Source: Botryobacter ruber
GTDB lineage: Bacteria; Bacteroidota; Bacteroidia; Cytophagales; Hymenobacteraceae
Length of the DNA stretch: 64,000 nt
Direction of reading: 5' to 3'
Assembly (NCBI RefSeq): GCF_003347595.2
Contig: NZ_QCZK02000051.1
Location: 62,001 to 126,000, forward strand
Below are positions 1 through 64,000 of the stretch, in pieces. Numbering within the stretch: the stretch's first letter is position 1; each line of letters starts with the position of its first letter. A program made the translations under genes and the position numbers. The notes under the pieces were generated by a model. That model did no database searches. It worked only from the letters and a program-made list of their open reading frames with translations, and had not been told where the DNA came from.

Positions 1-2
1 TG

Positions 3-89
3 GAATACACGGGTGCCGTTGCCAACTACATTGTGCCAAGCAAAGAGGCTGCAAAGGTGATGCTGGAGGGGCTGGTAGCGGTGGAGTAG
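3..89 (+). CDS. C-terminal fragment of an unidentified protein
   Basis: An open frame runs in from the left edge and ends at TAG 87-89, giving 28 residues that end in LEGLVAVE. It has no motif I can recognise. Reading frame and base composition look coding, and the next gene lies convergent on the other strand behind a family A repeat, so this is probably the end of a real gene that starts outside the window. No function can be given. Confidence 0.5.
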   Translation, partial: EYTGAVANYIVPSKEAAKVMLEGLVAVE

Positions 90-110
90 CGGCAAAGCAA
101 ATAAAGCTTT

Positions 111-139
111 CTGCAGCTGCCACCACAGCCGCTGCTCCT
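111..139 (-). repeat. Family A repeat, copy 1
   Basis: A 29-bp copy of the dispersed family A motif (core GGCTGTGGTGGCAGCTGCAG when read on the minus strand). It sits between the convergent ends of the left-edge gene and murQ. Confidence 0.8.
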
Positions 140-158
140 CATTTATGGCAGAGACGGC

Positions 159-962
159 TTACTTGCCATAAGCCGCAATAGCCGCCCGCACATTGCCATG
201 TTTTTCCAGCAAGGCCGCTGCTTCTGCCGCTGATATCTGCAGTTCCTCTACGAGCATCCGCACGCCGCGGTCCACGAGCTTGAGGTTGGAGAGCTGCATG
301 TCTACCATCTTGTTTCCCTTTACCCGCCCCAGGCGCACCATGGTAGCGGTAGTGAGCATGTTCAGGACGAGTTTTTGGGCGGTACCTGCTTTCATGCGGG
401 TGCTGCCCGTCACAAACTCCGGCCCCGTTACCACCTCTACCGGGTAATCAGCGGCTTTGGCTACGGCACTGCCTGCGTTGCACACAATGCAGCCCGTAGC
501 AATGCCGTGGCTCCGGCAGGTATTCAGTCCGCCGATTACGTAAGGGGTACGTCCGGAAGCTGCAATACCTACTACAATATCTTTCTCCGAAATATGATGC
601 GCCTGCAGGTCTTTCCAGGCCTGCTCCGGATCATCTTCGGCAAACTCCACCGCTTTGCGTATGGCGCCATCGCCACCGGCAATAATGCCGATGACCATTC
701 CATGTGGAACACCATACGTCGGCGGACATTCCGAAGCATCCACGATGCCCAAACGCCCGCTGGTGCCTGCGCCTATATAGAAGAGTCTGCCGCCCTGGCT
801 AAGTTTCTCCACCGTTGCCTGCACCAACGCCTCCACCTGCGGTATAGCTTTTTCCACGGCCAGGGGCACAGTTTTATCTTCCCGGTTAATGTTCACCAGC
901 AGCTCATGAACAGACATCTGTTCCAGGTGGTTGTAATGCGAAGCGGATTCGGTAGTAGACAC
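159..962 (-). CDS. murQ: N-acetylmuramic acid 6-phosphate etherase (MurQ)
   Basis: MurQ is a cytoplasmic enzyme that cleaves the lactyl ether of MurNAc-6-phosphate to give GlcNAc-6-phosphate and D-lactate in cell-wall recycling. The SIS sugar-phosphate fold is clear: FYIGAGTSGRLGIVDASECP at residues 61-80 holds the phosphate loop and the conserved Glu (E78), and GIAASGRTPYVIGGL follows at about 132-146. At 267 residues it is a little shorter than the roughly 300-residue E. coli enzyme. The start is GTG (minus strand, 962-960); no better ATG lies upstream. A BadF-type sugar kinase lies just upstream on the same strand, which fits a kinase-etherase pair. A family B tandem array begins 7 bp upstream of the start codon. 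Identification is firm. Confidence 0.95.
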   Translation of the reverse strand: MSTTESASHYNHLEQMSVHELLVNINREDKTVPLAVEKAIPQVEALVQATVEKLSQGGRLFYIGAGTSGRLGIVDASECPPTYGVPHGMVIGIIAGGDGAIRKAVEFAEDDPEQAWKDLQAHHISEKDIVVGIAASGRTPYVIGGLNTCRSHGIATGCIVCNAGSAVAKAADYPVEVVTGPEFVTGSTRMKAGTAQKLVLNMLTTATMVRLGRVKGNKMVDMQLSNLKLVDRGVRMLVEELQISAAEAAALLEKHGNVRAAIAAYGK

Positions 963-968
963 GGTTTT

Positions 969-1066
969 TAGAGTTAGAGAGTTTGGGAGTTTGGGAGTTT
1001 GGGAGTTTAGGAGTTAGAAAGGTAGAGAGTTTGAAATTGTAGAGACGAAATGCTCGCGTCTCCTGC
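969..1066. repeat. Composite repeat: family B array plus family C palindrome
   Basis: Positions 969-1036 hold tandem variants of GAGTTTGGGAGTTTGGGAGT-type sequence (family B). Positions 1039-1066 hold a GTAGAGACG...CGTCTCCTGC palindrome (family C), near-identical to 34648-34675. The element fills the murQ to kinase gap, so it probably lies in the transcript. Confidence 0.8.
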
Positions 1067-1074
1067 TAAATCTC

Positions 1075-1935
1075 TTACGCCTTTTCCTGGTTCAGCAGCT
1101 CCTGGTGGTATTTGATCAGCCCTTCGGTGGGGCTTTGGACAATGCTACCAACCTGAAGGCCGTATTTCTTAGCTATCCGGCGCAACTCCTCTGCAAAATG
1201 ATACGCAACGGAGCCGGTAAAGTGAACAGGCACATCGTCAAAACCATCGTATTTACACACCTGGCTTTCGAAAAAATCAGAGAAGCTCTCGTAGATCATG
1301 GCACGTATAGCCGGGTTCTTCCGCTTTTCGAATATAAACTTAGCAAAAGTAGCCAGGTAAGTGCCGGGCATGGCAGAGCCGTAGACTGCCTCCATAATAC
1401 CATCTTTGGTAAGATTGTAGCGGTTCTTCAGCGACTGCGCCAGCTCGTCGGGCAGTTCGCGGTAAAGGTACGCCCGGATAAGCATTTTACCCAGGTAAGC
1501 CCCGCTGCCTTCGTCGCCCATCAGGAAACCTAAGGAAGGCACACTATCCACAATGTTTTTGCCATCGTAGAGGCAAGAGTTGGAGCCGGTACCCAGGATG
1601 CAGGCAATACCGCGTTGGTGGCCACACAGCGCACGCGCCGCCGCCAGCAGGTCGTGCTCTACCTGCACCAGGCTGGCCGGGAAAGCGCTGTGCAAGGCTT
1701 CTTCCACACGTTTGCTGCGCTCAAGCGAGCTGCAGCCTGCGCCATAGTAGTAAATAACGGCTGGCGTAAAGCCCTGCAAATTAGGAAGCAGCTCATTTTT
1801 GAGGATAGCGTAAATCTGACCGGCATCCAGGTAATGCGGATTTATGCCGGTCGTCAGGAGCTGCGCCTGATCGCTGTTTGCATCTATCACACGCCAGTCT
1901 GTTTTCGTGGAGCCGCTGTCTGCTAGTAGTATCAT
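1075..1935 (-). CDS. BadF/BadG-family N-acetylhexosamine kinase
   Basis: A 286-residue member of the BadF/BadG/BcrA ATPase superfamily with the actin-like kinase fold. Visible motifs are the phosphate-1 loop DSGSTKTDW (6-14), a likely catalytic Asp in EHDLLAAARAL (about 95), the phosphate-2 loop ILGTGSNS (113-120) and GDEGSGAYLG (140-149). Family members phosphorylate GlcNAc or, as in Clostridium MurK, both GlcNAc and MurNAc. Being next to murQ suggests MurNAc/GlcNAc kinase activity feeding MurQ, but the sequence alone does not settle the sugar. I chose the internal ATG at 1935 because the fold starts there (MILLADSG); an in-frame ATG 24 bp upstream adds eight residues with no family match. 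Confidence 0.85.
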   Translation of the reverse strand: MILLADSGSTKTDWRVIDANSDQAQLLTTGINPHYLDAGQIYAILKNELLPNLQGFTPAVIYYYGAGCSSLERSKRVEEALHSAFPASLVQVEHDLLAAARALCGHQRGIACILGTGSNSCLYDGKNIVDSVPSLGFLMGDEGSGAYLGKMLIRAYLYRELPDELAQSLKNRYNLTKDGIMEAVYGSAMPGTYLATFAKFIFEKRKNPAIRAMIYESFSDFFESQVCKYDGFDDVPVHFTGSVAYHFAEELRRIAKKYGLQVGSIVQSPTEGLIKYHQELLNQEKA

Positions 1936-1975
1936 AGAAGTAAAGTTCGGGCAGCACATGGTCTGCCCGCTATTA

Positions 1976-2230
1976 TTATTTTAAGTATACCGAATCTTTC
2001 ACAAGACCGATAGGAGTAAATTTATCCAGTACATTAACGGTGTGGGGCGCGTCTTTCAGTTCTTCCGTCAGGTCCTGCCCCGCCCAGTGTTCGTAATGGT
2101 TGCCCGTGTGCCACAACCTCGACTTCTTCACATCATAAATCACCCCTTTATAGGCAATCCAGACTTCGTCACGGTCCTGGCCGTTACGGAGGGCAAGTTG
2201 TTGCAGGGTATATTCGGGTAAAGAAGTCAC
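1976..2230 (-). CDS. Small cytochrome b5-like haem-binding protein
   Basis: An 84-residue protein covering only a cytochrome b5-like domain. It has the typical start (YTLQQLALRNGQ), the WIAYKGVIYDV strand, and two candidate axial haem ligands, H41 in WHTGNHYEHWAGQDLTEEL and H63 in APHTVNVL. The usual HPGG around the first His is HTGN here, a change shared by many small bacterial b5-like proteins as far as I recall. No signal peptide or membrane anchor, so probably cytoplasmic. It lies between the arginase-fold gene and the sugar kinase on the same strand; its electron partner is unknown. Confidence 0.8.
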   Translation of the reverse strand: MTSLPEYTLQQLALRNGQDRDEVWIAYKGVIYDVKKSRLWHTGNHYEHWAGQDLTEELKDAPHTVNVLDKFTPIGLVKDSVYLK

Positions 2231-2292
2231 AGATTTTATCGTGTTTTAGGTTCGGGAAAGGCGTATGGCAAAATAGCAGGCTTTTAATTCAG

Positions 2293-2320
2293 CTGCAGCT
2301 CCCACCATAGCCTCTGCAGC
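2293..2320 (-). repeat. Family A repeat, copy 2
   Basis: A diverged family A copy (plus strand CTGCAGCTCCCACCATAGCC onward) just beyond the stop of the arginase-fold gene. Confidence 0.65.
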
Positions 2321-2325
2321 GCTTG

Positions 2326-3483
2326 TCAGCCGATGCGTGCCTGCGTAACCACCCAGCGGTGCGGCACTTCGCCCCGGGTTGCCTGCAGGTAATCTTCGTA
2401 GCTGCAGGGCACAATGCGGGCGCCTTTGTCGCCCGACAGCGCCTCTACCTCCAGCCACCACCGCTCGCTTTTCCGGCTTTTGTAGAACACCATCTTGTCG
2501 GGGTTGTCATGAAAAGCTACTGCGTATTTGGTGAATTTGTTACTGCTGAACTGCAATTCGTTTTTGCGGTGATAATAGCCTTCAATAAAATACCAGATCA
2601 TGACAGCAATGGTCGTAGCCGCCAGCTTGTCCGGGTCCAGTTCCGGCTGGTACTCATAAATCCCAAGCGAGGTAAGGGTATCGGTCTGGCCGGCGTACCA
2701 GCAAAGCTGGCAAGCCTCCTCACCGGTTAACCCAAACGGGTTGGCGGGAGCATAGCCCGGTGCATCCTGAAAGCGGATAGCCGACACATCGAACGTGAGC
2801 AAGTCGGCAGTGCGTACCACCGGCTCCATTTCCTGCAGGTTCTTGTGCACCTCGCCCACGCGGTGCGCTTCGAAATGCAGCTTCTCCAGGGTTGCCATCA
2901 CCTCCGGCTCCACCAGGTACGACTGGTAGCCAATCTGCCCGAAACTGAACAGGTAGTTGGGCTCGTGCATGAGTATCTGGCGCAGCTGTTTCTGGTTGGC
3001 ACTGGCCTCAGGGTCTTCCGTCATGTCTACGCTGCTGTCTACGGTTACCATGTTCACCGGGCGCTCCAGGTGCTCGTAGCCCAGGTACTGCCCGTACTCC
3101 AGGTCGTGCGAGCCGCCGATTATTATAGGAACGGTGTTGTGCGAGATCAGCAGTTCCACAATTTCTTTCAGGCGCAGGTACGTATCTTCGAGCCGGATGC
3201 CCGGCCGCAGGTTTCCTAAGTCCACAATTTTGCAGCGGCCGCTGGCTTTGCTAAGCCCATACAGCTTTTCGCGCACCGGCCTGGCCGGGCGCAGCTTCTG
3301 CACCGGCTCTTCGGTATTGTCGCGCCCTCTTGCTTCGTCTATCCCAACGATCGCAATATCTGCTGCACGCCAGTCCGGGAACTTGCTCAGAAAACAGCTG
3401 ATGTCGGCTCCCAGGCTGCGGGGCTTGTTGTACTTCAGGAAAGTATCTTCGTCTAACGGTTCAAAAAAAATAGAAAGATTCAT
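2326..3483 (-). CDS. Arginase-fold (formimidoylglutamase-like) protein with incomplete metal site
   Basis: A 385-residue member of the ureohydrolase (arginase/agmatinase/formiminoglutamase) superfamily, of a type common in Bacteroidota. The three metal-ligand regions can be found but are altered: IIGGSHDLEY (121-130, H126 present), VDSSVD (148-153), where a Ser replaces the His of the usual DxHxD, and TFDVSAIRFQD (230-240), where S234 replaces the second Asp of SFDxD. Four of six expected Mn ligands remain. The C-terminal part (SLGIYEYQPELD, MIWYFIEGYYHRK) is specific to this subfamily. It may not be a working binuclear Mn hydrolase. It is probably first in a minus-strand run with the cytochrome b5 and kinase genes. 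Databases tend to name it formimidoylglutamase; there are no other hut genes here to support that. Confidence 0.8.
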   Translation of the reverse strand: MNLSIFFEPLDEDTFLKYNKPRSLGADISCFLSKFPDWRAADIAIVGIDEARGRDNTEEPVQKLRPARPVREKLYGLSKASGRCKIVDLGNLRPGIRLEDTYLRLKEIVELLISHNTVPIIIGGSHDLEYGQYLGYEHLERPVNMVTVDSSVDMTEDPEASANQKQLRQILMHEPNYLFSFGQIGYQSYLVEPEVMATLEKLHFEAHRVGEVHKNLQEMEPVVRTADLLTFDVSAIRFQDAPGYAPANPFGLTGEEACQLCWYAGQTDTLTSLGIYEYQPELDPDKLAATTIAVMIWYFIEGYYHRKNELQFSSNKFTKYAVAFHDNPDKMVFYKSRKSERWWLEVEALSGDKGARIVPCSYEDYLQATRGEVPHRWVVTQARIG

Positions 3484-3503
3484 GTGGCTGTATCCGAAAG
3501 CAC

Positions 3504-3511
3504 CAAAATTA
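3504..3511 (-). promoter_or_regulatory. Candidate Bacteroidota -7 element (TAATTTTG)
   Basis: A minus-strand TAnnTTTG match 21 bp upstream of the arginase-fold start codon. No clear TTG -33 element at the usual spacing. Confidence 0.4.
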
Positions 3512-3719
3512 GTAAAAGTATAGAAGTAAATTTTATTTATCGTTCTTGAAGTTTTTTCTCACTTTTGCCCCTGTAACAACTAAAAGCAAGTAAACTTTTC
3601 TGAAATAGTAACGATGACAAATAAAATATTTTTAACTAACACTCGTAAGCAATAGGCAATAAAATATTTTTAGTTTACTTTGAAGCTTAGCTTTTATTAT
3701 CACCGGAAAAAATAAAATA

Positions 3720-4673
3720 ATGAAAAGCCTGTTCGTTTTCTTATTCCTTATTTTATTGGGCTTAAATGCTTGTTCCCAGGATGATTCCGAAGCTCAGGAA
3801 CGGCCGCCCATCATTGACATGCACATGCACACGGGACTACCACACGAGGTACCCGCCGGGACACCAGCTCTTTGCCGTCCCGAGCCGTGTAAAGGTGATG
3901 GCCAGGCAACAATCAATTCCACCGAGCTGATGGAGAAAACGCTAGAACAGATGGACCGTTACAACATTATCAAAGGTTTTCTCAGCGGTGTTGATTTGTC
4001 AGCCGTCCAGGAATGGTCAAAGGCTGCTCCGGGACGCTTCATTGCATCCCCTTTTATCCTGAAAGCCGAAAGCTCCGAGCTGGAAAAGCTCAGACCAGAG
4101 TACGCAGCGGGGCGTTTTAACGGCATGGGTGAAATTGGGACACAACTCAATGGAGTAGCTCCGAACGATCCATCACTCGAACCCTATTTCAACCTTGCAG
4201 AGGAGCTCGATCTCCCGGTGCTCATCCACACATTAGGAATTGGGCCTTATATGCCTCATTTTCGCTCAGCTGCAGGTAGTCCCTTGCTTTTGGAAGAGGT
4301 GCTGACCCGCCACCCCAAGCTGCGGCTTTTTGTCGAGAATGCCGGGTACCCCTACCGGGATGAAATGATCGCAATGATGTACCAGTATCCTCAGCTCTAC
4401 GCAGATGTATCTACGATAACATGGGTGATTCCGCGGACAGCCTTTTACGATTATTTGCAGACCTTTATCAGAGCCGGCCTTGGAAAGCGACTGATGTTTG
4501 GTTCTGACCAAATGGTATGGCCGGAAAAGATTGGCGTAGCGGTTGAAGCAATTGAACAAGCTCCATTTTTAACGGCCGAACAAAAGCGGGATATATTTTA
4601 TAATAATGCCGTGCGCTTTCTTCGTCTTGAAGAAGCTGAAGATGATCCGATACCCCGAAACGAAGCAGCATGA
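3720..4673 (+). CDS. Lipoprotein amidohydrolase (TIM-barrel metal-dependent hydrolase)
   Basis: A 317-residue amidohydrolase-2 family protein. The N-terminus is a lipoprotein signal ending in LNAC (Cys18). After it come IIDMHMHTG (the HxH metal pair), GEIGTQ, LPVLIHTLG with a third His, FVENAGYP and MFGSDQMVWP, whose Asp is the expected catalytic/metal residue; YNNAVRFLRL is the usual family ending. Predicted to act in the periplasm, anchored to a membrane. The substrate is unknown. The roughly 235 bp upstream are very AT-rich. Nothing adjacent suggests a pathway. Confidence 0.8.
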   Translation: MKSLFVFLFLILLGLNACSQDDSEAQERPPIIDMHMHTGLPHEVPAGTPALCRPEPCKGDGQATINSTELMEKTLEQMDRYNIIKGFLSGVDLSAVQEWSKAAPGRFIASPFILKAESSELEKLRPEYAAGRFNGMGEIGTQLNGVAPNDPSLEPYFNLAEELDLPVLIHTLGIGPYMPHFRSAAGSPLLLEEVLTRHPKLRLFVENAGYPYRDEMIAMMYQYPQLYADVSTITWVIPRTAFYDYLQTFIRAGLGKRLMFGSDQMVWPEKIGVAVEAIEQAPFLTAEQKRDIFYNNAVRFLRLEEAEDDPIPRNEAA

Positions 4674-4899
4674 TTACATTTTTTGTTTTGGTTTATCGGA
4701 GTTTATATTCTCGGCTTATCTTGTTTCTGAGTTCAGTTTCACGAATAAAGAAACCTAGGCCAGTCATTGAACATCATGCAGGTCCCTTGCTCTCACCACC
4801 GGCCATTAGCAACTGGCGCATACCACCTGTCGTTCAGTTGTTCGAATTTAATTAATTACCTAAACTGCACTATTGCAAACGCATCCAAACACGCACACT

Positions 4900-6663
4900 A
4901 TGAATGTTACGCGAACACTCGATCTTCTGCCTTACCAGTTGCAGCACTTCCCGCAGCCCGACTGCCTGGCAGCCAAAATAAACGGAGCATGGGTAAAATA
5001 CAGCACGCAGGATGTACAGGACAAAGCAAACCAGCTCAGCCTGGGGCTCCTGAAAATAGGAGTGGGCAAAAACGACAAAGTAGCCATTGTGTCTTTTAAC
5101 AGGCCGGAGTGGGTATTTGCAGACCTGGCCATCCAGCAGATAGGAGCTATCAGTGTGCCCATGTACCCGACCATTACGGAAGAAGATTACCGCTACATAT
5201 TTAACGATGCCGAGGTAAAAGTAATTTTTGTGGCCGACAGCAATCTGTACCAGAAGGTAGATGCTGCCACCACCGGCATGGCCAGCGTGCAGGATATTTA
5301 TACCTTCGACGAGGTGCGTGGCGCCAAACACTGGTCCGAGGTAATGGCCCAGGGAGAGGGCGAAGATGCCGCTAAACTCGACCCCCTGAAAGCTGCCGTT
5401 GCCCCGGACGACATTCTCACCATTATTTACACCTCCGGCACTACCGGCAACCCGAAAGGCGTGATGCTGACGCACAAGAACCTGGTCAATAACGTGCTGG
5501 GTACGCTGCCTTTTGTACCCGTAGACAGCAGCCACCGCGCCCTCAGCTTTCTGCCGCTCTGCCACATTTTTGAGCGCATGCTCCTGTACCTGTACCTGCG
5601 CATTGGTATTTCTATTTACTATGCAGAGAGTGTGGAGAAAGTAGCAGACAACCTGAAAGAGGTGAAGCCCCACATTTTTACCACCGTGCCCCGCCTGCTC
5701 GAAAAAGTATACGACAAGATTGTAGCCAAGGGCATGGAATTGAAAGGGGTGAAGCGCGGGCTGTTCTTCTGGGCGCTGGAGCTGGGCCTGAAATACGACA
5801 CCCAAACCGACCAGGGCTGGTGGTACAACAAGCAGCTGGCGCTGGCTAACAAACTTATCTTCAGCAAATGGCGCGAAGCCCTGGGCGGCAACATCATTGC
5901 CATTGTGTCGGGGGGTGCTGCCTTACAACCACGGCTTGCCCGCATTTTCTGGTCGGCGAACCTGCGCGTCATGGAAGGCTATGGCCTTACAGAAACCTCG
6001 CCGGTAATTGCCGTGAACCGCTACGAACCCGAAAATAACAAGATTGGCACCGTTGGCCTTCCGATTGATGGCGTAGAAGTGAAGATTGCACCGGAAGACG
6101 GCGAAATCCTGACGCGGGGCGATTCTGTTATGAAAGGGTATTACAAAAAACCTGACCTGACGGACGAAGTAATTGACAAGGACGGCTGGTTTCACACCGG
6201 CGATATCGGAGAGATCGTAGACGGGAAATACATCAAGATTACTGACCGCAAAAAGGAGATGCTCAAAACATCCGGCGGAAAATACATTGCCCCGCAGGCC
6301 ATCGAGAACAAGCTGAAAGAGTCGGTGGTGATAGAGCAGGCCATGGTGGTGGGCGAGGGACAGAAATATGCCGCCGCGCTCCTGGTACCTTCGTTCCTGG
6401 GCCTGCAGGACTGGTGCCAGCACAAGGGCATCCCGTACACCACCGACGAGGAAATGCTGCAGACACCCGAAGTGATTGATAAGTTTAAGCGTGAAGTAGA
6501 AAAGACAAATGCCAGCCTTGCCCAGTACGAAACGGTAAAACAGTTCCGCCTGGTGCCCAATGCCTGGACCGTAGACTCAGGCGAACTCACCCCCACTCTC
6601 AAGGTGAAACGGAAGGTCATCTACAACAACTACAAAGATCTCATCAACAGCATGTTCCGGTAA
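4900..6663 (+). CDS. fadD: Long-chain acyl-CoA synthetase (AMP-forming)
   Basis: A 587-residue AMP-dependent ligase that activates fatty acids to acyl-CoA through an acyl-adenylate. The ATP-binding signature IIYTSGTTGNPKGVMLTHKN starts near residue 175, GYGLTETSP follows in the middle, and the hinge and C-terminal motifs GWFHTGDIGE and KITDRKKEMLKTSGGKYIAP are complete. I used the ATG at 4900; a TTG 27 bp upstream in frame adds nine residues of low complexity. It is the first gene of a same-strand group with a MarR regulator, a FadN-type enzyme, a thiolase and an acyl-CoA dehydrogenase, so its role is probably entry of fatty acids into beta-oxidation. Confidence 0.92.
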   Translation: MNVTRTLDLLPYQLQHFPQPDCLAAKINGAWVKYSTQDVQDKANQLSLGLLKIGVGKNDKVAIVSFNRPEWVFADLAIQQIGAISVPMYPTITEEDYRYIFNDAEVKVIFVADSNLYQKVDAATTGMASVQDIYTFDEVRGAKHWSEVMAQGEGEDAAKLDPLKAAVAPDDILTIIYTSGTTGNPKGVMLTHKNLVNNVLGTLPFVPVDSSHRALSFLPLCHIFERMLLYLYLRIGISIYYAESVEKVADNLKEVKPHIFTTVPRLLEKVYDKIVAKGMELKGVKRGLFFWALELGLKYDTQTDQGWWYNKQLALANKLIFSKWREALGGNIIAIVSGGAALQPRLARIFWSANLRVMEGYGLTETSPVIAVNRYEPENNKIGTVGLPIDGVEVKIAPEDGEILTRGDSVMKGYYKKPDLTDEVIDKDGWFHTGDIGEIVDGKYIKITDRKKEMLKTSGGKYIAPQAIENKLKESVVIEQAMVVGEGQKYAAALLVPSFLGLQDWCQHKGIPYTTDEEMLQTPEVIDKFKREVEKTNASLAQYETVKQFRLVPNAWTVDSGELTPTLKVKRKVIYNNYKDLINSMFR

Positions 6664-6811
6664 GAAGCTCTATACCTCTAGCATAATAACAGGATTTATT
6701 GAAACTATTTTAACTGGTTTGCTTACATAAGGAGCAAATGCGCTATGTTTTTGCTGATGCTGACCAAGGCCCTTATATACAGTGGGAATAGTTATTTATT
6801 CCCTAAATTAG

Positions 6812-6823
6812 TATGCAAGCATA
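6812..6823. promoter_or_regulatory. Possible MarR operator (TATGC-AA-GCATA)
   Basis: A perfect 5-bp inverted repeat with a 2-bp spacer, 40 bp upstream of the marR start, in a position where an autoregulatory operator would be expected. Inference only; no second copy with the full symmetry was found at the other fad genes. Confidence 0.3.
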
Positions 6824-6863
6824 ACAATTTACACCTACCTTTAGTATAACGAAAAAGCAGGAT

Positions 6864-7298
6864 ATGAAGCCAGAAGAAACCGTTGACTACCACATGAAAG
6901 TAGGCTGGCATGCCGTAGCCCGCATGTACAATGCGGAAGCTGCTAAAAGCGGCATCACAACTGCTATCGGGTTCGTGCTGCTCAACATCAACCAGGAAAC
7001 GGGTACGCCGGCCACTAAAATTGCCCCACTGATGGGCCTGGAAGCCAGGAGCCTTACCCGCATCCTGAAAAGCATGGAGGAGGACAAGCTCATCTACAGA
7101 GTGCCCGACGAAAAAGACAAGCGCCTGGTCCGCATTTTTCTTACGGAAAAGGGGCTGGAGAAAAAGGAAATCTCACGTAAAACAGTAAGGCACTTCAATC
7201 ATAAAATCCGGGAAGCTATTCCGCCTGAAGAGCTGGACGTATTTTTCAGGGTTTGTGCCAAAATCACAAGCATGATTGAAAACAAAGAAATCTTCTGA
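6864..7298 (+). CDS. MarR-family transcriptional regulator
   Basis: A 144-residue winged-helix protein of the MarR family. The helix-turn-helix region is TKIAPLMGLEARSLTRILKSMEEDKLIYR, followed by the wing VPDEKDKRLVRIFLTEKGLE with the conserved Asp-Lys-Arg pattern. It lies between fadD and the FadN-type gene, 25 bp from the latter's start codon, so the likely job is control of the fatty-acid genes in response to an acyl-CoA or fatty acid. That role is inferred from position only. A small palindrome upstream (6812-6823) could be its site. Confidence 0.88.
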   Translation: MKPEETVDYHMKVGWHAVARMYNAEAAKSGITTAIGFVLLNINQETGTPATKIAPLMGLEARSLTRILKSMEEDKLIYRVPDEKDKRLVRIFLTEKGLEKKEISRKTVRHFNHKIREAIPPEELDVFFRVCAKITSMIENKEIF

Positions 7299-7323
7299 CA
7301 CAACCTACAAGTATAAAGCTGCC

Positions 7324-9726
7324 ATGAAAAGAATTATCAAGAAAGTAGCGGTGTTAGGTTCCGGCGTGATGGGCTCCCGCATTGCCTGCCACTTCGCCAA
7401 CATCGGGGTGCAGGTACTTCTGCTGGATATTGTGCCGAAAGAGCTGCTACCGGAAGAACAGGCCAAAGGGCTGACGCTGGAGCGCCCGCAGGTGCGCAAC
7501 CGTATTGTGAACAGTTCTTTGCAGGCTGCAGTTGCCTCCAATCCCTCTCCTCTGTACCGCAAGTCCGACGCCCGCCTCATCCAAACCGGCAACTTCGAGG
7601 ATAACATGAAAGACATCGCCACCGCCGACTGGACCATAGAGGTGGTGGTGGAGAACCTGAAGATAAAGAAGCTGGTATACGACCAGGTAGAGCAGCACCG
7701 TAAACCCGGTACGCTTATCACCTCCAACACCTCCGGCATCCCGATACACCTGATGGCGCAGGATCGCTCCGACGACTTCCGGAAACACTTCTGCGGTACC
7801 CACTTTTTTAACCCGCCCCGCTACCTCAGGCTGCTGGAGATAATCCCGACCCCGGAAACCGACCAAAGCGTAATCGACTTCCTGCTGCACTACGGCGACC
7901 TTTACCTGGGCAAAACCACCGTACTGGCCAAAGACACGCCTGCCTTTATCGCCAACCGCGTGGGCATTTACGGCATTATGCAGACGCTGGCCGTTATGGA
8001 GAAAACAGGTCTGACGATTGACGAGGTAGACAGAATTACGGGGCCGATCATCGGCAGGCCAAAGTCCGCTACCTTCCGCACCCTGGATGTGGTGGGGCTG
8101 GACACGCTGGTAAATGTAGCCAACGGGCTTTTCCAGGCAGGGGAGCAGGACGAGTCGCGGGAGCTGTTTAAAATTCCGGCGTACCTGCAGCAGATGGTGG
8201 ATAACAAGTGGCTCGGCGACAAGACCGGTCAGGGCTTTTACAAAAAAACAAAAGACGCCAAAGGCAAAACAGAAATCCTGACGCTCGACCTGAAAACGAT
8301 GGAGTACGGTCCCAAGCAGAAGGTGAAGTTCCAGAGCCTGGAGGCGCTAAAGCCCATCGAAGACCTGCGGAAGCGGGTAAAGGCATTTTCGCAGCAGACG
8401 GATAAGGCTGCCCAGTTCTTCAACGAAACGTTGTTCGGGCTGTTCCAGTACGTATCGCACCGCATCCCGGAAATATCAGACGAACTCTACCGCATCGACG
8501 ACGCGCTGCGGGCCGGCTTCGGCTGGGAATTGGGCCCGTTCGAGTACTGGGATATACTGGGCGCCCGCGAAACAGCGCAACGCATGACCGAAGCCGGTTA
8601 CGAGCCGGCCGATTGGGTGCTGGACATGCTGCAGCACAACAAGGAGTCGTTTTACATAGTACAGAACGGCACCCGCCGCTACTACGACATCCAAACCCAC
8701 GAGTACAAAGCCATCCCGGGCGCTGAAAACTTCATCATCCTGAACAACCTGCGCGAGAGCAAACTGGTCTGGAAAAATGCCGGCGCCAGCCTGATCGATT
8801 TGGGCGATGGCATCCTGAACGTAGAGTTCCACACCAAGATGAACACGATGGGCGGCGATGTGGTGCAGGGGCTGCACAAAGGCATTGAACTGGCCGAAAA
8901 AGAATTCAGGGGCATGGTAGTAGGAAGTGATGCGGCCAATTTCTCGGCAGGCGCCAACGTGGGGCTGATTTACATGTATGCGCTGGAACAGGAGTACGAC
9001 GAGATCAACTTCATGATAAAGCAGTTCCAGGACACCATGATGCGCATGCGTTATTCGGCTATTCCGGTAGTAGGTGCGCCGCATGGCCTTACGCTGGGCG
9101 GCGGCTGCGAACTAAATCTGCACTGCGACCACATACAGGCTGCTGCCGAAACCTACATGGGACTGGTAGAGTTTGGCGTGGGCCTGATACCCGGCGGCGG
9201 CGGCACCAAAGAAATGACGCTACGGGCATCGGAAAGTTACGAGGAAGGCGACATCGAGTACAACACGCTCAAGAATATCTTCCTCAACATCGGCATGGCC
9301 AAAGTATCTACCTCCGCCAAAGAAGCTTTCGATTTAGGCTATATGCGCAGGGGCGATGGCATCACGATCAACAGCAACCGCCTGTTGGCTGAAGCAAAGG
9401 CACAGGCCATCAGATTGGCGGAAGCAGGCTACACCAAACCGGTTCAGAAAAACAACATCAAAGTGCAGGGCAAAGGCGCGCTGGGCATGTTCCTGACAGG
9501 AGCCAACGCCATGCTCACAGGTGGTTACATTTCGGAACACGACCGTAAAATTTCCGAGAAGCTGGCTTACGTGATGTGCGGCGGCGACCTGTCGTCGCCC
9601 ACCGAAGTAAGCGAGCAATACCTGCTGGACCTGGAACGCGAGTCGTTCCTGTCGCTGACCGGAGAGCGGAAGACGCTGGAGCGCATCCAAAGCATCCTGA
9701 CAACAGGTAAGCCACTGCGGAATTAG
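7324..9726 (+). CDS. fadN: 3-hydroxyacyl-CoA dehydrogenase/enoyl-CoA hydratase (FadN type)
   Basis: An 800-residue fusion that carries out hydration and NAD-dependent dehydrogenation in beta-oxidation. The Rossmann domain comes first (VAVLGSGVMGSRIACHFANIG near the start; GTHFFNPPRYLRLLEIIP; NRVGIYGIM), then the C-terminal dehydrogenase domains, then a crotonase domain with GMVVGSDAANFSAGANV and GLTLGGGCELNLHCD. This order matches Bacillus FadN rather than E. coli FadB. I used the ATG at 7324; a TTG at 7276 overlaps the end of marR. The thiolase and acyl-CoA dehydrogenase follow on the same strand, as in the Bacillus fadNAE operon. Confidence 0.92.
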   Translation: MKRIIKKVAVLGSGVMGSRIACHFANIGVQVLLLDIVPKELLPEEQAKGLTLERPQVRNRIVNSSLQAAVASNPSPLYRKSDARLIQTGNFEDNMKDIATADWTIEVVVENLKIKKLVYDQVEQHRKPGTLITSNTSGIPIHLMAQDRSDDFRKHFCGTHFFNPPRYLRLLEIIPTPETDQSVIDFLLHYGDLYLGKTTVLAKDTPAFIANRVGIYGIMQTLAVMEKTGLTIDEVDRITGPIIGRPKSATFRTLDVVGLDTLVNVANGLFQAGEQDESRELFKIPAYLQQMVDNKWLGDKTGQGFYKKTKDAKGKTEILTLDLKTMEYGPKQKVKFQSLEALKPIEDLRKRVKAFSQQTDKAAQFFNETLFGLFQYVSHRIPEISDELYRIDDALRAGFGWELGPFEYWDILGARETAQRMTEAGYEPADWVLDMLQHNKESFYIVQNGTRRYYDIQTHEYKAIPGAENFIILNNLRESKLVWKNAGASLIDLGDGILNVEFHTKMNTMGGDVVQGLHKGIELAEKEFRGMVVGSDAANFSAGANVGLIYMYALEQEYDEINFMIKQFQDTMMRMRYSAIPVVGAPHGLTLGGGCELNLHCDHIQAAAETYMGLVEFGVGLIPGGGGTKEMTLRASESYEEGDIEYNTLKNIFLNIGMAKVSTSAKEAFDLGYMRRGDGITINSNRLLAEAKAQAIRLAEAGYTKPVQKNNIKVQGKGALGMFLTGANAMLTGGYISEHDRKISEKLAYVMCGGDLSSPTEVSEQYLLDLERESFLSLTGERKTLERIQSILTTGKPLRN

Positions 9727-9734
9727 GTTTCGTT

Positions 9735-9773
9735 ATTGGGAAATCGTAGGGGTACCCTTTACGGGTACCCAAT
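9735..9773. terminator. Hairpin after fadN (GGGTACCC repeat)
   Basis: GGGTACCC at 9750-9757 and again at 9763-9770 (each self-complementary) can form an 8-bp stem over a 5-base loop, extended by ATTGGG (9735) with CCCAAT (9768). There is no U-run, so termination is uncertain. Confidence 0.35.
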
Positions 9774-9821
9774 CAATAGCGAACAATTATTACAGGCAAG
9801 GGCGTTTGAAATATTAACTAC

Positions 9822-9924
9822 AGGAGCAGAGGCTATGGTGGCAGGTGCAGAAAAGTTTGTCTGAATCAGGATAGCATACTTTACTGCATCTCGCCCACAA
9901 GATCCTTCCAGGATGACAAAAGGA
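9822..9924. repeat. Repeat cluster: family A, inverted family E, family F
   Basis: 9822-9850 is a family A copy (core GGCTATGGTGGCAGGTGCAG). 9855-9871 is the reverse complement of family E (TTTGTCTGAATCAGGAT). 9883-9924 is family F (TCGCCCACAAGATCC...GGATGACAAA), seen again at 61273-61316. Together they fill most of the 290-bp gap between fadN and fadA. Confidence 0.8.
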
Positions 9925-10016
9925 GATTAGAAGCAGGAGGGTGGGAAGAGCAGTTTAGCACAACATCAAGCTAGCAAACAACAGTTTAACAATTCAGTAA
10001 TTCAACAATTAAAAAT

Positions 10017-11195
10017 ATGAACAATGCCTATATCGTAGCCGGGTTTCGCAGTGCCGTAGGGAAAGCGCCACGCGGGGTGTTCCGGTTTACCAGACCCGAC
10101 GACCTGGCGGCTGATGTGATCAAGCATCTGTTGGCGGCTGTTCCTGCCCTCGACCCGGAGCGCGTAGATGACCTGATTGTAGGAAATGCGGTGCCGGAGG
10201 CGGAGCAGGGCCTGCAGATTGGCCGTATGATCTCACTGCTGGCGCTGCCCCTGTCGGTGTCGGGCATGACCGTGAACCGCTACTGCGGCTCCGGCGTAGA
10301 AACCATTGCCATGGCCTGCAACCGCATCAGCGCCGGTATGGCCGACTGTATTATTGCCGGCGGAACAGAGTCGATGTCGATGGTGCCGACGGCGGGGTGG
10401 AAGACGGTACCGAATTACAAGATCGCCAAAAACAACCCGGACTGGTACCTGAGCATGGGCCTGACAGCCGAAGCAGTAGCCAAAGACTATAATGTTTCAC
10501 GTGAAGACCAGGACGAATTTGCGTACAAGTCGCACCAGAAGGCGCTGAACGCGATCCAAAACGGCTACTTTAAAGAGCAGATTGTGCCTATTACGGTAGA
10601 GGAAACGTATCTGGATGAAAACGGCAAAAAGAAGACCCACTCGTATGTAGTAGACACCGACGAAGGTCCGCGTGCCGATACTTCGCTGGAGAAACTGGCA
10701 AAACTAAAGCCTGTTTTTGCCATGGGTGGCACGGTAACAGCCGGTAACTCTTCCCAGACGTCGGACGGGGCTGCTTTTGTGCTGGTGATGTCGGAGCGTA
10801 TGGTGAAGGAGCTGAACCTGGAGCCTATTGCCCGCCTCGTCAGCTACGGCACCGGCGGTGTTGATCCGCGTATTATGGGCATGGGTCCGATAGCGGCCGT
10901 ACCAAAAGCCCTGAAAATGGCAGGCATGAAACTAGCCGACATTGACCTGATCGAAATGAACGAAGCCTTCGCGGCGCAGTCTATCGCCGTCATGCGCCAC
11001 CTCAATTTCGACCCGGACAAGCTTAATATCAGCGGCGGCGCCATTGCGCTTGGTCACCCGCTGGGCTGCTCCGGCGCTAAACTGAGCGTGCAGCAGTTTA
11101 GCGAGCTGCGCCGTCTGGGCAAGAAATACGGCATTGTAACGGCCTGCGTTGGCGGCGGACAGGGCGTGGCCGGAATTTATGAACTCTTGAAATAA
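10017..11195 (+). CDS. fadA: Acetyl-CoA C-acyltransferase (thiolase)
   Basis: A 392-residue thiolase that cleaves 3-ketoacyl-CoA to acetyl-CoA and a shortened acyl-CoA. The nucleophilic Cys is in VNRYCGSGVETIAMA (about residue 90), the HxxP-type His in ISGGAIALGHPLGCSGAKL, and the second Cys in VTACVGGGQG near the C-terminus. NEAFAAQ is also present. Length is normal. It follows the FadN-type gene after 290 bp of repeats and precedes the acyl-CoA dehydrogenase by 64 bp. Degradative rather than biosynthetic use is inferred from this context. Confidence 0.93.
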   Translation: MNNAYIVAGFRSAVGKAPRGVFRFTRPDDLAADVIKHLLAAVPALDPERVDDLIVGNAVPEAEQGLQIGRMISLLALPLSVSGMTVNRYCGSGVETIAMACNRISAGMADCIIAGGTESMSMVPTAGWKTVPNYKIAKNNPDWYLSMGLTAEAVAKDYNVSREDQDEFAYKSHQKALNAIQNGYFKEQIVPITVEETYLDENGKKKTHSYVVDTDEGPRADTSLEKLAKLKPVFAMGGTVTAGNSSQTSDGAAFVLVMSERMVKELNLEPIARLVSYGTGGVDPRIMGMGPIAAVPKALKMAGMKLADIDLIEMNEAFAAQSIAVMRHLNFDPDKLNISGGAIALGHPLGCSGAKLSVQQFSELRRLGKKYGIVTACVGGGQGVAGIYELLK

Positions 11196-11259
11196 GCAGA
11201 AGTCACAGGTGCTCCGTATAACACTTCACCTTCTGCTTTAGCTGAAAAAGTAAAATAGT

Positions 11260-13056
11260 ATGGCAATGGATAATGCAAAAAAGGCTGCCCCGGTAAAGGG
11301 CGGTGAATTTCTGATAAAGGAAACCTCTCCGCAAGACGTTTTTATTCCTGCTGAATTCGGGGAGGAGCAGCAGCTGATGGCACAGACCTGCCGCGACTTC
11401 GTGCGCGAGGAAGTTACGCCACTGCTCGACCGCCTCGACAACCACGAGGAAGGCCTGCTCGAAGGACTGATGAAAAAAGCAGGAGAACTCGGTTTGTTCG
11501 CTGTTTCCATGCCGGAGCAGTACGGCGGCCTGAATATGGACTTCGACACCTCGCTGCTCGTTACAGAGTCGGTGGGTAGCGGGCATTCTTTTCCGGTAGC
11601 CTTTGCGGCACATACGGGCATTGGCATGCTCCCCATCCTGTATTTCGGCACCGAAGCGCAAAAGCAGAAGTACCTGCCAAAACTTACCACCGGCGAATGG
11701 ATCTCGTCCTACTGCTTAACTGAACCCGGCTCCGGTTCCGATGCCCTGGCAGCCAAAACCAAAGCAGTATTAAACGACGAAGGCACCCACTACATCCTCA
11801 ACGGACAAAAAATGTGGATAACCAATGCCGGCTTTGCCGATGTGTTCATTGTTTTTGCACAGGTTGATGGCGACAAGTTTACCGGCTTTATTGTGGAAAA
11901 ATCGTTTCCGGGACTAACGCTAGGCAACGAAGAGCATAAAATGGGCATCAAAGGCTCCTCCACCCGCCAGGTCTTTCTCTCCGATTGCCCGGTTCCAAAA
12001 GAAAACATTCTGGGCGAAATAGGCAAAGGCCACCTGATTGCCTTCAACATCCTGAATATAGGCCGCATCAAGCTTGGTGCTGCTACCCTGGGTGCAGCCA
12101 AAGGCGTAGCCGATTTGTCGGTAAAGTATGCCAACGAGCGCGTGCAGTTTAAGCTCCCGATTTCAAAATTTGGCGCTATTAAGCACAAGCTGGCAGAGCA
12201 GGCCATCCGCATTTTTGCTACTGAAGCCGCACTTTACCGCACGGGCATGGATATTTACCGTACAGAGCAGGAATTATTGGCAGCAGGCAAACCAGAGAAC
12301 GAAGCCATGCTGGGAGCTGCCCGCGAGTTTGCCGTAGAGTGTGCCATCCTGAAAGTGGAAGGCTCCGAAATGCTCGATTATGTAACGGATGAAGGGGTGC
12401 AGATCTACGGCGGCTACGGCTACTCCGCCGACTACCCCATGGACCGCGCCTACCGCGACTCGCGCATCAACCGCATCTTCGAGGGCACCAACGAAATTAA
12501 CCGCATGCTGATCGTGGATATGATCCTGAAGAAAGCCATGAGCGGCGAACTCGACCTGATGGGACCGGCACAGGCCGTGCAGCAGGAACTGATGGCCATC
12601 CCGGATTTCGGCACAGAGGAGGAAGGACTGTTTACAGCAGAGAACAAGGCCATCCGGAATATGAAAAAAGCCGTGATGCTGGTAGCAGGTACCGCCGTGC
12701 AGAAATTCATGACCACCTTAGCCAAAGAACAGGAAATCCTGATGGATATTGCCGATATGGTAATCAGGACCTATGTAGCCGAATCGACGCTGCTGCGCGT
12801 GCAGAAACTGATTGGCCTGCGTGGCGAAGAAGCTGTTGCCAGGCAGGTTGATATGGCAAAGGTAGTCGTGAACGATGCCGTAGATACTGTTTTTATGGCT
12901 GGGAAAGACGCCATTGCCGCTATGGCCGAAGGAGACGAACAGCGCCTGTTGTTCATGGGCCTCAAGCGCTTCACCAAGAAAGACCTGTACAACACCAAGG
13001 AAGCACGGCGCCGTATAGCAGCAGCGTTAATAGAGTCGAATGCCTATATTTATTAA
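11260..13056 (+). CDS. fadE: Acyl-CoA dehydrogenase (FadE type)
   Basis: A 598-residue FAD enzyme that introduces the trans-2 double bond in acyl-CoA. The first 400 residues are the standard fold: YCLTEPGSGSDALAAKT (FAD/substrate motif), GQKMWITNAGFADVFIVFA, then QIYGGYGYSADYPMDRAYRDSRINRIFEGTNEI with the catalytic base region. A roughly 180-residue C-terminal extension makes it longer than the usual 380-residue enzymes and similar to Bacillus FadE or very-long-chain types. It ends the fad group and is followed by a good terminator. Confidence 0.93.
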   Translation: MAMDNAKKAAPVKGGEFLIKETSPQDVFIPAEFGEEQQLMAQTCRDFVREEVTPLLDRLDNHEEGLLEGLMKKAGELGLFAVSMPEQYGGLNMDFDTSLLVTESVGSGHSFPVAFAAHTGIGMLPILYFGTEAQKQKYLPKLTTGEWISSYCLTEPGSGSDALAAKTKAVLNDEGTHYILNGQKMWITNAGFADVFIVFAQVDGDKFTGFIVEKSFPGLTLGNEEHKMGIKGSSTRQVFLSDCPVPKENILGEIGKGHLIAFNILNIGRIKLGAATLGAAKGVADLSVKYANERVQFKLPISKFGAIKHKLAEQAIRIFATEAALYRTGMDIYRTEQELLAAGKPENEAMLGAAREFAVECAILKVEGSEMLDYVTDEGVQIYGGYGYSADYPMDRAYRDSRINRIFEGTNEINRMLIVDMILKKAMSGELDLMGPAQAVQQELMAIPDFGTEEEGLFTAENKAIRNMKKAVMLVAGTAVQKFMTTLAKEQEILMDIADMVIRTYVAESTLLRVQKLIGLRGEEAVARQVDMAKVVVNDAVDTVFMAGKDAIAAMAEGDEQRLLFMGLKRFTKKDLYNTKEARRRIAAALIESNAYIY

Positions 13057-13082
13057 GCTATATATTTATTTACGATTTTCTC

Positions 13083-13118
13083 AAAATCCGGCACATTTTG
13101 AGCCGGATTTTTTATTTT
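13083..13118 (+). terminator. Rho-independent terminator of the fad group
   Basis: AAAATCCGGC (13083-13092), a 9-base loop, GCCGGATTTT (13102-13111), then a T-rich tail. Strong intrinsic terminator 27 bp after fadE. Confidence 0.85.
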
Positions 13119-13222
13119 TAAAAGTACAAAAGTGATTTTTTGCCGCCTTTTTGAAACATCCTGACCAAAAATAAGATATTAGCTTTACCGATTCCGTATT
13201 AGGACAAACAGCTAAAAAATGT

Positions 13223-13945
13223 ATGGGAGCAACATGTTTGATTCCCTTCTTTAATGAGAGGGAGCGTATAGCGCAGGTATTGGAAACAGTTACAAAGGTT
13301 AAGAATATAACGCAGGTACTCTGTGTGGACGACGGTTCTACAGATGGTACAGCCGCTTTTATTAAAGCCTATTGGCCTGCGGTAAAGGTGCTGCGCTTAC
13401 ACCAAAACCAGGGGAAGGCGGCTGCTATCAGGCATGGCTTAAAGGCTGCGAAAAATGAAATTATCCTTTTAATGGATGCCGACCTGCAGGACATACAGGC
13501 CGGTGAGATCTATGATGCTATCGCAGCGTTCAAACTCTACCAGTTGGATATGCTCATCCTCCGTCGCATCAACTCGCCGTGGTTTGTAAAGTGGTACCGC
13601 AGCGATATCCTGCTTTCCGGAGAAAGGCTGATCCTGAAAAGTGACCTGAAGAAAATCCTGTCGCAGCCGGTAGAGCGGTACCAACTGGAAGTGGCTATCA
13701 ACAACTACATGCTGCACCACGGTAAAGAAGTGCGCTGGATGCCCTGGTCGGCCCTGAACACCTACAAAGTAGACAAATGGGGTGTGCTGGGCGGATCGCA
13801 CAGGGAGTTTAAAATGTATGTGGAGATTGTAGGCTACGTAGGCCTGGTAAACATGGTGTTGCAGCTCACTTCTTTTGCCACTAAACGCCTGAAGCGGTCT
13901 GCCAAAAGCAGACCGGCACCACCCGTATACGCAGAGGCTATTTAA
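13223..13945 (+). CDS. Family 2 glycosyltransferase (dolichyl-phosphate-mannose-synthase-like)
   Basis: A 240-residue GT-A glycosyltransferase. LIPFFNERERIAQVL near the start, CVDDGSTDGT (about 37-46), NQGKAAAIRHGLKAAK and the metal-binding MDADLQD (about 83-89) are typical of family GT2 enzymes that use nucleotide sugars. YQLEVAINNYM matches the conserved Glu region of the DPM/polyprenyl branch. No membrane segment is obvious, so it is probably a peripheral cytoplasmic enzyme. Acceptor and sugar are unknown. Its end overlaps the convergent neighbour by 8 bp. Confidence 0.85.
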   Translation: MGATCLIPFFNERERIAQVLETVTKVKNITQVLCVDDGSTDGTAAFIKAYWPAVKVLRLHQNQGKAAAIRHGLKAAKNEIILLMDADLQDIQAGEIYDAIAAFKLYQLDMLILRRINSPWFVKWYRSDILLSGERLILKSDLKKILSQPVERYQLEVAINNYMLHHGKEVRWMPWSALNTYKVDKWGVLGGSHREFKMYVEIVGYVGLVNMVLQLTSFATKRLKRSAKSRPAPPVYAEAI

Positions 13946-15401
13946 TCAGGATACGGTTTAGCTGCAACGTCCCCGGCTTTTTGGCAGGTCTTGTTACGGC
14001 TACCATGTCTTTATCTGTAAACCAGGCGGTGTAGCTCTTCACATACGGCACCTCTCCGCTTTTGGCAATATTCAGGCCCAGGGCTACCGGCGCCTCCATC
14101 TGGCCGGTGGCAGTATTTATGCGGCGCAGGTACAGGTCGTATTTCCCGTTCAGCTCCTCCAGCGTTACCAGGCTAAGCGTATTATCGTGCAGGGAATAAC
14201 GGTACGAGATGCCGGAGTAACCTTGTGCGGCAGGCGCTTCCTGCTGCTTTACCAGCACAGAATTCCAGGCAGGTGTCATGTATTCGTCGTAGGCGAACAG
14301 GTGCAGTTCGCGGGCAAAGAAAGGTGCATCTTCGCCACCGGCTGTAAATTTCTTCTCCGCAATAATAATCAGTTTATTATCCGGGGTTAAGATGAGGTCA
14401 GAGAAATAAATGTCTTCTAAACGCGATGCTTTGTTTGCTCCGTCCTTGTAGGCAGCATTTATTTTCTGCAGGTAGTCCGGCGTAAATTTAAACTTCTTGG
14501 CAAATATCATGTCGTTGGCATCAAAATCGAACTTGATCACCTTCAGACTCTGGTACATTCCGGTTGCTTCATCGGCTGTAAGCACTGTTCCGAACAACTG
14601 CCCGCTGGGCATCAGCTTATATTTGCTGTCCAAAATGTAGGTTAGTTTGCCGTTGAACCGGCCACCCACCAGCACCGACATCACTTTGGCATCCGTGTTC
14701 TTTACCGGGTACTGCCTTACGGTCAGGCGCTGCATCTGGTCTGAAATCAGGCTGACATACTGCTCACCGCTGTTGCTGACCTGGATATCGGCGGATAGAA
14801 TATTGCGCATGTCGCCCAGGTAATAATTTACGTCTTTTAGGTTGGAGAAGTGGCTGTCGAACAACGTGCCGCTGATGCTTTTGATCTGCATGCCGCTGTC
14901 GGTGTGGTAGCGGTATACCAGCATTTTGGAGCCATCAGCCGATACGGCTACTCCTGCTCTCCTGCCGGCAGCAGGCGCTTCCAGCAGCTTAGTGCTTTTA
15001 TTTAGTGCTCCTGACGTTAAATTTATCTGGTGCCCGTGCAGTTGCTGCGTTCCCTGCCCGTCGGTGCGGCGTGTGATGACAATAACAGCTTCGGGTGTCG
15101 TAAAGAAGGTTTCGATAGTTTCTTCGCCTGCCAACGGAACAGAAGCACTCCATACTTTTTTCAGGTCGGTATTGTAGCGCTCCACAGCATACGCGCTGGC
15201 TGACTTCTTATTTAACAAGATCAGGTCTTTCTGATTAAGGGTAAGCGCCTTATCCGGCAGCTTGCTGTTGAAAATATCTTCAGCGGGATCAGGAGTATAG
15301 GTGAAGGGAACCGACTCTTTCACTTTCGCCTGCGCCATGCTCAGCACCGGAGTGATTGTCAGTAAAAACGCCAGAATTCGAACGTACAGGTTATTTTTCA
15401 C
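13938..15401 (-). CDS. Secreted protein of unknown function
   Basis: A 487-residue protein with a clear signal peptide (MKNNLYVRILAFLLTITPVLSMAQA). The rest is soluble, rich in beta-strand patterns, with spaced aromatic/Gly segments that could be a beta-propeller, for example DGSKMLVYRYHTDSGMQIKS. I recognise no catalytic motif. It is exported, probably periplasmic or outer-membrane associated; no C-terminal T9SS sorting domain is visible. It overlaps the end of the glycosyltransferase gene tail to tail. Confidence 0.75.
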   Translation of the reverse strand: MKNNLYVRILAFLLTITPVLSMAQAKVKESVPFTYTPDPAEDIFNSKLPDKALTLNQKDLILLNKKSASAYAVERYNTDLKKVWSASVPLAGEETIETFFTTPEAVIVITRRTDGQGTQQLHGHQINLTSGALNKSTKLLEAPAAGRRAGVAVSADGSKMLVYRYHTDSGMQIKSISGTLFDSHFSNLKDVNYYLGDMRNILSADIQVSNSGEQYVSLISDQMQRLTVRQYPVKNTDAKVMSVLVGGRFNGKLTYILDSKYKLMPSGQLFGTVLTADEATGMYQSLKVIKFDFDANDMIFAKKFKFTPDYLQKINAAYKDGANKASRLEDIYFSDLILTPDNKLIIIAEKKFTAGGEDAPFFARELHLFAYDEYMTPAWNSVLVKQQEAPAAQGYSGISYRYSLHDNTLSLVTLEELNGKYDLYLRRINTATGQMEAPVALGLNIAKSGEVPYVKSYTAWFTDKDMVAVTRPAKKPGTLQLNRILIK

Positions 15402-15711
15402 AGGTATAAACAGAAATAATAATCTAAATTAAACAGCTTTTAACGAACAGCAAAATTTTTCCTGCAGGTTTTCCACCGCCACCACACTAAAAGCAAAAAT
15501 GGCAATAACAGCTGTTCGTTTTTATAAATCAACAAATAATTACTTGAATTCAGCACATTATATTGATAATTCCGTATATTGCGCCGCTGTAATACACAGG
15601 CAGTACCAATGCGGCACCCGAAGCAGGTGTTTCAATGCCAGACTACCTGTTTTCTTATGCAGCCTTAGCTTTCTTTTTACTGTTTGGAATGGTTAATAAA
15701 ATGATTTGGCT
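15402..15711. other. Gap of 310 bp without a supported gene
   Basis: AT-rich sequence between the divergent secreted-protein gene and a doubtful small frame. It holds a distant 9-bp inverted pair, AACGAACAG (15442) and CTGTTCGTT (15512). A 65-codon frame at 15499-15696 has no recognisable protein character and I leave it out. Nothing else seen. Confidence 0.5.
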
Positions 15712-15918
15712 ATGAGGTTTTTACTAAAAATATCCGTTTTTATGGCTATTCTCTTAGTAAGCAAGTTCACACGAAAAGAAGAAGCACTCGCTACGCAAAC
15801 TCCTCCTCAAAAAGTGTCTTTATTTCCTGATGTCAGTGCACAACAGGTAAAAATGCAGGCCCTGCCAAGGGATCAGGAGAAGAAAACCCCACTCCACATC
15901 CACCTCTCTTCTTTTTAG
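15712..15918 (+). CDS. Possible small exported protein
   Basis: A 68-residue frame from ATG 15712 beginning MRFLLKISVFMAILLVSKFT, which could be an uncleaved anchor or signal peptide, followed by a polar tail with many Gln/Lys. It overlaps the recG stop by 4 bp, convergent. No family is recognised, and expression is not supported by a visible promoter. It may be a chance frame. Confidence 0.35.
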   Translation: MRFLLKISVFMAILLVSKFTRKEEALATQTPPQKVSLFPDVSAQQVKMQALPRDQEKKTPLHIHLSSF

Positions 15919-18008
15919 CTGATACGACTCCAGTTTACCGTGTTGGCACTCAGCGACTGAATGTGCCGCCGGATGTTCTGGTGCTTGCTTTGCTCCAGTT
16001 GCGGGTCTTCCTCCAGCGTGCGCTGTGCCGCCGCCCGTGCCTCCTGCAGGATAGGCGCATCTTTGGCTAAATCGGCGATGAGCAGGTCCAGCACGCCGCT
16101 TTGCTGCGTCCCCATCAGGTCTCCGGGCCCCCGGAGCTTTAAATCTATATCTGCTATTTCGAAGCCGTTGTTGGTACGCACCATCGTCTCCAGCCTTGTT
16201 TTACTGTCTTTGCCCAGTTTGTAGCCCGTCATCAGGATGCAGTAGCTTTGCTCCGCCCCCCGCCCCACACGCCCGCGCAACTGGTGCAGCTGCGAAAGGC
16301 CAAAGCGCTCGGCACTCTCTATTACCATCACCGAGGCATTGGGCACGTTCACGCCTACTTCTATCACAGTAGTGGCCACCATAATCTGGGTTTCGTTGCG
16401 CACAAAGCGCTGCATTTCGTAATCTTTGTCGGCGGCTTTCATTTTACCGTGCACCATACTCACCTTGTACTCCGGGAATGCCCGCTGCACACTTTCGTAA
16501 CCGTCCATCAAATCTTTGTAATCCATTCCCTCCGATTCCTCAATCAGCGGGTACACAATGTACACCTGCCGCCCCAGCTTTATCTGGTCCCGGATAAACT
16601 GGAATACCTTCAGGCGGTGGCTGTCGAAGCGGTGTACGGTCACAATCTCTTTTCGGCCGGCTGGCAGCTCGTCTATCACCGACACATCCAGGTCGCCGTA
16701 GAGGGTCATGGCGAGGGTGCGGGGAATGGGCGTGGCTGTCATAACGAGAACATGCGGGATGATGCGGGAATTTTTGCGCCACAGTTTTGAACGCTGCTCC
16801 ACCCCAAAACGGTGCTGCTCATCCACGATGCACAGGCCCAGGTTCTGAAACTGCACCACATCCTCCAGCAGCGCGTGCGTGCCCACGAGCATCTTCATAT
16901 CACCTGACCGCAGCTGCTCGTGCAGTTCCCGCCGCGCTTTGGTTTTGGAAGAGCCGGTGAGCTTGCCAATGTTAATACCCAGCCTGTCGGCAAATACCTT
17001 CAGGCCGGTGTAGTGCTGGTCGGCGAGGATTTCGGTAGGCGCCATGAGCACCGACTGCGCGCCGTTATCGGCAGCAATGAGCATCGTGATAAAGGCTACA
17101 ATGGTTTTGCCGCTGCCCACATCGCCCTGCAGCAGGCGGTTCATCTGTTTGCCTGCCGTAAGGTCTTTGTATATCTCCCGGACCACCCGCTTCTGCGCAT
17201 TGGTCAGGTCGAAAGTCATGTGTTCTTTATAAAAGGTATTGAGCGTGGGAATTTCTTTGAATACCTGCCCGGCCAGATCGGCCCGCCGCACCACTTTCTG
17301 GCGGAGCAGGCGCAGCTGAATGTAAAACAGCTCTTCGAACTTGAGCCTGAATTTAGCGGCGTTATACTTTTCGACCGACTCCGGGAAGTGGATATTCAGC
17401 AGCGCCTCGCGTTTGCTCATCAGGCGGTAATGGTCGATAAGCTCCGGCGAAAGCGTTTCCTGGATTTGCGATTCGGCCTGCTTCAGGAGCACTTCAATCA
17501 TCTTGGCGATGACTTTGCTCTCGATGCGGAAGCTCTTCAGCTTCTCGGTAGTGTGGTAGACGGGCTGCAGAAACGAGCCTGTTTGTTTTGCCTCGGCTAA
17601 CTCTTCCAGCTCCGGGTGCGCCATGCTGAACCTGCCGTTGAACAGGGTCGGCTTTCCGAACACGATATAGTCGGTGTGGTTCTTAACCGTTTTCTCCATC
17701 CACTTCACCCCCTTGAACCAGACCAGCTCCATGTCGCCGGTTTCGTCGGTGAGGGTGGCGGCGAGGCGTTGTTTGCGGCCTTCGCCTATGAGTTCTTTCC
17801 CGCGGATACGGCCTTTCACCTGCACATAGGGCAGCGCCTCGTCCAGTTCAGCAATTTTGTAGAACTGCGTGCGGTCGAGGTACCGGAAAGGGTAGTGTTG
17901 GATGAGGTCGCCGTAGGTGTAGATGTTCAGCTCCTTCTGCAGCAGCTCTGCCCGCTGCGGCCCCACCCCTTTCAGGAATTCAATTTTGGTATGGAAGAAG
18001 TTGCTCAA
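15915..18008 (-). CDS. recG: ATP-dependent DNA helicase RecG
   Basis: A 697-residue helicase that regresses stalled forks and processes branched DNA. The N-terminal wedge/OB region is present (EFLKGVGPQRAELLQKEL at the start; YVQVKGRIRGKELIGEG). The helicase core has LLQGDVGSGKTIVAF (Walker A), VDEQHRFGVEQR (the DExH-type box as DEQH), TATPIPRTLAMTLYGD (motif III), and RFGLSQLHQLRGRVGRG (motif VI). Length is typical. The start appears to be TTG (18008-18006), directly next to a family B repeat array that begins 2 bp upstream, so the repeat may have replaced the native 5' region. Confidence 0.95.
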   Translation of the reverse strand: MSNFFHTKIEFLKGVGPQRAELLQKELNIYTYGDLIQHYPFRYLDRTQFYKIAELDEALPYVQVKGRIRGKELIGEGRKQRLAATLTDETGDMELVWFKGVKWMEKTVKNHTDYIVFGKPTLFNGRFSMAHPELEELAEAKQTGSFLQPVYHTTEKLKSFRIESKVIAKMIEVLLKQAESQIQETLSPELIDHYRLMSKREALLNIHFPESVEKYNAAKFRLKFEELFYIQLRLLRQKVVRRADLAGQVFKEIPTLNTFYKEHMTFDLTNAQKRVVREIYKDLTAGKQMNRLLQGDVGSGKTIVAFITMLIAADNGAQSVLMAPTEILADQHYTGLKVFADRLGINIGKLTGSSKTKARRELHEQLRSGDMKMLVGTHALLEDVVQFQNLGLCIVDEQHRFGVEQRSKLWRKNSRIIPHVLVMTATPIPRTLAMTLYGDLDVSVIDELPAGRKEIVTVHRFDSHRLKVFQFIRDQIKLGRQVYIVYPLIEESEGMDYKDLMDGYESVQRAFPEYKVSMVHGKMKAADKDYEMQRFVRNETQIMVATTVIEVGVNVPNASVMVIESAERFGLSQLHQLRGRVGRGAEQSYCILMTGYKLGKDSKTRLETMVRTNNGFEIADIDLKLRGPGDLMGTQQSGVLDLLIADLAKDAPILQEARAAAQRTLEEDPQLEQSKHQNIRRHIQSLSANTVNWSRIS

Positions 18009-18010
18009 AA

Positions 18011-18199
18011 AAGTTAGAAAGTTTGAGAGTTTAGGAGTTTAGGAGTTTTGTAGGGGTTGAATATTCTCAACTCTGTACAGGGCGTTATAAAACCTTTCTG
18101 CTCCTGGTAATCTTGTTCGGACTGAAAATCATATTCATCAATTAAATCATATGAATCAGCGGTTCAGACAAGGAGCAGAGGCTGTGGTGGCAGGTGCAG
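18011..18199. repeat. Composite repeat B-D-E-A
   Basis: Family B array 18011-18048, family D hairpin GTTGA..TCAAC at 18055-18071, diverged family E at 18110-18125, GGTTCAGACAA at 18160-18170, and a family A copy at 18171-18199. Same module order as at 34500 and 49761; the C palindrome is missing. Confidence 0.8.
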
Positions 18200-18217
18200 C
18201 ATAATTAACTAATCAGG

Positions 18218-18760
18218 CTAATGCATGTGCAATCCATACCAGTAGCTATGCCCGTGAGCATTACCTGCTATATCTCCATGAATATCATAGATTGGGAGTT
18301 CAGCTACTAAAAATCCTCCCAAAAGAGTCATTGCTGCTTTAAATAATCTTGTGCTGTATATCTGAGAAAACTTTCCTCCCCTTATTAACAGATAAACACT
18401 ATAACACGTGATTAAAACAATCAATGCATTTCGAAGTAGATAGCGATAAAAATAAAAGTTTTCAGGGCTCAGGAAAAAAATATCTTTTATTTTCATATAA
18501 TTTCTAAAAATCCAAAAGTGATAGAGATCAAAGTTTATCCATATGTAAACAAACATATAAAGAAGTAAATAGGCGCCAAAGACTCGTGAAGCGTTAGAAA
18601 GTTTGGTATGAGCTGCAGCAATAACTATAAAAAGGCTGTTAATCCCAACAAACCCAAAGACAGAAGTAAGTAATCTGTTAGAAAGAAACAGACTCAGAAC
18701 TAAGATCCCTATAGATAAAAGTCCAGAAACAATCAGCCAATAGTTTAACAGCTTATTCAT
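18218..18760 (-). CDS. Multi-pass membrane protein of unknown function
   Basis: A 180-residue protein with about five hydrophobic segments (LIVSGLLSIGILVLSLFL, FVGINSLFIVIAAA, VFGAYLLLYMFVYIWI, NALIVLITCYSVYLLI, AAMTLLGGFLVAELPI). The short C-terminal tail is rich in His and Gly (HGDIAGNAHGHSYWYGLHMH). The coding sequence is clearly more AT-rich than its neighbours. No family recognised. It lies alone between a composite repeat and gldD. Horizontal origin is possible but unproven. Confidence 0.7.
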   Translation of the reverse strand: MNKLLNYWLIVSGLLSIGILVLSLFLSNRLLTSVFGFVGINSLFIVIAAAHTKLSNASRVFGAYLLLYMFVYIWINFDLYHFWIFRNYMKIKDIFFLSPENFYFYRYLLRNALIVLITCYSVYLLIRGGKFSQIYSTRLFKAAMTLLGGFLVAELPIYDIHGDIAGNAHGHSYWYGLHMH

Positions 18761-18812
18761 GTCATTTTATGGTCGTATAACGCACCGCCTATTCAGGGAT
18801 TAACCACTTCCC

Positions 18813-19436
18813 CTATCTCTCCTTCCCCCGCCACTCCAGCGTATTGAGCATATGGATAATATCCTTCTTTACATACTCTATCACAGGTGCCAGCGAATCA
18901 TTCTGCGTGGCTGTTCTAAAATATAAAGCGCCGCGCAGGAAATGCTTTGTAGAATCTGTCACGTAGAACTGGAACTGGCTGGGCACCTCGCCGGTCAGCT
19001 CGAAAACAGAGGCCAGGTCGCCTTGTGGTGTTTTTACTTCGGTTTCTTCGATAGAATAGGCTTTTATCTGGTGCTTGGAGGTGAGTTTACGGGCATCTTC
19101 TATCAGGTCGTTCAGCTGCTTCGGGTCGTTCTGGAGCGGCTTGTAGGTGAGCTGCACATTGGCCTGCAGCGACGGGTAGTATACATTTATCCAGTGCGGC
19201 TCCGCAATTAACGAAGAGTCGGGGCGGATTTTGGCGTATTTCGAATACTCGAAGGTGTATGGATGGGCCTCCTGCAGTGGCCGGTAAGCGGGTTCGGGCA
19301 AATCGATGCGGTTATAGCCTTTGGGTTTGGGCGTATACTCTGCTCCACAAGCCACCATAGCCACTGCCACTGCTGCCCACAAAAAGGTTTTAAGATTAAC
19401 TGACTTTCTGATAATATTCTCTTTTGCTTGTAACAT
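18813..19436 (-). CDS. gldD: Gliding motility lipoprotein GldD
   Basis: A 207-residue lipoprotein of the GldD family, needed for gliding in Flavobacterium and conserved also in non-gliding Bacteroidota. The lipobox is VAMVAC (Cys30). Downstream, [29 protein letters not shown] is the family hallmark, and the C-terminal part [16 protein letters not shown]...WRGKER is also typical. The gene starts inside the end of gldE (41-bp overlap), so the two are co-translated or tightly linked. The order mutY, ssb, gldE, gldD is widespread in Bacteroidota and supports the call. Confidence 0.93.
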
Positions 19437-20766
19437 CTACTTTAACCCGCTTTACGCGCTTACTGTCCGCCGACTCAACTATGAAATGGAAACCGTTGTA
19501 CGATACTTCTTCGCCTACACGCGGCACCCGGTCAAACAGCACCGTCATGAGTCCTGCCACCGTCTCGTGCCGGCCTTTCACCTCGTCAAAAGCACCAAAA
19601 GGCACTTCTGCTATTTTGCAAAAGTCGTGCAGCGATGTTTTTCCATCAAAGATAAATGTATTTTCGTCGAGTTGGGAATAGATGATATCTTCGTCGTCGT
19701 CAAATTCATCGTTAATCTCGCCAACAATTTCTTCCACCACATCCTCCAGCGTAAGCAAACCTGTTGTAACACCGGCATGGTTTACCACAATGGCCATGTG
19801 CACGTGTTTAGCCTGAAACTCGTTGAGCAGTTCCGAAATCCGCTTATCTTCCGACACGAAGAAGGGCAAACGCACCAGGTCCTGCCACCGGAACTCCGGC
19901 CCTTTGTCCAGGTGCGGGAGCAGGTCTTTGATGTACAGGATACCCTCCACCCTGTCGAGGCTGCGGGCATAAACGGGCACCCGCGAGTAGCCCCAGTCCA
20001 GAATTTTAGGAAGTAGTTCGGGCAAGGTCTCCTGCAGGCTGAAAGCAGCCACTTCGGAGCGTGGGCGCATGATCTGCCGGACGGTAATAGAGCCAAAGTT
20101 CACGATGCCGCGCAGCAGACGCCGTTCTTCGGGCGAGGTTTCTTCGTTTGTAAGTGAAAGGTCCAGGCTGTGGTGCAGTTCCTCGATGGTGTGCCGGTAC
20201 GACTGCGACAGGTACCGTTCCTCGATTACGCCGCTAAAGGCAAGCAGTAGTTTGGATATGGGCGCAGCGATAGTCTGTAGTACTGCAAAAAAAGGAGCGG
20301 TGTTACGGGCAATGGCGCCACCGCGCTTGTTTCCATAAACTTTAGGCAGCACTTCGCCAAAAAAGACAATGAAGAAAGTAGCCAGCAGCATCCCACTCAC
20401 CACGGCCCAGCCAGGCACAGCGGTAGTACCAAACACCGACCATGCCACATAAGCAAACAAGGTAATGATACTAACATTAATGGCATTATTAAAGATAAGG
20501 ATGGTTGCCTGCAGCTTGCGGGGGTTCTGCAGAAGCGTGTAAATGGTTCGTTCTGCTTTGTGGCTGCTGCCCTTATAGCGGGCCAGCTCCTGTTCTGAGA
20601 GAGCAAAAAAAGCTGCCTCTGCGCCTGAAGTCAGGGCAGAGAGCAGCAAAAGGAAAAAGCAGGCTACAATTGCTGCTAAGTATTCGATCCTGAGTAAGGA
20701 AGTAGTTTGTTGTAGAAAATAGAGTAAACTATAACTCAGGGGGTCTCCGGAATCTAAACTTTCCAA
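19396..20766 (-). CDS. gldE: Gliding motility-associated protein GldE (CNNM/CBS transporter-like)
   Basis: A 456-residue membrane protein with the HlyC/CorC (CNNM) layout: an N-terminal membrane domain of about three to four segments ([24 protein letters not shown] onward), a tandem CBS pair ([46 protein letters not shown]), and a C-terminal CorC-type domain ([18 protein letters not shown]). CNNM relatives move Mg2+ or other cations. In Flavobacterium GldE works together with GldD. It overlaps gldD and is about 26 bp from ssb on the same strand. Confidence 0.92.
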
Positions 20767-20792
20767 AATTTATTTTTTAAATGAAACATAGG

Positions 20793-21251
20793 TTAGAACG
20801 GCAGGTCGTCCGGCTCGTCGTTCGAAGCAACCGATGAGGCTCCTTTTGTTGTGGCCGCCCCGCCGCTATAGCTATTGGCAGCATAGCCGCTTTCAGCAGC
20901 ACCGCCGTTGCCGCCCTCGCCTCTGCCTCCCAGCATGGTCATGTTATCAGCCACAATCTCGGTAATATAGCGGGTTTGATTATCTTTATCCTGGTATGAC
21001 CGGGACCTGATCCTGCCTTCTATATAAACCGAGCTCCCTTTTTTAAGATATTTTTCAGCAACCTGTGCCAAACCTCTCCAAAGAACGATGTTGTGCCATT
21101 CGGTGTGGCTCTGCCGCTGCCCTTCCCGGTCTTTATACGTTTCTGTAGTGGCGAGCGTAAAGGATGCCACAGGTGTACGGTCTTCGAGGTATCTGACTTC
21201 CGGATCTTTGCCCAGGTTACCCACTAATATTGCTTTGTTAACTCCAGCCAT
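20793..21251 (-). CDS. ssb: Single-stranded DNA-binding protein
   Basis: A 152-residue SSB. The OB fold begins at GVNKAILVGNLGKDPEVRYL; WHNIVLWRGLAQVAEKYLKKG and YIEGRIRSRSYQDK are conserved. A Gly/Ser-rich linker leads to the acidic tip DEPDDLPF that binds partner proteins. The ATG at 21251 fits the fold; 25 further in-frame residues upstream do not. It lies in the mutY-ssb-gldE-gldD run. Confidence 0.95.
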   Translation of the reverse strand: MAGVNKAILVGNLGKDPEVRYLEDRTPVASFTLATTETYKDREGQRQSHTEWHNIVLWRGLAQVAEKYLKKGSSVYIEGRIRSRSYQDKDNQTRYITEIVADNMTMLGGRGEGGNGGAAESGYAANSYSGGAATTKGASSVASNDEPDDLPF

Positions 21252-21370
21252 ATATGTTGTTGTTTGTTTATATAGTCTTATATGTTTTATGCAAAATTTT
21301 GTTACCAAACCAGCTGTTAAACACACATCACGGGAAAAGCATAATGCTTCTAATCAGCCATTAGTTCAGT

Positions 21371-22462
21371 TTATAAATCTACTAAAATTCTGCTGTCTTT
21401 CAAATAGCTGCTGATAAGAACCGGTTTCGGCAACGCATCTATTTCTGCTGCACGAAAAGGCGCCAGCCTCGTCTCCTGCAGGATCTCTCCCGCTAGCGGT
21501 TCCGCAAGCCTGACCCGGTAGAATTTTGCGGTTAGCTTCTGATGACTCAGCACATGTTTATACTCCTTCTGCGGCGGCAGCACCTGGTCTTCAGCCACAG
21601 GAACACCCGCTTGCTGAAGTTCCTTTACAAGAGCATCTGCAGACAAACCTTTATCCGGACTCTCATACAAATAAAAATCATAAAGCCCCTGCCAGATATC
21701 ACCGCTCAGGCGCTTCCGGAGATAATAATTACCCTGGTGCTCGAATACGATATAATGAAAAAAGCGCGGGCGGGCAGCTTTTGCCTTAGACTTCACCGGT
21801 AGTTCCTGCACCATGCCATGGTTGTAGGCGAAGCACGTCTGCTGTAAAGGGCAGAACAGGCAATCCGGCATGAGCGGAGTACACTGAATGGCTCCAAACT
21901 CCATGATAGCCTGGTTAAAGACATCAGGGGCATCGACAGGAATGAACGAGTTGGCCAGTTGCTGGAACACAGCCCTGGATGCCGGCAGAGCAATGTCATC
22001 CGGAATACCGAATACGCGCGCCAGCACCCGGAACACATTCCCGTCCAGCACCGCCACCTGCTCCCTGAAGGCAAACGAAGCAATAGCGGCAGCGGTATAA
22101 CTCCCCACCCCCCGCAGCTTCAGCAGTTCCTTATATGAGTCCGGGAAAACACCGCCATATTCGTTTACCAGCTGCTGTGCCGTAAAGTGCATATTGCGCG
22201 CCCGGGAGTAGTACCCCAACCCCTGCCACAGGCGAAGCACCTCCTCCTGGGGGGCAGCAGCCAGGTCGTGCACAGTTGGGTACGCTGCAATAAATTTCTG
22301 GTAATAAGGTAATCCCTGGTTTACGCGTGTCTGCTGCAGAATTATTTCGGAAAGCCAGATTTTATACGGGTCTGTGGTTTCGCGCCAGGGCAAAGCACGC
22401 TTATGCTGTTCGTACCATTGTATAAGTGCAGGTGCAAAAATTGGGTTATCTGTAGTTTTCAT
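21371..22462 (-). CDS. mutY: A/G-specific adenine glycosylase MutY
   Basis: A 363-residue base-excision repair enzyme that removes A opposite 8-oxoG. The catalytic Glu is in WLSEIILQQTRV, the helix-hairpin-helix in LLKLRGVGSYTAAAIASFAF with the catalytic Asp in VLDGNVFRV, and the 4Fe-4S ligands are C-x6-C-x2-C-x5-C (CTPLMPDCLFCPLQQTC). A C-terminal NUDIX-like domain that recognises 8-oxoG follows (HYIVFEHQGNYYLRKR). The start at 22462 is chosen because the fold begins there; a frame upstream adds 25 residues. A TACCTTTG promoter element lies 44 bp upstream. Confidence 0.94.
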   Translation of the reverse strand: MKTTDNPIFAPALIQWYEQHKRALPWRETTDPYKIWLSEIILQQTRVNQGLPYYQKFIAAYPTVHDLAAAPQEEVLRLWQGLGYYSRARNMHFTAQQLVNEYGGVFPDSYKELLKLRGVGSYTAAAIASFAFREQVAVLDGNVFRVLARVFGIPDDIALPASRAVFQQLANSFIPVDAPDVFNQAIMEFGAIQCTPLMPDCLFCPLQQTCFAYNHGMVQELPVKSKAKAARPRFFHYIVFEHQGNYYLRKRLSGDIWQGLYDFYLYESPDKGLSADALVKELQQAGVPVAEDQVLPPQKEYKHVLSHQKLTAKFYRVRLAEPLAGEILQETRLAPFRAAEIDALPKPVLISSYLKDSRILVDL

Positions 22463-22505
22463 CAGGTAAGCGCGTGCTGCCCGGATTGGTATCCGGCGAA
22501 GCAGG

Positions 22506-22513
22506 CAAAGGTA
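22506..22513 (-). promoter_or_regulatory. Candidate -7 element (TACCTTTG) for mutY
   Basis: Minus-strand match to the Bacteroidota TAnnTTTG element, 44 bp upstream of the mutY ATG. The -33 TTG is not at ideal spacing. Confidence 0.5.
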
Positions 22514-22702
22514 AAGAATGTTTACAACAAATAGCACAAACTCCAGCTATCTTCCTGATTTGCAAAATATTAGGCCAAAAATACCGTTAGAAAACATTAT
22601 TGTGGCATAACAATTGCGAGAGTCTAACCAAAGCTTAATTGTTTGCACTTAGATTCTTGTAATAAATTAGTGCTAAAGCTTTTACTTATCAAAAAGTACA
22701 TA

Positions 22703-22710
22703 TACCTTTG
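22703..22710 (+). promoter_or_regulatory. Candidate -7 element (TACCTTTG) for the HU gene
   Basis: A TAnnTTTG match about 90 bp before the GTG start of the HU gene, leaving a long AT-rich leader. Confidence 0.5.
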
Positions 22711-22799
22711 TGCCCCTTAATGGCGCAATTAGTATGCAAGCCGATTAAATATTGAAACCCCTAATTTAATTTTTTTCAAATTTTTAAATATATAAGCAA

Positions 22800-23105
22800 G
22801 TGACTAAAGCAGAAGTAATATCAGAGATTGCTGATAAAACAGGGATTGATAAATCTGATGTTCAATCAACGGTGGAGGCTTTCTTTAAGGTAATTAAAGA
22901 CTCGATGGCCAATGGTAATAACATCTATGTGAGAGGTTTTGGTAGCTTTGTAAATAAAAAGCGAGCAAAGAAAGTTGCCCGTAATATTTCAAAGAACACA
23001 TCCATTATCATTGACGAGCACTATATACCAAGCTTCAAGCCGTCTAAAACATTTATTCAGAAGATTAAGAACAGCAAAAAGATCAAAGAATTAGCTCATT
23101 CCTAA
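22800..23105 (+). CDS. HU/IHF-family DNA-binding protein
   Basis: A 101-residue nucleoid protein. TKAEVISEIADKTGIDKSDV begins the helical dimer core, and NNIYVRGFGSFVNKKRAKKVARN is the start of the DNA-embracing arm; the C-terminal end is strongly basic. It binds and bends DNA as a dimer. The start is GTG at 22800; no ATG is available in frame. The gene is first in a run with a TPR protein, a tiny basic protein and RNase G, the usual order next to mutY in Bacteroidota. Its stop lies inside a terminator hairpin. Confidence 0.93.
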   Translation: MTKAEVISEIADKTGIDKSDVQSTVEAFFKVIKDSMANGNNIYVRGFGSFVNKKRAKKVARNISKNTSIIIDEHYIPSFKPSKTFIQKIKNSKKIKELAHS

Positions 23106-23113
23106 TTCTTTTG
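23085..23113 (+). terminator. HU gene terminator overlapping the next promoter
   Basis: AAAGAATTAG (23085-23094) pairs with CTAATTCTTT (23102-23111) over a 7-base loop and runs into T residues. It overlaps the HU stop codon and abuts the next -7 element at 23114. Confidence 0.65.
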
Positions 23114-23121
23114 TATCTTTG
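23114..23121 (+). promoter_or_regulatory. Candidate -7 element (TATCTTTG) for the TPR gene
   Basis: A good TAnnTTTG match 34 bp before the TPR gene start, giving a short leader. Confidence 0.6.
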
Positions 23122-23154
23122 CAGTTCTGATTAAGCTTTATTTTAGTAAATCAC

Positions 23155-24039
23155 TTGGCAAAAAGAATGTCACGGTCACAAATATTGATTGTTCTTGCAG
23201 CTATCGTTTTGGTAGCCGTCATATTCTTTTTGCCTAAAGTGGTGGTAAACGAAGAGGATAAGGCCGGTTTCGCCGAAGGCGAGACCGCAGCCACAGTACC
23301 AGCCGGACACTCAGAAGATGATGGTCATGACCATAGCGCACACGAAGCAGAAACTTCAGCTGAAAGTGCACACATGGCGGCATCTCCTGAGCAGTTGATG
23401 GAACTGGCTACGGTACGCGCCAAATACAACAAGGCGGCCGACCCGAAAGCAAAATCCCGCCTGGCAGGTGAACTGGCAGCAGCTTATACTGCTGTTAGTA
23501 AATTTGACAGTGCCGGTTACTATTACGAGATAGCTGCAAATGCACGACCCGGCGAGAAAAGTTACAAGCAGGCAGGTGATTCTTATTTTGAAGCATTCAC
23601 GTATGCCACCTCGCAGCAACGGGCAAGCGAACTGGGAGTAAAGGCCCGCAGCATGTATGAGCAGGTACTGAAAAACAACCCTTCGGACCTGGATTCGAAA
23701 ACCAACATCGCCATGACCTACATCGCAAGTGAAAACCCGATGCAGGGCATTATGTTATTAAGGGAAGTGATTACCGCTGACCCTAATAACCAGAAAGCTT
23801 TGTTTAACCTGGGGCTCCTGTCTATGCAGTCTAACCAGTACGATAAAGCGGAAGAGCGTTTCAGAAAACTGGTAGCGGTTAATCCAGGCCATGTGGAAGG
23901 AAACTATTATTTAGCTGTTAGTTTAGCGCAGACAGGAAAAAAAGAAGAAGCTATCGCACAGTTTAACAAAGTAAAGCAGCTGAGCGACGACCCGGCACTT
24001 AACACTTCTGTTGACGAACAACTGGCAGCATTACAATAA
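23155..24039 (+). CDS. Membrane-anchored tetratricopeptide repeat protein
   Basis: A 294-residue protein with one N-terminal membrane helix (ILIVLAAIVLVAVIFFLPKVVV), a His/Asp-rich linker (GHSEDDGHDHSAHEAE, about residues 51-66), then about four to five TPR units ending in KALFNLGLLSMQSNQYDKAEERFRKLVAVNP and GNYYLAVSLAQTGKKEEAIAQF. The TPR part should face the periplasm and bind partner proteins. The start may be TTG at 23155 or the ATG four codons on (23167). This type of gene is common between HU and RNase G in this phylum; its function is not known to me. Confidence 0.8.
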   Translation: MAKRMSRSQILIVLAAIVLVAVIFFLPKVVVNEEDKAGFAEGETAATVPAGHSEDDGHDHSAHEAETSAESAHMAASPEQLMELATVRAKYNKAADPKAKSRLAGELAAAYTAVSKFDSAGYYYEIAANARPGEKSYKQAGDSYFEAFTYATSQQRASELGVKARSMYEQVLKNNPSDLDSKTNIAMTYIASENPMQGIMLLREVITADPNNQKALFNLGLLSMQSNQYDKAEERFRKLVAVNPGHVEGNYYLAVSLAQTGKKEEAIAQFNKVKQLSDDPALNTSVDEQLAALQ

Positions 24040-24078
24040 GAATTTAAAAAAGTCATTCAAATATTAAATTTCAAGATT

Positions 24079-24168
24079 ATGCCTTGCGGAAAGAAAAGAA
24101 AAAGACATAAGATCGCTACCCACAAAAGAAAGAAGCGCTTAAGAAAAAACAGACATAAGAAGAAGTAA
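24079..24168 (+). CDS. Tiny basic protein, AURKAIP1/COX24 (mS38-like) domain
   Basis: A 29-residue, very basic protein starting MPCGKKRKRHKIATHKRKK and ending in RHKKK. I recognise it as the short Bacteroidota protein annotated with the AURKAIP1/COX24 domain, which in mitochondria is ribosomal protein mS38. Its small size and charge fit a ribosome-bound peptide. It lies between the TPR protein and RNase G on the same strand, which suggests a link to RNA or ribosome function. Too short for many gene callers. Confidence 0.85.
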   Translation: MPCGKKRKRHKIATHKRKKRLRKNRHKKK

Positions 24169-24251
24169 TTTCTTATGCACGCATTGAGGCCCACATTGCT
24201 TCTGCAATTGTGGGCTTTGGTCTATACAATTAATTATTTTTTGAGAAAAAA

Positions 24252-25850
24252 TTGAGTAATGAATTAATCATCAATTCTACTCAAGATGGAGAGCGCATTG
24301 CGCTTTTACAGGATAAAAGGCTCGTTGAATATCACCACGAAAAAAAAGATACAAACTACATTGTTGGTGATATTTTCCTGGGAACTGTAAAAAAAGTAAT
24401 GCCTGGCCTTAATGCTGCTTTTATTGATATAGGTTACCAGAAAGATGCTTTTCTGCATTACCATGACCTGGGAGCCAATATCAGATCGCTTAACAAGTAT
24501 GTAAAAGTAACGCAGACGCAGAAGAACGCTTCTCCAAAACTCAACCAGTTTAAATTTGAGCCTGAGATAGACAAACTAGGCAAAATAGCTGATGTCCTGA
24601 AAAAAGGGCAGCAGCTGTTGGTCCAGATTGTAAAAGAACCTATTTCTACTAAAGGCCCCCGTCTTTCCTGCGAAATCTCGCTTGCAGGACGATACCTGGT
24701 ACTGGTGCCGTTTTCAAACACGGTCAGCGTATCCAAGAAAATCGTCAGCAAAGAGGAGCGCACTCGCCTGAAGCGGCTGATCACTTCGATCAAACCGGAA
24801 AACTTCGGCGTTATTATCCGGACGGTGGCAGAAGGGCGTGAAGTGGCAGAGCTTGACAAAGACCTGCGCAACATGCTGGCAAACTGGGATGAGGGTTTTA
24901 AGGTGCTAAAAACGGCTAAACCAGGCGATAAAGTTATTGGCGAATTAGGTCGTTCTTCGTCCATTTTGAGGGATTTGCTAAACGAGAGTTTTGACAGCAT
25001 AGTAGTAGACGATAATCTGCTTTATGACGAGATCAAGGCATACATAGGTAGTATTGCGCCAGATAAAATTAATATCCTGAAGCATTACACCGGCAAAACC
25101 AAAACCTTCGAACACTTTCATATTGAAAAACAGATTAAAGCCGCTTTCGGCAAAACTGTGACAATACCAGGCGGTGGATACCTGGTAATTGAACACACCG
25201 AAGCGCTGCATGTGGTAGATGTGAACAGTGGGAATAAATCTAATACCGAAGCCAACCAGGAGGCAACTGCACTAAATGTGAACATCATGGCTGCCAAAGA
25301 AGTAGCCAGACAGCTGCGCCTCCGGGATATAGGCGGTATCATTGTGGTAGATTTTATCGATATGAAGTCTCCGGAAAACAGGCAAAAGATCTACGAGGTC
25401 TTTAAAGAGGAACTGAAGAAAGATCGCTCTAAGTCAACGGTTCTTCCAATATCCAAATTTGGCCTGATGCAGATAACACGGCAACGTGTAAGGCCTGAGC
25501 AAAAAATTATGACTGGCGAAGTTTGTCCCACATGCAACGGAACCGGTAAAATTACAGCCAGTATTCTGGTTACAGATGAAATTGATGCAGCGGTAGACGA
25601 CCTGCTGATGAGCCACAACCACAAAAGTCTCGAACTTTATGTTCACCCCTTCGTGTATGCCTACTACACCTCCGGCATCGTATCGAGACAAATGAAGTGG
25701 TTTTTGAAGTACTTTAAATGGGTAAAACTAGTTAAAGACACCTCGCTTGGCCTCACCGATTTTAAAGTGATGGACGACCGGGGAGAAGAAATTGAATTAC
25801 GGCACGCTTTTGTAGCGATGGAAAGTGTGCCGGAAAAGAATGAAGAATAA
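24252..25850 (+). CDS. rng: Ribonuclease G (Rne/Rng family)
   Basis: A 532-residue endoribonuclease acting in rRNA maturation and mRNA decay. The S1 RNA-binding domain is near the start (GDIFLGTVKKVMPGLNAAFIDIG, DAFLHYHDLG), the DNase I-like catalytic core has VVDVNSGNKS and GGIIVVDFIDM, whose Asp residues bind Mg2+, and CPTCNGTGK is the Zn-link that joins dimers. It lacks the long scaffold tail of RNase E. The start is TTG at 24252; an ATG at 24259 is out of frame. A strong terminator follows. Confidence 0.94.
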   Translation: MSNELIINSTQDGERIALLQDKRLVEYHHEKKDTNYIVGDIFLGTVKKVMPGLNAAFIDIGYQKDAFLHYHDLGANIRSLNKYVKVTQTQKNASPKLNQFKFEPEIDKLGKIADVLKKGQQLLVQIVKEPISTKGPRLSCEISLAGRYLVLVPFSNTVSVSKKIVSKEERTRLKRLITSIKPENFGVIIRTVAEGREVAELDKDLRNMLANWDEGFKVLKTAKPGDKVIGELGRSSSILRDLLNESFDSIVVDDNLLYDEIKAYIGSIAPDKINILKHYTGKTKTFEHFHIEKQIKAAFGKTVTIPGGGYLVIEHTEALHVVDVNSGNKSNTEANQEATALNVNIMAAKEVARQLRLRDIGGIIVVDFIDMKSPENRQKIYEVFKEELKKDRSKSTVLPISKFGLMQITRQRVRPEQKIMTGEVCPTCNGTGKITASILVTDEIDAAVDDLLMSHNHKSLELYVHPFVYAYYTSGIVSRQMKWFLKYFKWVKLVKDTSLGLTDFKVMDDRGEEIELRHAFVAMESVPEKNEE

Positions 25851-25869
25851 ATATAAAACCTAAAAAAAC

Positions 25870-25910
25870 AAAAAGAGCCGCTGCCAGTAATTTGGCAGCG
25901 GCTCTTTTTG
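25870..25910. terminator. Bidirectional terminator between rng and a convergent gene
   Basis: A stem of about 17 bp (AAAAGAGCCGCTGCCA with TGGCAGCGGCTCTTTT) over a 6-base loop, with A- and T-runs on the two sides, so it can serve both convergent genes. Confidence 0.92.
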
Positions 25911-25926
25911 TTTTAGCAGCTACTCA

Positions 25927-26604
25927 CTAAAACTTGATGCCTACATCTAATGAAAAACCGGAGTTCCGGATAGAAAGGTTGCTGTCATTCAGTTGCTCTT
26001 CCTTCTTGTAGTAATTATCGATATTGGTTAAGCCCCTGTGATAGGAAACACCGCCAAACACCTTTGTGCTCTGCCCTAATACATATTCTACACCACCTCC
26101 TAAAACAACATCGGCTTCGAAAAGATTAAAACGCTTGCTCACTTTTTCGTTGGCAATAATGCGCTTGTCGTTTACTTTGGCGCCTACTTTTGTGTTAAGC
26201 GAGCCACCCGCCTGAAAATAAGCAACTGTACCCGGGGCCAGTTCGTTTGTAAACAACTTGATAGTAAGAGGCACTTCCACGTACTGCACCGAGATATTAT
26301 CCTGCCCACTCATTGTTACAGTACTTCCGTCTACCTGGCGGGAATAGTTGTAGGTAATTTCACCGCCTTTGCTCCTGTACAGCAAGCCTGTTGAAAAGGC
26401 ATAATTCTGGGAGAAAAAATAATCGGCAATTAAGCCAACTCCTAGCCGCAGGTTATTACTGTTGGTAAAGTTGTATTTATCATCTGCTATAAACCGGTTG
26501 CCCGACACCCCGGGAGACACCTGAAAACCGATCTCGACCTGGGCCATAGAACTGAATCCAAGACAGAAAAAGAACATAAGAAGTAATAGTTTCTTCGTTT
26601 GCAT
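25927..26604 (-). CDS. Outer-membrane beta-barrel protein (PorT-like/OMP family)
   Basis: A 225-residue protein with signal peptide (MQTKKLLLLMFFFCLGFSSMA) followed by alternating beta-strand patterns typical of the Bacteroidota outer-membrane-beta-barrel family: GFQVSPGVSGNRF, LRLGVGLIADYFFSQNYAFSTGLLYRSKGG, YVEVPLTIKLF, and a C-terminal strand ending FSLDVGIKF with terminal Phe. It probably inserts in the outer membrane. Substrate or role unknown; the PorT/Sov-like name is only by general resemblance. Confidence 0.8.
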   Translation of the reverse strand: MQTKKLLLLMFFFCLGFSSMAQVEIGFQVSPGVSGNRFIADDKYNFTNSNNLRLGVGLIADYFFSQNYAFSTGLLYRSKGGEITYNYSRQVDGSTVTMSGQDNISVQYVEVPLTIKLFTNELAPGTVAYFQAGGSLNTKVGAKVNDKRIIANEKVSKRFNLFEADVVLGGGVEYVLGQSTKVFGGVSYHRGLTNIDNYYKKEEQLNDSNLSIRNSGFSLDVGIKF

Positions 26605-26638
26605 AGTTTAAATTGAAAAGTTTTAAATAAGAACCAAT

Positions 26639-26646
26639 TATTTTTG
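26639..26646 (+). promoter_or_regulatory. Candidate -7 element (TATTTTTG) for gldB
   Basis: A TAnnTTTG match 20 bp before the gldB start. A TTG at 26613 is slightly too far for the usual 19-21 bp spacing. Confidence 0.4.
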
Positions 26647-26665
26647 TGCCCAAATATACCATATA

Positions 26666-27664
26666 ATGTACTACAGACTACTCATACTAGTAACGCTTCT
26701 TTTTGTTTTTGGCTGCCAGAAGAAAGGCTGCGAAATACCCGAAGAAGCAGCTAAAATACCCGTAACTGTTGATATAGAGCGACTTGAAAAAGAATTTTAC
26801 CAGAGTAACACCAAAGAAGACATTGCCCGTTTTCTGCAGGAGCATCCGCTTTTTGCAGAAAAATTCTTCGACCGGAGCCGAATGCCATCGGATTCTGTCC
26901 TGGTTAACTCCTTATATGGCCTCGCAACCAATGCAGAACTACGGAAACTAAACCAGGAAGCGCAACAAAAGTTCGGCGACATGGAGCAGGAAAAGCAGCA
27001 GCTCGAAAATGCTTTTAAAGTCATCAAATATCATTACCCCGAATTTAACCCGCCCCGCGTGCAAACCTTCGTTTCGGGTTTTGCCCAGGACTTTGTAGTG
27101 TCAGATAGCCTGCTGGTGTTCGGGCTTGATTATTTTATTGGCGAAGGTGCCAGCTACCGGCCCGATGTGTATGACTATATACTAAAACGGTACGAGCGGC
27201 ACAACATGGTACCAGCTGCTATCCTGCTGCTTTCTAACCGGTTTAATAAAGCCGATTTTCTGGAGCGCAACCTGCTGGCCGAAATGATTAATGCCGGCAA
27301 AGCCTACTATTTTGTAAAATCGGTGATGCCCTGCACCCCGGATTCTGCTATTATCGGGTATACCAAAGAACAGACGGCCGATGTATTTTATAACGAAGGC
27401 AGAATATGGGCACATTTTATTGAGAAGGGGCTGCTCTATGAGAAAAGCCCTTTCCTGGTAAACAAGTACATTGGCGAACGCCCCAACACACCTGAAGTAG
27501 ATGCCAAAGCACCTGGCCGCATTGGCACCTGGGTAGGCTGGCAGATTGTGCGCAAATACATGGAACGCAACCCGGAGGTATCACTACCCGAACTGATGGC
27601 AGAAACAGATTACCAGAAAATACTAAACGAGTCGAAGTACAAACCGGAGCGGAAGAGCAGCTAA
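26666..27664 (+). CDS. gldB: Gliding motility lipoprotein GldB
   Basis: A 332-residue lipoprotein (signal peptide ending LFVFGC, Cys17) of the GldB family, needed for gliding in Flavobacterium and kept by many non-gliding relatives. Typical segments are DIERLEKEFYQ after the leader, HYPEFNPPRVQTFVSGF, DSLLVFGLDYFIGEG, and GRIGTWVGWQIVRKYMERNPE near the end. The fold resembles DUF2268 metalloprotease-like proteins, but no HExxH is present, so it is not expected to be a peptidase. It is separated from gldD/gldE by about 7 kb. Confidence 0.9.
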   Translation: MYYRLLILVTLLFVFGCQKKGCEIPEEAAKIPVTVDIERLEKEFYQSNTKEDIARFLQEHPLFAEKFFDRSRMPSDSVLVNSLYGLATNAELRKLNQEAQQKFGDMEQEKQQLENAFKVIKYHYPEFNPPRVQTFVSGFAQDFVVSDSLLVFGLDYFIGEGASYRPDVYDYILKRYERHNMVPAAILLLSNRFNKADFLERNLLAEMINAGKAYYFVKSVMPCTPDSAIIGYTKEQTADVFYNEGRIWAHFIEKGLLYEKSPFLVNKYIGERPNTPEVDAKAPGRIGTWVGWQIVRKYMERNPEVSLPELMAETDYQKILNESKYKPERKSS

Positions 27665-27700
27665 GAGCTTCAGTGCCTGCCTCTACGGCTGCTAATGATA

Positions 27701-27795
27701 AGGAGGAGAGGCTATGGTGGCTGCTGCAGCAAATAAAATAAAGCCTCCGGCACCTGAATTTTTCTGCAGCCGCTGCCACCATAGCCTCTCCTCCT
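27701..27795. repeat. Facing pair of family A repeats (long hairpin)
   Basis: A plus-oriented copy at 27701-27729 and a minus-oriented copy at 27764-27795 share perfect 21-bp complementary arms (outer part AGGAGGAGAGGCTATGGTGG with its complement). They sit between gldB and the glycosyltransferase and could form a strong stem in RNA. Confidence 0.85.
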
Positions 27796-27880
27796 CAAAA
27801 CCCGAAGCCTGTTTGGTTAAAAGCCCTGCTTCACTTATACAGAACCGCTCCATACTGAAAATACCGTCTTACCCAGCCAC

Positions 27881-29077
27881 ATGCACATCGCCCTGTTTAA
27901 CCAGCACCACCATAACCCCGACTGCCCCGCCACCTGCAGGCACTACACGTTTATGGAGGCGCTGGCACAGCGGCACCAGGTGAGCCTGATCACCAGCAGC
28001 GCCTGGCGCCGGTTCCGGATAACAAAAAAGTATAATTGGGTGCCGGAAGGGGTGACGCTGTACGAGCAGCACGTGCCGTATCATAACAAAATGAACGTGC
28101 CGCAGCGGCTGTTCTCGTACGGGGGGTTTGCCGCCTACACCCTGGCAAAAGGCTTGTCCATGCCGAAACCCGATGTGATCTGGGCTGTTTCCACGCCCTT
28201 GTCTACACCCTGGATGGCTGCGCAGGTAGCCCGTATGCGAAAGCTGCCCTGGGTATTTGAAGTGCAGGATTTGTGGCCTTCGTTCCCGATAGAAATGGGA
28301 GCCGTAAAAAATAAGTGGGTGCAGCGCAGGCTGTACAAACTGGAGAAGAACCTCTACAACAGCGCCAGCCACATCATCACCCTCTCCCCCGACATGACCG
28401 ATTATGTTGCCGGCCTGGGAATAAGCCGGGAAAAGATCACCACCAACGTAAACGGCACCGACTTAAACCTGGTACAGCAAACCAGCGAGCAGGACGTGCA
28501 GGCGCTCCGCCAGCAGTATAACCTGGCGAACAAACAGGTGGTGCTGTATGCCGGCACCTACGGCCGCGCCAACGACATTCCCACTTTACTGGAAGCAGCG
28601 GCAGCTTTGGCCCCGGAGAAGCAACTGCAGTTTGTGTTTACAGGCGGCGGCTTTTACGAGCCGCAGGTGCAGGAGGCGGCCAAAAAGTACGGCAACATCA
28701 CGCTGGTGCCATCGCTGCCCCGGCACCAGGTATTTGCGCTGTTCAAACTGGCCACCGTCTCTATCGTTTCTTTCAACGACCTGCCCGTGCTGGCGACCAA
28801 CTCTCCCGCCAAATTCTACGACAGCCTGGCCTGCGGCACACCCGTTATCGTCACCAACCCCGGCTGGACCAAAGCTTTTGTAGAAAAATACGGCTGCGGC
28901 TGGTACAGCCCCGCAGGACAGGCTACTGCTTTAGCACAAACTATCAAAGCTGCGCTTACGGATGCAGAAGGCCTGCGAGCAGCAGGCGCCAGAGGAACCC
29001 TGGTCGCCAGAGGCCAGTTCGACCGGCAGCGATTGGCAGCAGAGGTAGAGAAAATTTTGCTTAGGGTAAAAAAATAG
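27881..29077 (+). CDS. Family 4 glycosyltransferase (WbuB-like)
   Basis: A 398-residue GT-B glycosyltransferase. The N-terminal domain starts MHIALFNQHHHNPDCPATCR, with VIWAVSTPLSTPW and VFEVQDLWPSFPIEMG, a pattern shared with the WbuB/CapM branch. The C-terminal nucleotide-sugar domain has KQVVLYAGTYGRANDIPTLLEA and the E-x7-E-like region as NSPAKFYDSLACGTPVIV. No membrane segment. Probably adds a sugar to a surface polysaccharide or glycan; acceptor unknown, and no polysaccharide cluster is near. Confidence 0.87.
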   Translation: MHIALFNQHHHNPDCPATCRHYTFMEALAQRHQVSLITSSAWRRFRITKKYNWVPEGVTLYEQHVPYHNKMNVPQRLFSYGGFAAYTLAKGLSMPKPDVIWAVSTPLSTPWMAAQVARMRKLPWVFEVQDLWPSFPIEMGAVKNKWVQRRLYKLEKNLYNSASHIITLSPDMTDYVAGLGISREKITTNVNGTDLNLVQQTSEQDVQALRQQYNLANKQVVLYAGTYGRANDIPTLLEAAAALAPEKQLQFVFTGGGFYEPQVQEAAKKYGNITLVPSLPRHQVFALFKLATVSIVSFNDLPVLATNSPAKFYDSLACGTPVIVTNPGWTKAFVEKYGCGWYSPAGQATALAQTIKAALTDAEGLRAAGARGTLVARGQFDRQRLAAEVEKILLRVKK

Positions 29078-29164
29078 CCGGGCAACCGCATCCGGACAAA
29101 CCCATTCTTCCCGTTTCTCATCTGCTGCTAACTAGCCTTCAGTTCATGCAGAATTAAAATATTG

Positions 29165-29194
29165 TTGCAAAACATATAGTTATATCTATATTTG
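29165..29194 (+). promoter_or_regulatory. Bacteroidota-type promoter (TTG-N19-TATATTTG)
   Basis: TTG at 29165-29167 and TATATTTG at 29187-29194 with the consensus 19-bp spacing, 40 bp before the lipocalin-like gene. The best full promoter match in the window. Confidence 0.7.
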
Positions 29195-29233
29195 TAAAGA
29201 ACATTTCACATCCCTCACATTAAACACACTTAT

Positions 29234-29680
29234 ATGAAAAACTTAAACTTTACCGTATTTCTTCTGGTCGCATTTTTTGCGCTTGCTTTCACGGCCTGTG
29301 ATAAAGATGATGATAACAAACCCTTGACACGGGAAGAAATGTTGATGGCTAAAAGCTGGCGGTTAACTGCTGAAACAACAACCTTCAACAACCAGACAGA
29401 AGATACTTATGATGACTATGACGCCTGTGAGAAGGATAACTTTATCAGGTTTCTGAAAGACAACAAAGCTGTTTTTGATGAGGGACCAACCAAATGCGAC
29501 CCTAGCGATCCGCAGACCATAAACGGCACCTGGCAACTAGCAGGTAATAACCTTACGATAACGGAAGATGGTTCTTCATTTGGAATAACGTTTAATGTAC
29601 AGGAGCTAACTGCCAGTAAACTTGTCGTGACGGTTAGTTTTGGGGGAGCATCGAGCACCATGACGTATACTGCCCAGTAG
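29234..29680 (+). CDS. Lipocalin-like lipoprotein
   Basis: A 148-residue lipoprotein: leader ending FALAFTAC (Cys22), an acidic spacer (DKDDDNK), then a small beta-rich domain with KSWRLTAETTTF, FIRFLKDNKAVFDEG, TINGTWQLAGNNLTITEDG and LVVTVSFGG. The repeated W-x2 and TWQL.NN.L patterns fit the lipocalin-like domains common in this phylum. Ligand unknown. It has its own promoter and terminator, so it is a single-gene unit. Confidence 0.8.
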   Translation: MKNLNFTVFLLVAFFALAFTACDKDDDNKPLTREEMLMAKSWRLTAETTTFNNQTEDTYDDYDACEKDNFIRFLKDNKAVFDEGPTKCDPSDPQTINGTWQLAGNNLTITEDGSSFGITFNVQELTASKLVVTVSFGGASSTMTYTAQ

Positions 29681-29702
29681 GGATCTAGTTTATTCGATTT
29701 AC

Positions 29703-29729
29703 AAAAACCTGCCCTGTGCAGGTTTTTTT
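29703..29729 (+). terminator. Rho-independent terminator
   Basis: AAAAACCTGC (29703-29712), 5-base loop, GCAGGTTTTT (29718-29727) and further T. Ends the lipocalin-like gene. Confidence 0.9.
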
Positions 29730-29955
29730 GTGCCATTTTTAATCCTGAAACAGAAAAACCGGCTTACAGCTGCATAATGCGCCCCGCTTCCTTGCAAACA
29801 ACTTTTGACTAAAACCAGTAGCGCCTTCCATCCGCTCACTTTTGATTCTGGCACACGATTTGAATATCAGCTAAACAACAAAGCAAACGAAACAAGGCCT
29901 GAAGTTTTAGCTTGTACACAAGTATCAAAAGGAAGAATTTTAAAGAGAAAAGGAA

Positions 29956-30444
29956 ATGAAAAAGATATTGGCAATACTCGCACTTGGTACAATGGTTTCC
30001 GGAGCATCGTATGCACAGGAGGCTCCTAAAAAAGACAAGAAACACAACATGGAGCACCGGGGCGAAAGGGAGGGCCGGAAGCAGAAAAAGACTCCGGAAG
30101 AACGAGCCACCATGCGCACCGAAAAAATGAGCCAGCAACTGGGCCTTAGCAAGTCACAGACCAAAAAACTGCAGGCGCTCAACCTGAAGCAGGCCCGTGA
30201 AATGGAAGCCAACATGCAGGCCAACAGGGCAAACCCAGCTGAACGCGGACAGAAAAGAGGGGATGAAATGAAAGCCAGCCGTGCCCAATGGGAAGCAGAA
30301 CTGAAAAAAATACTTTCCAGGGAGCAATTTGCAAAATACGAGACCGAGCGAGACGAAATGCGAAACCGTGCTGCTGACAGAGAAAAGCATGGCGGCAAAG
30401 AATTCAGAAAACGCAAAGAGGCAAGAATGCAGCAAAACAGCTAA
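29956..30444 (+). CDS. Small secreted Lys/Glu-rich protein (DUF4890-like)
   Basis: A 162-residue protein with a signal peptide (MKKILAILALGTMVSGASYA) and a highly charged helical body: KKTPEERATMRTEKMSQQLGL, then SKSQTKKLQALNLKQAREMEA, and KKILSREQFAKYETERDEMR. The helix-turn pattern with LS..Q...L and LS..QF..Y resembles Spy/CpxP-type periplasmic helical proteins and the DUF4890 family of Bacteroidota. It may act as a periplasmic chaperone or stress protein; this is inference. A terminator follows. Confidence 0.75.
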   Translation: MKKILAILALGTMVSGASYAQEAPKKDKKHNMEHRGEREGRKQKKTPEERATMRTEKMSQQLGLSKSQTKKLQALNLKQAREMEANMQANRANPAERGQKRGDEMKASRAQWEAELKKILSREQFAKYETERDEMRNRAADREKHGGKEFRKRKEARMQQNS

Positions 30445-30471
30445 CCGATCTTTCATCACATTACTACAGAG

Positions 30472-30503
30472 AAGGCAGGCATACGCTTGCCTTTTCTGTT
30501 TTT
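30472..30503 (+). terminator. Probable terminator
   Basis: AAGGCAGGC pairs with GCTTGCCTT (one G-U) over a 4-base loop, followed by TTCTGTTTTT. Confidence 0.7.
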
Positions 30504-30549
30504 CAGGCGCCTCACAGCAGAAGCAGTTCTGCTGTTGCTACTGTTTTTA

Positions 30550-31230
30550 CTAACCGCCCAGTTTGTTTTCCGGATCGTCGGGAATGTTCGGGAAGTTCTT
30601 CTGAAAAAACTGGCAAAAATGCGTAAGCGGACATTCTTCGCACTTCGGGCGGCGGGCCACACAAATGTAGCGGCCATGTAGGATAAGCCAGTGATGTGCT
30701 TTGGCTACCAAATCCTGCGGCAGATTTGCCACCAGTTGCTTCTCTACCTCCAGCGGCGTTTTGGCGGTTTTGGTCACGAGACCCAGGCGTTTGCTTACCC
30801 GGAACACATGCGTATCTACGGCCATAGCCGGCTGGTTCCAGATAACCGACACAATTACGTTGGCAGTTTTGCGCCCCACCCCCGGCAGCTTCACCAGCTC
30901 CTCGATCGTGCTGGGCACTTCGGCATGAAACTGTTCTACCAGCATTTTGCCCAGCCCGGCCAGGTGCTTTGCTTTGTTGTTGGGGTAGGAGATGCTTTTA
31001 ATGTAAGGCAGGATCTCTTCGGGTGTGGCAGTTGCCAGATGTGCGGCCGTAGGATAGGCCTCGAACAAAGCAGGTGTAACCATGTTCACGCGCTTATCGG
31101 TGCACTGCGCACTCAGCACCACCGCCAGAATCAGCTCATACGGGTTTGAATAAGCCAGTTCGGTTTGTGGCTCCGGGAAGTTTTGCGTAAAGTACTCGAT
31201 CAGGAGCTTGTATCGTTCCTTCTTTTGCAT
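30550..31230 (-). CDS. nth: Endonuclease III (DNA glycosylase/AP lyase)
   Basis: A 226-residue base-excision enzyme for oxidised pyrimidines. The helix-hairpin-helix holds the catalytic Lys (VKLPGVGRKTANVIVSVIW) and the catalytic Asp follows in MAVDTHVFRV. The 4Fe-4S ligands are C-x6-C-x2-C-x5-C in CVARRPKCEECPLTHFC. Length is normal. It is transcribed in the same direction as the sigma-factor pair but is separated from it by a terminator. Confidence 0.95.
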   Translation of the reverse strand: MQKKERYKLLIEYFTQNFPEPQTELAYSNPYELILAVVLSAQCTDKRVNMVTPALFEAYPTAAHLATATPEEILPYIKSISYPNNKAKHLAGLGKMLVEQFHAEVPSTIEELVKLPGVGRKTANVIVSVIWNQPAMAVDTHVFRVSKRLGLVTKTAKTPLEVEKQLVANLPQDLVAKAHHWLILHGRYICVARRPKCEECPLTHFCQFFQKNFPNIPDDPENKLGG

Positions 31231-31265
31231 AAAAAAAGTTTGCAGTCGGTTAAGACTGCAAACTT
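31231..31265 (-). terminator. Terminator containing the stop codon of the anti-sigma gene
   Basis: AAGTTTGCAGTC (31236-31247) pairs perfectly with GACTGCAAACTT (31254-31265); on the minus strand a run of seven T follows. The TAA of the upstream gene lies in the 6-base loop. Confidence 0.85.
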
Positions 31266-31480
31266 AAGCTTTTAGAATAATTTAAAATGTTGTTAATGGC
31301 ACGATCGCCAGGACTTTTTGTAGCACCGTTCAGCAGATGCTGTACGAGCAGCAGCTCGGCGCAACTTTCGGCCAACTCGGTATCCTGCATCATTGCTGCT
31401 TCCAGCTGCTTACTGGCGTTCACGGCCAATTCATCATACACGTACTGGATCAGCTCATTCTGAGTAGAGGTTTTTATCAT
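31250..31480 (-). CDS. Small putative anti-sigma protein
   Basis: A 76-residue protein that starts within the last 26 bp of the ECF sigma gene. The sequence is helical and acidic (NELIQYVYDELAVNASKQLEAAMM, ESCAELLLVQHLLNG). It looks like the short helical anti-sigma proteins that often follow sigma genes in this phylum; it has no zinc-binding HxxxCxxC motif and no membrane helix. Function is inferred from overlap with the sigma gene. The stop codon lies in the loop of a terminator. Confidence 0.65.
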   Translation of the reverse strand: MIKTSTQNELIQYVYDELAVNASKQLEAAMMQDTELAESCAELLLVQHLLNGATKSPGDRAINNILNYSKSLSLQS

Positions 31481-32057
31481 ATGTGATACTTTGGTTTTGC
31501 ATCTTCTTTCTCAGGTTGATAAGCGCATAGCGCATACGTCCTAAGGCAGTGTTGATGCTCACCCCGGTAGCTTCGGCTATCTCCTGAAAGCTCATGTCGG
31601 CATAATGCCGCATCATCAGCACTTCGCGCTGCGCTTGTGGCAGCGCCTGGATCAGCTCACGTAAACGGGAGTGTGTGTCCTCTTTTATCTGCAAAGATTC
31701 CGCAGAATCCTCTGCAAACGACATTGTATTGAACACATAGCTGCCGTCTTCCAGGGTGATCATCGGGCTTCTTTTTTCTTTACGGAAAAAGTCGATCGCC
31801 AGGTTATGCGCGATACGGCAGATCCAGGAAGAAAATTTGCCTTCTTCGTTATACCGGCCGCTTTTCATGGTATGGATAGCTTTAATAAAAGTATCCTGCA
31901 ACAGATCTTCGGCTGTATACGAATCTTTAACGATCAATAAAATGGTCGTATAAACTTTGTTTTTGTGTCTGTTTACAAGCTGTTCAAACGCATTTTCGTT
32001 ACCTGCGATATAAAGCGTCACCAACGCGGAGTCGCTCAGCTGGGTAGTTTTATTCAT
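31455..32057 (-). CDS. ECF-type RNA polymerase sigma factor
   Basis: A 200-residue sigma factor of the sigma-70 ECF group. Region 2 is FEQLVNRHKNKVYTTILLIV...AEDLLQDTFIKAIHTM and continues to WICRIAHNLAIDFFRKEKR; region 4 is LRELIQALPQAQREVLMMRHYADMSFQEIAEATGVSINTALGRMRYAL. It probably directs transcription under a signal sensed through the overlapping small protein. No matching regulon can be seen here. Confidence 0.92.
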   Translation of the reverse strand: MNKTTQLSDSALVTLYIAGNENAFEQLVNRHKNKVYTTILLIVKDSYTAEDLLQDTFIKAIHTMKSGRYNEEGKFSSWICRIAHNLAIDFFRKEKRSPMITLEDGSYVFNTMSFAEDSAESLQIKEDTHSRLRELIQALPQAQREVLMMRHYADMSFQEIAEATGVSINTALGRMRYALINLRKKMQNQSITYDKNLYSE

Positions 32058-32684
32058 CTTAAAGCTACATTTAAATTAACGTAGAGCTTTATATCATATT
32101 GTAACGGTTTGAACTTTTAACAAAACTTTTTTAGAAAGGTATATCAAATATAGGTAAAGCATTTGGCTTCTGCAAGCACGCCCGCGGCTTCTGTGGAAAA
32201 ATCATGGCAGTTGCGCCACCTGTTCCATTCCCGCCCCTGCAGCTAAACTTGCAATTTGCTTATACGAAGATATGAACCTACGAAGTTGCTGCTTTAACCC
32301 ATTTATTTTTTTTCACAGCTGCTTTCGCTCCTGTTGCCAGAGCAACAACTGTTCCTGTTATATATTCTGCGAAGAAAAAAACAGCCTCTTCACAACGGTC
32401 CTGGCAAAAAAGATGGCTTATGGAGCGTTTACTTGTTCAGAATTCCTTTACAGCACCTGCCACCACTCCCGCTGCACCTCCATTTATTCTGCTGCACCGT
32501 CCACCACACCCTCTGCTGCTCTTTACGAAAACTATTTCGGACTTAATGCCGAACGGCGGGAATAAGAATAATGGGGAAACAGGAAGGGCTACAGCAACCG
32601 GTTGGGAACAGGGAAAAAATAAAGCAGCAAGTGCAGACAGTGTTATGGAATTACTGCCCGCACTTGCTGCTACTATAAGTATAC
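32058..32684. other. Gap of 627 bp, AT-rich with family A repeats
   Basis: Upstream region of the sigma gene plus repeats. A frame at 32272-32565 is mainly Cys/Ser-rich and overlaps the repeats, so I do not treat it as a gene. Nothing else seen. Confidence 0.5.
32451..32520 (-). repeat. Two tandem family A repeats
   Basis: 32451-32481 and 32491-32520 are two minus-oriented, diverged family A copies (CACCTGCCACCACTCCCGCT on the plus strand for the first), separated by 9 bp. Confidence 0.7.
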
Positions 32685-33068
32685 TTACTGAGACTTGCTG
32701 ATCACGTTTATAAAGCCCATCTTCATCTGAAACAGCTGAGCAATACTGCGGGCTTTTACCTTGGCTTCGCCCGCTTTTTCTCCGGAAAAAAGTTCGCTCA
32801 CAGTTGCTTCGAACAGCTGTATCCAGCGGCTGAAATGCTGTGGCTCTATGGGCAGGCGGAGGTGCTTGGGGAAAGGGCGGCCTTTGTAGGCGGTGCTCCC
32901 AAACAAGATGGAACTCCAGAAACTGTACATCACCGGCAGGTGGTGCTGCCAGTCTACCGCTGCAAAATCGTTGAACACCGGCGACAGCAGGTCATCGGCA
33001 TTTACTTTATCATAAAACGTATCGACCAGCAACCTGATATCCGCTTCGTTCTCTATATCTTTTTTCAT
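32685..33068 (-). CDS. Group III truncated haemoglobin
   Basis: A 127-residue globin of the 2-on-2 type. The proximal His is H78 in LPIEPQHFSRWIQLFEATV, and the FW.. region VMYSFWSSILFG and ADIRLLVDTFYDKV match group III truncated globins. It binds haem and probably O2 or NO; group III members are linked to nitric oxide or peroxide tolerance. The gene stands alone. An H-NOX gene 5.4 kb away could be part of the same NO biology, though nothing shows they are co-regulated. Confidence 0.9.
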   Translation of the reverse strand: MKKDIENEADIRLLVDTFYDKVNADDLLSPVFNDFAAVDWQHHLPVMYSFWSSILFGSTAYKGRPFPKHLRLPIEPQHFSRWIQLFEATVSELFSGEKAGEAKVKARSIAQLFQMKMGFINVISKSQ

Positions 33069-33298
33069 ACACTTGCTTTATTTGCTTCAACAGCAGGGCT
33101 GCACCTGCTCCAGGGCTACGTGCCAAACTGCCGATCACAAAGATAAGCCATCCCGAAATCAGAAGAAATGACAATAGTCACCGCTCCGGCAGCTAACAGG
33201 CCAGTGACGAAACAACAAAGCAGCAGGCAAAAAAAATCCTTCGAACGATCTTTGGAATCACTTCGAAGGAAGGTGAGACATAGGTTAACTGAACGATT

Positions 33299-33637
33299 TT
33301 ACTTCCTGCTATACCCTTTCAGGCGGTTCAGGATAAGTAAAAGCCTGCGGTTGATTTCTCTTTCTTCTACAGCTTTGCATTGCGCTGTAATGTCGCAGGG
33401 CTTCCGGAGTTTTTGTTCTAATGCTTTCAGATGGTCAAGGTAACATTCTACAGTGGTACAGGATACATGCCTGAGTGCATTGTCGTTGGTTGCATTTGCT
33501 GCATTATACTTCAGGTTAATGGCATTTGCAATTTCTGCATTGATTAGCTTGGTTACGGCTACATCAGACGTAATCTCCTGCTGGTACACCTTCCGCTCAA
33601 TGCTCTCCAATAATTTTCTGATGTCCAGATGCTCCAT
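33299..33637 (-). CDS. Hypothetical protein
   Basis: A 112-residue, helix-rich soluble protein beginning MEHLDIRKLLESIERKVYQQ and ending LNRLKGYSRK. Contains no recognised motif; the middle has NALRHVSCTTVECYLDHLKALEQKL, with two Cys. Codon use looks ordinary for the region. It could be a small cytoplasmic regulator, but there is nothing to support a function. Flanked on both sides by gaps of 230 bp or more. Confidence 0.55.
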   Translation of the reverse strand: MEHLDIRKLLESIERKVYQQEITSDVAVTKLINAEIANAINLKYNAANATNDNALRHVSCTTVECYLDHLKALEQKLRKPCDITAQCKAVEEREINRRLLLILNRLKGYSRK

Positions 33638-34262
33638 GAGATTTAAGTTTAAGGTTAAAAAATAAGACAGATTATTTCATCTCCGGACGGTGCTTTTCAC
33701 CCGGAGTTACTACGAAACTCATATCAAATTTTATCCAATCATTGCCAAAGGAGGAGGCTTTCACTTTAGCAGTTACAGATATAAACAGAACGTATTTGCA
33801 AGGCACGAAGCAGAAGCCACGGGAGCACTGATCTGGCAAAAACCTACGTGCCTGTTTCAGTTAATTTATACTTTAATTATTTATAGGTTGTTACATGAAC
33901 CTACTCTAATTTACAAAATGATAACATTAATTTCAATATAAATTTTTAAATATTTCACCATTAACTTTATCATTTTGTTAAAATTATAACAAACATGTGT
34001 TAATATTAAAAACTGCAGGCGTCTGTTTATTGCAGCGGCCTATTTTCAAGTTAAACAGAAATAATCTTATAAAATCTCTTTAAATATCAAACACCTGCTA
34101 CTCCTGAACCGTTCCATGCTTCCAGGTAAAGCGCCAGCACCACCGGTTGCTCCATGAACCTAACATCTTGCTCCCACAGCTTGCGGAAAGGCATATAAAC
34201 AGCAAAGCACCGCTCCTGTCAGGGGGCGGTGCTTTGCTGCAGGCTTGGCACAAGCCGGTCTT
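33638..34262. other. Gap of 625 bp without a supported gene
   Basis: AT-rich sequence. It has a small hairpin at 33681-33705 (CTCCGG..CCGGAG with a nested GGTG/CACC) upstream of the hypothetical gene, and the bTHX terminator near its end. A frame at 33690-33941 begins in that hairpin and looks spurious. Confidence 0.5.
34201..34238 (-). terminator. Hairpin after the bTHX gene
   Basis: AGCAAAGCACCGC (34201-34213) pairs perfectly with GCGGTGCTTTGCT (34226-34238); on the minus strand it follows the bTHX stop by 24 bp. Only a weak T tail. Confidence 0.6.
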
Positions 34263-34385
34263 CTAAGCCTTTGCTTCTTTCTTGGGTGCCTCTGCTGTAG
34301 CTTTTTTGGTTTTGTGCGGACGGCTGTTGCCGTAGCTGCCTTTTGCGATTTTACCTTTTTTGGTTTTTTTATCTCCTTTTCCCAT
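34263..34385 (-). CDS. 30S ribosomal protein bTHX
   Basis: A 40-residue, very basic protein (MGKGDKKTKKGKIAKGSYGN onward) that matches the Bacteroidota form of the small-subunit protein THX: the GKGD..TKKGKI..GSYG.SRP pattern is characteristic. It sits in a pocket of 16S rRNA and stabilises the head of the 30S subunit in relatives that have been studied. The gene is short, alone, and has its own hairpin terminator. Confidence 0.9.
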   Translation of the reverse strand: MGKGDKKTKKGKIAKGSYGNSRPHKTKKATAEAPKKEAKA

Positions 34386-34499
34386 AATGATTTGTGGTTA
34401 TATGTTAGCTATAAAAATCATCATACGGACAGATGCCTCCTGCGGGTACAGTTGCTGCGCTGCCACAGGACTAATATATAAAACCTATGTTAAGTTTAA

Positions 34500-34928
34500 A
34501 AGTTAGAAAGTTAGAAAGTTTGGGAGTTAGAGAGTTTGGGAGGTAGAGAGTTTGGGAGTTAGAGAGTTTAGGAGTTCAGGAGGTAGAAAGTTTGGGAGGT
34601 AGAGAGGTGTTTTTTTTGTAGTGGTTGAACATTTTCAACCCGTTCCTGTAGAGACGAGATGCTCGCGTCCCCTGCACTAACTATAAAAAACCTATCATGA
34701 AAATTCTAAAATTCTGTAAATCCTGATTCAGACAAAAATCCTGATAATTTCTCAATCTGCTTAATCCTGATTCAGACAAACAAATAATCACAAAAATCAA
34801 TTTAATCACACGAATCAGCGGTTCAGACAAAGGAGCAGAGGCAATGGAGGCAGGAGCAGAAATACTTTCTACCTCCTAAACTCTCTAACTCCCAAACTCT
34901 CTAACTTTCCAACTCCCAAACTCCCAAT
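34500..34928. repeat. Complete composite repeat element B-D-C-E-E-A-B(inverted)
   Basis: Modules in order: family B array 34500-34608 (units like GTTAGAGAGTTTGGGA); D hairpin GGTTGAA-CATT-TTCAACC at 34623-34640; C palindrome GTAGAGACGAGATGCTCGCG onward at 34648-34675; E copies ATCCTGATTCAGACAAA at 34720-34736 and 34764-34780 and a GGTTCAGACAA end at 34820-34830; A copy 34831-34859; then an inverted B array 34868-34928. The outer B arrays act as imperfect inverted terminal repeats of a roughly 430-bp unit. It has no open frame of note. Confidence 0.85.
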
Positions 34929-34940
34929 CTTATTAATTCG

Positions 34941-34948
34941 TACCTTTG
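34941..34948 (+). promoter_or_regulatory. Candidate -7 element (TACCTTTG) for uvrA
   Basis: A TAnnTTTG match 13 bp after the end of the composite repeat and about 78 bp before the uvrA start. A tiny frame, 34966-34992 (8 codons), lies in the leader. Confidence 0.55.
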
Positions 34949-35018
34949 CACATAAATTTAACCTAATGAAAGCATTGTGCCGGCCTGTCTGACAGCCCCG
35001 ATACTTTGCTCCGTCTGT

Positions 35019-37832
35019 ATGGCAACTACTACTGAAACTATTCCTGAAAATAACCTGGACACGCTCGACCCACGCCAGCACATCATTATCAAAGGCGCGC
35101 GCGTGCACAACCTCAAGAACCTGAGCGTGGCGCTGCCCCGCAATAAGTTTATTGTGATCACCGGCCTCTCCGGTTCCGGCAAATCGTCGCTGGCCTTCGA
35201 TACGCTGTATGCCGAGGGGCAGCGGATGTACGTGGAGAGCCTTAGCTCCTACGCCCGCCAGTTCCTGGGCCGTATGGATAAGCCTGATGTCGATTATATT
35301 AAAGGTATCAGCCCGGCCATTGCGATTGAGCAGAAGGTGAGTGTAAAAAGCAACCGCTCCACCGTTGGCACCAGCACCGAAATTTACGATTACCTGAAAC
35401 TGCTCTACGCCCGCATCGGCAAAACTTATTCACCTGTTTCGGGCAACGTGGTGCAGAAGGATACGGTAGCCGACGTGGTCGATTATATTTTCAGCCTCGA
35501 AGACGAAGCCCGCATCATGATACTCGCGCCCCTGCAGCGCCAGCCGGACAGAACCCTGGAAAAGGAGCTGGACCTGCTGCTGCAGAAAGGCTACTCCCGT
35601 ATTTATGCCGATGGCCAGGTGTACTTTATCGAAGAACTGCTGAACCAGGAACAGGAGTTGAAAGGCATTATTTATATACTCGTAGACCGGGCCGTGATCT
35701 ACAAAAACGACGAAGACCTGCAGTTCCGCATTGCCGACTCCGTACAAACTGCTTTTTTCGAGGGCCATGGCGAGTGCCGGGTGCTGGCAGGCGAGGAGGA
35801 GCGGGTGTTCTCCGACCGGTTTGAGCTGGACGGGATGGTGTTTGAGGAGCCGACAGTTAACTTTTTCAGTTTTAACAACCCCTACGGCGCCTGCCAGACC
35901 TGCGAAGGCTTCGGCAGTGTGCTCGGCATCGACCCGGACCTGGTTATCCCGGACAAAAGCCTGACGGTGTACGAAGGCGCCATTGCTCCCTGGCGCACCG
36001 ATAAAATGAACGATTGGCTGCAGCCCCTGCTCAAAAACGGCATCCGCTTCGATTTTCCGATTCACCGCCCGTACAACGAGCTGTCGGCGGCGGAACAGGA
36101 ACTGCTCTGGACCGGGAACAAGTACTTCGAAGGGCTTGACAGTTTCTTTAAGCACATACAGTCGCAGTCGCACAAAATACAGTACCGCGTGCTGCTCTCG
36201 CGCTACCGTGGCCGCACCACCTGCCCCGACTGCAAAGGCTCGCGCCTGCGCAAAGATGCCAGCTACGTAAAAATAAACAACACCAGCATCACCGACCTGG
36301 TGCTGATGCCGGTAACGGAGGTGCTGAAATTCTTCAAGGAGCTGCAGCTAAACGAGTACGAGCAGAAAGTGGCGGAACGCCTGGCTCTTGAGGTGACCAA
36401 CCGCCTGGGCTACCTCAGCCGTGTTGGTCTGGGCTACCTTACCCTTAACCGCCTCTCCAACACCCTGTCGGGCGGCGAAAGCCAGCGCATTAACCTGGCT
36501 ACCTCGCTGGGCAGCGCCCTGGTAGGTTCCATGTACATCCTCGACGAGCCCAGCATCGGGCTGCACCCCCGCGACTCGGAGCAGCTCATTGGCGTGCTGC
36601 GCTCGCTGCAGCAGATTGGCAACACCGTGATTGTGGTGGAGCACGAGGAAGAGATGATGAAAGCCGCCGACCAGATCATCGACATCGGTCCTGAGGCGGG
36701 TTCAGGTGGTGGAAACCTGATGTTCCAGGGCACGATTGAAGAGCTGATGCAGCAGGCTGATACCTACACCGGCAAATACCTGTCCGGCAAACTGGAACTG
36801 CCCGTGCCACCACAGCGTCGGCAGTGGCGCAACGCCGTAGAGATCGTGGGCGCCCGCGAGAACAACCTGAAAAACCTGACCGTTAAATTTCCGCTGAACG
36901 TGATGACGGTGGTAACCGGCGTGAGTGGCTCCGGCAAATCTACCCTCATCAAAAAGATACTGTACCCGGCCCTGCAGAAGCTGCATGGCGGACACGCTGA
37001 GGCAACCGGTAAATTTGACAAGCTGCAGGGCGACTATGGTAAAGTAGGGCACGTGGAGTTTGTAGACCAGAACCCGATCGGCAAATCGTCGCGCTCCAAC
37101 CCGGTAACCTACGTAAAAGCCTACGACGCCATCCGCGCCCTGTATGCCGACCAGCCTCTGGCCAAGTCGCGTGGGTTTAAGCCGTCGCACTTTTCATTCA
37201 ACATAGAGGGCGGGCGTTGCGAGGTGTGCCAGGGCGAGGGGCAGGTGAAAATAGAGATGCAGTTTATGGCCGACATCTACCTGACCTGCGAGAGCTGTAA
37301 CGGCAAACGCTTTAAGCAGGACGTGCTCGACGTGAAGTACAAAGACCTGAGCATTTCCGATGTACTGGACCTGACCATTGCCGATAGCCTTGCCTTTTTT
37401 GCAGAGCAGCCTAAGATTGTAGAGAAGCTGAAGCCGCTCGACGATGTGGGGCTGGGCTATATCCACCTGGGGCAGTCGAGCAACACCTTATCGGGCGGGG
37501 AGGCGCAGCGCGTGAAGCTGGCATCGTTCCTGACCAAAGGCGCAACACCGCATAACGAGAACATCCTGTTCATTTTCGATGAACCCAGCACCGGTCTGCA
37601 CTTCCACGACATCAACAAGCTGCTCTCGGCCATGAATGCGCTTATCGACAACGGCAACACGGTTCTTATCATCGAGCACAACATGGACATCATCAAATCT
37701 GCCGACTGGATCATAGACCTTGGTCCGGAAGGAGGTATAAACGGTGGTCACCTGCTGTTTGAGGGAACGCCCGAACAAATGGCGCAACTGGAAAATAACC
37801 AGACAGCCCGTTTCCTGAAAGAGAAGCTGTAA
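35019..37832 (+). CDS. uvrA: Excinuclease ABC subunit UvrA
   Basis: A 937-residue damage-recognition ATPase of nucleotide excision repair. Two ABC domains each carry a Walker A (ITGLSGSGKSSLAFDTLY; VTGVSGSGKSTLIKKIL) and signature (LSGGESQRINLATSLG; LSGGEAQRVKLASFL). Zinc modules with CxxC pairs lie at CQTCEGFG...CPDCKGSRL and CEVCQGEGQ...CESCNGKRF. I chose ATG 35019, since the family begins close to it (IIIKGARVHNLKNLSV); the in-frame stretch upstream adds 14 residues that do not resemble UvrA. The promoter follows a composite repeat directly. Confidence 0.96.
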   Translation: MATTTETIPENNLDTLDPRQHIIIKGARVHNLKNLSVALPRNKFIVITGLSGSGKSSLAFDTLYAEGQRMYVESLSSYARQFLGRMDKPDVDYIKGISPAIAIEQKVSVKSNRSTVGTSTEIYDYLKLLYARIGKTYSPVSGNVVQKDTVADVVDYIFSLEDEARIMILAPLQRQPDRTLEKELDLLLQKGYSRIYADGQVYFIEELLNQEQELKGIIYILVDRAVIYKNDEDLQFRIADSVQTAFFEGHGECRVLAGEEERVFSDRFELDGMVFEEPTVNFFSFNNPYGACQTCEGFGSVLGIDPDLVIPDKSLTVYEGAIAPWRTDKMNDWLQPLLKNGIRFDFPIHRPYNELSAAEQELLWTGNKYFEGLDSFFKHIQSQSHKIQYRVLLSRYRGRTTCPDCKGSRLRKDASYVKINNTSITDLVLMPVTEVLKFFKELQLNEYEQKVAERLALEVTNRLGYLSRVGLGYLTLNRLSNTLSGGESQRINLATSLGSALVGSMYILDEPSIGLHPRDSEQLIGVLRSLQQIGNTVIVVEHEEEMMKAADQIIDIGPEAGSGGGNLMFQGTIEELMQQADTYTGKYLSGKLELPVPPQRRQWRNAVEIVGARENNLKNLTVKFPLNVMTVVTGVSGSGKSTLIKKILYPALQKLHGGHAEATGKFDKLQGDYGKVGHVEFVDQNPIGKSSRSNPVTYVKAYDAIRALYADQPLAKSRGFKPSHFSFNIEGGRCEVCQGEGQVKIEMQFMADIYLTCESCNGKRFKQDVLDVKYKDLSISDVLDLTIADSLAFFAEQPKIVEKLKPLDDVGLGYIHLGQSSNTLSGGEAQRVKLASFLTKGATPHNENILFIFDEPSTGLHFHDINKLLSAMNALIDNGNTVLIIEHNMDIIKSADWIIDLGPEGGINGGHLLFEGTPEQMAQLENNQTARFLKEKL

Positions 37833-37885
37833 GAGCATGTTAAATGCTGTCCTTTGCGCTGCAAAAACAGAAAAACATGCTCTAA
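37831..37885 (+). terminator. Weak inverted repeat after uvrA
   Basis: AGAGCATGTT (beginning at the uvrA stop) is complementary to AACATGCTCT about 32 bp on. The loop is large and there is no T-run, so it may not terminate. Confidence 0.3.
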
Positions 37886-38027
37886 GCGTAACAATAGCAG
37901 CAAAAGCAGTTTTTACACGTAGAAGTTCCGGCAACAAACACCTAAAAAAGGCAAATAAACACTTAAATACACCCCTTGTTAATTGACAATCAGGTTCATC
38001 GCCCGTAACTTTCTTAAAACAATATAT

Positions 38028-38132
38028 ATGAAACAGCATTCCACTGCTCTAAAAGATGATATGGTGTTTTTGGCTCAAGCAGCAGCTCTGTTTTCTATTA
38101 TTGCCTTAAGCTCCTACTTTCATCTAATCTAA
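38028..38132 (+). CDS. Possible 34-residue membrane peptide
   Basis: Starts MKQHSTALKDDMVFLAQAAA and continues with a hydrophobic LFSIIALSSYF segment that could span the membrane once. A possible terminator hairpin follows 112 bp later. No homology known to me; could be chance. Confidence 0.25.
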   Translation: MKQHSTALKDDMVFLAQAAALFSIIALSSYFHLI

Positions 38133-38377
38133 GATGCTGCAAGGCAGTATTTTAGCAAGGCTTTCCGGTAAGAAGTCAGGCATACAGGCTTAGTACTTCT
38201 TATTGGAAAGCTTTTTTACTTTTTCCTTAGCTCCTGTTAGTGTACCACCTGCCGTTCGTATGACCAGGTGGTTTTGTTTAGCTCCTGCTCCGCCCAAAGC
38301 TGGAGTTTTACAACCTGCAGCCACTCCTTCTCTATAATTACACAGGACAAAATTTCTCCTTATTATTCTCAAAACAG

Positions 38378-38385
38378 TACCTTTG
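38378..38385 (+). promoter_or_regulatory. Candidate -7 element (TACCTTTG) for the H-NOX gene
   Basis: A TAnnTTTG match 77 bp before the start of the haem NO-binding gene. Confidence 0.5.
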
Positions 38386-38461
38386 CATAAGCCTTGGTAT
38401 TTAACCCGTAGCTAACACTCCTCCTTCTGCACCCACACAGAAGCAGACTTTAAAAGTTCAG

Positions 38462-39031
38462 ATGGCCGAAAACGCACAACACGCCGACATGATGCATGGC
38501 TCGATATTCGTACTCCTGAAAAGGTTTGTCGAGGCCAGTTATAATTATAGCACCTGGGCCAGGCTGTTGGAAAATACGAGTATCACTCGTCAGAACTACA
38601 ACCTGAACGAAATGTATCCTACTGCGGAGCTAAGAGAACTGTTAGGTGCCGCAGTACGCATGACGGGAGCATCGGCGCATGTGCTGCTGGAGCAATTCGG
38701 AAGGTTCCTGGTGCCCGACCTGCTGCTGATCTATAAAAAGTACATCAACCCGGATTGGAAAACGTTTGATATGCTGCTAAACACCGAAACAGTAATGCAT
38801 GCGGCTGTCAGAACAGAAGACCAGCGAACCAATCCTCCCATACTGTTTGTCTCGAAAGTGAACAACAACCTGCTGATGATAGACTATCATTCCAGAAGGA
38901 AAATGGCAGCCCTGGCAGTGGGCATTGTAAAAGGAATAGCCGACTACTACCACGAAAGCGATCGGGTAAGGGTTATTCCTGCTACAGACCTGAATTCCGA
39001 AAGAGTGCAGTTACGGATTGAGTTCGATTAA
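38462..39031 (+). CDS. H-NOX (haem NO-binding) sensor protein
   Basis: A 189-residue stand-alone H-NOX domain that binds b-type haem. Proximal His is H113 (VMHAAVR), the haem-propionate motif YxSxR is Y142-S144-R146, and the conserved Pro is P126. Relative to Thermoanaerobacter H-NOX (H102, Y131/S133/R135) the spacing is identical, so the distal Tyr140 position falls on L151; a non-polar distal pocket predicts NO/CO rather than stable O2 binding. The domain proper starts at MHGSIFVLLKRFV (residue 11), so a start at M10 or M11 is possible. H-NOX proteins usually sit next to a histidine kinase or cyclase; none is here. Confidence 0.9.
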   Translation: MAENAQHADMMHGSIFVLLKRFVEASYNYSTWARLLENTSITRQNYNLNEMYPTAELRELLGAAVRMTGASAHVLLEQFGRFLVPDLLLIYKKYINPDWKTFDMLLNTETVMHAAVRTEDQRTNPPILFVSKVNNNLLMIDYHSRRKMAALAVGIVKGIADYYHESDRVRVIPATDLNSERVQLRIEFD

Positions 39032-39076
39032 CAACGCCCTACTGCTTCTTCAGACACCCACCGGCAGCCCAAACTC

Positions 39077-39167
39077 AGGAGCAGTGGGAGTGGTGACTGT
39101 GGCTGCAGAAAAAAATCCTGCGTTTTAACTAAAAAATAACTGCAGCCACAGTCACCACTCCCACTGC
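39077..39167. repeat. Facing pair of family A-like repeats with 28-bp perfect arms
   Basis: Arms at 39081-39108 and 39140-39167 are perfect reverse complements over 28 bp (outer 20: GCAGTGGGAGTGGTGACTGT), loop 31 bp. Located between the convergent H-NOX and DUF6122 genes, so it may also terminate both. Confidence 0.85.
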
Positions 39168-39233
39168 AGCACATATACCGGAGTCTGAAACCGAACAGGT
39201 AGCTTTACCAACACCGGCACCGGTGCTGCCGCT

Positions 39234-39554
39234 TTACCAAAGCCCCTGCCTGGCACAGTCTGCGGCGTCCAGCACCAGGTGTATAACCAGGCCCAACCCA
39301 ATCAGGCGTGTTTGCGGCAGCAACGCGAGCGCCACATAAACACCGGCAAGCCAGTAGCTGTGCAAAAAATGAAAGCCGACACTACAGCGGTCAGGGTCAA
39401 GTACCGGCACAGCCCAAAGATGGTCGATGTCAATGAGTATCCCGGCCAGCATCAGCAGCGAGGCGCGTTTAAAAGTATCACGGTAAAACATCCAGGCTAC
39501 TGCCACAGGCAAAGCCACATGCAGGAACATATGTACGATAAAGGCTGCCGACAT
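39234..39554 (-). CDS. Small membrane protein, DUF6122-like
   Basis: A 106-residue protein with about three hydrophobic segments (FIVHMFLHVALPVAVAWMFY, ASLLMLAGILIDIDHLWAVP, WLAGVYVALALLP, LIGLGLVIHLVLDAADC). The spaced His/Asp motifs, DIDHLWAVPVLDPDRC, GFHFLHSYW and HLVLDAADC, resemble the metal-dependent-hydrolase-like membrane family that includes DUF6122. I use the ATG at 39554; a longer frame to 39593 adds 13 residues. Function unknown. Confidence 0.7.
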   Translation of the reverse strand: MSAAFIVHMFLHVALPVAVAWMFYRDTFKRASLLMLAGILIDIDHLWAVPVLDPDRCSVGFHFLHSYWLAGVYVALALLPQTRLIGLGLVIHLVLDAADCARQGLW

Positions 39555-39757
39555 TATTTTGTTCAGTCTTACATTTATAAAAAGCAGAACCACCAGGCCT
39601 GTTACTTCGGTTTAACCACTTTTGTTTTATTTTCTGGACGCAGGAAAGCAGGAACTTGTTCCGGAGAGCGCAGAAATATATTAGTATATGTTTATATTTG
39701 AACTTTAACTTTGTTAAGAATTAAACAGTTAACGCTGAAAGAATTTTGACAGAACAG

Positions 39758-40231
39758 ATGGGACTGAAAGTAGGTATAGCTAACCAGGTGCATCCATTCG
39801 CATCGCCCATTTTACGCCACTACAACATGAAGCAACTTGAGAACGATTTATTCCGTGCCAGGATATATAAAAACGATGCACGTTTATATGTAGAATGGCT
39901 GCGAAGCGTTTCTCCGGAGGAGTTCAGGGAAGGAGTGGAACAACTTGTGAAACTTATGCTGGAAGAAGAAATTGAGCTTTGGATAGTTGATTCTTCCAGG
40001 TTACATGGGATTACGCTCTCAGACCAGCACTGGATACTGCACCACATACTCCCTCTCCTGCAGAATGCTAAATTACGGAAACTGGCAAGAGTTAGCTCCG
40101 GCGACATATTCCAGTACATGTCGTTTGAGGAGATGACCGAAAAAGTATTAAGAAAATATGAAATGAACGTAGAGGTGGCACAGTTCACCTCGCTGGCCAT
40201 GGCCGAAGCCTGGATCAGTATTAAAGATTAG
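39758..40231 (+). CDS. STAS/SpoIIAA-like protein of unknown function
   Basis: A 157-residue soluble protein. From MKQLENDLFRARIYKNDARLYVEWL onward it has the alternating strand-helix pattern of STAS-like (SpoIIAA) proteins of this phylum: LWIVDSSRLHGITLSDQHWI and KLARVSSGDIFQYMSFEEM. Its start may be TTG at 39746, ATG at 39758 (used), or an internal ATG where the domain begins. Same strand as the H-NOX gene but with a convergent gene between, so co-transcription is unlikely. Function not known. Confidence 0.6.
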   Translation: MGLKVGIANQVHPFASPILRHYNMKQLENDLFRARIYKNDARLYVEWLRSVSPEEFREGVEQLVKLMLEEEIELWIVDSSRLHGITLSDQHWILHHILPLLQNAKLRKLARVSSGDIFQYMSFEEMTEKVLRKYEMNVEVAQFTSLAMAEAWISIKD

Positions 40232-40655
40232 TGCTGCAACTGTTGCTGCAAAGCAAGATAACCTGTAACAGGAGCAGCCCGTGGCGCCCGCTTTGCATAA
40301 GAATGTATATATTTTATTTTTTAAGAATAGTAACAAAATCGTGATTGCGGGGTACTACTCTGTACGACCAGCAGCCGTTTGTTGCTAGTCTGGTGCATAT
40401 TTCGTATTTTTTGCAATTGTAATGCAAAAAGCATATAATTTTTACAGAAAAAGCGTTTTATAGCTGTCTTACCGCGACAACAACATAACCACCTGTCTTA
40501 TGCGTGAGCTTTCCTGTTAGCATAAAAAAGGCCTGACCTGGAATTCAGCCTGTCCGGGTAAGGCTAAAGGTGTTTTTATGCAGCCTGGAGCAAGTTGGTT
40601 TGTTGAGTCCTGACGGGAGACTGCAGCTTCATAATTCACCTTTAAATTTTGCCTG
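40232..40655. other. Gap of 424 bp upstream of the T9SS substrate gene
   Basis: No supported gene. It has a distant inverted pair, GCATAAAAA (about 40519) and TTTTTATGC (about 40572), which could form a weak hairpin in the leader. No clear TAnnTTTG promoter. Nothing else seen. Confidence 0.45.
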
Positions 40656-43600
40656 ATGCGCATAATTTTACCTAAGCACCTTTATCTGCTGGTAACACTG
40701 CTGCTGCTGTTCCTGAACAAGGAACTGCTGGCACAAACGTGTACCGTTTCGATCTCGGCCCCCAACGGTGTTTCTGTCTGCGAAGGAACCACCACCACCC
40801 TGCAGGCCGCCCCAGCCTTTACAGCTACTTCCTACCAATGGTACCGAGATGATGTTGCTATTCCCACTGCTACAGCCGCTTCCTATCCGGCCAGTGAATC
40901 GGGCAGGTATTACGTAATTGCCTCCGGTACCGGATGTTCCGATATCACATCAAATGCATTAACTGTTACAGTCAGGCCTACGCCTACACAGCCCAGCGTA
41001 AATGTTAACCCCAGCGGCGCCATCTGCTCCGGAACGCCGGTCACTTTTACTGTTATCAACGCGGAAGATGTTTTTTATACCTGGAACTTTGGCGATGGCA
41101 GTACCGTAACCGGCCGCGATGCCACTGTAACGCATACCTACAATGCTACGGGCGTAGGCTCACAGGATTTTACCGTTTCGGTTTTTGCCACCAGCGCCAA
41201 CGGTTGCCCTTCGGTTACAAGAACTACAACGGTTACCGTAAACAAGATTCCGGAAATAAGTTTTACCGAAACGGAAAACGATTTTGCCACCTGTTTACCC
41301 GATTCTGTTGAGGACGATGAAATTTCGGTAGTCGCCAAAATAGCAAATACCACTGCACCTGAATTCCAGCCCTCGATCAGAACCTATTTTGTTGATTTCA
41401 GCGATGGACGAGGTGAGTTGCCTTACCAGCCAGGCCAGTTTCCTATCAGCAACGATGCCGCTCCCTACGATACCGTTGGCAGCTATCCTATCCGGATCCG
41501 GGCTGTGACAAACGATGGCTGTGAGATTACGCAGGAGTATACCTATGCTGTAAGTAAAAAGCCAATAGCCAACTTTTCGGCAAACGATAAAAAAAGAGAG
41601 AACGAATCGCAGCAACCGCCCTGCGTACCTGTTATTGTAACGCCTTCCGACAGTTCATCGGGCGGTGGCCTGACGTATAAGTGGTCGGTAGAGCCGGAGC
41701 AAGGGTGGGAGCTGCAGTCGGGTTCGCTGGATGCGGATGATCCTGTGTTCCTCTTCACCGTTTCCGGGGTTTACAACATCAAACTGATTGTAGAGAACAC
41801 CTGCGGCAGCGACACTACCGAACAAAGCGTTGTGGTTGGCTGGCCGCAGTTGCAACTGCCACAGGGCGGCGTATTTTGCGGGCCTACCACCATCGACTAC
41901 AGCAGTAGCGGCCCCACCGGCGGCGGCGGTCCCAATGCCATGTTTGTCGACAAGAACCTGGGGGAGAACCTGACAGGCAGCATCACCATTACAGGTCCTA
42001 AAGGCACCACCTTCCAGTTTAATTCTGATGTTTTCCAGTTCAGTTTTAATTTCGATACACCCGGCAGGTACCTGGTTACAGCAGTCGCCCGCAACGAGTG
42101 CGGCAGCTCCAACGATATTTACATGGGCCAGCCACCTCCACCGGTCGAAGTAATCATTCTACAGCAACCAAACGCGCCTACTATTCAGCAGCCGGGGGTA
42201 ATCTGCGCAGGCGAAACTGCAACTCTTACGCCGACCGGCCCCGGACCTGTTTATGCCTGGTTCGAGAATAACGATCCTGCTGCAGTTCCTATCTTTGTAG
42301 GTCCATCGTTTACAACGCCACCACTACCCGGCGGAAACAAAAGCTACTTTGTGGCTGCAGTAGACACGGCACAGGGTGTAGTATGTGTTGGCCCGGCTAC
42401 CGAAGTGGTGGTACGGGTAAACCCACGGGTCGAAAACAACACCATCGAAGGCGACGCAACACGCAATGTATGTAAAGGAGGCACGGTGGCCGAACTGACC
42501 GGTAGCGCCCCCACTGGCGGCGACACCAGCACGCCTTACATCTTTACCTGGATTCAAAGCACCACCGGACCAGGAAGTGGCTTTACGGCTGCACAGGGGG
42601 TAAACAATAACCAGAACTATACGCCGCCGGCACAGATAAACGTTACCACCTGGTTCAGGCGCATTGTCCGCTCGGGCAATTGCTTGCCAGATACCAGTGC
42701 AGCCGTACAGATTATAGCAGTTGACCCTGTTCCGCTGAGTGCCAATACCGTAACACCAACGCTGCAGGAAATCTGCGCAGGCGATACACCGGCACAACTG
42801 ATCGGCTCCAGCCCGACGGGTGGAGCAGGCGCGCCTTATACCTACCTGTGGGAGATAAGCACCGTTGGCCCTAACTCCGGCTTTGTTCCGGCGCCTACAC
42901 CCAATACCGGCGAAAATTATACCGTACCGGGCAGCCTGGCAGGAGAAAACTGGTTCAGGCGGGTTGTCAGCTCCGGAGGCTGTTCTACACCTTCGGCACC
43001 TGTTAAAATATCGGTATTCCCTGCCTTGGCCAACAATACCATTACGCCGGCACAACAGGATATTTGTACCGGCACAGCACCTCCGGTTCCGCTTGCGGGC
43101 TCTGCTCCAACCGGCGGCAATGGCACGTACAAGTACCAGTGGCTGAGCAGCAGCACCGGAAATCCAGGCAGCTTTACACCAGCGCAAGGCACCAACAACG
43201 AACAAAGCTATACACCCGGAAACATCACCCAGACCACCTATTTCCAGCGGGTTGTTACTTCCGGCGATTGTACGCCAAGCACCAGCGAAACGGCTGTCAT
43301 TAATATACGGCCAGGCATTACCAACAACAGCATTTCGGCCAGCCAGACGATCTGTGCGGGTGAGGTACCGACTGAACTGACCGGTCCTACGCCGTCTGGG
43401 GGCAGCGGCTCCTTTACCTATCGCTGGGAAAGCAGCATCAGCGGTCCAACAGCCGGTTTCTCGCCGGCAGCTGGTACAAACTCAGGCCAGGACTATACAC
43501 CACCCGCCCTCACACGCGAAACCTGGTTCAGGCGGGTAGCCTTGTCGCAGGGTTGCGAGAATGCATCGGTGGCCGTACGTATCGGTATTAACCCGGTGCC

Positions 43601-44345
43601 TGCAGCTCCTACGCTTACTGTCCGCGATGCCAGGGCTTGTACAGGCGGATCGGCTACGCTCACAGTAGCCAACCCGAATGGCGGTAACACCTACGAGTGG
43701 TTCGATGTGGCCACAGGTGGCGCCCCGATTTTTGTAGGACCGTCCTTCACCACGCCGCCGCTTACGCAGAATACGACCTTCTATGTGCAGGCGGTAAACG
43801 CCAGTAACTGCCCCAGCACCACCCGCACTTCCGCCAGCGTAACCGTTGTTACACCAGTGGCTGATGCCGGCAACGACGTAACCATCATCCAGGGCAGAAC
43901 CACCGAGTTGCGCGCTACGGGGGGCGTAACCTACCAGTGGGCGCCTGCCACCGGGCTGAGCAACCCGAATGTTGCGAACCCGGTTGCCAGTCCGGATGTG
44001 ACCACCACCTACACCGTTACAGTAACCACCGCCGAAGGTTGTGAGGCCACCGACGAGGTGACAGTAACAGTGATTCCGGCCATCATCGTGCCCAATGCGT
44101 TCTCGCCAAATGGCGACGGCGTGAACGAAGTATGGGAGATCGACAACATTCAAAATTACCCGGATGCACAAGTAGAAGTATTTAACCGCTGGGGAAATAA
44201 GATCTTTATCTCCTCTACCGGCTACACCACGCCCTGGGACGGACGGCATAACGGCAAGGAACTGCCGGTAGCTACCTACTACTACATCATTTACCTCAAC
44301 AGCTCCGAGAGACCAATCTCGGGCCATGTTACTATTATCAGATAA
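40656..44345 (+). CDS. Large T9SS type B sorted protein with PKD and repeated Ig-like modules
   Basis: A 1229-residue secreted protein. Signal peptide (LVTLLLLFLNKELLAQ), early Ig-like region (TTLQAAPAFTATSYQWYRDD), a PKD domain (FYTWNFGDGSTVTGRDATVTHTY, about 145-170), then two Ig-like units that share IFVGPSFTTPPL, and between them four tandem units of about 98 residues (nucleotides about 42430-43605) each with CxG, SAPTGG, YTP and WFRRVV motifs. The C-terminus is the gliding-motility CHU_C domain (VPNAFSPNGDGVNEVWEI, FNRWGNKIF, YYYIIYLN) that targets proteins to the T9SS by type B sorting. Next to a SprF gene. Probably a cell-surface adhesin. Confidence 0.93.
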   Translation: MRIILPKHLYLLVTLLLLFLNKELLAQTCTVSISAPNGVSVCEGTTTTLQAAPAFTATSYQWYRDDVAIPTATAASYPASESGRYYVIASGTGCSDITSNALTVTVRPTPTQPSVNVNPSGAICSGTPVTFTVINAEDVFYTWNFGDGSTVTGRDATVTHTYNATGVGSQDFTVSVFATSANGCPSVTRTTTVTVNKIPEISFTETENDFATCLPDSVEDDEISVVAKIANTTAPEFQPSIRTYFVDFSDGRGELPYQPGQFPISNDAAPYDTVGSYPIRIRAVTNDGCEITQEYTYAVSKKPIANFSANDKKRENESQQPPCVPVIVTPSDSSSGGGLTYKWSVEPEQGWELQSGSLDADDPVFLFTVSGVYNIKLIVENTCGSDTTEQSVVVGWPQLQLPQGGVFCGPTTIDYSSSGPTGGGGPNAMFVDKNLGENLTGSITITGPKGTTFQFNSDVFQFSFNFDTPGRYLVTAVARNECGSSNDIYMGQPPPPVEVIILQQPNAPTIQQPGVICAGETATLTPTGPGPVYAWFENNDPAAVPIFVGPSFTTPPLPGGNKSYFVAAVDTAQGVVCVGPATEVVVRVNPRVENNTIEGDATRNVCKGGTVAELTGSAPTGGDTSTPYIFTWIQSTTGPGSGFTAAQGVNNNQNYTPPAQINVTTWFRRIVRSGNCLPDTSAAVQIIAVDPVPLSANTVTPTLQEICAGDTPAQLIGSSPTGGAGAPYTYLWEISTVGPNSGFVPAPTPNTGENYTVPGSLAGENWFRRVVSSGGCSTPSAPVKISVFPALANNTITPAQQDICTGTAPPVPLAGSAPTGGNGTYKYQWLSSSTGNPGSFTPAQGTNNEQSYTPGNITQTTYFQRVVTSGDCTPSTSETAVINIRPGITNNSISASQTICAGEVPTELTGPTPSGGSGSFTYRWESSISGPTAGFSPAAGTNSGQDYTPPALTRETWFRRVALSQGCENASVAVRIGINPVPAAPTLTVRDARACTGGSATLTVANPNGGNTYEWFDVATGGAPIFVGPSFTTPPLTQNTTFYVQAVNASNCPSTTRTSASVTVVTPVADAGNDVTIIQGRTTELRATGGVTYQWAPATGLSNPNVANPVASPDVTTTYTVTVTTAEGCEATDEVTVTVIPAIIVPNAFSPNGDGVNEVWEIDNIQNYPDAQVEVFNRWGNKIFISSTGYTTPWDGRHNGKELPVATYYYIIYLNSSERPISGHVTIIR
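42430..43605 (+). repeat. Four tandem coding modules, about 294 bp each
   Basis: The protein repeats ...ICAG..P..L.GS.PTGG...Y.Y.W...GP.SGF.PA.GTN..Q.YTP......WFRRVV.SG.C four times, at roughly 42430, 42735, 43030 and 43310. Similarity at protein level with moderate divergence suggests old or ongoing duplication. Confidence 0.8.
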
Positions 44346-44350
44346 GGATT

Positions 44351-45310
44351 ATGAGGAAGTTGCTGCTTTTTTTAGTTGTGATAATGGCTGTTGCAGTTGA
44401 GGCTGTAGCGCAACAGCGTCCGCAGTACAGCCAGTACATGATCAATAACTTCCTGCTGAACCCTGCGGTTACCGGTATCGAAGATTATGCCGACATCAGG
44501 GTGAGCAACCGCAGGCAGTGGATGGGGCTGGACGGCGCTCCGGTTACCTACTATATATCGGGCCACACCTCCCTGAACAAGGGTACGCACAGCACGAAGT
44601 ACAAGAAAGCACTGGCACACCACGGAGCAGGCTTCCTGATTCACACCGACAAAACGGGGCCGCTCCGCCGTACAGGTGTAACCGGGTCCTATGCCTATCA
44701 TTTGCCGGTAACCCGGTCTATCAATGTATCGGCGGGCGTCTCCACGGGCATTATCAGCAATTCGCTTAATTCGAGCGAGCTTGATTTTAAAAATGACAGC
44801 GACCCCCTGCTGGGAAGCGGCAATCTTAACCACAGCATGCTGGACCTGGGCCTTGGGTTTTGGATTTACTCCAACGATTTTTCCATCGGTATTTCAGGAT
44901 CGCAGTTGCTGGCCGATGCTGCAGGGTTCAGCAGGCTGGAAGGCGGGCAACCGGAGCTTGGTTTACAACGGCATTATTTTGTTTCCGGCAGATACCGCTT
45001 CAGCCCTACCTCTACGCTTGATGTAATTCCGTCGGTGATGGTGAAGCTGGCCAGCCCCAGCCCGGTGGCAGTAGACGCCAGTGTTCGTGTACTCTACGAC
45101 GAACGCTTCTGGGTAGGAACAACTTACCGCCACAAAGATGCACTGGTCGGCATGGTAGGCGTGTACGTGAATCCGCTGCTCGACATTTCCTATTCTTACG
45201 ATGCCACCATCTCCAATATCAACCGCGTCAGCACCGGTACCCACGAAATCGTGCTCGGCTTTAAAATAATGAACGAGCGCCGGATTATTTGTCCGCAGTG
45301 GGTGTGGTAA
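44351..45310 (+). CDS. sprF: PorP/SprF-family type IX secretion membrane protein
   Basis: A 319-residue outer-membrane protein with signal peptide (LLLFLVVIMAVAVEAVAQ). The family signature QRPQYSQYMINNFLLNPAVTG follows at once, then SNRRQWMGLDGAPVTYYISGHT, and beta-barrel strands up to VLGFKI near the end. SprF-like proteins are paired with type B sorted T9SS substrates and help export or attach them, here the giant protein 5 bp upstream. The pair surely forms an operon. Confidence 0.93.
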   Translation: MRKLLLFLVVIMAVAVEAVAQQRPQYSQYMINNFLLNPAVTGIEDYADIRVSNRRQWMGLDGAPVTYYISGHTSLNKGTHSTKYKKALAHHGAGFLIHTDKTGPLRRTGVTGSYAYHLPVTRSINVSAGVSTGIISNSLNSSELDFKNDSDPLLGSGNLNHSMLDLGLGFWIYSNDFSIGISGSQLLADAAGFSRLEGGQPELGLQRHYFVSGRYRFSPTSTLDVIPSVMVKLASPSPVAVDASVRVLYDERFWVGTTYRHKDALVGMVGVYVNPLLDISYSYDATISNINRVSTGTHEIVLGFKIMNERRIICPQWVW

Positions 45311-45364
45311 CAGGTGTAGTCGATAAATAGAAACGCATAAGCTGCTTTATGTAAATGTTTTATG

Positions 45365-45372
45365 TAATTTTG
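45365..45372 (+). promoter_or_regulatory. Candidate -7 element (TAATTTTG)
   Basis: A TAnnTTTG match 55 bp before the YitT-type gene. Confidence 0.45.
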
Positions 45373-45426
45373 CACGCTTAAATTCGTGGCTGCTGCCCTG
45401 TAGCAGCTACACAATTTTTTTAGAAC

Positions 45427-46080
45427 GTGCAGGTAAGGAATTTGCGGGAGAAGGTAGTGCAGTATGCCTTTTTCTTTTCGGGGTTGTTGTGTATTGCGTT
45501 TGGCAATGCCATTGCAGTAAAGGTTAAATTCCTGGGGCTGAACCCCTGGGAGGCACTGAATGTGGGGCTGTACCAGCAACTGGGGCTGAGCATTGGCTCC
45601 TGGAGCATTCTGACCGGTTTGCTGCTGATGGGAGTGGCCTGGTTTGTGAACCGCAAGTACATCAACATCGGCACCCTCCTGAACACACTGCTCATCGGCT
45701 CCTTCATCGACTTCTTCCTCTGGACCGGCCTGCTACCCGAGGCTACGCATACCTACCTGGACTTTGCCTACCTGGCCGTTGCCATTGTGCTGGCAGGCAT
45801 GGGCGGTGGTTTGTATGTTTCCGGCGGAATAGGTGCAGGCCCCAAAGACGGCTTTATGCTGACGGTGGCTGAAATGACCAAACTCTCCGTAAGCCGTGCC
45901 CGCATCGCGGTGGAGTGCGTGGTGCTCGTCATCAGTTACCTGATAGGCGGTCCGGTATTCATCGTTACGTTTTTCTACACTTTTATCCAGAGCCCCATTT
46001 TCCAGGTAAGCCTTAAGTTCTTCAGCAGGGCACGCGTCGGGTTGAGCAGGAGATGGCAAGCACGTAATGCTCCTGCCTAG
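45427..46080 (+). CDS. YczE/YitT-family membrane protein
   Basis: A 217-residue protein with about five membrane segments (YAFFFSGLLCIAFGNAIAV, LLNTLLIGSFIDFFLW, FAYLAVAIVLAGMGGGLYVSGG, CVVLVISYLIGG, VIVTFFYTFIQSP region). The motif GLNPWEALNVGLYQQLGLSIGSW and GAGPKDGFMLTVAEMT are typical of YczE/YyaS/YitT proteins. The start is GTG. Function in the family is unknown; some are placed near transport or regulatory genes. It is alone here. Confidence 0.82.
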   Translation: MQVRNLREKVVQYAFFFSGLLCIAFGNAIAVKVKFLGLNPWEALNVGLYQQLGLSIGSWSILTGLLLMGVAWFVNRKYINIGTLLNTLLIGSFIDFFLWTGLLPEATHTYLDFAYLAVAIVLAGMGGGLYVSGGIGAGPKDGFMLTVAEMTKLSVSRARIAVECVVLVISYLIGGPVFIVTFFYTFIQSPIFQVSLKFFSRARVGLSRRWQARNAPA

Positions 46081-46122
46081 TACCTGCTGCTTGTGCACGG
46101 AAGGCCTTGAACTCTAAAAGGG

Positions 46123-47538
46123 TTAAAACTGAACCGGCACTTCCTCTTTTTCGCCGGTGGTAAGGTCTACCTTGAACAATTGATGGCTGTTGGTGCTGGT
46201 TACCCAAAGCTGCCCGTGCAGAAAGAGTGCATCGCTGGGCTCCTGGAAACCACTGGCCAGCGTACGCACCCGGTTCCGGTCCAGGTCCAGCACTTTTATT
46301 TTCCCGTTATAGGTATCGGCTATGTAGATGTTACTGTCTATGGCTTCCACACCGGTACAATGCTGCAGCAGGGCGTCGTCTGCGTTGCCGTCCTTATCCC
46401 CAAACTCAAACAAGCCCTGGCCTACCCGGGTCACCACCATGCCCGCTTTCAGGTCGATGGTACGGATGGCGCTGGCTTCGGCATCCGCTACTACTAACAG
46501 GTTACCACGCCTGGCCAGTCCGCTGGGCTGGTTAAAGCCGGCCTCCCGCAACGAACCATCGGCCAGGGCTTCCCGCCCGCTTCCGGCATACCGCTGCAGC
46601 TTCTCCGTTTTCAGATCCATGCACAAAACCTGGTGGTTCCCGGCACTGGCAACAAACATGTCGTCGTTTACCACCAGCAGGTCCCAGGGGCTGTTCGGGT
46701 TGACGGGTGCTCCTATATGGTCGTGGAAAAAGTAGTAACTCAGTTCGCCGGTGCCTGCGGCTGTGCTTACCTGCTTTTGTTCCAGGTCTACCCGCCGAAT
46801 GGCGTTGTTCCGGGCATCGGCTACGTACAGGAAGTGCTTGTAAAGCGCCAGCCCGTGCGGTTCGTTAAAAGAGGCTTCCTGGTAATTGCCGTTGGCAAAG
46901 CCTGCATTGCCGCTGCCGATTACCTCCAGCACCTGCCCCTGCTGGTTCAGCTTCAGGATGCGGTTATGCCCGCTGTCGGACAGGTAAATATTTCCGGCTG
47001 CATCGCTTATGAGCTTGGATGGGAACGACAGCGATTTTTGCTCCTGCTGCTCGCTTTGAAATACCAGTGGCTCGTGGTTCAGTTTTTCCGAAAATTCATC
47101 CTTCATCTGCTGAATGTAAGGCCGCACGGTTTCGTACACCCATTCTCCGGCATGCTGCCCCACTACTTTGCCATTGGGGTCGATGAGCACCAGCGTGGGC
47201 CACGCCCGCACACCATACTGGTTCCAGACATGAAAGTCGGCATCGTTTACCACCGGGTGTTCTATTCCTAATTTCAGAATAGCCTGCCGGATGGCGTCAT
47301 TTTTTTTCTCGGCATCAAACTTGGCCGAATGCACCCCGATCACCACCAGCACATCGGCAAACTCCTCCTCCAGCCTTTTCAGGTCCGGTACAATGTGCTG
47401 GCAGTTGATGCAGCCAAACGTCCAGAAATCGAGCAGCACAATTTTGCCTCTGAAATCTTTAACAGACCAACTGCGGTCGGTATTCAACCAGCCGTAGTGG
47501 GTGTTTATCTCGGGAGCATTTACACGTCCGGTCAGCAT
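46123..47538 (-). CDS. NHLRC2-like thioredoxin/NHL-repeat protein
   Basis: A 471-residue two-domain protein without a signal peptide. The N-terminal thioredoxin-like domain has the redox motif FWTFGCINCQHIVPDL (CxxC, about 55-58 within GCINC), with ARAWPTLVLIDPNGKVVGQHAGE. The C-terminal part is a six-bladed NHL propeller, blades marked by LYLSDSGHNRIL-type units, for example NIYLSDSGHNRILKL, LYVADARNNAIRRV, LLVVADAEASAIRTI and NIYIADTYNGKIKVL. This is the layout of human NHLRC2. Its job is unknown; disulfide or redox-linked scaffolding is a guess. Confidence 0.85.
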   Translation of the reverse strand: MLTGRVNAPEINTHYGWLNTDRSWSVKDFRGKIVLLDFWTFGCINCQHIVPDLKRLEEEFADVLVVIGVHSAKFDAEKKNDAIRQAILKLGIEHPVVNDADFHVWNQYGVRAWPTLVLIDPNGKVVGQHAGEWVYETVRPYIQQMKDEFSEKLNHEPLVFQSEQQEQKSLSFPSKLISDAAGNIYLSDSGHNRILKLNQQGQVLEVIGSGNAGFANGNYQEASFNEPHGLALYKHFLYVADARNNAIRRVDLEQKQVSTAAGTGELSYYFFHDHIGAPVNPNSPWDLLVVNDDMFVASAGNHQVLCMDLKTEKLQRYAGSGREALADGSLREAGFNQPSGLARRGNLLVVADAEASAIRTIDLKAGMVVTRVGQGLFEFGDKDGNADDALLQHCTGVEAIDSNIYIADTYNGKIKVLDLDRNRVRTLASGFQEPSDALFLHGQLWVTSTNSHQLFKVDLTTGEKEEVPVQF

Positions 47539-47797
47539 AGTAGCGTCAGTTTATTCTTTTTTTCGGCACCAAATCTAATTTATTGTCCTGTTACCGCAAT
47601 GCCCCCGGAAAGGTTTTGCACCTGCCTCACCTGCTGCAGCTGTTGCTGCTACGCTGTGTCTTTTTAACAGGCTTAGTGCTGCCTCCACTCTTCCACCGTG
47701 TATTTTCTCCAATCCTGAAAAGCAGCTAGTTCCAGGGCTACAGGAGTAAGCAGCGCTGCCGGTGAAGTAAAACCAGAAGATTCCCGAAATTTCATTG

Positions 47798-47805
47798 TAA
47801 ATTTG
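47798..47805 (+). promoter_or_regulatory. Candidate -7 element (TAAATTTG) for nuoA
   Basis: A TAnnTTTG match 20 bp before the nuoA start. No TTG at ideal -33 spacing. Confidence 0.45.
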
Positions 47806-47824
47806 CAAAAACAGCTGCATTGCT

Positions 47825-48346
47825 ATGGCAGAAAACTATTATTCCGACTTTGGCACCATCCTGCTTTTCCTGATTGGCGGCGCCATCTTTGTGCTGGTGG
47901 GCCTGCTGACGGCGAAGCTGATTCGCCCGAACCGTCCGAACCCGGAGAAGCTTTCCACCTATGAATCAGGGGAAGAGCCTATCGGCAACTCCTGGATACA
48001 GTTTAACCCGCGCTTTTATGTAGTGGCCCTCATCTTCGTTATTTTTGACGTGGAGCTGGCCTTCCTGTTTCCGTGGGCCGTGGTGTTTGGCCGTACCGAC
48101 TTGATAGTAGCCACCGATGGTGTGTGGGGCTGGTTTTCGCTGATCGAAATGTTCCTCTTCCTGGGGGTGCTCGCCCTGGGCCTGGCCTACGCCTGGGCCA
48201 AAGGCCACCTCGACTGGATTAAACCTGCTCCCGTGTTACCAAAAAGCCGCTCCACCATTCCGGCTGATATGTACAGGAAGTTCAATGAGAAGCAGGAGAC
48301 CAGAAGTAATAAAGAGAGTAGTACAGCTTCGGTAATTGAGCGTTAA
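47825..48346 (+). CDS. nuoA: NADH-quinone oxidoreductase subunit A
   Basis: A 173-residue inner-membrane subunit of complex I with three membrane helices (TILLFLIGGAIFVLVGLLTAKLI; FYVVALIFVIFDVELAFLFPWAVVF; LIEMFLFLGVLALGLAYAWAKG). The loop KLSTYESGEEPIGNSWIQFNPRFY is the conserved NuoA signature. A C-terminal extension of about 40 residues is long for the subunit. It is the first of a nuo set, but nuoB comes only after a 231-bp spacer filled by repeats. Confidence 0.94.
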   Translation: MAENYYSDFGTILLFLIGGAIFVLVGLLTAKLIRPNRPNPEKLSTYESGEEPIGNSWIQFNPRFYVVALIFVIFDVELAFLFPWAVVFGRTDLIVATDGVWGWFSLIEMFLFLGVLALGLAYAWAKGHLDWIKPAPVLPKSRSTIPADMYRKFNEKQETRSNKESSTASVIER

Positions 48347-48364
48347 TCAGGTAAAGAAAATTGT

Positions 48365-48394
48365 CTGCACCTGCCACCATTCCCTTAGCTGCTC
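48365..48394 (-). repeat. Family A repeat within the nuoA-nuoB spacer
   Basis: A minus-oriented, diverged family A copy (CTGCACCTGCCACCATTCCC on the plus strand), 18 bp after nuoA. Confidence 0.7.
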
Positions 48395-48406
48395 AAAAGC
48401 TAAACT

Positions 48407-48540
48407 CTGCTTCAAGTTTTCAACTTGGAGCTTGTTATCCTGAAAGCTTTCAGCTTTCGTGGCTAAACTTGCCGACATTCATGTGCTCGCAAGTTGAAAA
48501 CCTGCTTTAAAGAAAGCTCCAAGCTAAAAACTTGAAGCAG
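48407..48540. repeat. Fold-back element between nuoA and nuoB
   Basis: Terminal inverted repeats at 48407-48433 and 48514-48540 match at 25 of 27 positions (outer CTGCTTCAAGTTTT). Inside, CTGAAAGCTTTCAG (48440-48453) is a perfect palindrome, and CAAGTTGAAAAC (48490-48501) is an exact complement of 48415-48426. A 134-bp structure with no coding content. Confidence 0.85.
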
Positions 48541-48577
48541 TAAATTTTACTTGAAATACACTTGATAATTTTACCCG

Positions 48578-49105
48578 ATGATGGACGCAAAGACCGGAGA
48601 AGGCGGTGTAGTAATAACAAAACTGGATGACCTGCTGAACTGGGCACGCCTGACGGCGCTGTGGCCGATGGGTTTTGGCCTGGCCTGCTGCGCCATCGAA
48701 ATGATGGGCGCCTACAGCTCTGCCTACGATATTGACCGTTTTGGTGTAATCCCGAGGGCTTCTCCGCGCCAGTCGGATGTGATGATTGTGGCCGGCACAG
48801 TTACCTTTAAAATGGCCGACCGTATCCGGCGACTGTATGAGCAGATGGCAGAGCCGCGTTATGTAATTTCGATGGGCTCCTGCTCTAACTGCGGCGGCCC
48901 CTACTGGGAACACGGCTATCATGTGGTAAAAGGCGTTGACCGTATTATCCCGGTAGATGTGTATGTACCTGGCTGCCCGCCACGCCCCGAGGCCCTGATT
49001 GGCGGCTTCCTGAAACTGCAGGAGATTGTCCGGCAGGAAACGATCCGGGCGCCGCGTGCTGTGGAGAAGCTGATGGCAAAGCGGCAGGAAGCGGCAAACG
49101 CCTAA
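48578..49105 (+). CDS. nuoB: NADH-quinone oxidoreductase subunit B
   Basis: A 175-residue peripheral subunit carrying the N2 iron-sulfur cluster of complex I, next to the quinone site. The four Cys ligands are C37 and C38 ([10 protein letters not shown]), C102 (MGSCSNCGG) and C133 ([11 protein letters not shown]). [23 protein letters not shown] is also conserved. Length is normal. It follows a repeat-filled spacer, and nuoC follows at 66 bp. Confidence 0.95.
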
Positions 49106-49171
49106 ACTGTTGTTGCCAAAATTTTGCCTATCCGGAATACTGAATTAAAAACCTATAAAAGAGCCTGAAGC

Positions 49172-49768
49172 GTGACGTTTGAAGAGATAAAAGATTTGCT
49201 GGTGCAGCAGTTCGGAGAAGAGGTTATTGTTTCTGATAACAAAGACCCGCAGCAGCCTTACCTGGTATTGCAGCCCGAGCGCCTGCCGGAGGTGTGCCTC
49301 CTGCTACACGACCACGAGCAAACCTATTTCGATTTCCTCTCCTGCCTCACCGGCATCGACAACGGACCGGCTGCCGGCACCATGGAAGTGGTCTATAACC
49401 TCTACTCCATTCCGTACGACCACCACCTCACGCTTAAGGTAATTGTGCCGCGTAACCAGGAGGAAGAGGCATTGCCGCAGGTGCCAACCGTCAGCCACAT
49501 CTGGCGCACCGCCGACTGGCACGAACGCGAAGCATTCGACCTGGTGGGCATCGGTTTTACTGGCCACCCCGACATGCGCCGCATCCTCTGCGCCGCCGAC
49601 TGGGAAGGCCACCCGCTCCGCAAGGACTACAAGCTGCAGGACTACTACCACGGCATCAAAGTACCCTTCGACAACCACAACGCATTCAACGGCTTTAAAG
49701 GCGAACCGCAGCAGCTAACCAGCACACCAACTCCTTTCTCCGACAAGCGGGAAAAGCCTGAAAGTTAG
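49172..49768 (+). CDS. nuoC: NADH-quinone oxidoreductase subunit C
   Basis: A 198-residue 30-kDa-type subunit of the peripheral arm. The signature HIWRTADWHEREAFDLVGIGF and HPDMRRILCAADWEGHPLRKDY is complete. The start is GTG at 49172. The last two codons, AGT and the TAG stop (49763-49768), lie in the first unit of a family B repeat array, so insertion of the repeat has probably changed the end of the protein. No nuoD follows directly as is usual; it lies 1.5 kb on. Confidence 0.94.
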   Translation: MTFEEIKDLLVQQFGEEVIVSDNKDPQQPYLVLQPERLPEVCLLLHDHEQTYFDFLSCLTGIDNGPAAGTMEVVYNLYSIPYDHHLTLKVIVPRNQEEEALPQVPTVSHIWRTADWHEREAFDLVGIGFTGHPDMRRILCAADWEGHPLRKDYKLQDYYHGIKVPFDNHNAFNGFKGEPQQLTSTPTPFSDKREKPES

Positions 49769-50035
49769 GAAGTTTGGGAGTTTAGGAGTTAGAGAGTTAG
49801 AGAGTTTAGGAGGTAGAAAGGTAATAAGGTCGGATTTGTAGGGGTTGAAGATTTTCAACCCTATCACAAACCACAGACAAACCCAATCCTGTTATTCCTT
49901 AAATCTTCTTAATCCTGTTCAGACAGAATAATTCTGTAAATCCTGCTTCAGACAAACATAAAATCACAAAAATCAATTTAATCAATGTAAATCAACGGTT
50001 CAGACAACCAGCAGAGGCAATGGTGGCAGGAGCAG
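49761..50035. repeat. Composite repeat element B-D-E-E-A between nuoC and a convergent gene
   Basis: Family B array 49761-49818, D hairpin GGGGTTGAAGATTTTCAACC (about 49841-49860), E copies at 49910-49925 and 49938-49955, a GGTTCAGACAA end at 49997-50007, and a family A copy at 50008-50035. Lacks the C palindrome and the far inverted B array present at 34500-34928. Confidence 0.85.
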
Positions 50036-50058
50036 AAGACAAAAACTGCTGATTTTTC

Positions 50059-50853
50059 CTACTGCACATTCTTAAAGAACGTCGGGGAGTTGCCGTAGAG
50101 CGGTGTTTTTCCGTCCCACTTCTCGATGAACTGCTGCTGAATGAGGAGGGGCGTGAGCGTGCGCTGCCGCAGTTCGTTGGCCCGTGCTTCGGCTTCGGCC
50201 TCTACAATTTTTTTACGGGCCTGCGCTTCGGCTACTTTCAACTCGTTCTCCACCTGCATGGCCTGCTGCACCGCCCGGTTTTTCAGGTTGACTGCCCGCA
50301 CAATCTCCTCGGGGTAAACAAGGCCGCTGGTCATTTGCTCCAGCTTAAAGCCATCGGTCTGCAGCGCCTTATCCAGGGTGGACTGCACCTCCGTCTCGAA
50401 CTGCTGCCGCTTTGAAATAATTTCCTCGGTGCTATACTGGTTCAGCTGGATACGGAAAGCATCTTTCACATAGTTCAGCAGGGTGGTCTGTGCTATCTCG
50501 TCTATGGGCTTGCGGTACTTCTTAAAGATGTGCGGCGATTTGCCCGGCACCACATAAAACGAGATGGTGGGGTCGACGGTAAAAACAGAGCCGTCTTTGG
50601 CGTTCACGGTAAACGGCTCGTAATCGCGGGTCTGGATGAAGTTCGGAAACTGGTACACTTCTTCGGTGAGCGGGTTAAACCACACGCGCCCCGTTACCAG
50701 CGACACGTCCTGCACCCCTTTACCGGTGCCGTAAAGTTTAACCAGGATTCCTTCGTGACCGGCATCGATGCGGGTACAGGATTGCATGGCTCCTACTGAA
50801 AATACCAGTAGTATGACAATTGCCATTATCAGGGTAAAAAGCTGACGCGTCAT
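50059..50853 (-). CDS. SPFH/Band 7 (prohibitin-like) membrane protein
   Basis: A 264-residue protein with one N-terminal membrane helix (LFTLIMAIVILLVFSVGA) and the SPFH domain: GHEGILVKLYGTGKGVQDVSLVTGRVWFNPLTEEV and FTVDPTISFYVVPGKSP. The long helical C-terminus (QAMQVENELKVAEAQARKKIVEAEAEARANELRQR) is a coiled coil as in prohibitins. It probably forms membrane rings near proteases. The gene is on the strand opposite nuo and lies between nuoC and nuoD with the small membrane protein upstream. Confidence 0.88.
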   Translation of the reverse strand: MTRQLFTLIMAIVILLVFSVGAMQSCTRIDAGHEGILVKLYGTGKGVQDVSLVTGRVWFNPLTEEVYQFPNFIQTRDYEPFTVNAKDGSVFTVDPTISFYVVPGKSPHIFKKYRKPIDEIAQTTLLNYVKDAFRIQLNQYSTEEIISKRQQFETEVQSTLDKALQTDGFKLEQMTSGLVYPEEIVRAVNLKNRAVQQAMQVENELKVAEAQARKKIVEAEAEARANELRQRTLTPLLIQQQFIEKWDGKTPLYGNSPTFFKNVQ

Positions 50854-50858
50854 TTTTG

Positions 50859-51050
50859 TTATGAATCAAATTTGGAAATAGAATACCGGACAACAAAAAA
50901 ATTAATAACAATCATTACCGCTAACAACAGCAGGCCAAACGCAACAGCCACATCCGAAGGTTGCCGTACCAGCCGGGCCACTTCCGAAAACGCCATAACA
51001 TCCACGATCAGCAACAGCAAGATTAAGAACAGGTATCTTATATTCTTCAT
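50859..51050 (-). CDS. Small membrane protein
   Basis: A 63-residue protein with two hydrophobic helices (YLFLILLLLIVDVMAF; VAVAFGLLLLAVMIVINFFVV) joined by a short polar loop with SEVARLVRQPSD. It ends 5 bp before the SPFH start and likely shares its transcript. I use the ATG at 51050; the longer frame upstream looks unlike a protein start. No family recognised. Confidence 0.6.
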   Translation of the reverse strand: MKNIRYLFLILLLLIVDVMAFSEVARLVRQPSDVAVAFGLLLLAVMIVINFFVVRYSISKFDS

Positions 51051-51272
51051 ATAGGGGCAGCCAACAGGCTGATTTCCGGACATGGTGCAGCGCCAGTGGT
51101 AAGGGCTGCTGCCATCCCGGATTTGTAACAATAGAATAATCAAATATACATATTAACCGACATTCCTGCAAAACAGACCGTTGATGGTAGTGATGAAATG
51201 ATGGGTGTGATTTTATTGTTGCTTTTTCCGTTCTTTGTATATTGTTTTTGATTTATAATACCTGTTTCAGTA

Positions 51273-52481
51273 TTGAACGCGACGCTATATAAAAATTACC
51301 TGCTGCAGTCGGAGCCAAATAAATATGGGCTCGACGACCTGAAAGCCGGCGAAATGATTGTGAACATGGGGCCGCAGCACCCCTCTACGCACGGGGTGCT
51401 GCGCCTGGAAGTGGTAACGGACGGTGAAATTATAACGGATGTGGCGCCGCATATCGGCTACCTGCACCGCTGCTTCGAGAAACATGCCGAAAGCATGGCT
51501 TACAACCAGACCATCCCCTACGTGGATCGCATGGATTACCTGGCGGCCATGAATTCGGAGCATGTGTGGTGCATGGGCGTGGAAAAGCTGCTGGGTATTA
51601 CCGACCAGATCCCGAAGCGGGTAGAGTACATCCGGGTGCTGGTGGCGGAGCTGAACCGGCTGGCCTCGCACTTTGTGGCTATCGGCACCTACGGCATCGA
51701 CATTGGCGCCTTTACGCCTTTCCTGTGGCTGCTGCGCGACCGCGAGCACATACAACGCCTGCTGGAATGGGCGTCGGGGGCCCGCATGCTCTACAACTAC
51801 ATCTGGGTGGGCGGTTTGTACTACGACCTGCCCATCGGGTTCGAAGAGCGTTGCCGCGAGTTTATCAATTACCTGCTGCCCAAGCTCGACGAGCTCGACA
51901 CGGTGCTGCTGCAGAACCAGATTTTTATAGACCGCACGGCCAATGTGGGGGTGCTACCGCTGGACGTAGCGATCAACTACGGCTGCTCCGGCCCGATGCT
52001 GCGTGGCTCCGGCCTGAAGTACGACCTGCGCCGCGTAGATGGCTACTCCGTTTACCCGGAACTGGACTTTGAGGTGCCTGTAGGCCAGGGTCTTGCCGGC
52101 ACCACCGGCGACTGCTGGGACCGCAATTATGTGCGGGCGCTGGAGTGCCGCGAGTCGGTAAAAATTATCCGCCAGTGCCTCGACCGCCTGCAGGGCGACT
52201 ACAAACGTACCCCCGACTTCGATCCGCAGGCGGCCTGCCCGAAAAAGCTGCGCATGACAGCCACCAAAGAGCTGTACTTCCGGGGCGAGACACCTCGTGG
52301 CGAACTGGGTTACTATTTCCGGACCACCGACCGCAGCGATGTGCCTTTCCGCTGCAAGGGCCGCTCTCCGTGCTTCTCCAACCTATCGGTGCTGCACGAG
52401 ATTGCCAAAGGCTGTATGGTGGCCGACCTCATTGCCATTGTGGGTTCTATCGATATTGTACTGGGCGAACTGGACAGGTAA
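51273..52481 (+). CDS. nuoD: NADH-quinone oxidoreductase subunit D
   Basis: A 402-residue 49-kDa-type subunit that forms the quinone chamber with NuoB. Motifs: [54 protein letters not shown] and [12 protein letters not shown] at the very end. Length is normal. The start appears to be TTG at 51273 (no ATG in frame before the conserved core). It is split from nuoC by the composite repeat and two opposite-strand genes, and the rest of complex I (nuoE-N) is not downstream. Confidence 0.94.
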
Positions 52482-52570
52482 TACTGCAGCTTACTGTGCA
52501 GCAGTTGCTCCCGCTGCAGCAACAGGAAACAGTAAATTGTGAAGAATGTGCAAACATTGGACTTTGGTCA

Positions 52571-52578
52571 TACGTTTG
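52571..52578 (+). promoter_or_regulatory. Candidate -7 element (TACGTTTG) for the PAP2 gene
   Basis: A TAnnTTTG match 44 bp before the GTG start. Confidence 0.4.
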
Positions 52579-52621
52579 GTTAAAGCAAAAGCATCTTTAC
52601 TCACCTAACTTGTTATATACC

Positions 52622-53446
52622 GTGAGACTGAATAAATTTTTAACCATCCACCTGCTCTGGTTGAGTGCATTGTTGGCACCTGCCCAGGCTTTTGCTCAGG
52701 AGCAAATAAAACAAGATACAGCAGCCACAATAGTACCGGCAGAAATACCGGCAGACTCAGTGCTGCCCGGGCAGAAAAAACCTTTTACCAAATCGCAGCT
52801 GCTCGAAGGTAGTAACAGGCGTTATCTCAGACGAGCAGTAATTCCCTCAGCCGCGCTCATTGGCGTCGGCATTTTAACCATGCACGAAAGAGGCAGCTTT
52901 GCCGTGCGCGATGCCCGCAACAGAAGCTTTGCCGAATTCAGTACCGAGGCGGATGACTTTATGATGCTTGCGCCGCTGGTGGGGCTGTATGGTTTTAACA
53001 TCATCTCTTCACAAAACCGTCACCACTTTACCCGTCAGACACTGCTGTTACTTAGTTCGGGGGCACTTACCGCCGGACTTGTGTTTCCGGTAAAAAAATG
53101 GACGGATATTGACCGGCCTAACGGGAAACCCTGGGCTTTCCCCTCCGGCCATACCGGCTATGCCTTCACCATTGCCACTTTCATGGATAAGGAATTCCGC
53201 CATAAAAGCCCGTGGGTGAGCGTAGCCAGTTATTCTATTGCAGGCGCTACGGGTGTGCTGCGGGTGCTAAACAACGCCCACTGGTTTGCCGATGTGGTGG
53301 CAGGTGCGGGCGTGGGCATCCTGTCGGTAAACACGGTGTACTGGGTGCATGCCAAACTGACGAAAGGCGGCGGGTTAAATACCACATTCGTACCTGTTGT
53401 TTTTCCGGAAGGTGGCAAAGGCATGGCGCTTACCATCCAGTTTTAA
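52622..53446 (+). CDS. PAP2-family phosphatase (secreted)
   Basis: A 274-residue type 2 phosphatidic acid phosphatase. The signal peptide runs from the GTG start (RLNKFLTIHLLWLSALLAPA, then QAFA). Catalytic motifs are KKWTDIDRPNG (K-x6-RP form), FPSGHTGYAF and LRVLNNAHWFADVVAG (Arg, His and Asp). Three to four hydrophobic segments lie near them. Substrate could be lipid A or undecaprenyl diphosphate; not decidable. An open frame runs far upstream of 52622 through nuoD in another phase, but the real start is here as the signal peptide begins there. Confidence 0.85.
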   Translation: MRLNKFLTIHLLWLSALLAPAQAFAQEQIKQDTAATIVPAEIPADSVLPGQKKPFTKSQLLEGSNRRYLRRAVIPSAALIGVGILTMHERGSFAVRDARNRSFAEFSTEADDFMMLAPLVGLYGFNIISSQNRHHFTRQTLLLLSSGALTAGLVFPVKKWTDIDRPNGKPWAFPSGHTGYAFTIATFMDKEFRHKSPWVSVASYSIAGATGVLRVLNNAHWFADVVAGAGVGILSVNTVYWVHAKLTKGGGLNTTFVPVVFPEGGKGMALTIQF

Positions 53447-53541
53447 GAACTCCTATTCTTTTCTGACAGATCTGTTTCCCCTTTATCCCGGTGCCTCCTG
53501 CTGTGCAGGGAGCACCTGCACCTTCAGTACGATTATGTAAG

Positions 53542-55953
53542 ATGCCACACCGGTTCCGTTTCTACTTCCTGCTCCTGTTCATATGCTGCGGAACATTTTC
53601 TGCTGCCGGGCAGGTACTCACCATCAGCGGCACCGTGAGCGATGCCCTCACCAGCGAAAAGCTTCCGTTTGTAAATGTAGTGGTAAACGATGGCGAAACG
53701 GGCACGACCACCGATCTGGACGGTCAGTACCAGCTCCGGCACAACCAGCCCATCCGGAGCGTCCGGTTCAGCTATGTGGGCTATGCCACACAGGTCATTT
53801 ATCCCGACTCTGCCACTACTATCAACATCCAGCTGCAGCCTGTTGCCGCCAGGCTTTCCGAAGTAGTGGTGCGCAGAGGCGAAAACCCGGCCCACCGCAT
53901 TATCCGACTGGCCACGCAGAACCGGCAGCGGCACCGCCCCGAGAATATCCCCTCCTACACCTACCGTACCTACAACAAATTTGTATTCACGGCTGTGGGC
54001 CGGGAGGAAATTGATATGAGTGACACGCTCTCCCTTACGCGCCAGGATTCTGCTTACCTGAAGATGCATAGCCTGCTGGCCAAACAGCACCTCTTCCTGA
54101 TGGAAAGCGTTACCGATTATGCTTACCTCAAACCGGATAATTTCAAAGAAACCATCCTGGCGACGCGGGTGTCGGGGTTGCAGCAGCCCAGCTTTGGCAT
54201 TGTAGCCGCCGAAGCGCGTGCATTTTCGGTGTACGAAGATTTGCCAGTGTTCTTCGGGAAACGCTACTTGAGTCCCCTCAGCCCCGGCAGTACCCGCCGG
54301 TACGACTTTCTGCTGGAAGAAACGTCGGTTATTGGCAACGACACCGTGTTCATCATCTCCTTTAAACCGGAAGCAGGACGAAATTTCGACGGGCTGAAAG
54401 GCGTGCTGTACATCAACAGCAACGGATGGGCGGTGCAGAATGTGCTGGCCGAGTCGGCAACGGATGCGGACAAGCGGGGGCTGAAGCTGCAGCAGCAGTT
54501 TGAGCTGGTAGACGGGAAGCAGTGGTTTCCGAAGGAGCTGGATGTGGAGCTAACGGTGCCGCAAATACGGCTTAAAGGTCACCAGCCTTACGGGCACCTC
54601 CGCACCTACATTACCAACGTGCAGCTTAACCCGCCCCTGCAGCGGCGCGACTTCGGCATTATCGCCCTTAAGCTGGCACCAGATGCACACCGGCAGCCAC
54701 CGTCTTTCTGGCAGCAGTACCGCCCCGATACCCTGAATGCGCTGGAGCGGCGGACCTACCACCAACTCGACAGTGTGGGCAAAGAAGCAAAACTGGACCG
54801 CAACATCCGGATTGCCGAGTACCTGACGGCGCAGCAGATACCGGTAGGCAAACTCAGCCTGGACATTAACCGCTTTGTGCGGCTCAGCGATTTTGAAGGG
54901 CTGCGGCTGGGCATTGGCGCCCACACCAACAAACGCTTTTCGGAGCGCCTCCTCCTGGGCGGCTACTGGGGCTATGGCTTTGGCGACAAAAAAGCAAAAT
55001 ACGGGGCCGATGCGGGCTATGTACTCCACGCACCCTCAGAACTTACCCTGGGCGGCGAATATTTTAAGGATGTACTGGAACCTGGTGGCAGGCGCCTGCC
55101 CTTCCGTCCACGCCCCTCCCTTACGAATTTCCGGCCTGCAGTCCTTTTCCAGCTGGACTACGCCACCCACCAGAGCGTATCGCTGTCGGGAAGGTTGTTT
55201 CGTTACCTGCAATATAAAACCTCGCTGCGCCGGGAGCACCGGCTGACGACACTCGACCTCGTACCGAACCATCCGCAGGCATATAACACGACAGAAGCTG
55301 TGATTGGCATGCGTTACGCCTATGGCGAGCAGCTGATGCAGATGTTCAACCAGACCTTGCCCATTACAGCTTCGTATCCGGTGCTGTGGCTGCAGTACGC
55401 CCGTGGCATAGACGGGCTGCTGAACGGCGGGCACAGCTACCACCGGTACGATGTACGCCTGGAAGCGCCCTTTCAGCACCGCACCACCGGCGAAACCAGC
55501 CTTGCACTGGTAGCAGGACTTGTAAACGGCGATCTGCCGCTGCTGGGGTTATACAATGGCTATGGCAGCTACAGCAGGGACTACTACATTTATGCCAGCG
55601 AAGGATTTGAGACCATGCGCCCCTACGAGTTTTTCTCCGACCGTTATGCTGCGCTCTTTCTCAGGCAGAACCTGGCCAAGCGCCTGTTCCGCACAAACTT
55701 CTTTAAACCCAATGTCATTCTCATGACCAACATCGGTTACGGCAGCCTCGACCACGCCCGTTTAAATCTTTTCGAAGAGCAGGTGCAGGAAATGAACAAA
55801 GGTTTTTACGAATCCGGTTTGCTGCTGAACGACATCATCGGCTCCGCCTTTTCCGGCATTGGCGTTGGCTTTTTCTACCGCTACGGCTACTATGGCTTCG
55901 GCAGCTTCCACGAAAATCTGAAGATCAAAATAACCCTGTCCACGGCTTTTTAA
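53542..55953 (+). CDS. DUF5686 / carboxypeptidase-regulatory-like outer-membrane protein
   Basis: An 803-residue protein with signal peptide (FRFYFLLLFICCGTFSAAGQ), then a CarboxypepD_reg-like beta-sandwich (ISGTVSDALTSEKLPFVNVVVNDGETGTTTDLDGQYQL, SFVGYATQVI-like). The body is the DUF5686 domain, and the last 250 residues show beta-barrel patterns ending KITLSTAF with terminal Phe. It resembles TonB-dependent-receptor relatives without a plug. Role unknown, probably outer membrane. I use the ATG at 53542. Confidence 0.85.
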   Translation: MPHRFRFYFLLLFICCGTFSAAGQVLTISGTVSDALTSEKLPFVNVVVNDGETGTTTDLDGQYQLRHNQPIRSVRFSYVGYATQVIYPDSATTINIQLQPVAARLSEVVVRRGENPAHRIIRLATQNRQRHRPENIPSYTYRTYNKFVFTAVGREEIDMSDTLSLTRQDSAYLKMHSLLAKQHLFLMESVTDYAYLKPDNFKETILATRVSGLQQPSFGIVAAEARAFSVYEDLPVFFGKRYLSPLSPGSTRRYDFLLEETSVIGNDTVFIISFKPEAGRNFDGLKGVLYINSNGWAVQNVLAESATDADKRGLKLQQQFELVDGKQWFPKELDVELTVPQIRLKGHQPYGHLRTYITNVQLNPPLQRRDFGIIALKLAPDAHRQPPSFWQQYRPDTLNALERRTYHQLDSVGKEAKLDRNIRIAEYLTAQQIPVGKLSLDINRFVRLSDFEGLRLGIGAHTNKRFSERLLLGGYWGYGFGDKKAKYGADAGYVLHAPSELTLGGEYFKDVLEPGGRRLPFRPRPSLTNFRPAVLFQLDYATHQSVSLSGRLFRYLQYKTSLRREHRLTTLDLVPNHPQAYNTTEAVIGMRYAYGEQLMQMFNQTLPITASYPVLWLQYARGIDGLLNGGHSYHRYDVRLEAPFQHRTTGETSLALVAGLVNGDLPLLGLYNGYGSYSRDYYIYASEGFETMRPYEFFSDRYAALFLRQNLAKRLFRTNFFKPNVILMTNIGYGSLDHARLNLFEEQVQEMNKGFYESGLLLNDIIGSAFSGIGVGFFYRYGYYGFGSFHENLKIKITLSTAF

Positions 55954-56039
55954 GCAGCAGAGGCTGTGGTGGCAGCTGCAGAATAGTAAATAAACAGGCT
56001 GATAGTTCTGCTGCCCCTGCCACCACTGCCGCTGCTCCT
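55954..56039. repeat. Facing pair of family A repeats
   Basis: A plus copy at 55954-55981 (GGCTGTGGTGGCAGCTGCAG) and a minus copy at 56008-56039 form an imperfect hairpin between the DUF5686 and nnr genes. Confidence 0.8.
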
Positions 56040-56128
56040 GTTTATTGTAGAAGACGGTAAAAGTGAGCTGGTGTAAGTATACTTTCTTCCGTATATTTAT
56101 TCATCACACCTACCTTAGCTGCTGTACT

Positions 56129-57640
56129 ATGAAAATCCTTACTGCTGCACAGACACGGGAAGCCGACAAATTTACGATCGCACACGAAGGAATTGCCTCT
56201 CTTGCCCTGATGGAACGCGCTGCCAAAGCCTTTACCGGCTGGTTCGAAAACAAGTTCACGCCCGCCCGGCAGGTATTTGTTTTCTGCGGGCCCGGCAACA
56301 ACGGGGGCGATGGCCTGGCTGTTGCCCGTTTGCTGCACCAGCGCCAGTACCAGGTGCAGGTATTTGTTGTAGGCGACACCACCAAAGCCTCTCCTGATTT
56401 CAACGCCAACCGCGAAGCTTTGCCAAAGCAGGTAAATCTCACTGAAGTTACCGCTGCTTCTGCCTTACCAGCCCTGCCTGCTGATGCCTGCTGCATCGAT
56501 GCGCTGTTTGGGACCGGCTTAAACCGGCCTGTCACAGGGTTGTACGCTGCTGCCATCGAACACCTGAACAATAGCACTTCCTGCATTACCGCCATCGACA
56601 TCCCCTCAGGCCTCTACACCGACAGCCAGACACCTCCGGAAGGTGCCATTGTACAGGCGGCCTACACCGTCAGTTTTGAGCTGCCCAAGCTGGCCTTCCT
56701 GCTGCCCCAGCACGAGACCTTTGTGGGCGAGTGGCATGTGGTGCCCATCGGCCTAAGCCCGGAGTTTATCGACCAGGTGCCAACCGATACCTATTTCACT
56801 ATCCTGCCCGATGTGCAACGATTACTGAAGCCACGGCGCAAATTCTCCCACAAAGGTACCTTTGGACACGCCCTGCTCCTGTGCGGGAGCTATGGCAAAA
56901 TGGGAGCCGCTGTGCTGGCAGCACGCGCCTGCTTGCGGAGTGGTATTGGTTTACTGACTGTACAGGTGCCTTCCGCCGGTTACACAGTTTTACAGACAGC
57001 CGTACCCGAAGCCATGACCTTGGCTGATGGGAATAAAAAATACCTCTCGTCGTTGCCGGCTCAGCTGGAGAATTACAGTGCCATTGGCGCGGGGCCTGGC
57101 CTGGGGCAGGAAAAAGCAACCCGAACCATGCTGGGGCAGTTATTAGCCTCCGCTACGCAACCGCTGGTTCTCGATGCAGATGCCATCAACCTGGTTGCCG
57201 GCAGCGAAAACCTGAAAGCGCAGTTACCAAAGAACAAAGTCATTCTTACGCCACACCCGAAGGAGTTTGAGCGGCTGGTGGGGAAATCTGAAAACGACTA
57301 CGACCGGCTGGAACGCCTGAAGGCCTTCTGCTCCAGGCACAGCTGCTACATCGTTCTAAAAGGAAACCACACCGTAATTGGTACGCCGGCAGGCAAGCTG
57401 TTCTTTAACTCAACGGGTAACCCGGGAATGGCTACCGGCGGCACAGGCGATGCGCTAACCGGTATCATTACAGCGCTTGTGGCGCAGCAGTATAGTTTAG
57501 AAGATGCTTGTGTGCTGGGCGTGTACCTGCATGGGCTGGCCGGCGATGTGGCGGCTTTCAGTGTGGGAGAAATAGCGTTGGTAGCTTCTGATCTGATAAA
57601 AAACCTGCCGATGGCTTTCCGGAAGCTAACCCAGGTGTAA
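56129..57640 (+). CDS. nnr: Bifunctional NAD(P)HX epimerase/dehydratase
   Basis: A 503-residue repair enzyme that restores hydrated NADH and NADPH. The N-terminal epimerase (YjeF_N) has GPGNNGGDGLAVARLL and CCIDALFGTGLNRPV, with TAIDIPSGL. The C-terminal dehydratase (carbohydrate-kinase-like) has AIGAGPGLGQEKATRT, LDADAINLVAG, ILTPHPKEFERLVG and NPGMATGGTGDALTGIITALVAQ. Both domains look complete. I use the ATG at 56129. It overlaps the convergent UbiA-like gene by 15 bp. Confidence 0.94.
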   Translation: MKILTAAQTREADKFTIAHEGIASLALMERAAKAFTGWFENKFTPARQVFVFCGPGNNGGDGLAVARLLHQRQYQVQVFVVGDTTKASPDFNANREALPKQVNLTEVTAASALPALPADACCIDALFGTGLNRPVTGLYAAAIEHLNNSTSCITAIDIPSGLYTDSQTPPEGAIVQAAYTVSFELPKLAFLLPQHETFVGEWHVVPIGLSPEFIDQVPTDTYFTILPDVQRLLKPRRKFSHKGTFGHALLLCGSYGKMGAAVLAARACLRSGIGLLTVQVPSAGYTVLQTAVPEAMTLADGNKKYLSSLPAQLENYSAIGAGPGLGQEKATRTMLGQLLASATQPLVLDADAINLVAGSENLKAQLPKNKVILTPHPKEFERLVGKSENDYDRLERLKAFCSRHSCYIVLKGNHTVIGTPAGKLFFNSTGNPGMATGGTGDALTGIITALVAQQYSLEDACVLGVYLHGLAGDVAAFSVGEIALVASDLIKNLPMAFRKLTQV

Positions 57641-58543
57641 GCTGTTGGCCAGGTACACCAGCCCGGCGTGCAGCAGCATGGCGCCATCGGCCAGCAACAC
57701 ATAGTACACCGGCGGCTTGTTCTCGGAAGAGAAATAAACCACAATGGCAGCTCCAACAGCACTAGCCACCAAAGCTGCTTCTGTGGTGCCGCTCTCGGTC
57801 AGCACGACCACCACCACATACACCAGCAGCAATACCAGCGAAAGCAGCTTCGTATTTTTAATGCCGATGAGCCCGGGAATGGTAAGCGTTTTGGTGGTGC
57901 GGTCGTAGGTGTAGTCGCGGATGTCGAAGAGCAGGGCCAGCGCCAGGATAAACAGGAACCGCCGCCCGAACAGGAGCAGCGCCTGCGGGCTTAGTATCTC
58001 CAATCCGGCATCCATCAGCGGGAACAGCGCGGTTACGACAGCCCACACATAGGCAATCAGGAACACCTTTAACAGCGGCACACTGCGCAGTGGCCGCACT
58101 TTTCTTGATTTGTACAGCACCGGGATGGTATAGCCTACCGATATCAGGGCCAGGTGCAGCATAAACCACACGTTCAGCTGCAGGTTGTACAGCCAGTAAA
58201 TCATGGCTGCCCCTACTATAGCAGCTATGCCCAGCAAGGCTAATGCGGGCCGGTGCCGTTGCGTCCAGGTTTGTTCTGGCTTTCGTACCTGCTTCGGCTT
58301 GCGGAGCACACGCCGGATGTTGTTCAGGTTATAGGTAAACAAGGTAGCCAGAAACACAAAGGCTGCCACAGGAAGCGACACCGGAACACGGGCAAGCAGG
58401 GCAGTTTCTACGGTAAGAAAAAAGGCGCAGCAGGAAATGAACACGCTGCTGTACAGCACAGCGGAAAGTATTTGTCCGGGCACAGCATGTAACTGTAGTT
58501 CCTTTGCTGTTTTCCCTGCCACTATGCTTTCGTTGTTCTTCAT
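57626..58543 (-). CDS. UbiA-like integral membrane protein
   Basis: A 305-residue protein with eight to nine membrane segments, arranged as in the UbiA prenyltransferase family. The second Asp motif is kept as LLFDIRDYTYDR (D-x2-D-x3-D pattern), but the first motif, normally NDxxDxxxD, reads NLNNIRRVLRK and has no Asp. It may therefore be inactive as a prenyltransferase or use another chemistry. Located convergent to nnr and downstream of ppa behind a terminator. The name is by fold only. Confidence 0.75.
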   Translation of the reverse strand: MKNNESIVAGKTAKELQLHAVPGQILSAVLYSSVFISCCAFFLTVETALLARVPVSLPVAAFVFLATLFTYNLNNIRRVLRKPKQVRKPEQTWTQRHRPALALLGIAAIVGAAMIYWLYNLQLNVWFMLHLALISVGYTIPVLYKSRKVRPLRSVPLLKVFLIAYVWAVVTALFPLMDAGLEILSPQALLLFGRRFLFILALALLFDIRDYTYDRTTKTLTIPGLIGIKNTKLLSLVLLLVYVVVVVLTESGTTEAALVASAVGAAIVVYFSSENKPPVYYVLLADGAMLLHAGLVYLANSLHLG

Positions 58544-58603
58544 ACCAGCTGCAAGTTCGCTGCTTTCCTACCTGATTTCCAAAAATGCTTCACGGCTATA
58601 AAC

Positions 58604-58642
58604 AAAAAAGCCTGACGCAATAGTTTTTTACGTCAGGCTTTT
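58604..58642 (-). terminator. Terminator of ppa
   Basis: AAAAAAGCCTGACG (58604-58617) pairs with CGTCAGGCTTTT (58631-58642). On the minus strand it is followed by CTTTTTTG. Confidence 0.85.
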
Positions 58643-58657
58643 GAGGAAAGAAGTTGC

Positions 58658-59221
58658 TTATACCTGCTTTTCTTTTTTCCCGAATGTAGTGTTGTAGAGT
58701 TCGATGCTCTGGTTAATGATTTCATATGCCTGCTCACGGCCCAGGAACTGCTCTACGATTACCTCTTTATGCTCCAGTTTCTTATAGTCCTCAAAGAAAC
58801 GACGTAGCTCCAGCAGGGTATGTGGCGGAAGCTCCGAAATATCGTTGATGTGACGAACGGACATATCGTTGTTGGCAACCGCAATGATTTTATCATCTTC
58901 CTCGTTATTATCGATCATTTGCATCACCCCGATTACTTTGGCATCGATCAGGCACATAGGCTGCACATCGATGGAGCAAATTACCAGAATATCCAGCGGG
59001 TCTTTGTCGTCGCAGTATGTTTGCGGAATAAAACCGTAGTTGGCAGGGTAATGAACCGACGAGAAAAGCACTCTGTCCAGTTTCAGCATGCCGGTTTCCT
59101 TATCCAGTTCATACTTTGCCTTGGAACCCTTCGGGATTTCAATGATAGAGGTTACTACTCCCGGAGCATCTTCTCCGAAGCTTACCCCATGCCATGGATT
59201 ACTTTTTCTTAATTTCTCCAT
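58658..59221 (-). CDS. ppa: Inorganic pyrophosphatase
   Basis: A 187-residue soluble family I pyrophosphatase that hydrolyses PPi and so pulls biosynthesis forward. The signature [10 protein letters not shown] with its three Mg-binding Asp is present; [41 protein letters not shown] and [24 protein letters not shown] are conserved too. Length is normal. A terminator follows. Confidence 0.95.
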
Positions 59222-59277
59222 CTTAAATTTGTTTTACTTTTTGTTCCACCCCTGGTGGTGCCTGATTTGTATTGTTA

Positions 59278-60987
59278 CTACTTCATTAATTCCTGCAAAG
59301 GTTTGCCTACCGTTCCGTTTGGCTCCTGGATATAAAGCCAGGAAGCAATGGTAGGGGCAATGTCTGCTACTTCTACTGCTGCCGAGCTTTCTCCGGGCTT
59401 CACATTCCAGCCGTACCAGAGCAGCGGCACGTGGGTGTCGTAGTTGGAGTAAGAGCCGTGCGTTGTCCCTTTCGGATTTCTGCCTCCTTCATACCAACCT
59501 GGCTGCAACACCACCAGCACATCACCTGAACGGGTAGCATTATAACCATTCACCATTCTCACGACCATACCCTCCGTCCAGCCGCTCCGCTGTATACTTT
59601 CTGCGGACATAGCTCGCGCCACTGCTTCGAAACGGGTTACGTATCCTGCTACTTTTTCCTGTACTTCCAGCCTGTTCAGTTTTTTGGACTCAATCAGCTT
59701 CCGGTTCAGGTAGAGCTGCTGGTTGGTATACTGTTCTACCCATTTACCTGCACCATAGGTTTTATCCAGGTACTGCTCGGTAGAGTCTCTTATGACTGCT
59801 GCTAAGGAAACGCCAGCCGGCACCCGGTTATCGCGCAGAAAAGCAGGAACCTGCACTGCGCCATGGTCTGCCGTTAAAAAGACCAGCACATTTTCTTTTC
59901 CCAGTTTCTTCTCCAGTTGGGTCAGCAGCTTTTCAAGTTCACGGTCCAGGCGCAGGTAAATATCCTGTATTTCAACTGAGTTTGGTCCGAAACTATGGCC
60001 AACATAGTCGGTAGTAGAAAAACTAACCGCTAAAAAGTCAGTATAATTCCCTTTCCCTAATTTTTCATTTTGTAAAGCTGCAATTGCAAAATCAGCAGTC
60101 AGGGTATTACCACCGGGCAACAAGCGCAACAGCTCGTAATCTTTTTTACGAATCGCAGGTATGTCATGCGGAAATACAGGCTGCTTTTCGCCGGGCAGTG
60201 TGTTTTCCCATGGCACATTGTCGGCCGAGCTTTCTGTATACTGGTCCAGCGGCAGCAGGGTATTCCACACCTGCCCCAGGTACTGGTCCGGGTATTTTTT
60301 GCTGTTGAACTCCTGTACCCATTGCGGCAGCTCATTTCTGTAGAAAGTGCTTGTGATCCAGTTCCCGCTAGGAGAATCAAACCAGTAGGCGCCATTTCCC
60401 ATGTGCCCTGCCGGTAATATGGAGCCCCTGTCTTTCATGGAGATGCCTATTACTTTAGCCCCCATGTTGGTTGCCAAACGAAGTTCATCGGTTATGGTGG
60501 TCGTGTACAGATTGCGCGGCGACATCAGGCCTGCATCGGAGTTACTTCCTACTGTCTTTACAGTCTTATCTTCTACACAATACACCGATTTTCCTGTTTC
60601 ACGATCATACCAGAAATTGCCAATGATCCCATTCAGGGCAGGTACGCTTCCTGTATAAATAGAGGCATGGCCGGGCCCGGTATAGGTTGGCACATAGCTG
60701 TATTGCGCATATTTAAAATTAAAGCCCTGGCTTACCAGTTTCTTGAAACCACCCGCGCCATATTTATCCCAGTAGCGGTACAGGAAGTCATAGCGCATTT
60801 GGTCTACCACTATCCCAACCACCAGCTTTGGTCGTGCTAATGTAGCTGCCTGCTGCTGCTGCGTTTCCTTCGTACCCGAAGTTGTTTTAGCCGTACCTGT
60901 GCATGCTCCCAGAAAAACGATGAACAGAAGTAACAAACAACTGCGTTGCAACTTCAGGGGTAACAATATACTAATTTTTTTATTCAT
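59278..60987 (-). CDS. Alkaline phosphatase, PafA-like lipoprotein
   Basis: A 569-residue phosphatase of the alkaline phosphatase superfamily. The N-terminal lipobox is FLGAC (Cys29). The nucleophilic Thr lies in YVPTYTGPGHASIYTG, and metal ligands are visible as VVGIVVDQMRYDFL, SFSTTDYVGHSFGPNSVE and FLTADHGAVQVP; a further ligand His is in KGTTHGSYSNYDTHVPLLW. It is likely a periplasmic phosphate scavenger like PafA of Elizabethkingia. No pho-box is known for this group. A TAAATTTG element lies upstream. Confidence 0.9.
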   Translation of the reverse strand: MNKKISILLPLKLQRSCLLLLFIVFLGACTGTAKTTSGTKETQQQQAATLARPKLVVGIVVDQMRYDFLYRYWDKYGAGGFKKLVSQGFNFKYAQYSYVPTYTGPGHASIYTGSVPALNGIIGNFWYDRETGKSVYCVEDKTVKTVGSNSDAGLMSPRNLYTTTITDELRLATNMGAKVIGISMKDRGSILPAGHMGNGAYWFDSPSGNWITSTFYRNELPQWVQEFNSKKYPDQYLGQVWNTLLPLDQYTESSADNVPWENTLPGEKQPVFPHDIPAIRKKDYELLRLLPGGNTLTADFAIAALQNEKLGKGNYTDFLAVSFSTTDYVGHSFGPNSVEIQDIYLRLDRELEKLLTQLEKKLGKENVLVFLTADHGAVQVPAFLRDNRVPAGVSLAAVIRDSTEQYLDKTYGAGKWVEQYTNQQLYLNRKLIESKKLNRLEVQEKVAGYVTRFEAVARAMSAESIQRSGWTEGMVVRMVNGYNATRSGDVLVVLQPGWYEGGRNPKGTTHGSYSNYDTHVPLLWYGWNVKPGESSAAVEVADIAPTIASWLYIQEPNGTVGKPLQELMK

Positions 60988-61013
60988 TTTTACCTGTTAC
61001 AGTTTTGGGCGTT

Positions 61014-61021
61014 CAAATTTA
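61014..61021 (-). promoter_or_regulatory. Candidate -7 element (TAAATTTG) for the PafA-like gene
   Basis: Minus-strand TAnnTTTG match 27 bp upstream of the start codon. Confidence 0.45.
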
Positions 61022-61128
61022 GCTACATTTTATGTGGTAAGCTGTTTTTTGTCATCTTCCTGTGCGAAGGCGCTTCTTCTTGTTTTCACACTTCTTTAGC
61101 CTGTGTTGTTTCTCTTTTTTTATTTTAC

Positions 61129-61154
61129 CTGCAGCCACCACAGCCATTGCTGCT
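61129..61154 (-). repeat. Family A repeat
   Basis: Minus-oriented copy (CTGCAGCCACCACAGCCATT on the plus strand). Confidence 0.7.
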
Positions 61155-61272
61155 ACAACAGGTTATTCGGGGCTTTGCAAACATCTCTCTTGCTGCTCCT
61201 ACTGTAACCAAGGGTACTACTTATACCAAATCGCATAAAGTACATTCCAGTACATGACCTCCAGTAGTTAGC

Positions 61273-61316
61273 TTGACTGCAGTTCGCCCACAAGATCCCC
61301 TTCGGGAATGACAAAG
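61273..61316. repeat. Family F repeat, second copy
   Basis: TTCGCCCACAAGATCC..TTCGGGAATGACAAA, closely like 9888-9921 over about 35 bp. Confidence 0.7.
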
Positions 61317-61376
61317 AGGGAATTGTTTTGTGAAACTGATTAAATACTAGCTGGTATTACACATTATTTTTATTTG

Positions 61377-61405
61377 CTGCACCTGCCACCACACCCACTG
61401 CTCCT
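61377..61405 (-). repeat. Family A repeat
   Basis: Minus-oriented copy (CACCTGCCACCACACCCACT on the plus strand). Confidence 0.7.
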
Positions 61406-61448
61406 GCAAATTTTTTTTTCGGGTGCGAAATAAGAGAGGGGGCTAAAC

Positions 61449-61480
61449 AAAAACGCCCACTTTTCAGATGGGCGTTTTTC
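61449..61480 (-). terminator. Terminator of atpG
   Basis: AAAAACGCCCA (61449-61459) pairs with TGGGCGTTTTT (61469-61479). On the minus strand it follows the atpG stop and ends in T residues. Confidence 0.85.
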
Positions 61481-61499
61481 TGCGTACTTATTTTTCTTT

Positions 61500-62393
61500 T
61501 TATCCTGCGGCCAACGCCTCTGCACCTCCAACAATTTCGAGAATTTCTTTGGTGATGGCGGCCTGACGTGTTCTGTTATATGTCAGCTTCAGCTCCTTCA
61601 ACAATTCACCTGCGTTCTCAGTAGCCTTATCCATAGCTGTCATTCGGGCGCCGTGTTCAGAGGCATTCGATTCCAGTACCGCTTTATACACCTGTATCTT
61701 AAGCGACTTTGGTATCAGCTCCTGGATAATTTCTTCTTTAGAAGGTTCGAAAGAATAATCTGGTATAATTGCGGCAGACTTGTTCTCTTCAAGCGGCTTC
61801 TCTACAATCGGCAGAAACTGTTCTGTACGTACAATCTGTGTTGCTACATTTTTAAACTCGTTATAGATCAGATCTACCTGGTCAAATTCACCAGCTACAA
61901 ATCCATTCATTGCTCTCTCTGCAGCTTCTCTTACTGTATCGAAAGAAAGGTTATGGAACGTGTTGGTGTAGTTGCTTATTACTTTATAGCCTTTTTTGGC
62001 CAAAGCTTCATTTCCTTTTCTACCTATAGTCAGAAACGTTACATTTCCGCTTGCTAACTGGCTGCTGTATTTTGTAGTAGCTAAAGCGATGGAAGCTTTA
62101 ACAATATTTGAGTTAAAGGCACCGGCCAGGCCACGGTCAGAGGTTACAGCAATAATCAACACCCGGTTTACGTCACGCTTTACCGAGTATTCATTCGCTA
62201 CTGCAGCACCTTCTGTAAGAGTTGACAAATTTGCTAAGATGCCGCTCAGACGCTGTGCGTAAGGGCGCATACGCAAAATGTTATCCTGTGCTCGCCTTAG
62301 CTTAGCAGCAGATACCATTTTCATGGCTTTCGTAATCTGCTGTGTAGACGATACCGATACGATCCGGTTCCTAACCTCCTTTAAATTAGCCAT
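61500..62393 (-). CDS. atpG: F1 ATP synthase gamma subunit
   Basis: A 297-residue rotor shaft subunit. The N-terminal helix starts MANLKEVRNRIVSVSSTQQITKAMKMVSAAKLRRAQ, with the conserved TSDRGLAGAFNSNI, and the C-terminal helix is ARMTAMDKATENAGELLKELKLTYNRTRQAAITKEILEIVGGAEAL. Length is normal. It follows atpA at 63 bp on the same strand; a terminator ends the run. Confidence 0.96.
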   Translation of the reverse strand: MANLKEVRNRIVSVSSTQQITKAMKMVSAAKLRRAQDNILRMRPYAQRLSGILANLSTLTEGAAVANEYSVKRDVNRVLIIAVTSDRGLAGAFNSNIVKASIALATTKYSSQLASGNVTFLTIGRKGNEALAKKGYKVISNYTNTFHNLSFDTVREAAERAMNGFVAGEFDQVDLIYNEFKNVATQIVRTEQFLPIVEKPLEENKSAAIIPDYSFEPSKEEIIQELIPKSLKIQVYKAVLESNASEHGARMTAMDKATENAGELLKELKLTYNRTRQAAITKEILEIVGGAEALAAG

Positions 62394-62456
62394 ATATGTA
62401 GTAAATAAAGACCAGCAGAAAAATTATTGTTTCTTCCGCTGGTCTTTACCTTTATA

Positions 62457-64000
62457 TTACTTGTTGTATTTAGCAGTTACTTCTTTTGCAACTTGTTTCA
62501 GCGTATCTGTAATCTGATCGTCCAGTTTACCTTTTCTCAAACCTTCCAGTACATCAGCATGCTGTGCACGAAGCGCTCTGATCATGTCGCTTTCAAATGT
62601 TTTCATCTCCGTTACCGGCACTTTATCCACCAGACCAGTTGTACAGCAGTAGATAACAGCAACTTGCTCTTCTACAGGCACTGGCGAGAACTGTGGCTGC
62701 TTCAGCATCTCCAGGTTACGACGACCACGCTCAATAGTAAGTTTGGTAGCAGCATCCAGGTCAGAACCGAATTTTGCAAACGCTTCCAGTTCACGGAACT
62801 GCGCCTGATCCAGCTTCAGTGTACCCGCTACCTTCTTCATGGACTTAATCTGTGCAGAACCACCCACACGCGACACCGAGATACCCACGTTGATTGCAGG
62901 ACGGATACCAGAGTTGAACAGGTTGGTCTCCAGGAAGATCTGTCCGTCGGTAATGGAGATAACGTTTGTCGGGATATACGCCGAAACGTCACCTGCCTGC
63001 GTTTCAATAATTGGTAACGCTGTTAAAGAACCACCACCTTTTACCAATGGACGGATAGAATCCGGAAGGTCGTTCATGCCTTGTGCAATGGCATCAGAAG
63101 CGTTTACTTTTGCAGCACGCTCCAGCAAGCGGGAGTGCAGGTAGAATACGTCTCCAGGATATGCTTCGCGGCCTGGAGGCCTTCTTAGCAGAAGCGACAC
63201 TTCACGGTAAGCAACCGCCTGCTTCGACAAGTCATCATATACAACCAGTGCAGGACGGCCTGTATCGCGGAAATATTCCCCGATAGCAGCACCTGTAAAT
63301 GGCGCAAAGAACTGCATTGGAGCAGGATCAGAAGCAGAAGCAGAAACTACAACAGAATAATCCATTGCTCCACCATCCTGTAATGCTTTCACGATCTGAG
63401 CAACTGTAGAAGCTTTCTGGCCAACGGCTACATAGATACAGAACACAGGCTCTCCTTTTTCGTAGAATTCGCGCTGGTTCAGGATTGTATCGATCGCAAC
63501 AGCAGTTTTACCAGTCTGACGGTCGCCGATGATAAGCTCACGCTGGCCACGACCGATCGGAATCATGGAGTCGATCGCCTTGATACCAGTCTGCAAAGGC
63601 TCGTTTACCGGCTGACGGAAAATTACACCCGGTGCTTTACGCTCCAGGGGCATTTCATACAGAGTACCTGCTATTGGTCCTCTGCCGTCTATTGGCTGGC
63701 CCAGCGTGTTTACCACACGACCAATGATACCTTCACCTATTTTTACCGAGGCAATACGGTTTGTTCTTTTAACTGTGTCGCCTTCTTTAATGTCAGTGTA
63801 GTCACCTAACAATACGGCACCCACATTGTCTTCCTCCAGGTTCAGTACGAGCGCCTGAAGACCGTTATTAAATTCCAGCAACTCGCCAGATTGAGCTTTA
63901 GAAAGCCCATAGATACGAGCAACACCGTCACCCACTGTCAGTACAGTACCTACTTCTTCCAGTTCTGCCTCAGAACGGAAGTTGGATAACTGTTCTCTAA
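62457..64000 (-). CDS. atpA: F1 ATP synthase alpha subunit (5' end outside window)
   Basis: The C-terminal 514 or so residues of the alpha subunit. The frame continues through the right edge (reading [20 protein letters not shown] at the border), so the first 10-20 residues are missing. Visible are the P-loop [14 protein letters not shown], the noncatalytic-site motif [46 protein letters not shown], and [20 protein letters not shown]. It forms the alpha3beta3 head with AtpD. Downstream is atpG. Confidence 0.96.

Follow-up and report, generated by a model that had tools for sequence, protein, structure and literature searches.

A lineage-specific composite intergenic repeat of Botryobacter ruber, read as joined ends of IVP-type and GxxExxY-type elements

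The spacer between the genes for ribosomal protein THX and UvrA in Botryobacter ruber contains one copy of an ordered, dispersed repeat, specific to this lineage within the genomes searched, whose ends are inverted octamer arrays of the kind found around a 23S_rRNA_IVP gene and whose interior carries arms of the GxxExxY type. Our essential contention, held with modest confidence, is that the unit is a non-coding composite of the ends of IVP-type and GxxExxY-type elements together with two REP-like palindromes. The focal copy lies on contig C47, in the window (the whole stretch of 64,000 nucleotides that was analysed, C47:62001-126000 of a 5.84-Mb genome). An earlier note had described a composite element with inverted outer B arrays at 34500-34928; direct reading and repeat finding bear this out and add one further module, Z (Table 1). 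The partial forms it placed near 969-1066, 18011-18199 and 49761-50035 are likewise present by module annotation.

Table 1. The focal unit, its modules, its neighbouring genes and partial copies in the window (window positions)
Feature	Position	Strand	Remarks
Focal composite unit	34493-34930		B, D, C, E, E, A, Z, inverted B; direct reading and repeat finding
B, tandem 8-bp array (AGTTTGGG / AGTTAGAG), left end	34493..34606	+	same kind as arms around the IVP gene at L292
D, GTAG and GGTTGAA..TTCAACC palindrome	34618..34641	+	fits GTAG-tagged REP
C, GTAG and AGACG..CGTC palindrome	34648..34671	+	fits GTAG-tagged REP
First E arm, AATC/ATTC words about 9 bp apart, ending in TTCAGACAAA	34693..34736	+	right arm, GxxExxY-type element
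Second E arm, design as first	34737..34780	+	right arm, GxxExxY-type element
A arm (AATCACAAAAATCA...CGGTTCAGACAAA), E-arm design in other spelling	34786..34831	+	source element less certain
Z, CAGCAGAGGCAATGGTGGCAGGAGCAGA repeat	34833..34860	+	independent high-copy family
Inverted B array, right end	34864..34930	-	pairs with 34493-34606
uvrA, downstream neighbour	34977..37832	+	TIGR00630
30S ribosomal protein THX gene, upstream neighbour	34263..34385	-	TIGR04560
Partial copy, B C	972..1062	+	
Partial copy, B D A Z	18012..18200	+	
Partial copy, B D e E A Z	49763..50036	+	e, second spelling of E

Anatomy, order and copy number

The longest arm pairs between the left and right B arrays of the focal copy are 78-88% complementary, and the right arm of its C module reads CGTCCC instead of CGTCTC. 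With up to 3 mismatches allowed, the B pattern has 32 matches in the window versus 0 in 100 shuffles, and ATCCTGATTCAGACAA has 5 versus a shuffle mean of 0.38. The site is a spacer between protein genes, not 23S rRNA, and it is divergent, since THX lies on the minus strand and uvrA on the plus strand, both confirmed by family search; the GTG start of uvrA is a mechanical call, with an ATG at about 35020.

A search of the 5.84-Mb genome scored 40 of 510 candidates, and modules were annotated over 1.264 Mb (21.6% of the genome; parts of contigs C17, C31, C47 and C51), which is a non-random sample. With overlaps removed, it contains 116 B, 43 D, 31 C, 51 E, 32 e, 35 A and 221 Z matches. These fall into 224 clusters, defined by gaps of at most 150 bp, of which 78 have at least two labels and 38 have at least three module types; proportional extrapolation suggests roughly 175 clusters of the latter kind in the whole genome. 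The reversed sequence gave no match to C, D, E, A or Z and three to e, and is uninformative as a control for B (84 raw overlapping matches). The sample's 63 B arrays have a period of 8. Of the 149 same-strand neighbours in the 38 clusters that differ in rank, 146 keep the order B-D-C-E-A-Z; 1000 order shuffles average 0.50 and never exceed 0.61. The longest form, B D C e E A Z E' D' B' at C51:242427-242941, has inverted outer modules on both ends. A single cluster of the 38 lies more than half within a mechanically called ORF; like a MITE, the repeat is short, non-coding, intergenic and present in many copies.

Where neighbouring B arrays are no more than 700 bp apart, 12 pairs are plus-minus, none is minus-plus and four are on the same strand. 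Minimal inverted B pairs were seen at C17:64155-64257, C51:94683-94885, C51:289047-289242 and C47:36522-36712; here 31-119 bp separates the arrays, with no further module, and one pair has a 7-bp array before it.

Intermodule distances correlate among neighbours (D-C, r 0.58, p 0.0005; E1-E2, 0.47, p 0.0025), more weakly for C-E1 (0.33, p 0.011) and A-Z (0.22, p 0.04), and the spacing of distant modules is uncorrelated (D-A, -0.07; D-Z, 0.08; E1-Z, -0.26; D-E1, 0.23, p 0.06), in 15 uncorrected tests on 14-24 copies each, with short modules and low power. This pattern favours block-wise copying. Copying of the unit as a whole was rejected, as the correlations fade along the unit, in the same uncorrected tests of low power. 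Several spacers share a D-to-E block of 197-214 bp, 92-95% identical as measured with a consensus built from such copies, and some copies are 95% identical to this copy-derived consensus over 199-214 bp, so that amplification is not entirely ancient.

Modules also occur alone: 130 of the 221 Z matches have no other module inside 200 bp. The earlier note had taken modules that were independent and in random order as a finding that would speak against a mobile unit; independent occurrence is real, while random order is contradicted by the 146 ordered neighbours among 149. Solitary modules are also what might be expected if the unit were the product of an insertion hotspot, with repeat families inserted separately after genes and site preferences making the order. 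The modules do have separate sources, B abuts stop codons, and the spacer between nfi and clpB receives different insertions in different species (these points are taken up below). We nevertheless regard this account as unlikely, because the conserved order and the identity of the D-to-E block suggest that blocks have been copied.

Sources of the modules

The 23S_rRNA_IVP protein is S23, a four-helix bundle protein (PF05635), and it is not known to be a transposase. Two such genes are present in this genome. That at L292 is bracketed by inverted B arrays, and the inverted B arrays of the composite match its arms; the other, at L291, has inverted arrays of a different word, farther out. In a first test of IVP flanks (400-bp flanks, stiffer scoring) the median score was 19 versus 18.5 for far flanks, with 4 of 32 loci above the far maximum. 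Reading the sequences revealed short gene-proximal arms, after which the flanks were cut to 150 bp and the scoring was loosened, and the resulting Pontibacter test is therefore a tuned one. Its 52 loci (30 best-per-genome, 2 own and 20 hand-picked, a non-random set among the matches listed) have a median of 15 versus 8 for far flanks (maximum 14), with 33 of 52 above that maximum and L291 below it at 150 bp. Matched flanks average 16.25, compared with a permuted mean of 9.45 and a permuted maximum of 11.13 (10,000 permutations). An untuned repeat with the same settings in other Bacteroidota placed 17 of 29 loci (L421 being excluded from 30) above the far maximum of 14, and control nfi flanks had a median of 9 and a maximum of 13 (n=30). 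Inverted arrays of 7-8-bp words bracket many IVP genes, in Pontibacter and in other Bacteroidota.

Of 48 IVP arms that score above 14 and are at least 20 bp long, 39 fit a period of 7 bp best and six a period of 8. Their words vary by locus and species (GACACAA, GACAAAG, GAGTTCT, GTATCAC, TAGATTT, GTTGTTC), both arms of one locus tend to share a word, as orthologues often do too, and a locus's own downstream arm is its top partner in 16 of the 52 cases. TAACTGA heptamers appear in the flanks of four of the 52 IVP loci (L344, L351, L376 and L388), a possible link to published arrays.

GxxExxY (TIGR04256 / PF13366) is a protein of the PD-(D/E)XK family, and D82, E92 and K94 (D..ExK) are conserved in 10 of 10 aligned members. 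All three PF13366 matches in this genome are GxxExxY proteins (TIGR04256). At one of these loci, L073, where the gene sits between arms, an arm is identical to the E consensus at 42 of 44 positions, and arms at L246, L154 and L148 are each identical at 41 of 44. The best matches of the A arm are 32/42 with L144 and 20/22 with L071; judged by its letters it is probably a GxxExxY-type arm, with a poor match to the known ones. The GxxExxY gene stands between the arms TTGTCTGAATCAGGATT... and ...AATCCTGATTCAGACAA, and the GAT words of the left arm are 8 or 9 bp apart in 90 of 116 intervals.

An outward pair of TGTCTGAA upstream and TTCAGACA downstream, with at most one mismatch, flanks 17 of 26 Pontibacter GxxExxY loci (26 of 30, L157-L160 being excluded); the other 9, including L071 of this genome, are without the pair at one mismatch. 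Among loci from named genomes (the best 80 of 578 confirmed), flank length allowed 78 to be used in the motif test, 76 in the permutation and 79 in the stop-codon flank score. The motif test, which was designed after the flanks had been read, found the pair outward at 38 of 78 loci and inward at 7 of 78, and outward at 3 of 63 far flanks. Alignment of the flanks gave a median of 37 near the gene (n=79, L240 being excluded from the 80 for its short flank) and 19 far from it (maximum 34, n=74); loci above this far maximum from outside the Bacteroidota include Methylomonas (L267), Anabaena (L248) and a Thiotrichaceae MAG (L251). Because different loci have similar arms, flanks paired across loci already reach a median of 27, and the 99th percentile of these mismatched pairs is surpassed at 16 of 79 loci. 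With gene ends set to the stop codon, 32 of 79 lie above the far maximum of 35. Matched flanks have a mean of 36.7 versus a permuted maximum of 30.2 (10,000 permutations, n=76), and in 14 of 76 loci no other downstream flank is a better partner than the locus's own. Roughly half of the GxxExxY genes examined, from several phyla, have arms of this type beside them. In the text available from the literature searched, GxxExxY is rarely named and receives passing mention.

E and, less clearly, A share the arm design of the GxxExxY family, whereas the composite is without such a gene and carries its arms in tandem on the same strand, which sets it apart from a GxxExxY element even as its E arms match the type. 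No remnant of an IVP or GxxExxY gene was found within the composites of the sample, and a decayed gene of either family was rejected as their identity; the absence of an IVP remnant is why we do not file the composite as an intervening sequence (IVS). Elsewhere, an IVP-like match (E 0.002) lies in the window, overlapping a long ORF on the opposite strand, and a GxxExxY-like match (E 0.36) on C31.

The spacer between nfi and clpB offers a case of presence and absence. In 7 of the 30 nfi loci fetched it measures 664-717 bp and holds a GxxExxY gene with its arms; in genome G046 it is 140 bp long with neither gene nor arms, and in G049 it has an arm-only form, a search of that genome for PF13366 giving no match. 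In six of the seven filled cases nfi ends on a TGA that belongs to the arm. In Pontibacter (L313-L342) this spacer is an insertion hotspot whose content varies by species: it may be short, or contain a REP-like palindrome, a GxxExxY element, arms only, a transposase-like gene with palindromes, or CCCC-rich repeats, and at some of the 30 loci clpB was not found beside nfi. Inverted CCCC/GGGG-rich repeats, known from the vicinity of DUF559 genes, form another family, seen at L072 (beside a GxxExxY locus) and at L314 and L337 (nfi-clpB spacer).

The RAYT family is linked with GTAG-tagged REP palindromes, and the transposase search around the modules covered this family, with loci fetched from a larger set of matches. 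Neither C nor D was found within about 1.5 kb on each side of 32 RAYT-like PF01797 genes (3 own, 29 from the genus), and RAYT was accordingly rejected as their source; the RAYT locus L119 carries another GTAG palindrome. The three Y1 transposase (RAYT-like) genes of this genome (L102, L103 and L104) lie beside palindromes unlike D and C, and one of them has an internal stop. What D and C have in common with the GTAG REP/RAYT system is the GTAG beside a palindrome, given in the accessible part of the source as the mark of one REP superfamily (PMC3733652); what separates them is their absence from the 32 RAYT-like loci. Z, finally, is a separate dispersed repeat and the commonest module, its 221 copies in 1.264 Mb (up to 6 mismatches) including one at 55955-56037 of the window as well as that in the focal unit, and Z copies close to each other form plus-minus inverted pairs in 14 of 23 cases.

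Lineage specificity and gene context

The composite is lineage-specific within the genomes searched. The genus was taken to be Pontibacter since protein stretches at GxxExxY loci of its members agree with those of named Pontibacter records (L146 of G042 with L227, P. virosus; L141 of G052 with L223, an uncultured Pontibacter). A 276-bp core consensus that omits the B arrays reaches 351 bits here, and none of the matches listed from 49 other Pontibacter genomes exceeds 80.6 bits, with up to 15 candidates scored per genome (up to 17 in the first search of relatives). At E 0.001 some match exists in 47 of the 49; among those listed, all overlap the E arm (query about 156-202) and the longest covers 106 query bases at 75%, and all long core matches listed come from this one genome of the 50. 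The whole focal unit as query gave matches in 24 of 24 same-genus genomes, nearly all of them, among those listed, B arrays.

A blastn comparison of the focal unit with the uvrA loci of 29 relatives gave no match at E 0.01. Upstream of uvrA, letters of the TTCAGACA type occur in one relative and of the GGGTTGAA type in one, and GTCTGAA is present in two within a longer uvrA stretch; the THX motif was found upstream in one of the 29, and the upstream neighbour may be a different gene in relatives. The earlier note had also named, as an outcome that would refute it, the same element in all syntenic spacers of relatives, which is not so. Adjacent gene pairs held in common with G021 (40) and G062 (34) include one with a composite, where the gap is 416 bp in this genome versus 148 bp, with no module motif, in G021; this comparison is weak, since just the one shared pair bears a composite.

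These results bear on the conventional MITE, that is, one non-autonomous transposon moved in trans by the transposase of an insertion sequence and then decayed. Inverted ends, an intergenic position, many copies and the absence of the long version from the other Pontibacter genomes, among the matches listed, are all features that such an element would have. Its ends, however, would here be tandem arrays of variable length, copy-to-copy distances correlate for neighbouring modules alone, and modules also stand solitary. No target-site duplication was seen; the closest relatives found are 83% identical in uvrA, and their spacers do not align with the focal one. We therefore think a MITE in this sense improbable. 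The earlier description of the unit as MITE-like and mobile survives in part: it is dispersed, non-coding, ordered, enclosed by inverted arrays and lineage-specific as tested (351 versus at most 80.6 bits among the matches listed; 29 uvrA loci), while a strict MITE is poorly supported, given the tandem-array ends, the solitary modules and the block-wise spacing.

As RNA, the focal unit is predicted to fold with a minimum free energy of -155 versus -102.5 for shuffles (z -7.85), the B ends forming an outer stem, and in unshuffled predictions the B ends pair in seven of the eight composites that have B at both ends, the four minimal B pairs being excluded. Rfam gave no match to the composite up to E 1, and a known RNA family was rejected on this ground. 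By mechanical gene calls, 24 copies have a stop codon on the side of B, and in 18 of them B begins no more than 15 bp from it. In 13 of 37 composites the left side faces a gene start, at a median distance of 263 bp; among the 37, 11 are flanked by gene ends on both sides and three by gene starts on both sides. The stop-side copies would fit an IVS-like shell that is tolerated directly behind a gene. The focal copy is not placed behind a stop codon, and its position in the divergent THX/uvrA spacer makes such an RNA role unlikely there.

The strong predicted fold and the location beside stop codons could also be read as marks of a conserved functional 3' end, a terminator or mRNA-stability hairpin under selection. 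We hold this to be very improbable: the 29 uvrA loci of relatives gave no match, partial forms are frequent, copies lie between two gene ends (11/37) or two starts (3/37), and Rfam is without a match up to E 1.

A model for the composite and its relation to known systems

In proposing how the composite arose, we start from an outer shell that would derive from the inverted octamer arrays found around 23S_rRNA_IVP genes and an interior that would derive from right arms (E, probably A) of GxxExxY elements. The product may then have spread without a gene, and by blocks, D-C-E-E and A-Z appearing to travel apart. Copying could have taken place at the B arrays through recombination, through IVP or GxxExxY proteins acting in trans, or through both. 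In copies just past a stop codon the shell might form a long hairpin in the transcript, like the IVS of 23S rRNA, so that insertion would cost the neighbouring gene little.

A close analogue is the IVS of Coxiella, which, in the part of the source available, comprises an S23p gene, an inverted-repeat stem and tandem heptamers (GACAGAT) in 428 nt, and is cleaved by RNase III in vitro (PMC4990558). From what that source describes, the likeness lies in an IVP-family gene between stem-forming inverted ends and in size, 428 nt against about 440 bp here; the composite differs in occupying protein-gene spacers and in having arms that are 7-8-bp arrays, with no gene in the window unit. Of the features that define an IVS it thus has inverted ends that form a stem, in the predicted fold alone, and it has neither an IVP gene inside nor a location in 23S rRNA. 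The BrickBuilt MITE of Porphyromonas gingivalis, with 23-nt units inside IS5-like ends and 4-bp duplications according to the accessible text (PMC4596501), likewise lies between genes in a member of the Bacteroidota, contains tandem repeats and is predicted to form long stem loops, whereas here the 8-bp arrays themselves form the ends. A third point of comparison is the TAACTGA heptamers of Beggiatoaceae, Cyanobacteria and Bacteroidetes, which, in the portion of the paper available, are mostly direct arrays with a suggested regulatory role (PMC4679880), and which resemble the present arrays as intergenic 7-bp tandem arrays near gene starts. The words 'S23', 'intervening', 'GxxExxY' and 'helix bundle' have no occurrence in the main text of that paper, as available (PMC4679880), and titles and the beginnings of abstracts in the literature searched, a scope outside of which subscription papers lie, hold no description of arms as found here.

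The composite suggests that there is a class of small genetic parasites that has been little described. We would tentatively, and with rather less confidence than we attach to the composite itself, suggest that this class is a broad one: tiny elements in which an IVP or GxxExxY gene lies within inverted arrays of 7-9-bp words, the spelling of the two arms changing together, which occur between genes as the IVS does in rRNA, spawn gene-less copies and fuse into composites, many of the published intergenic heptamer repeats being their footprints. If so, GxxExxY and IVP/S23, two abundant families of unknown role, would gain a shared architecture, that of a gene between paired short-word arrays, and an origin would be offered for intergenic tandem arrays that have so far been read as regulatory. 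The solo ends of such elements, moreover, would be able to fuse and then to multiply within one lineage as a single intergenic repeat.
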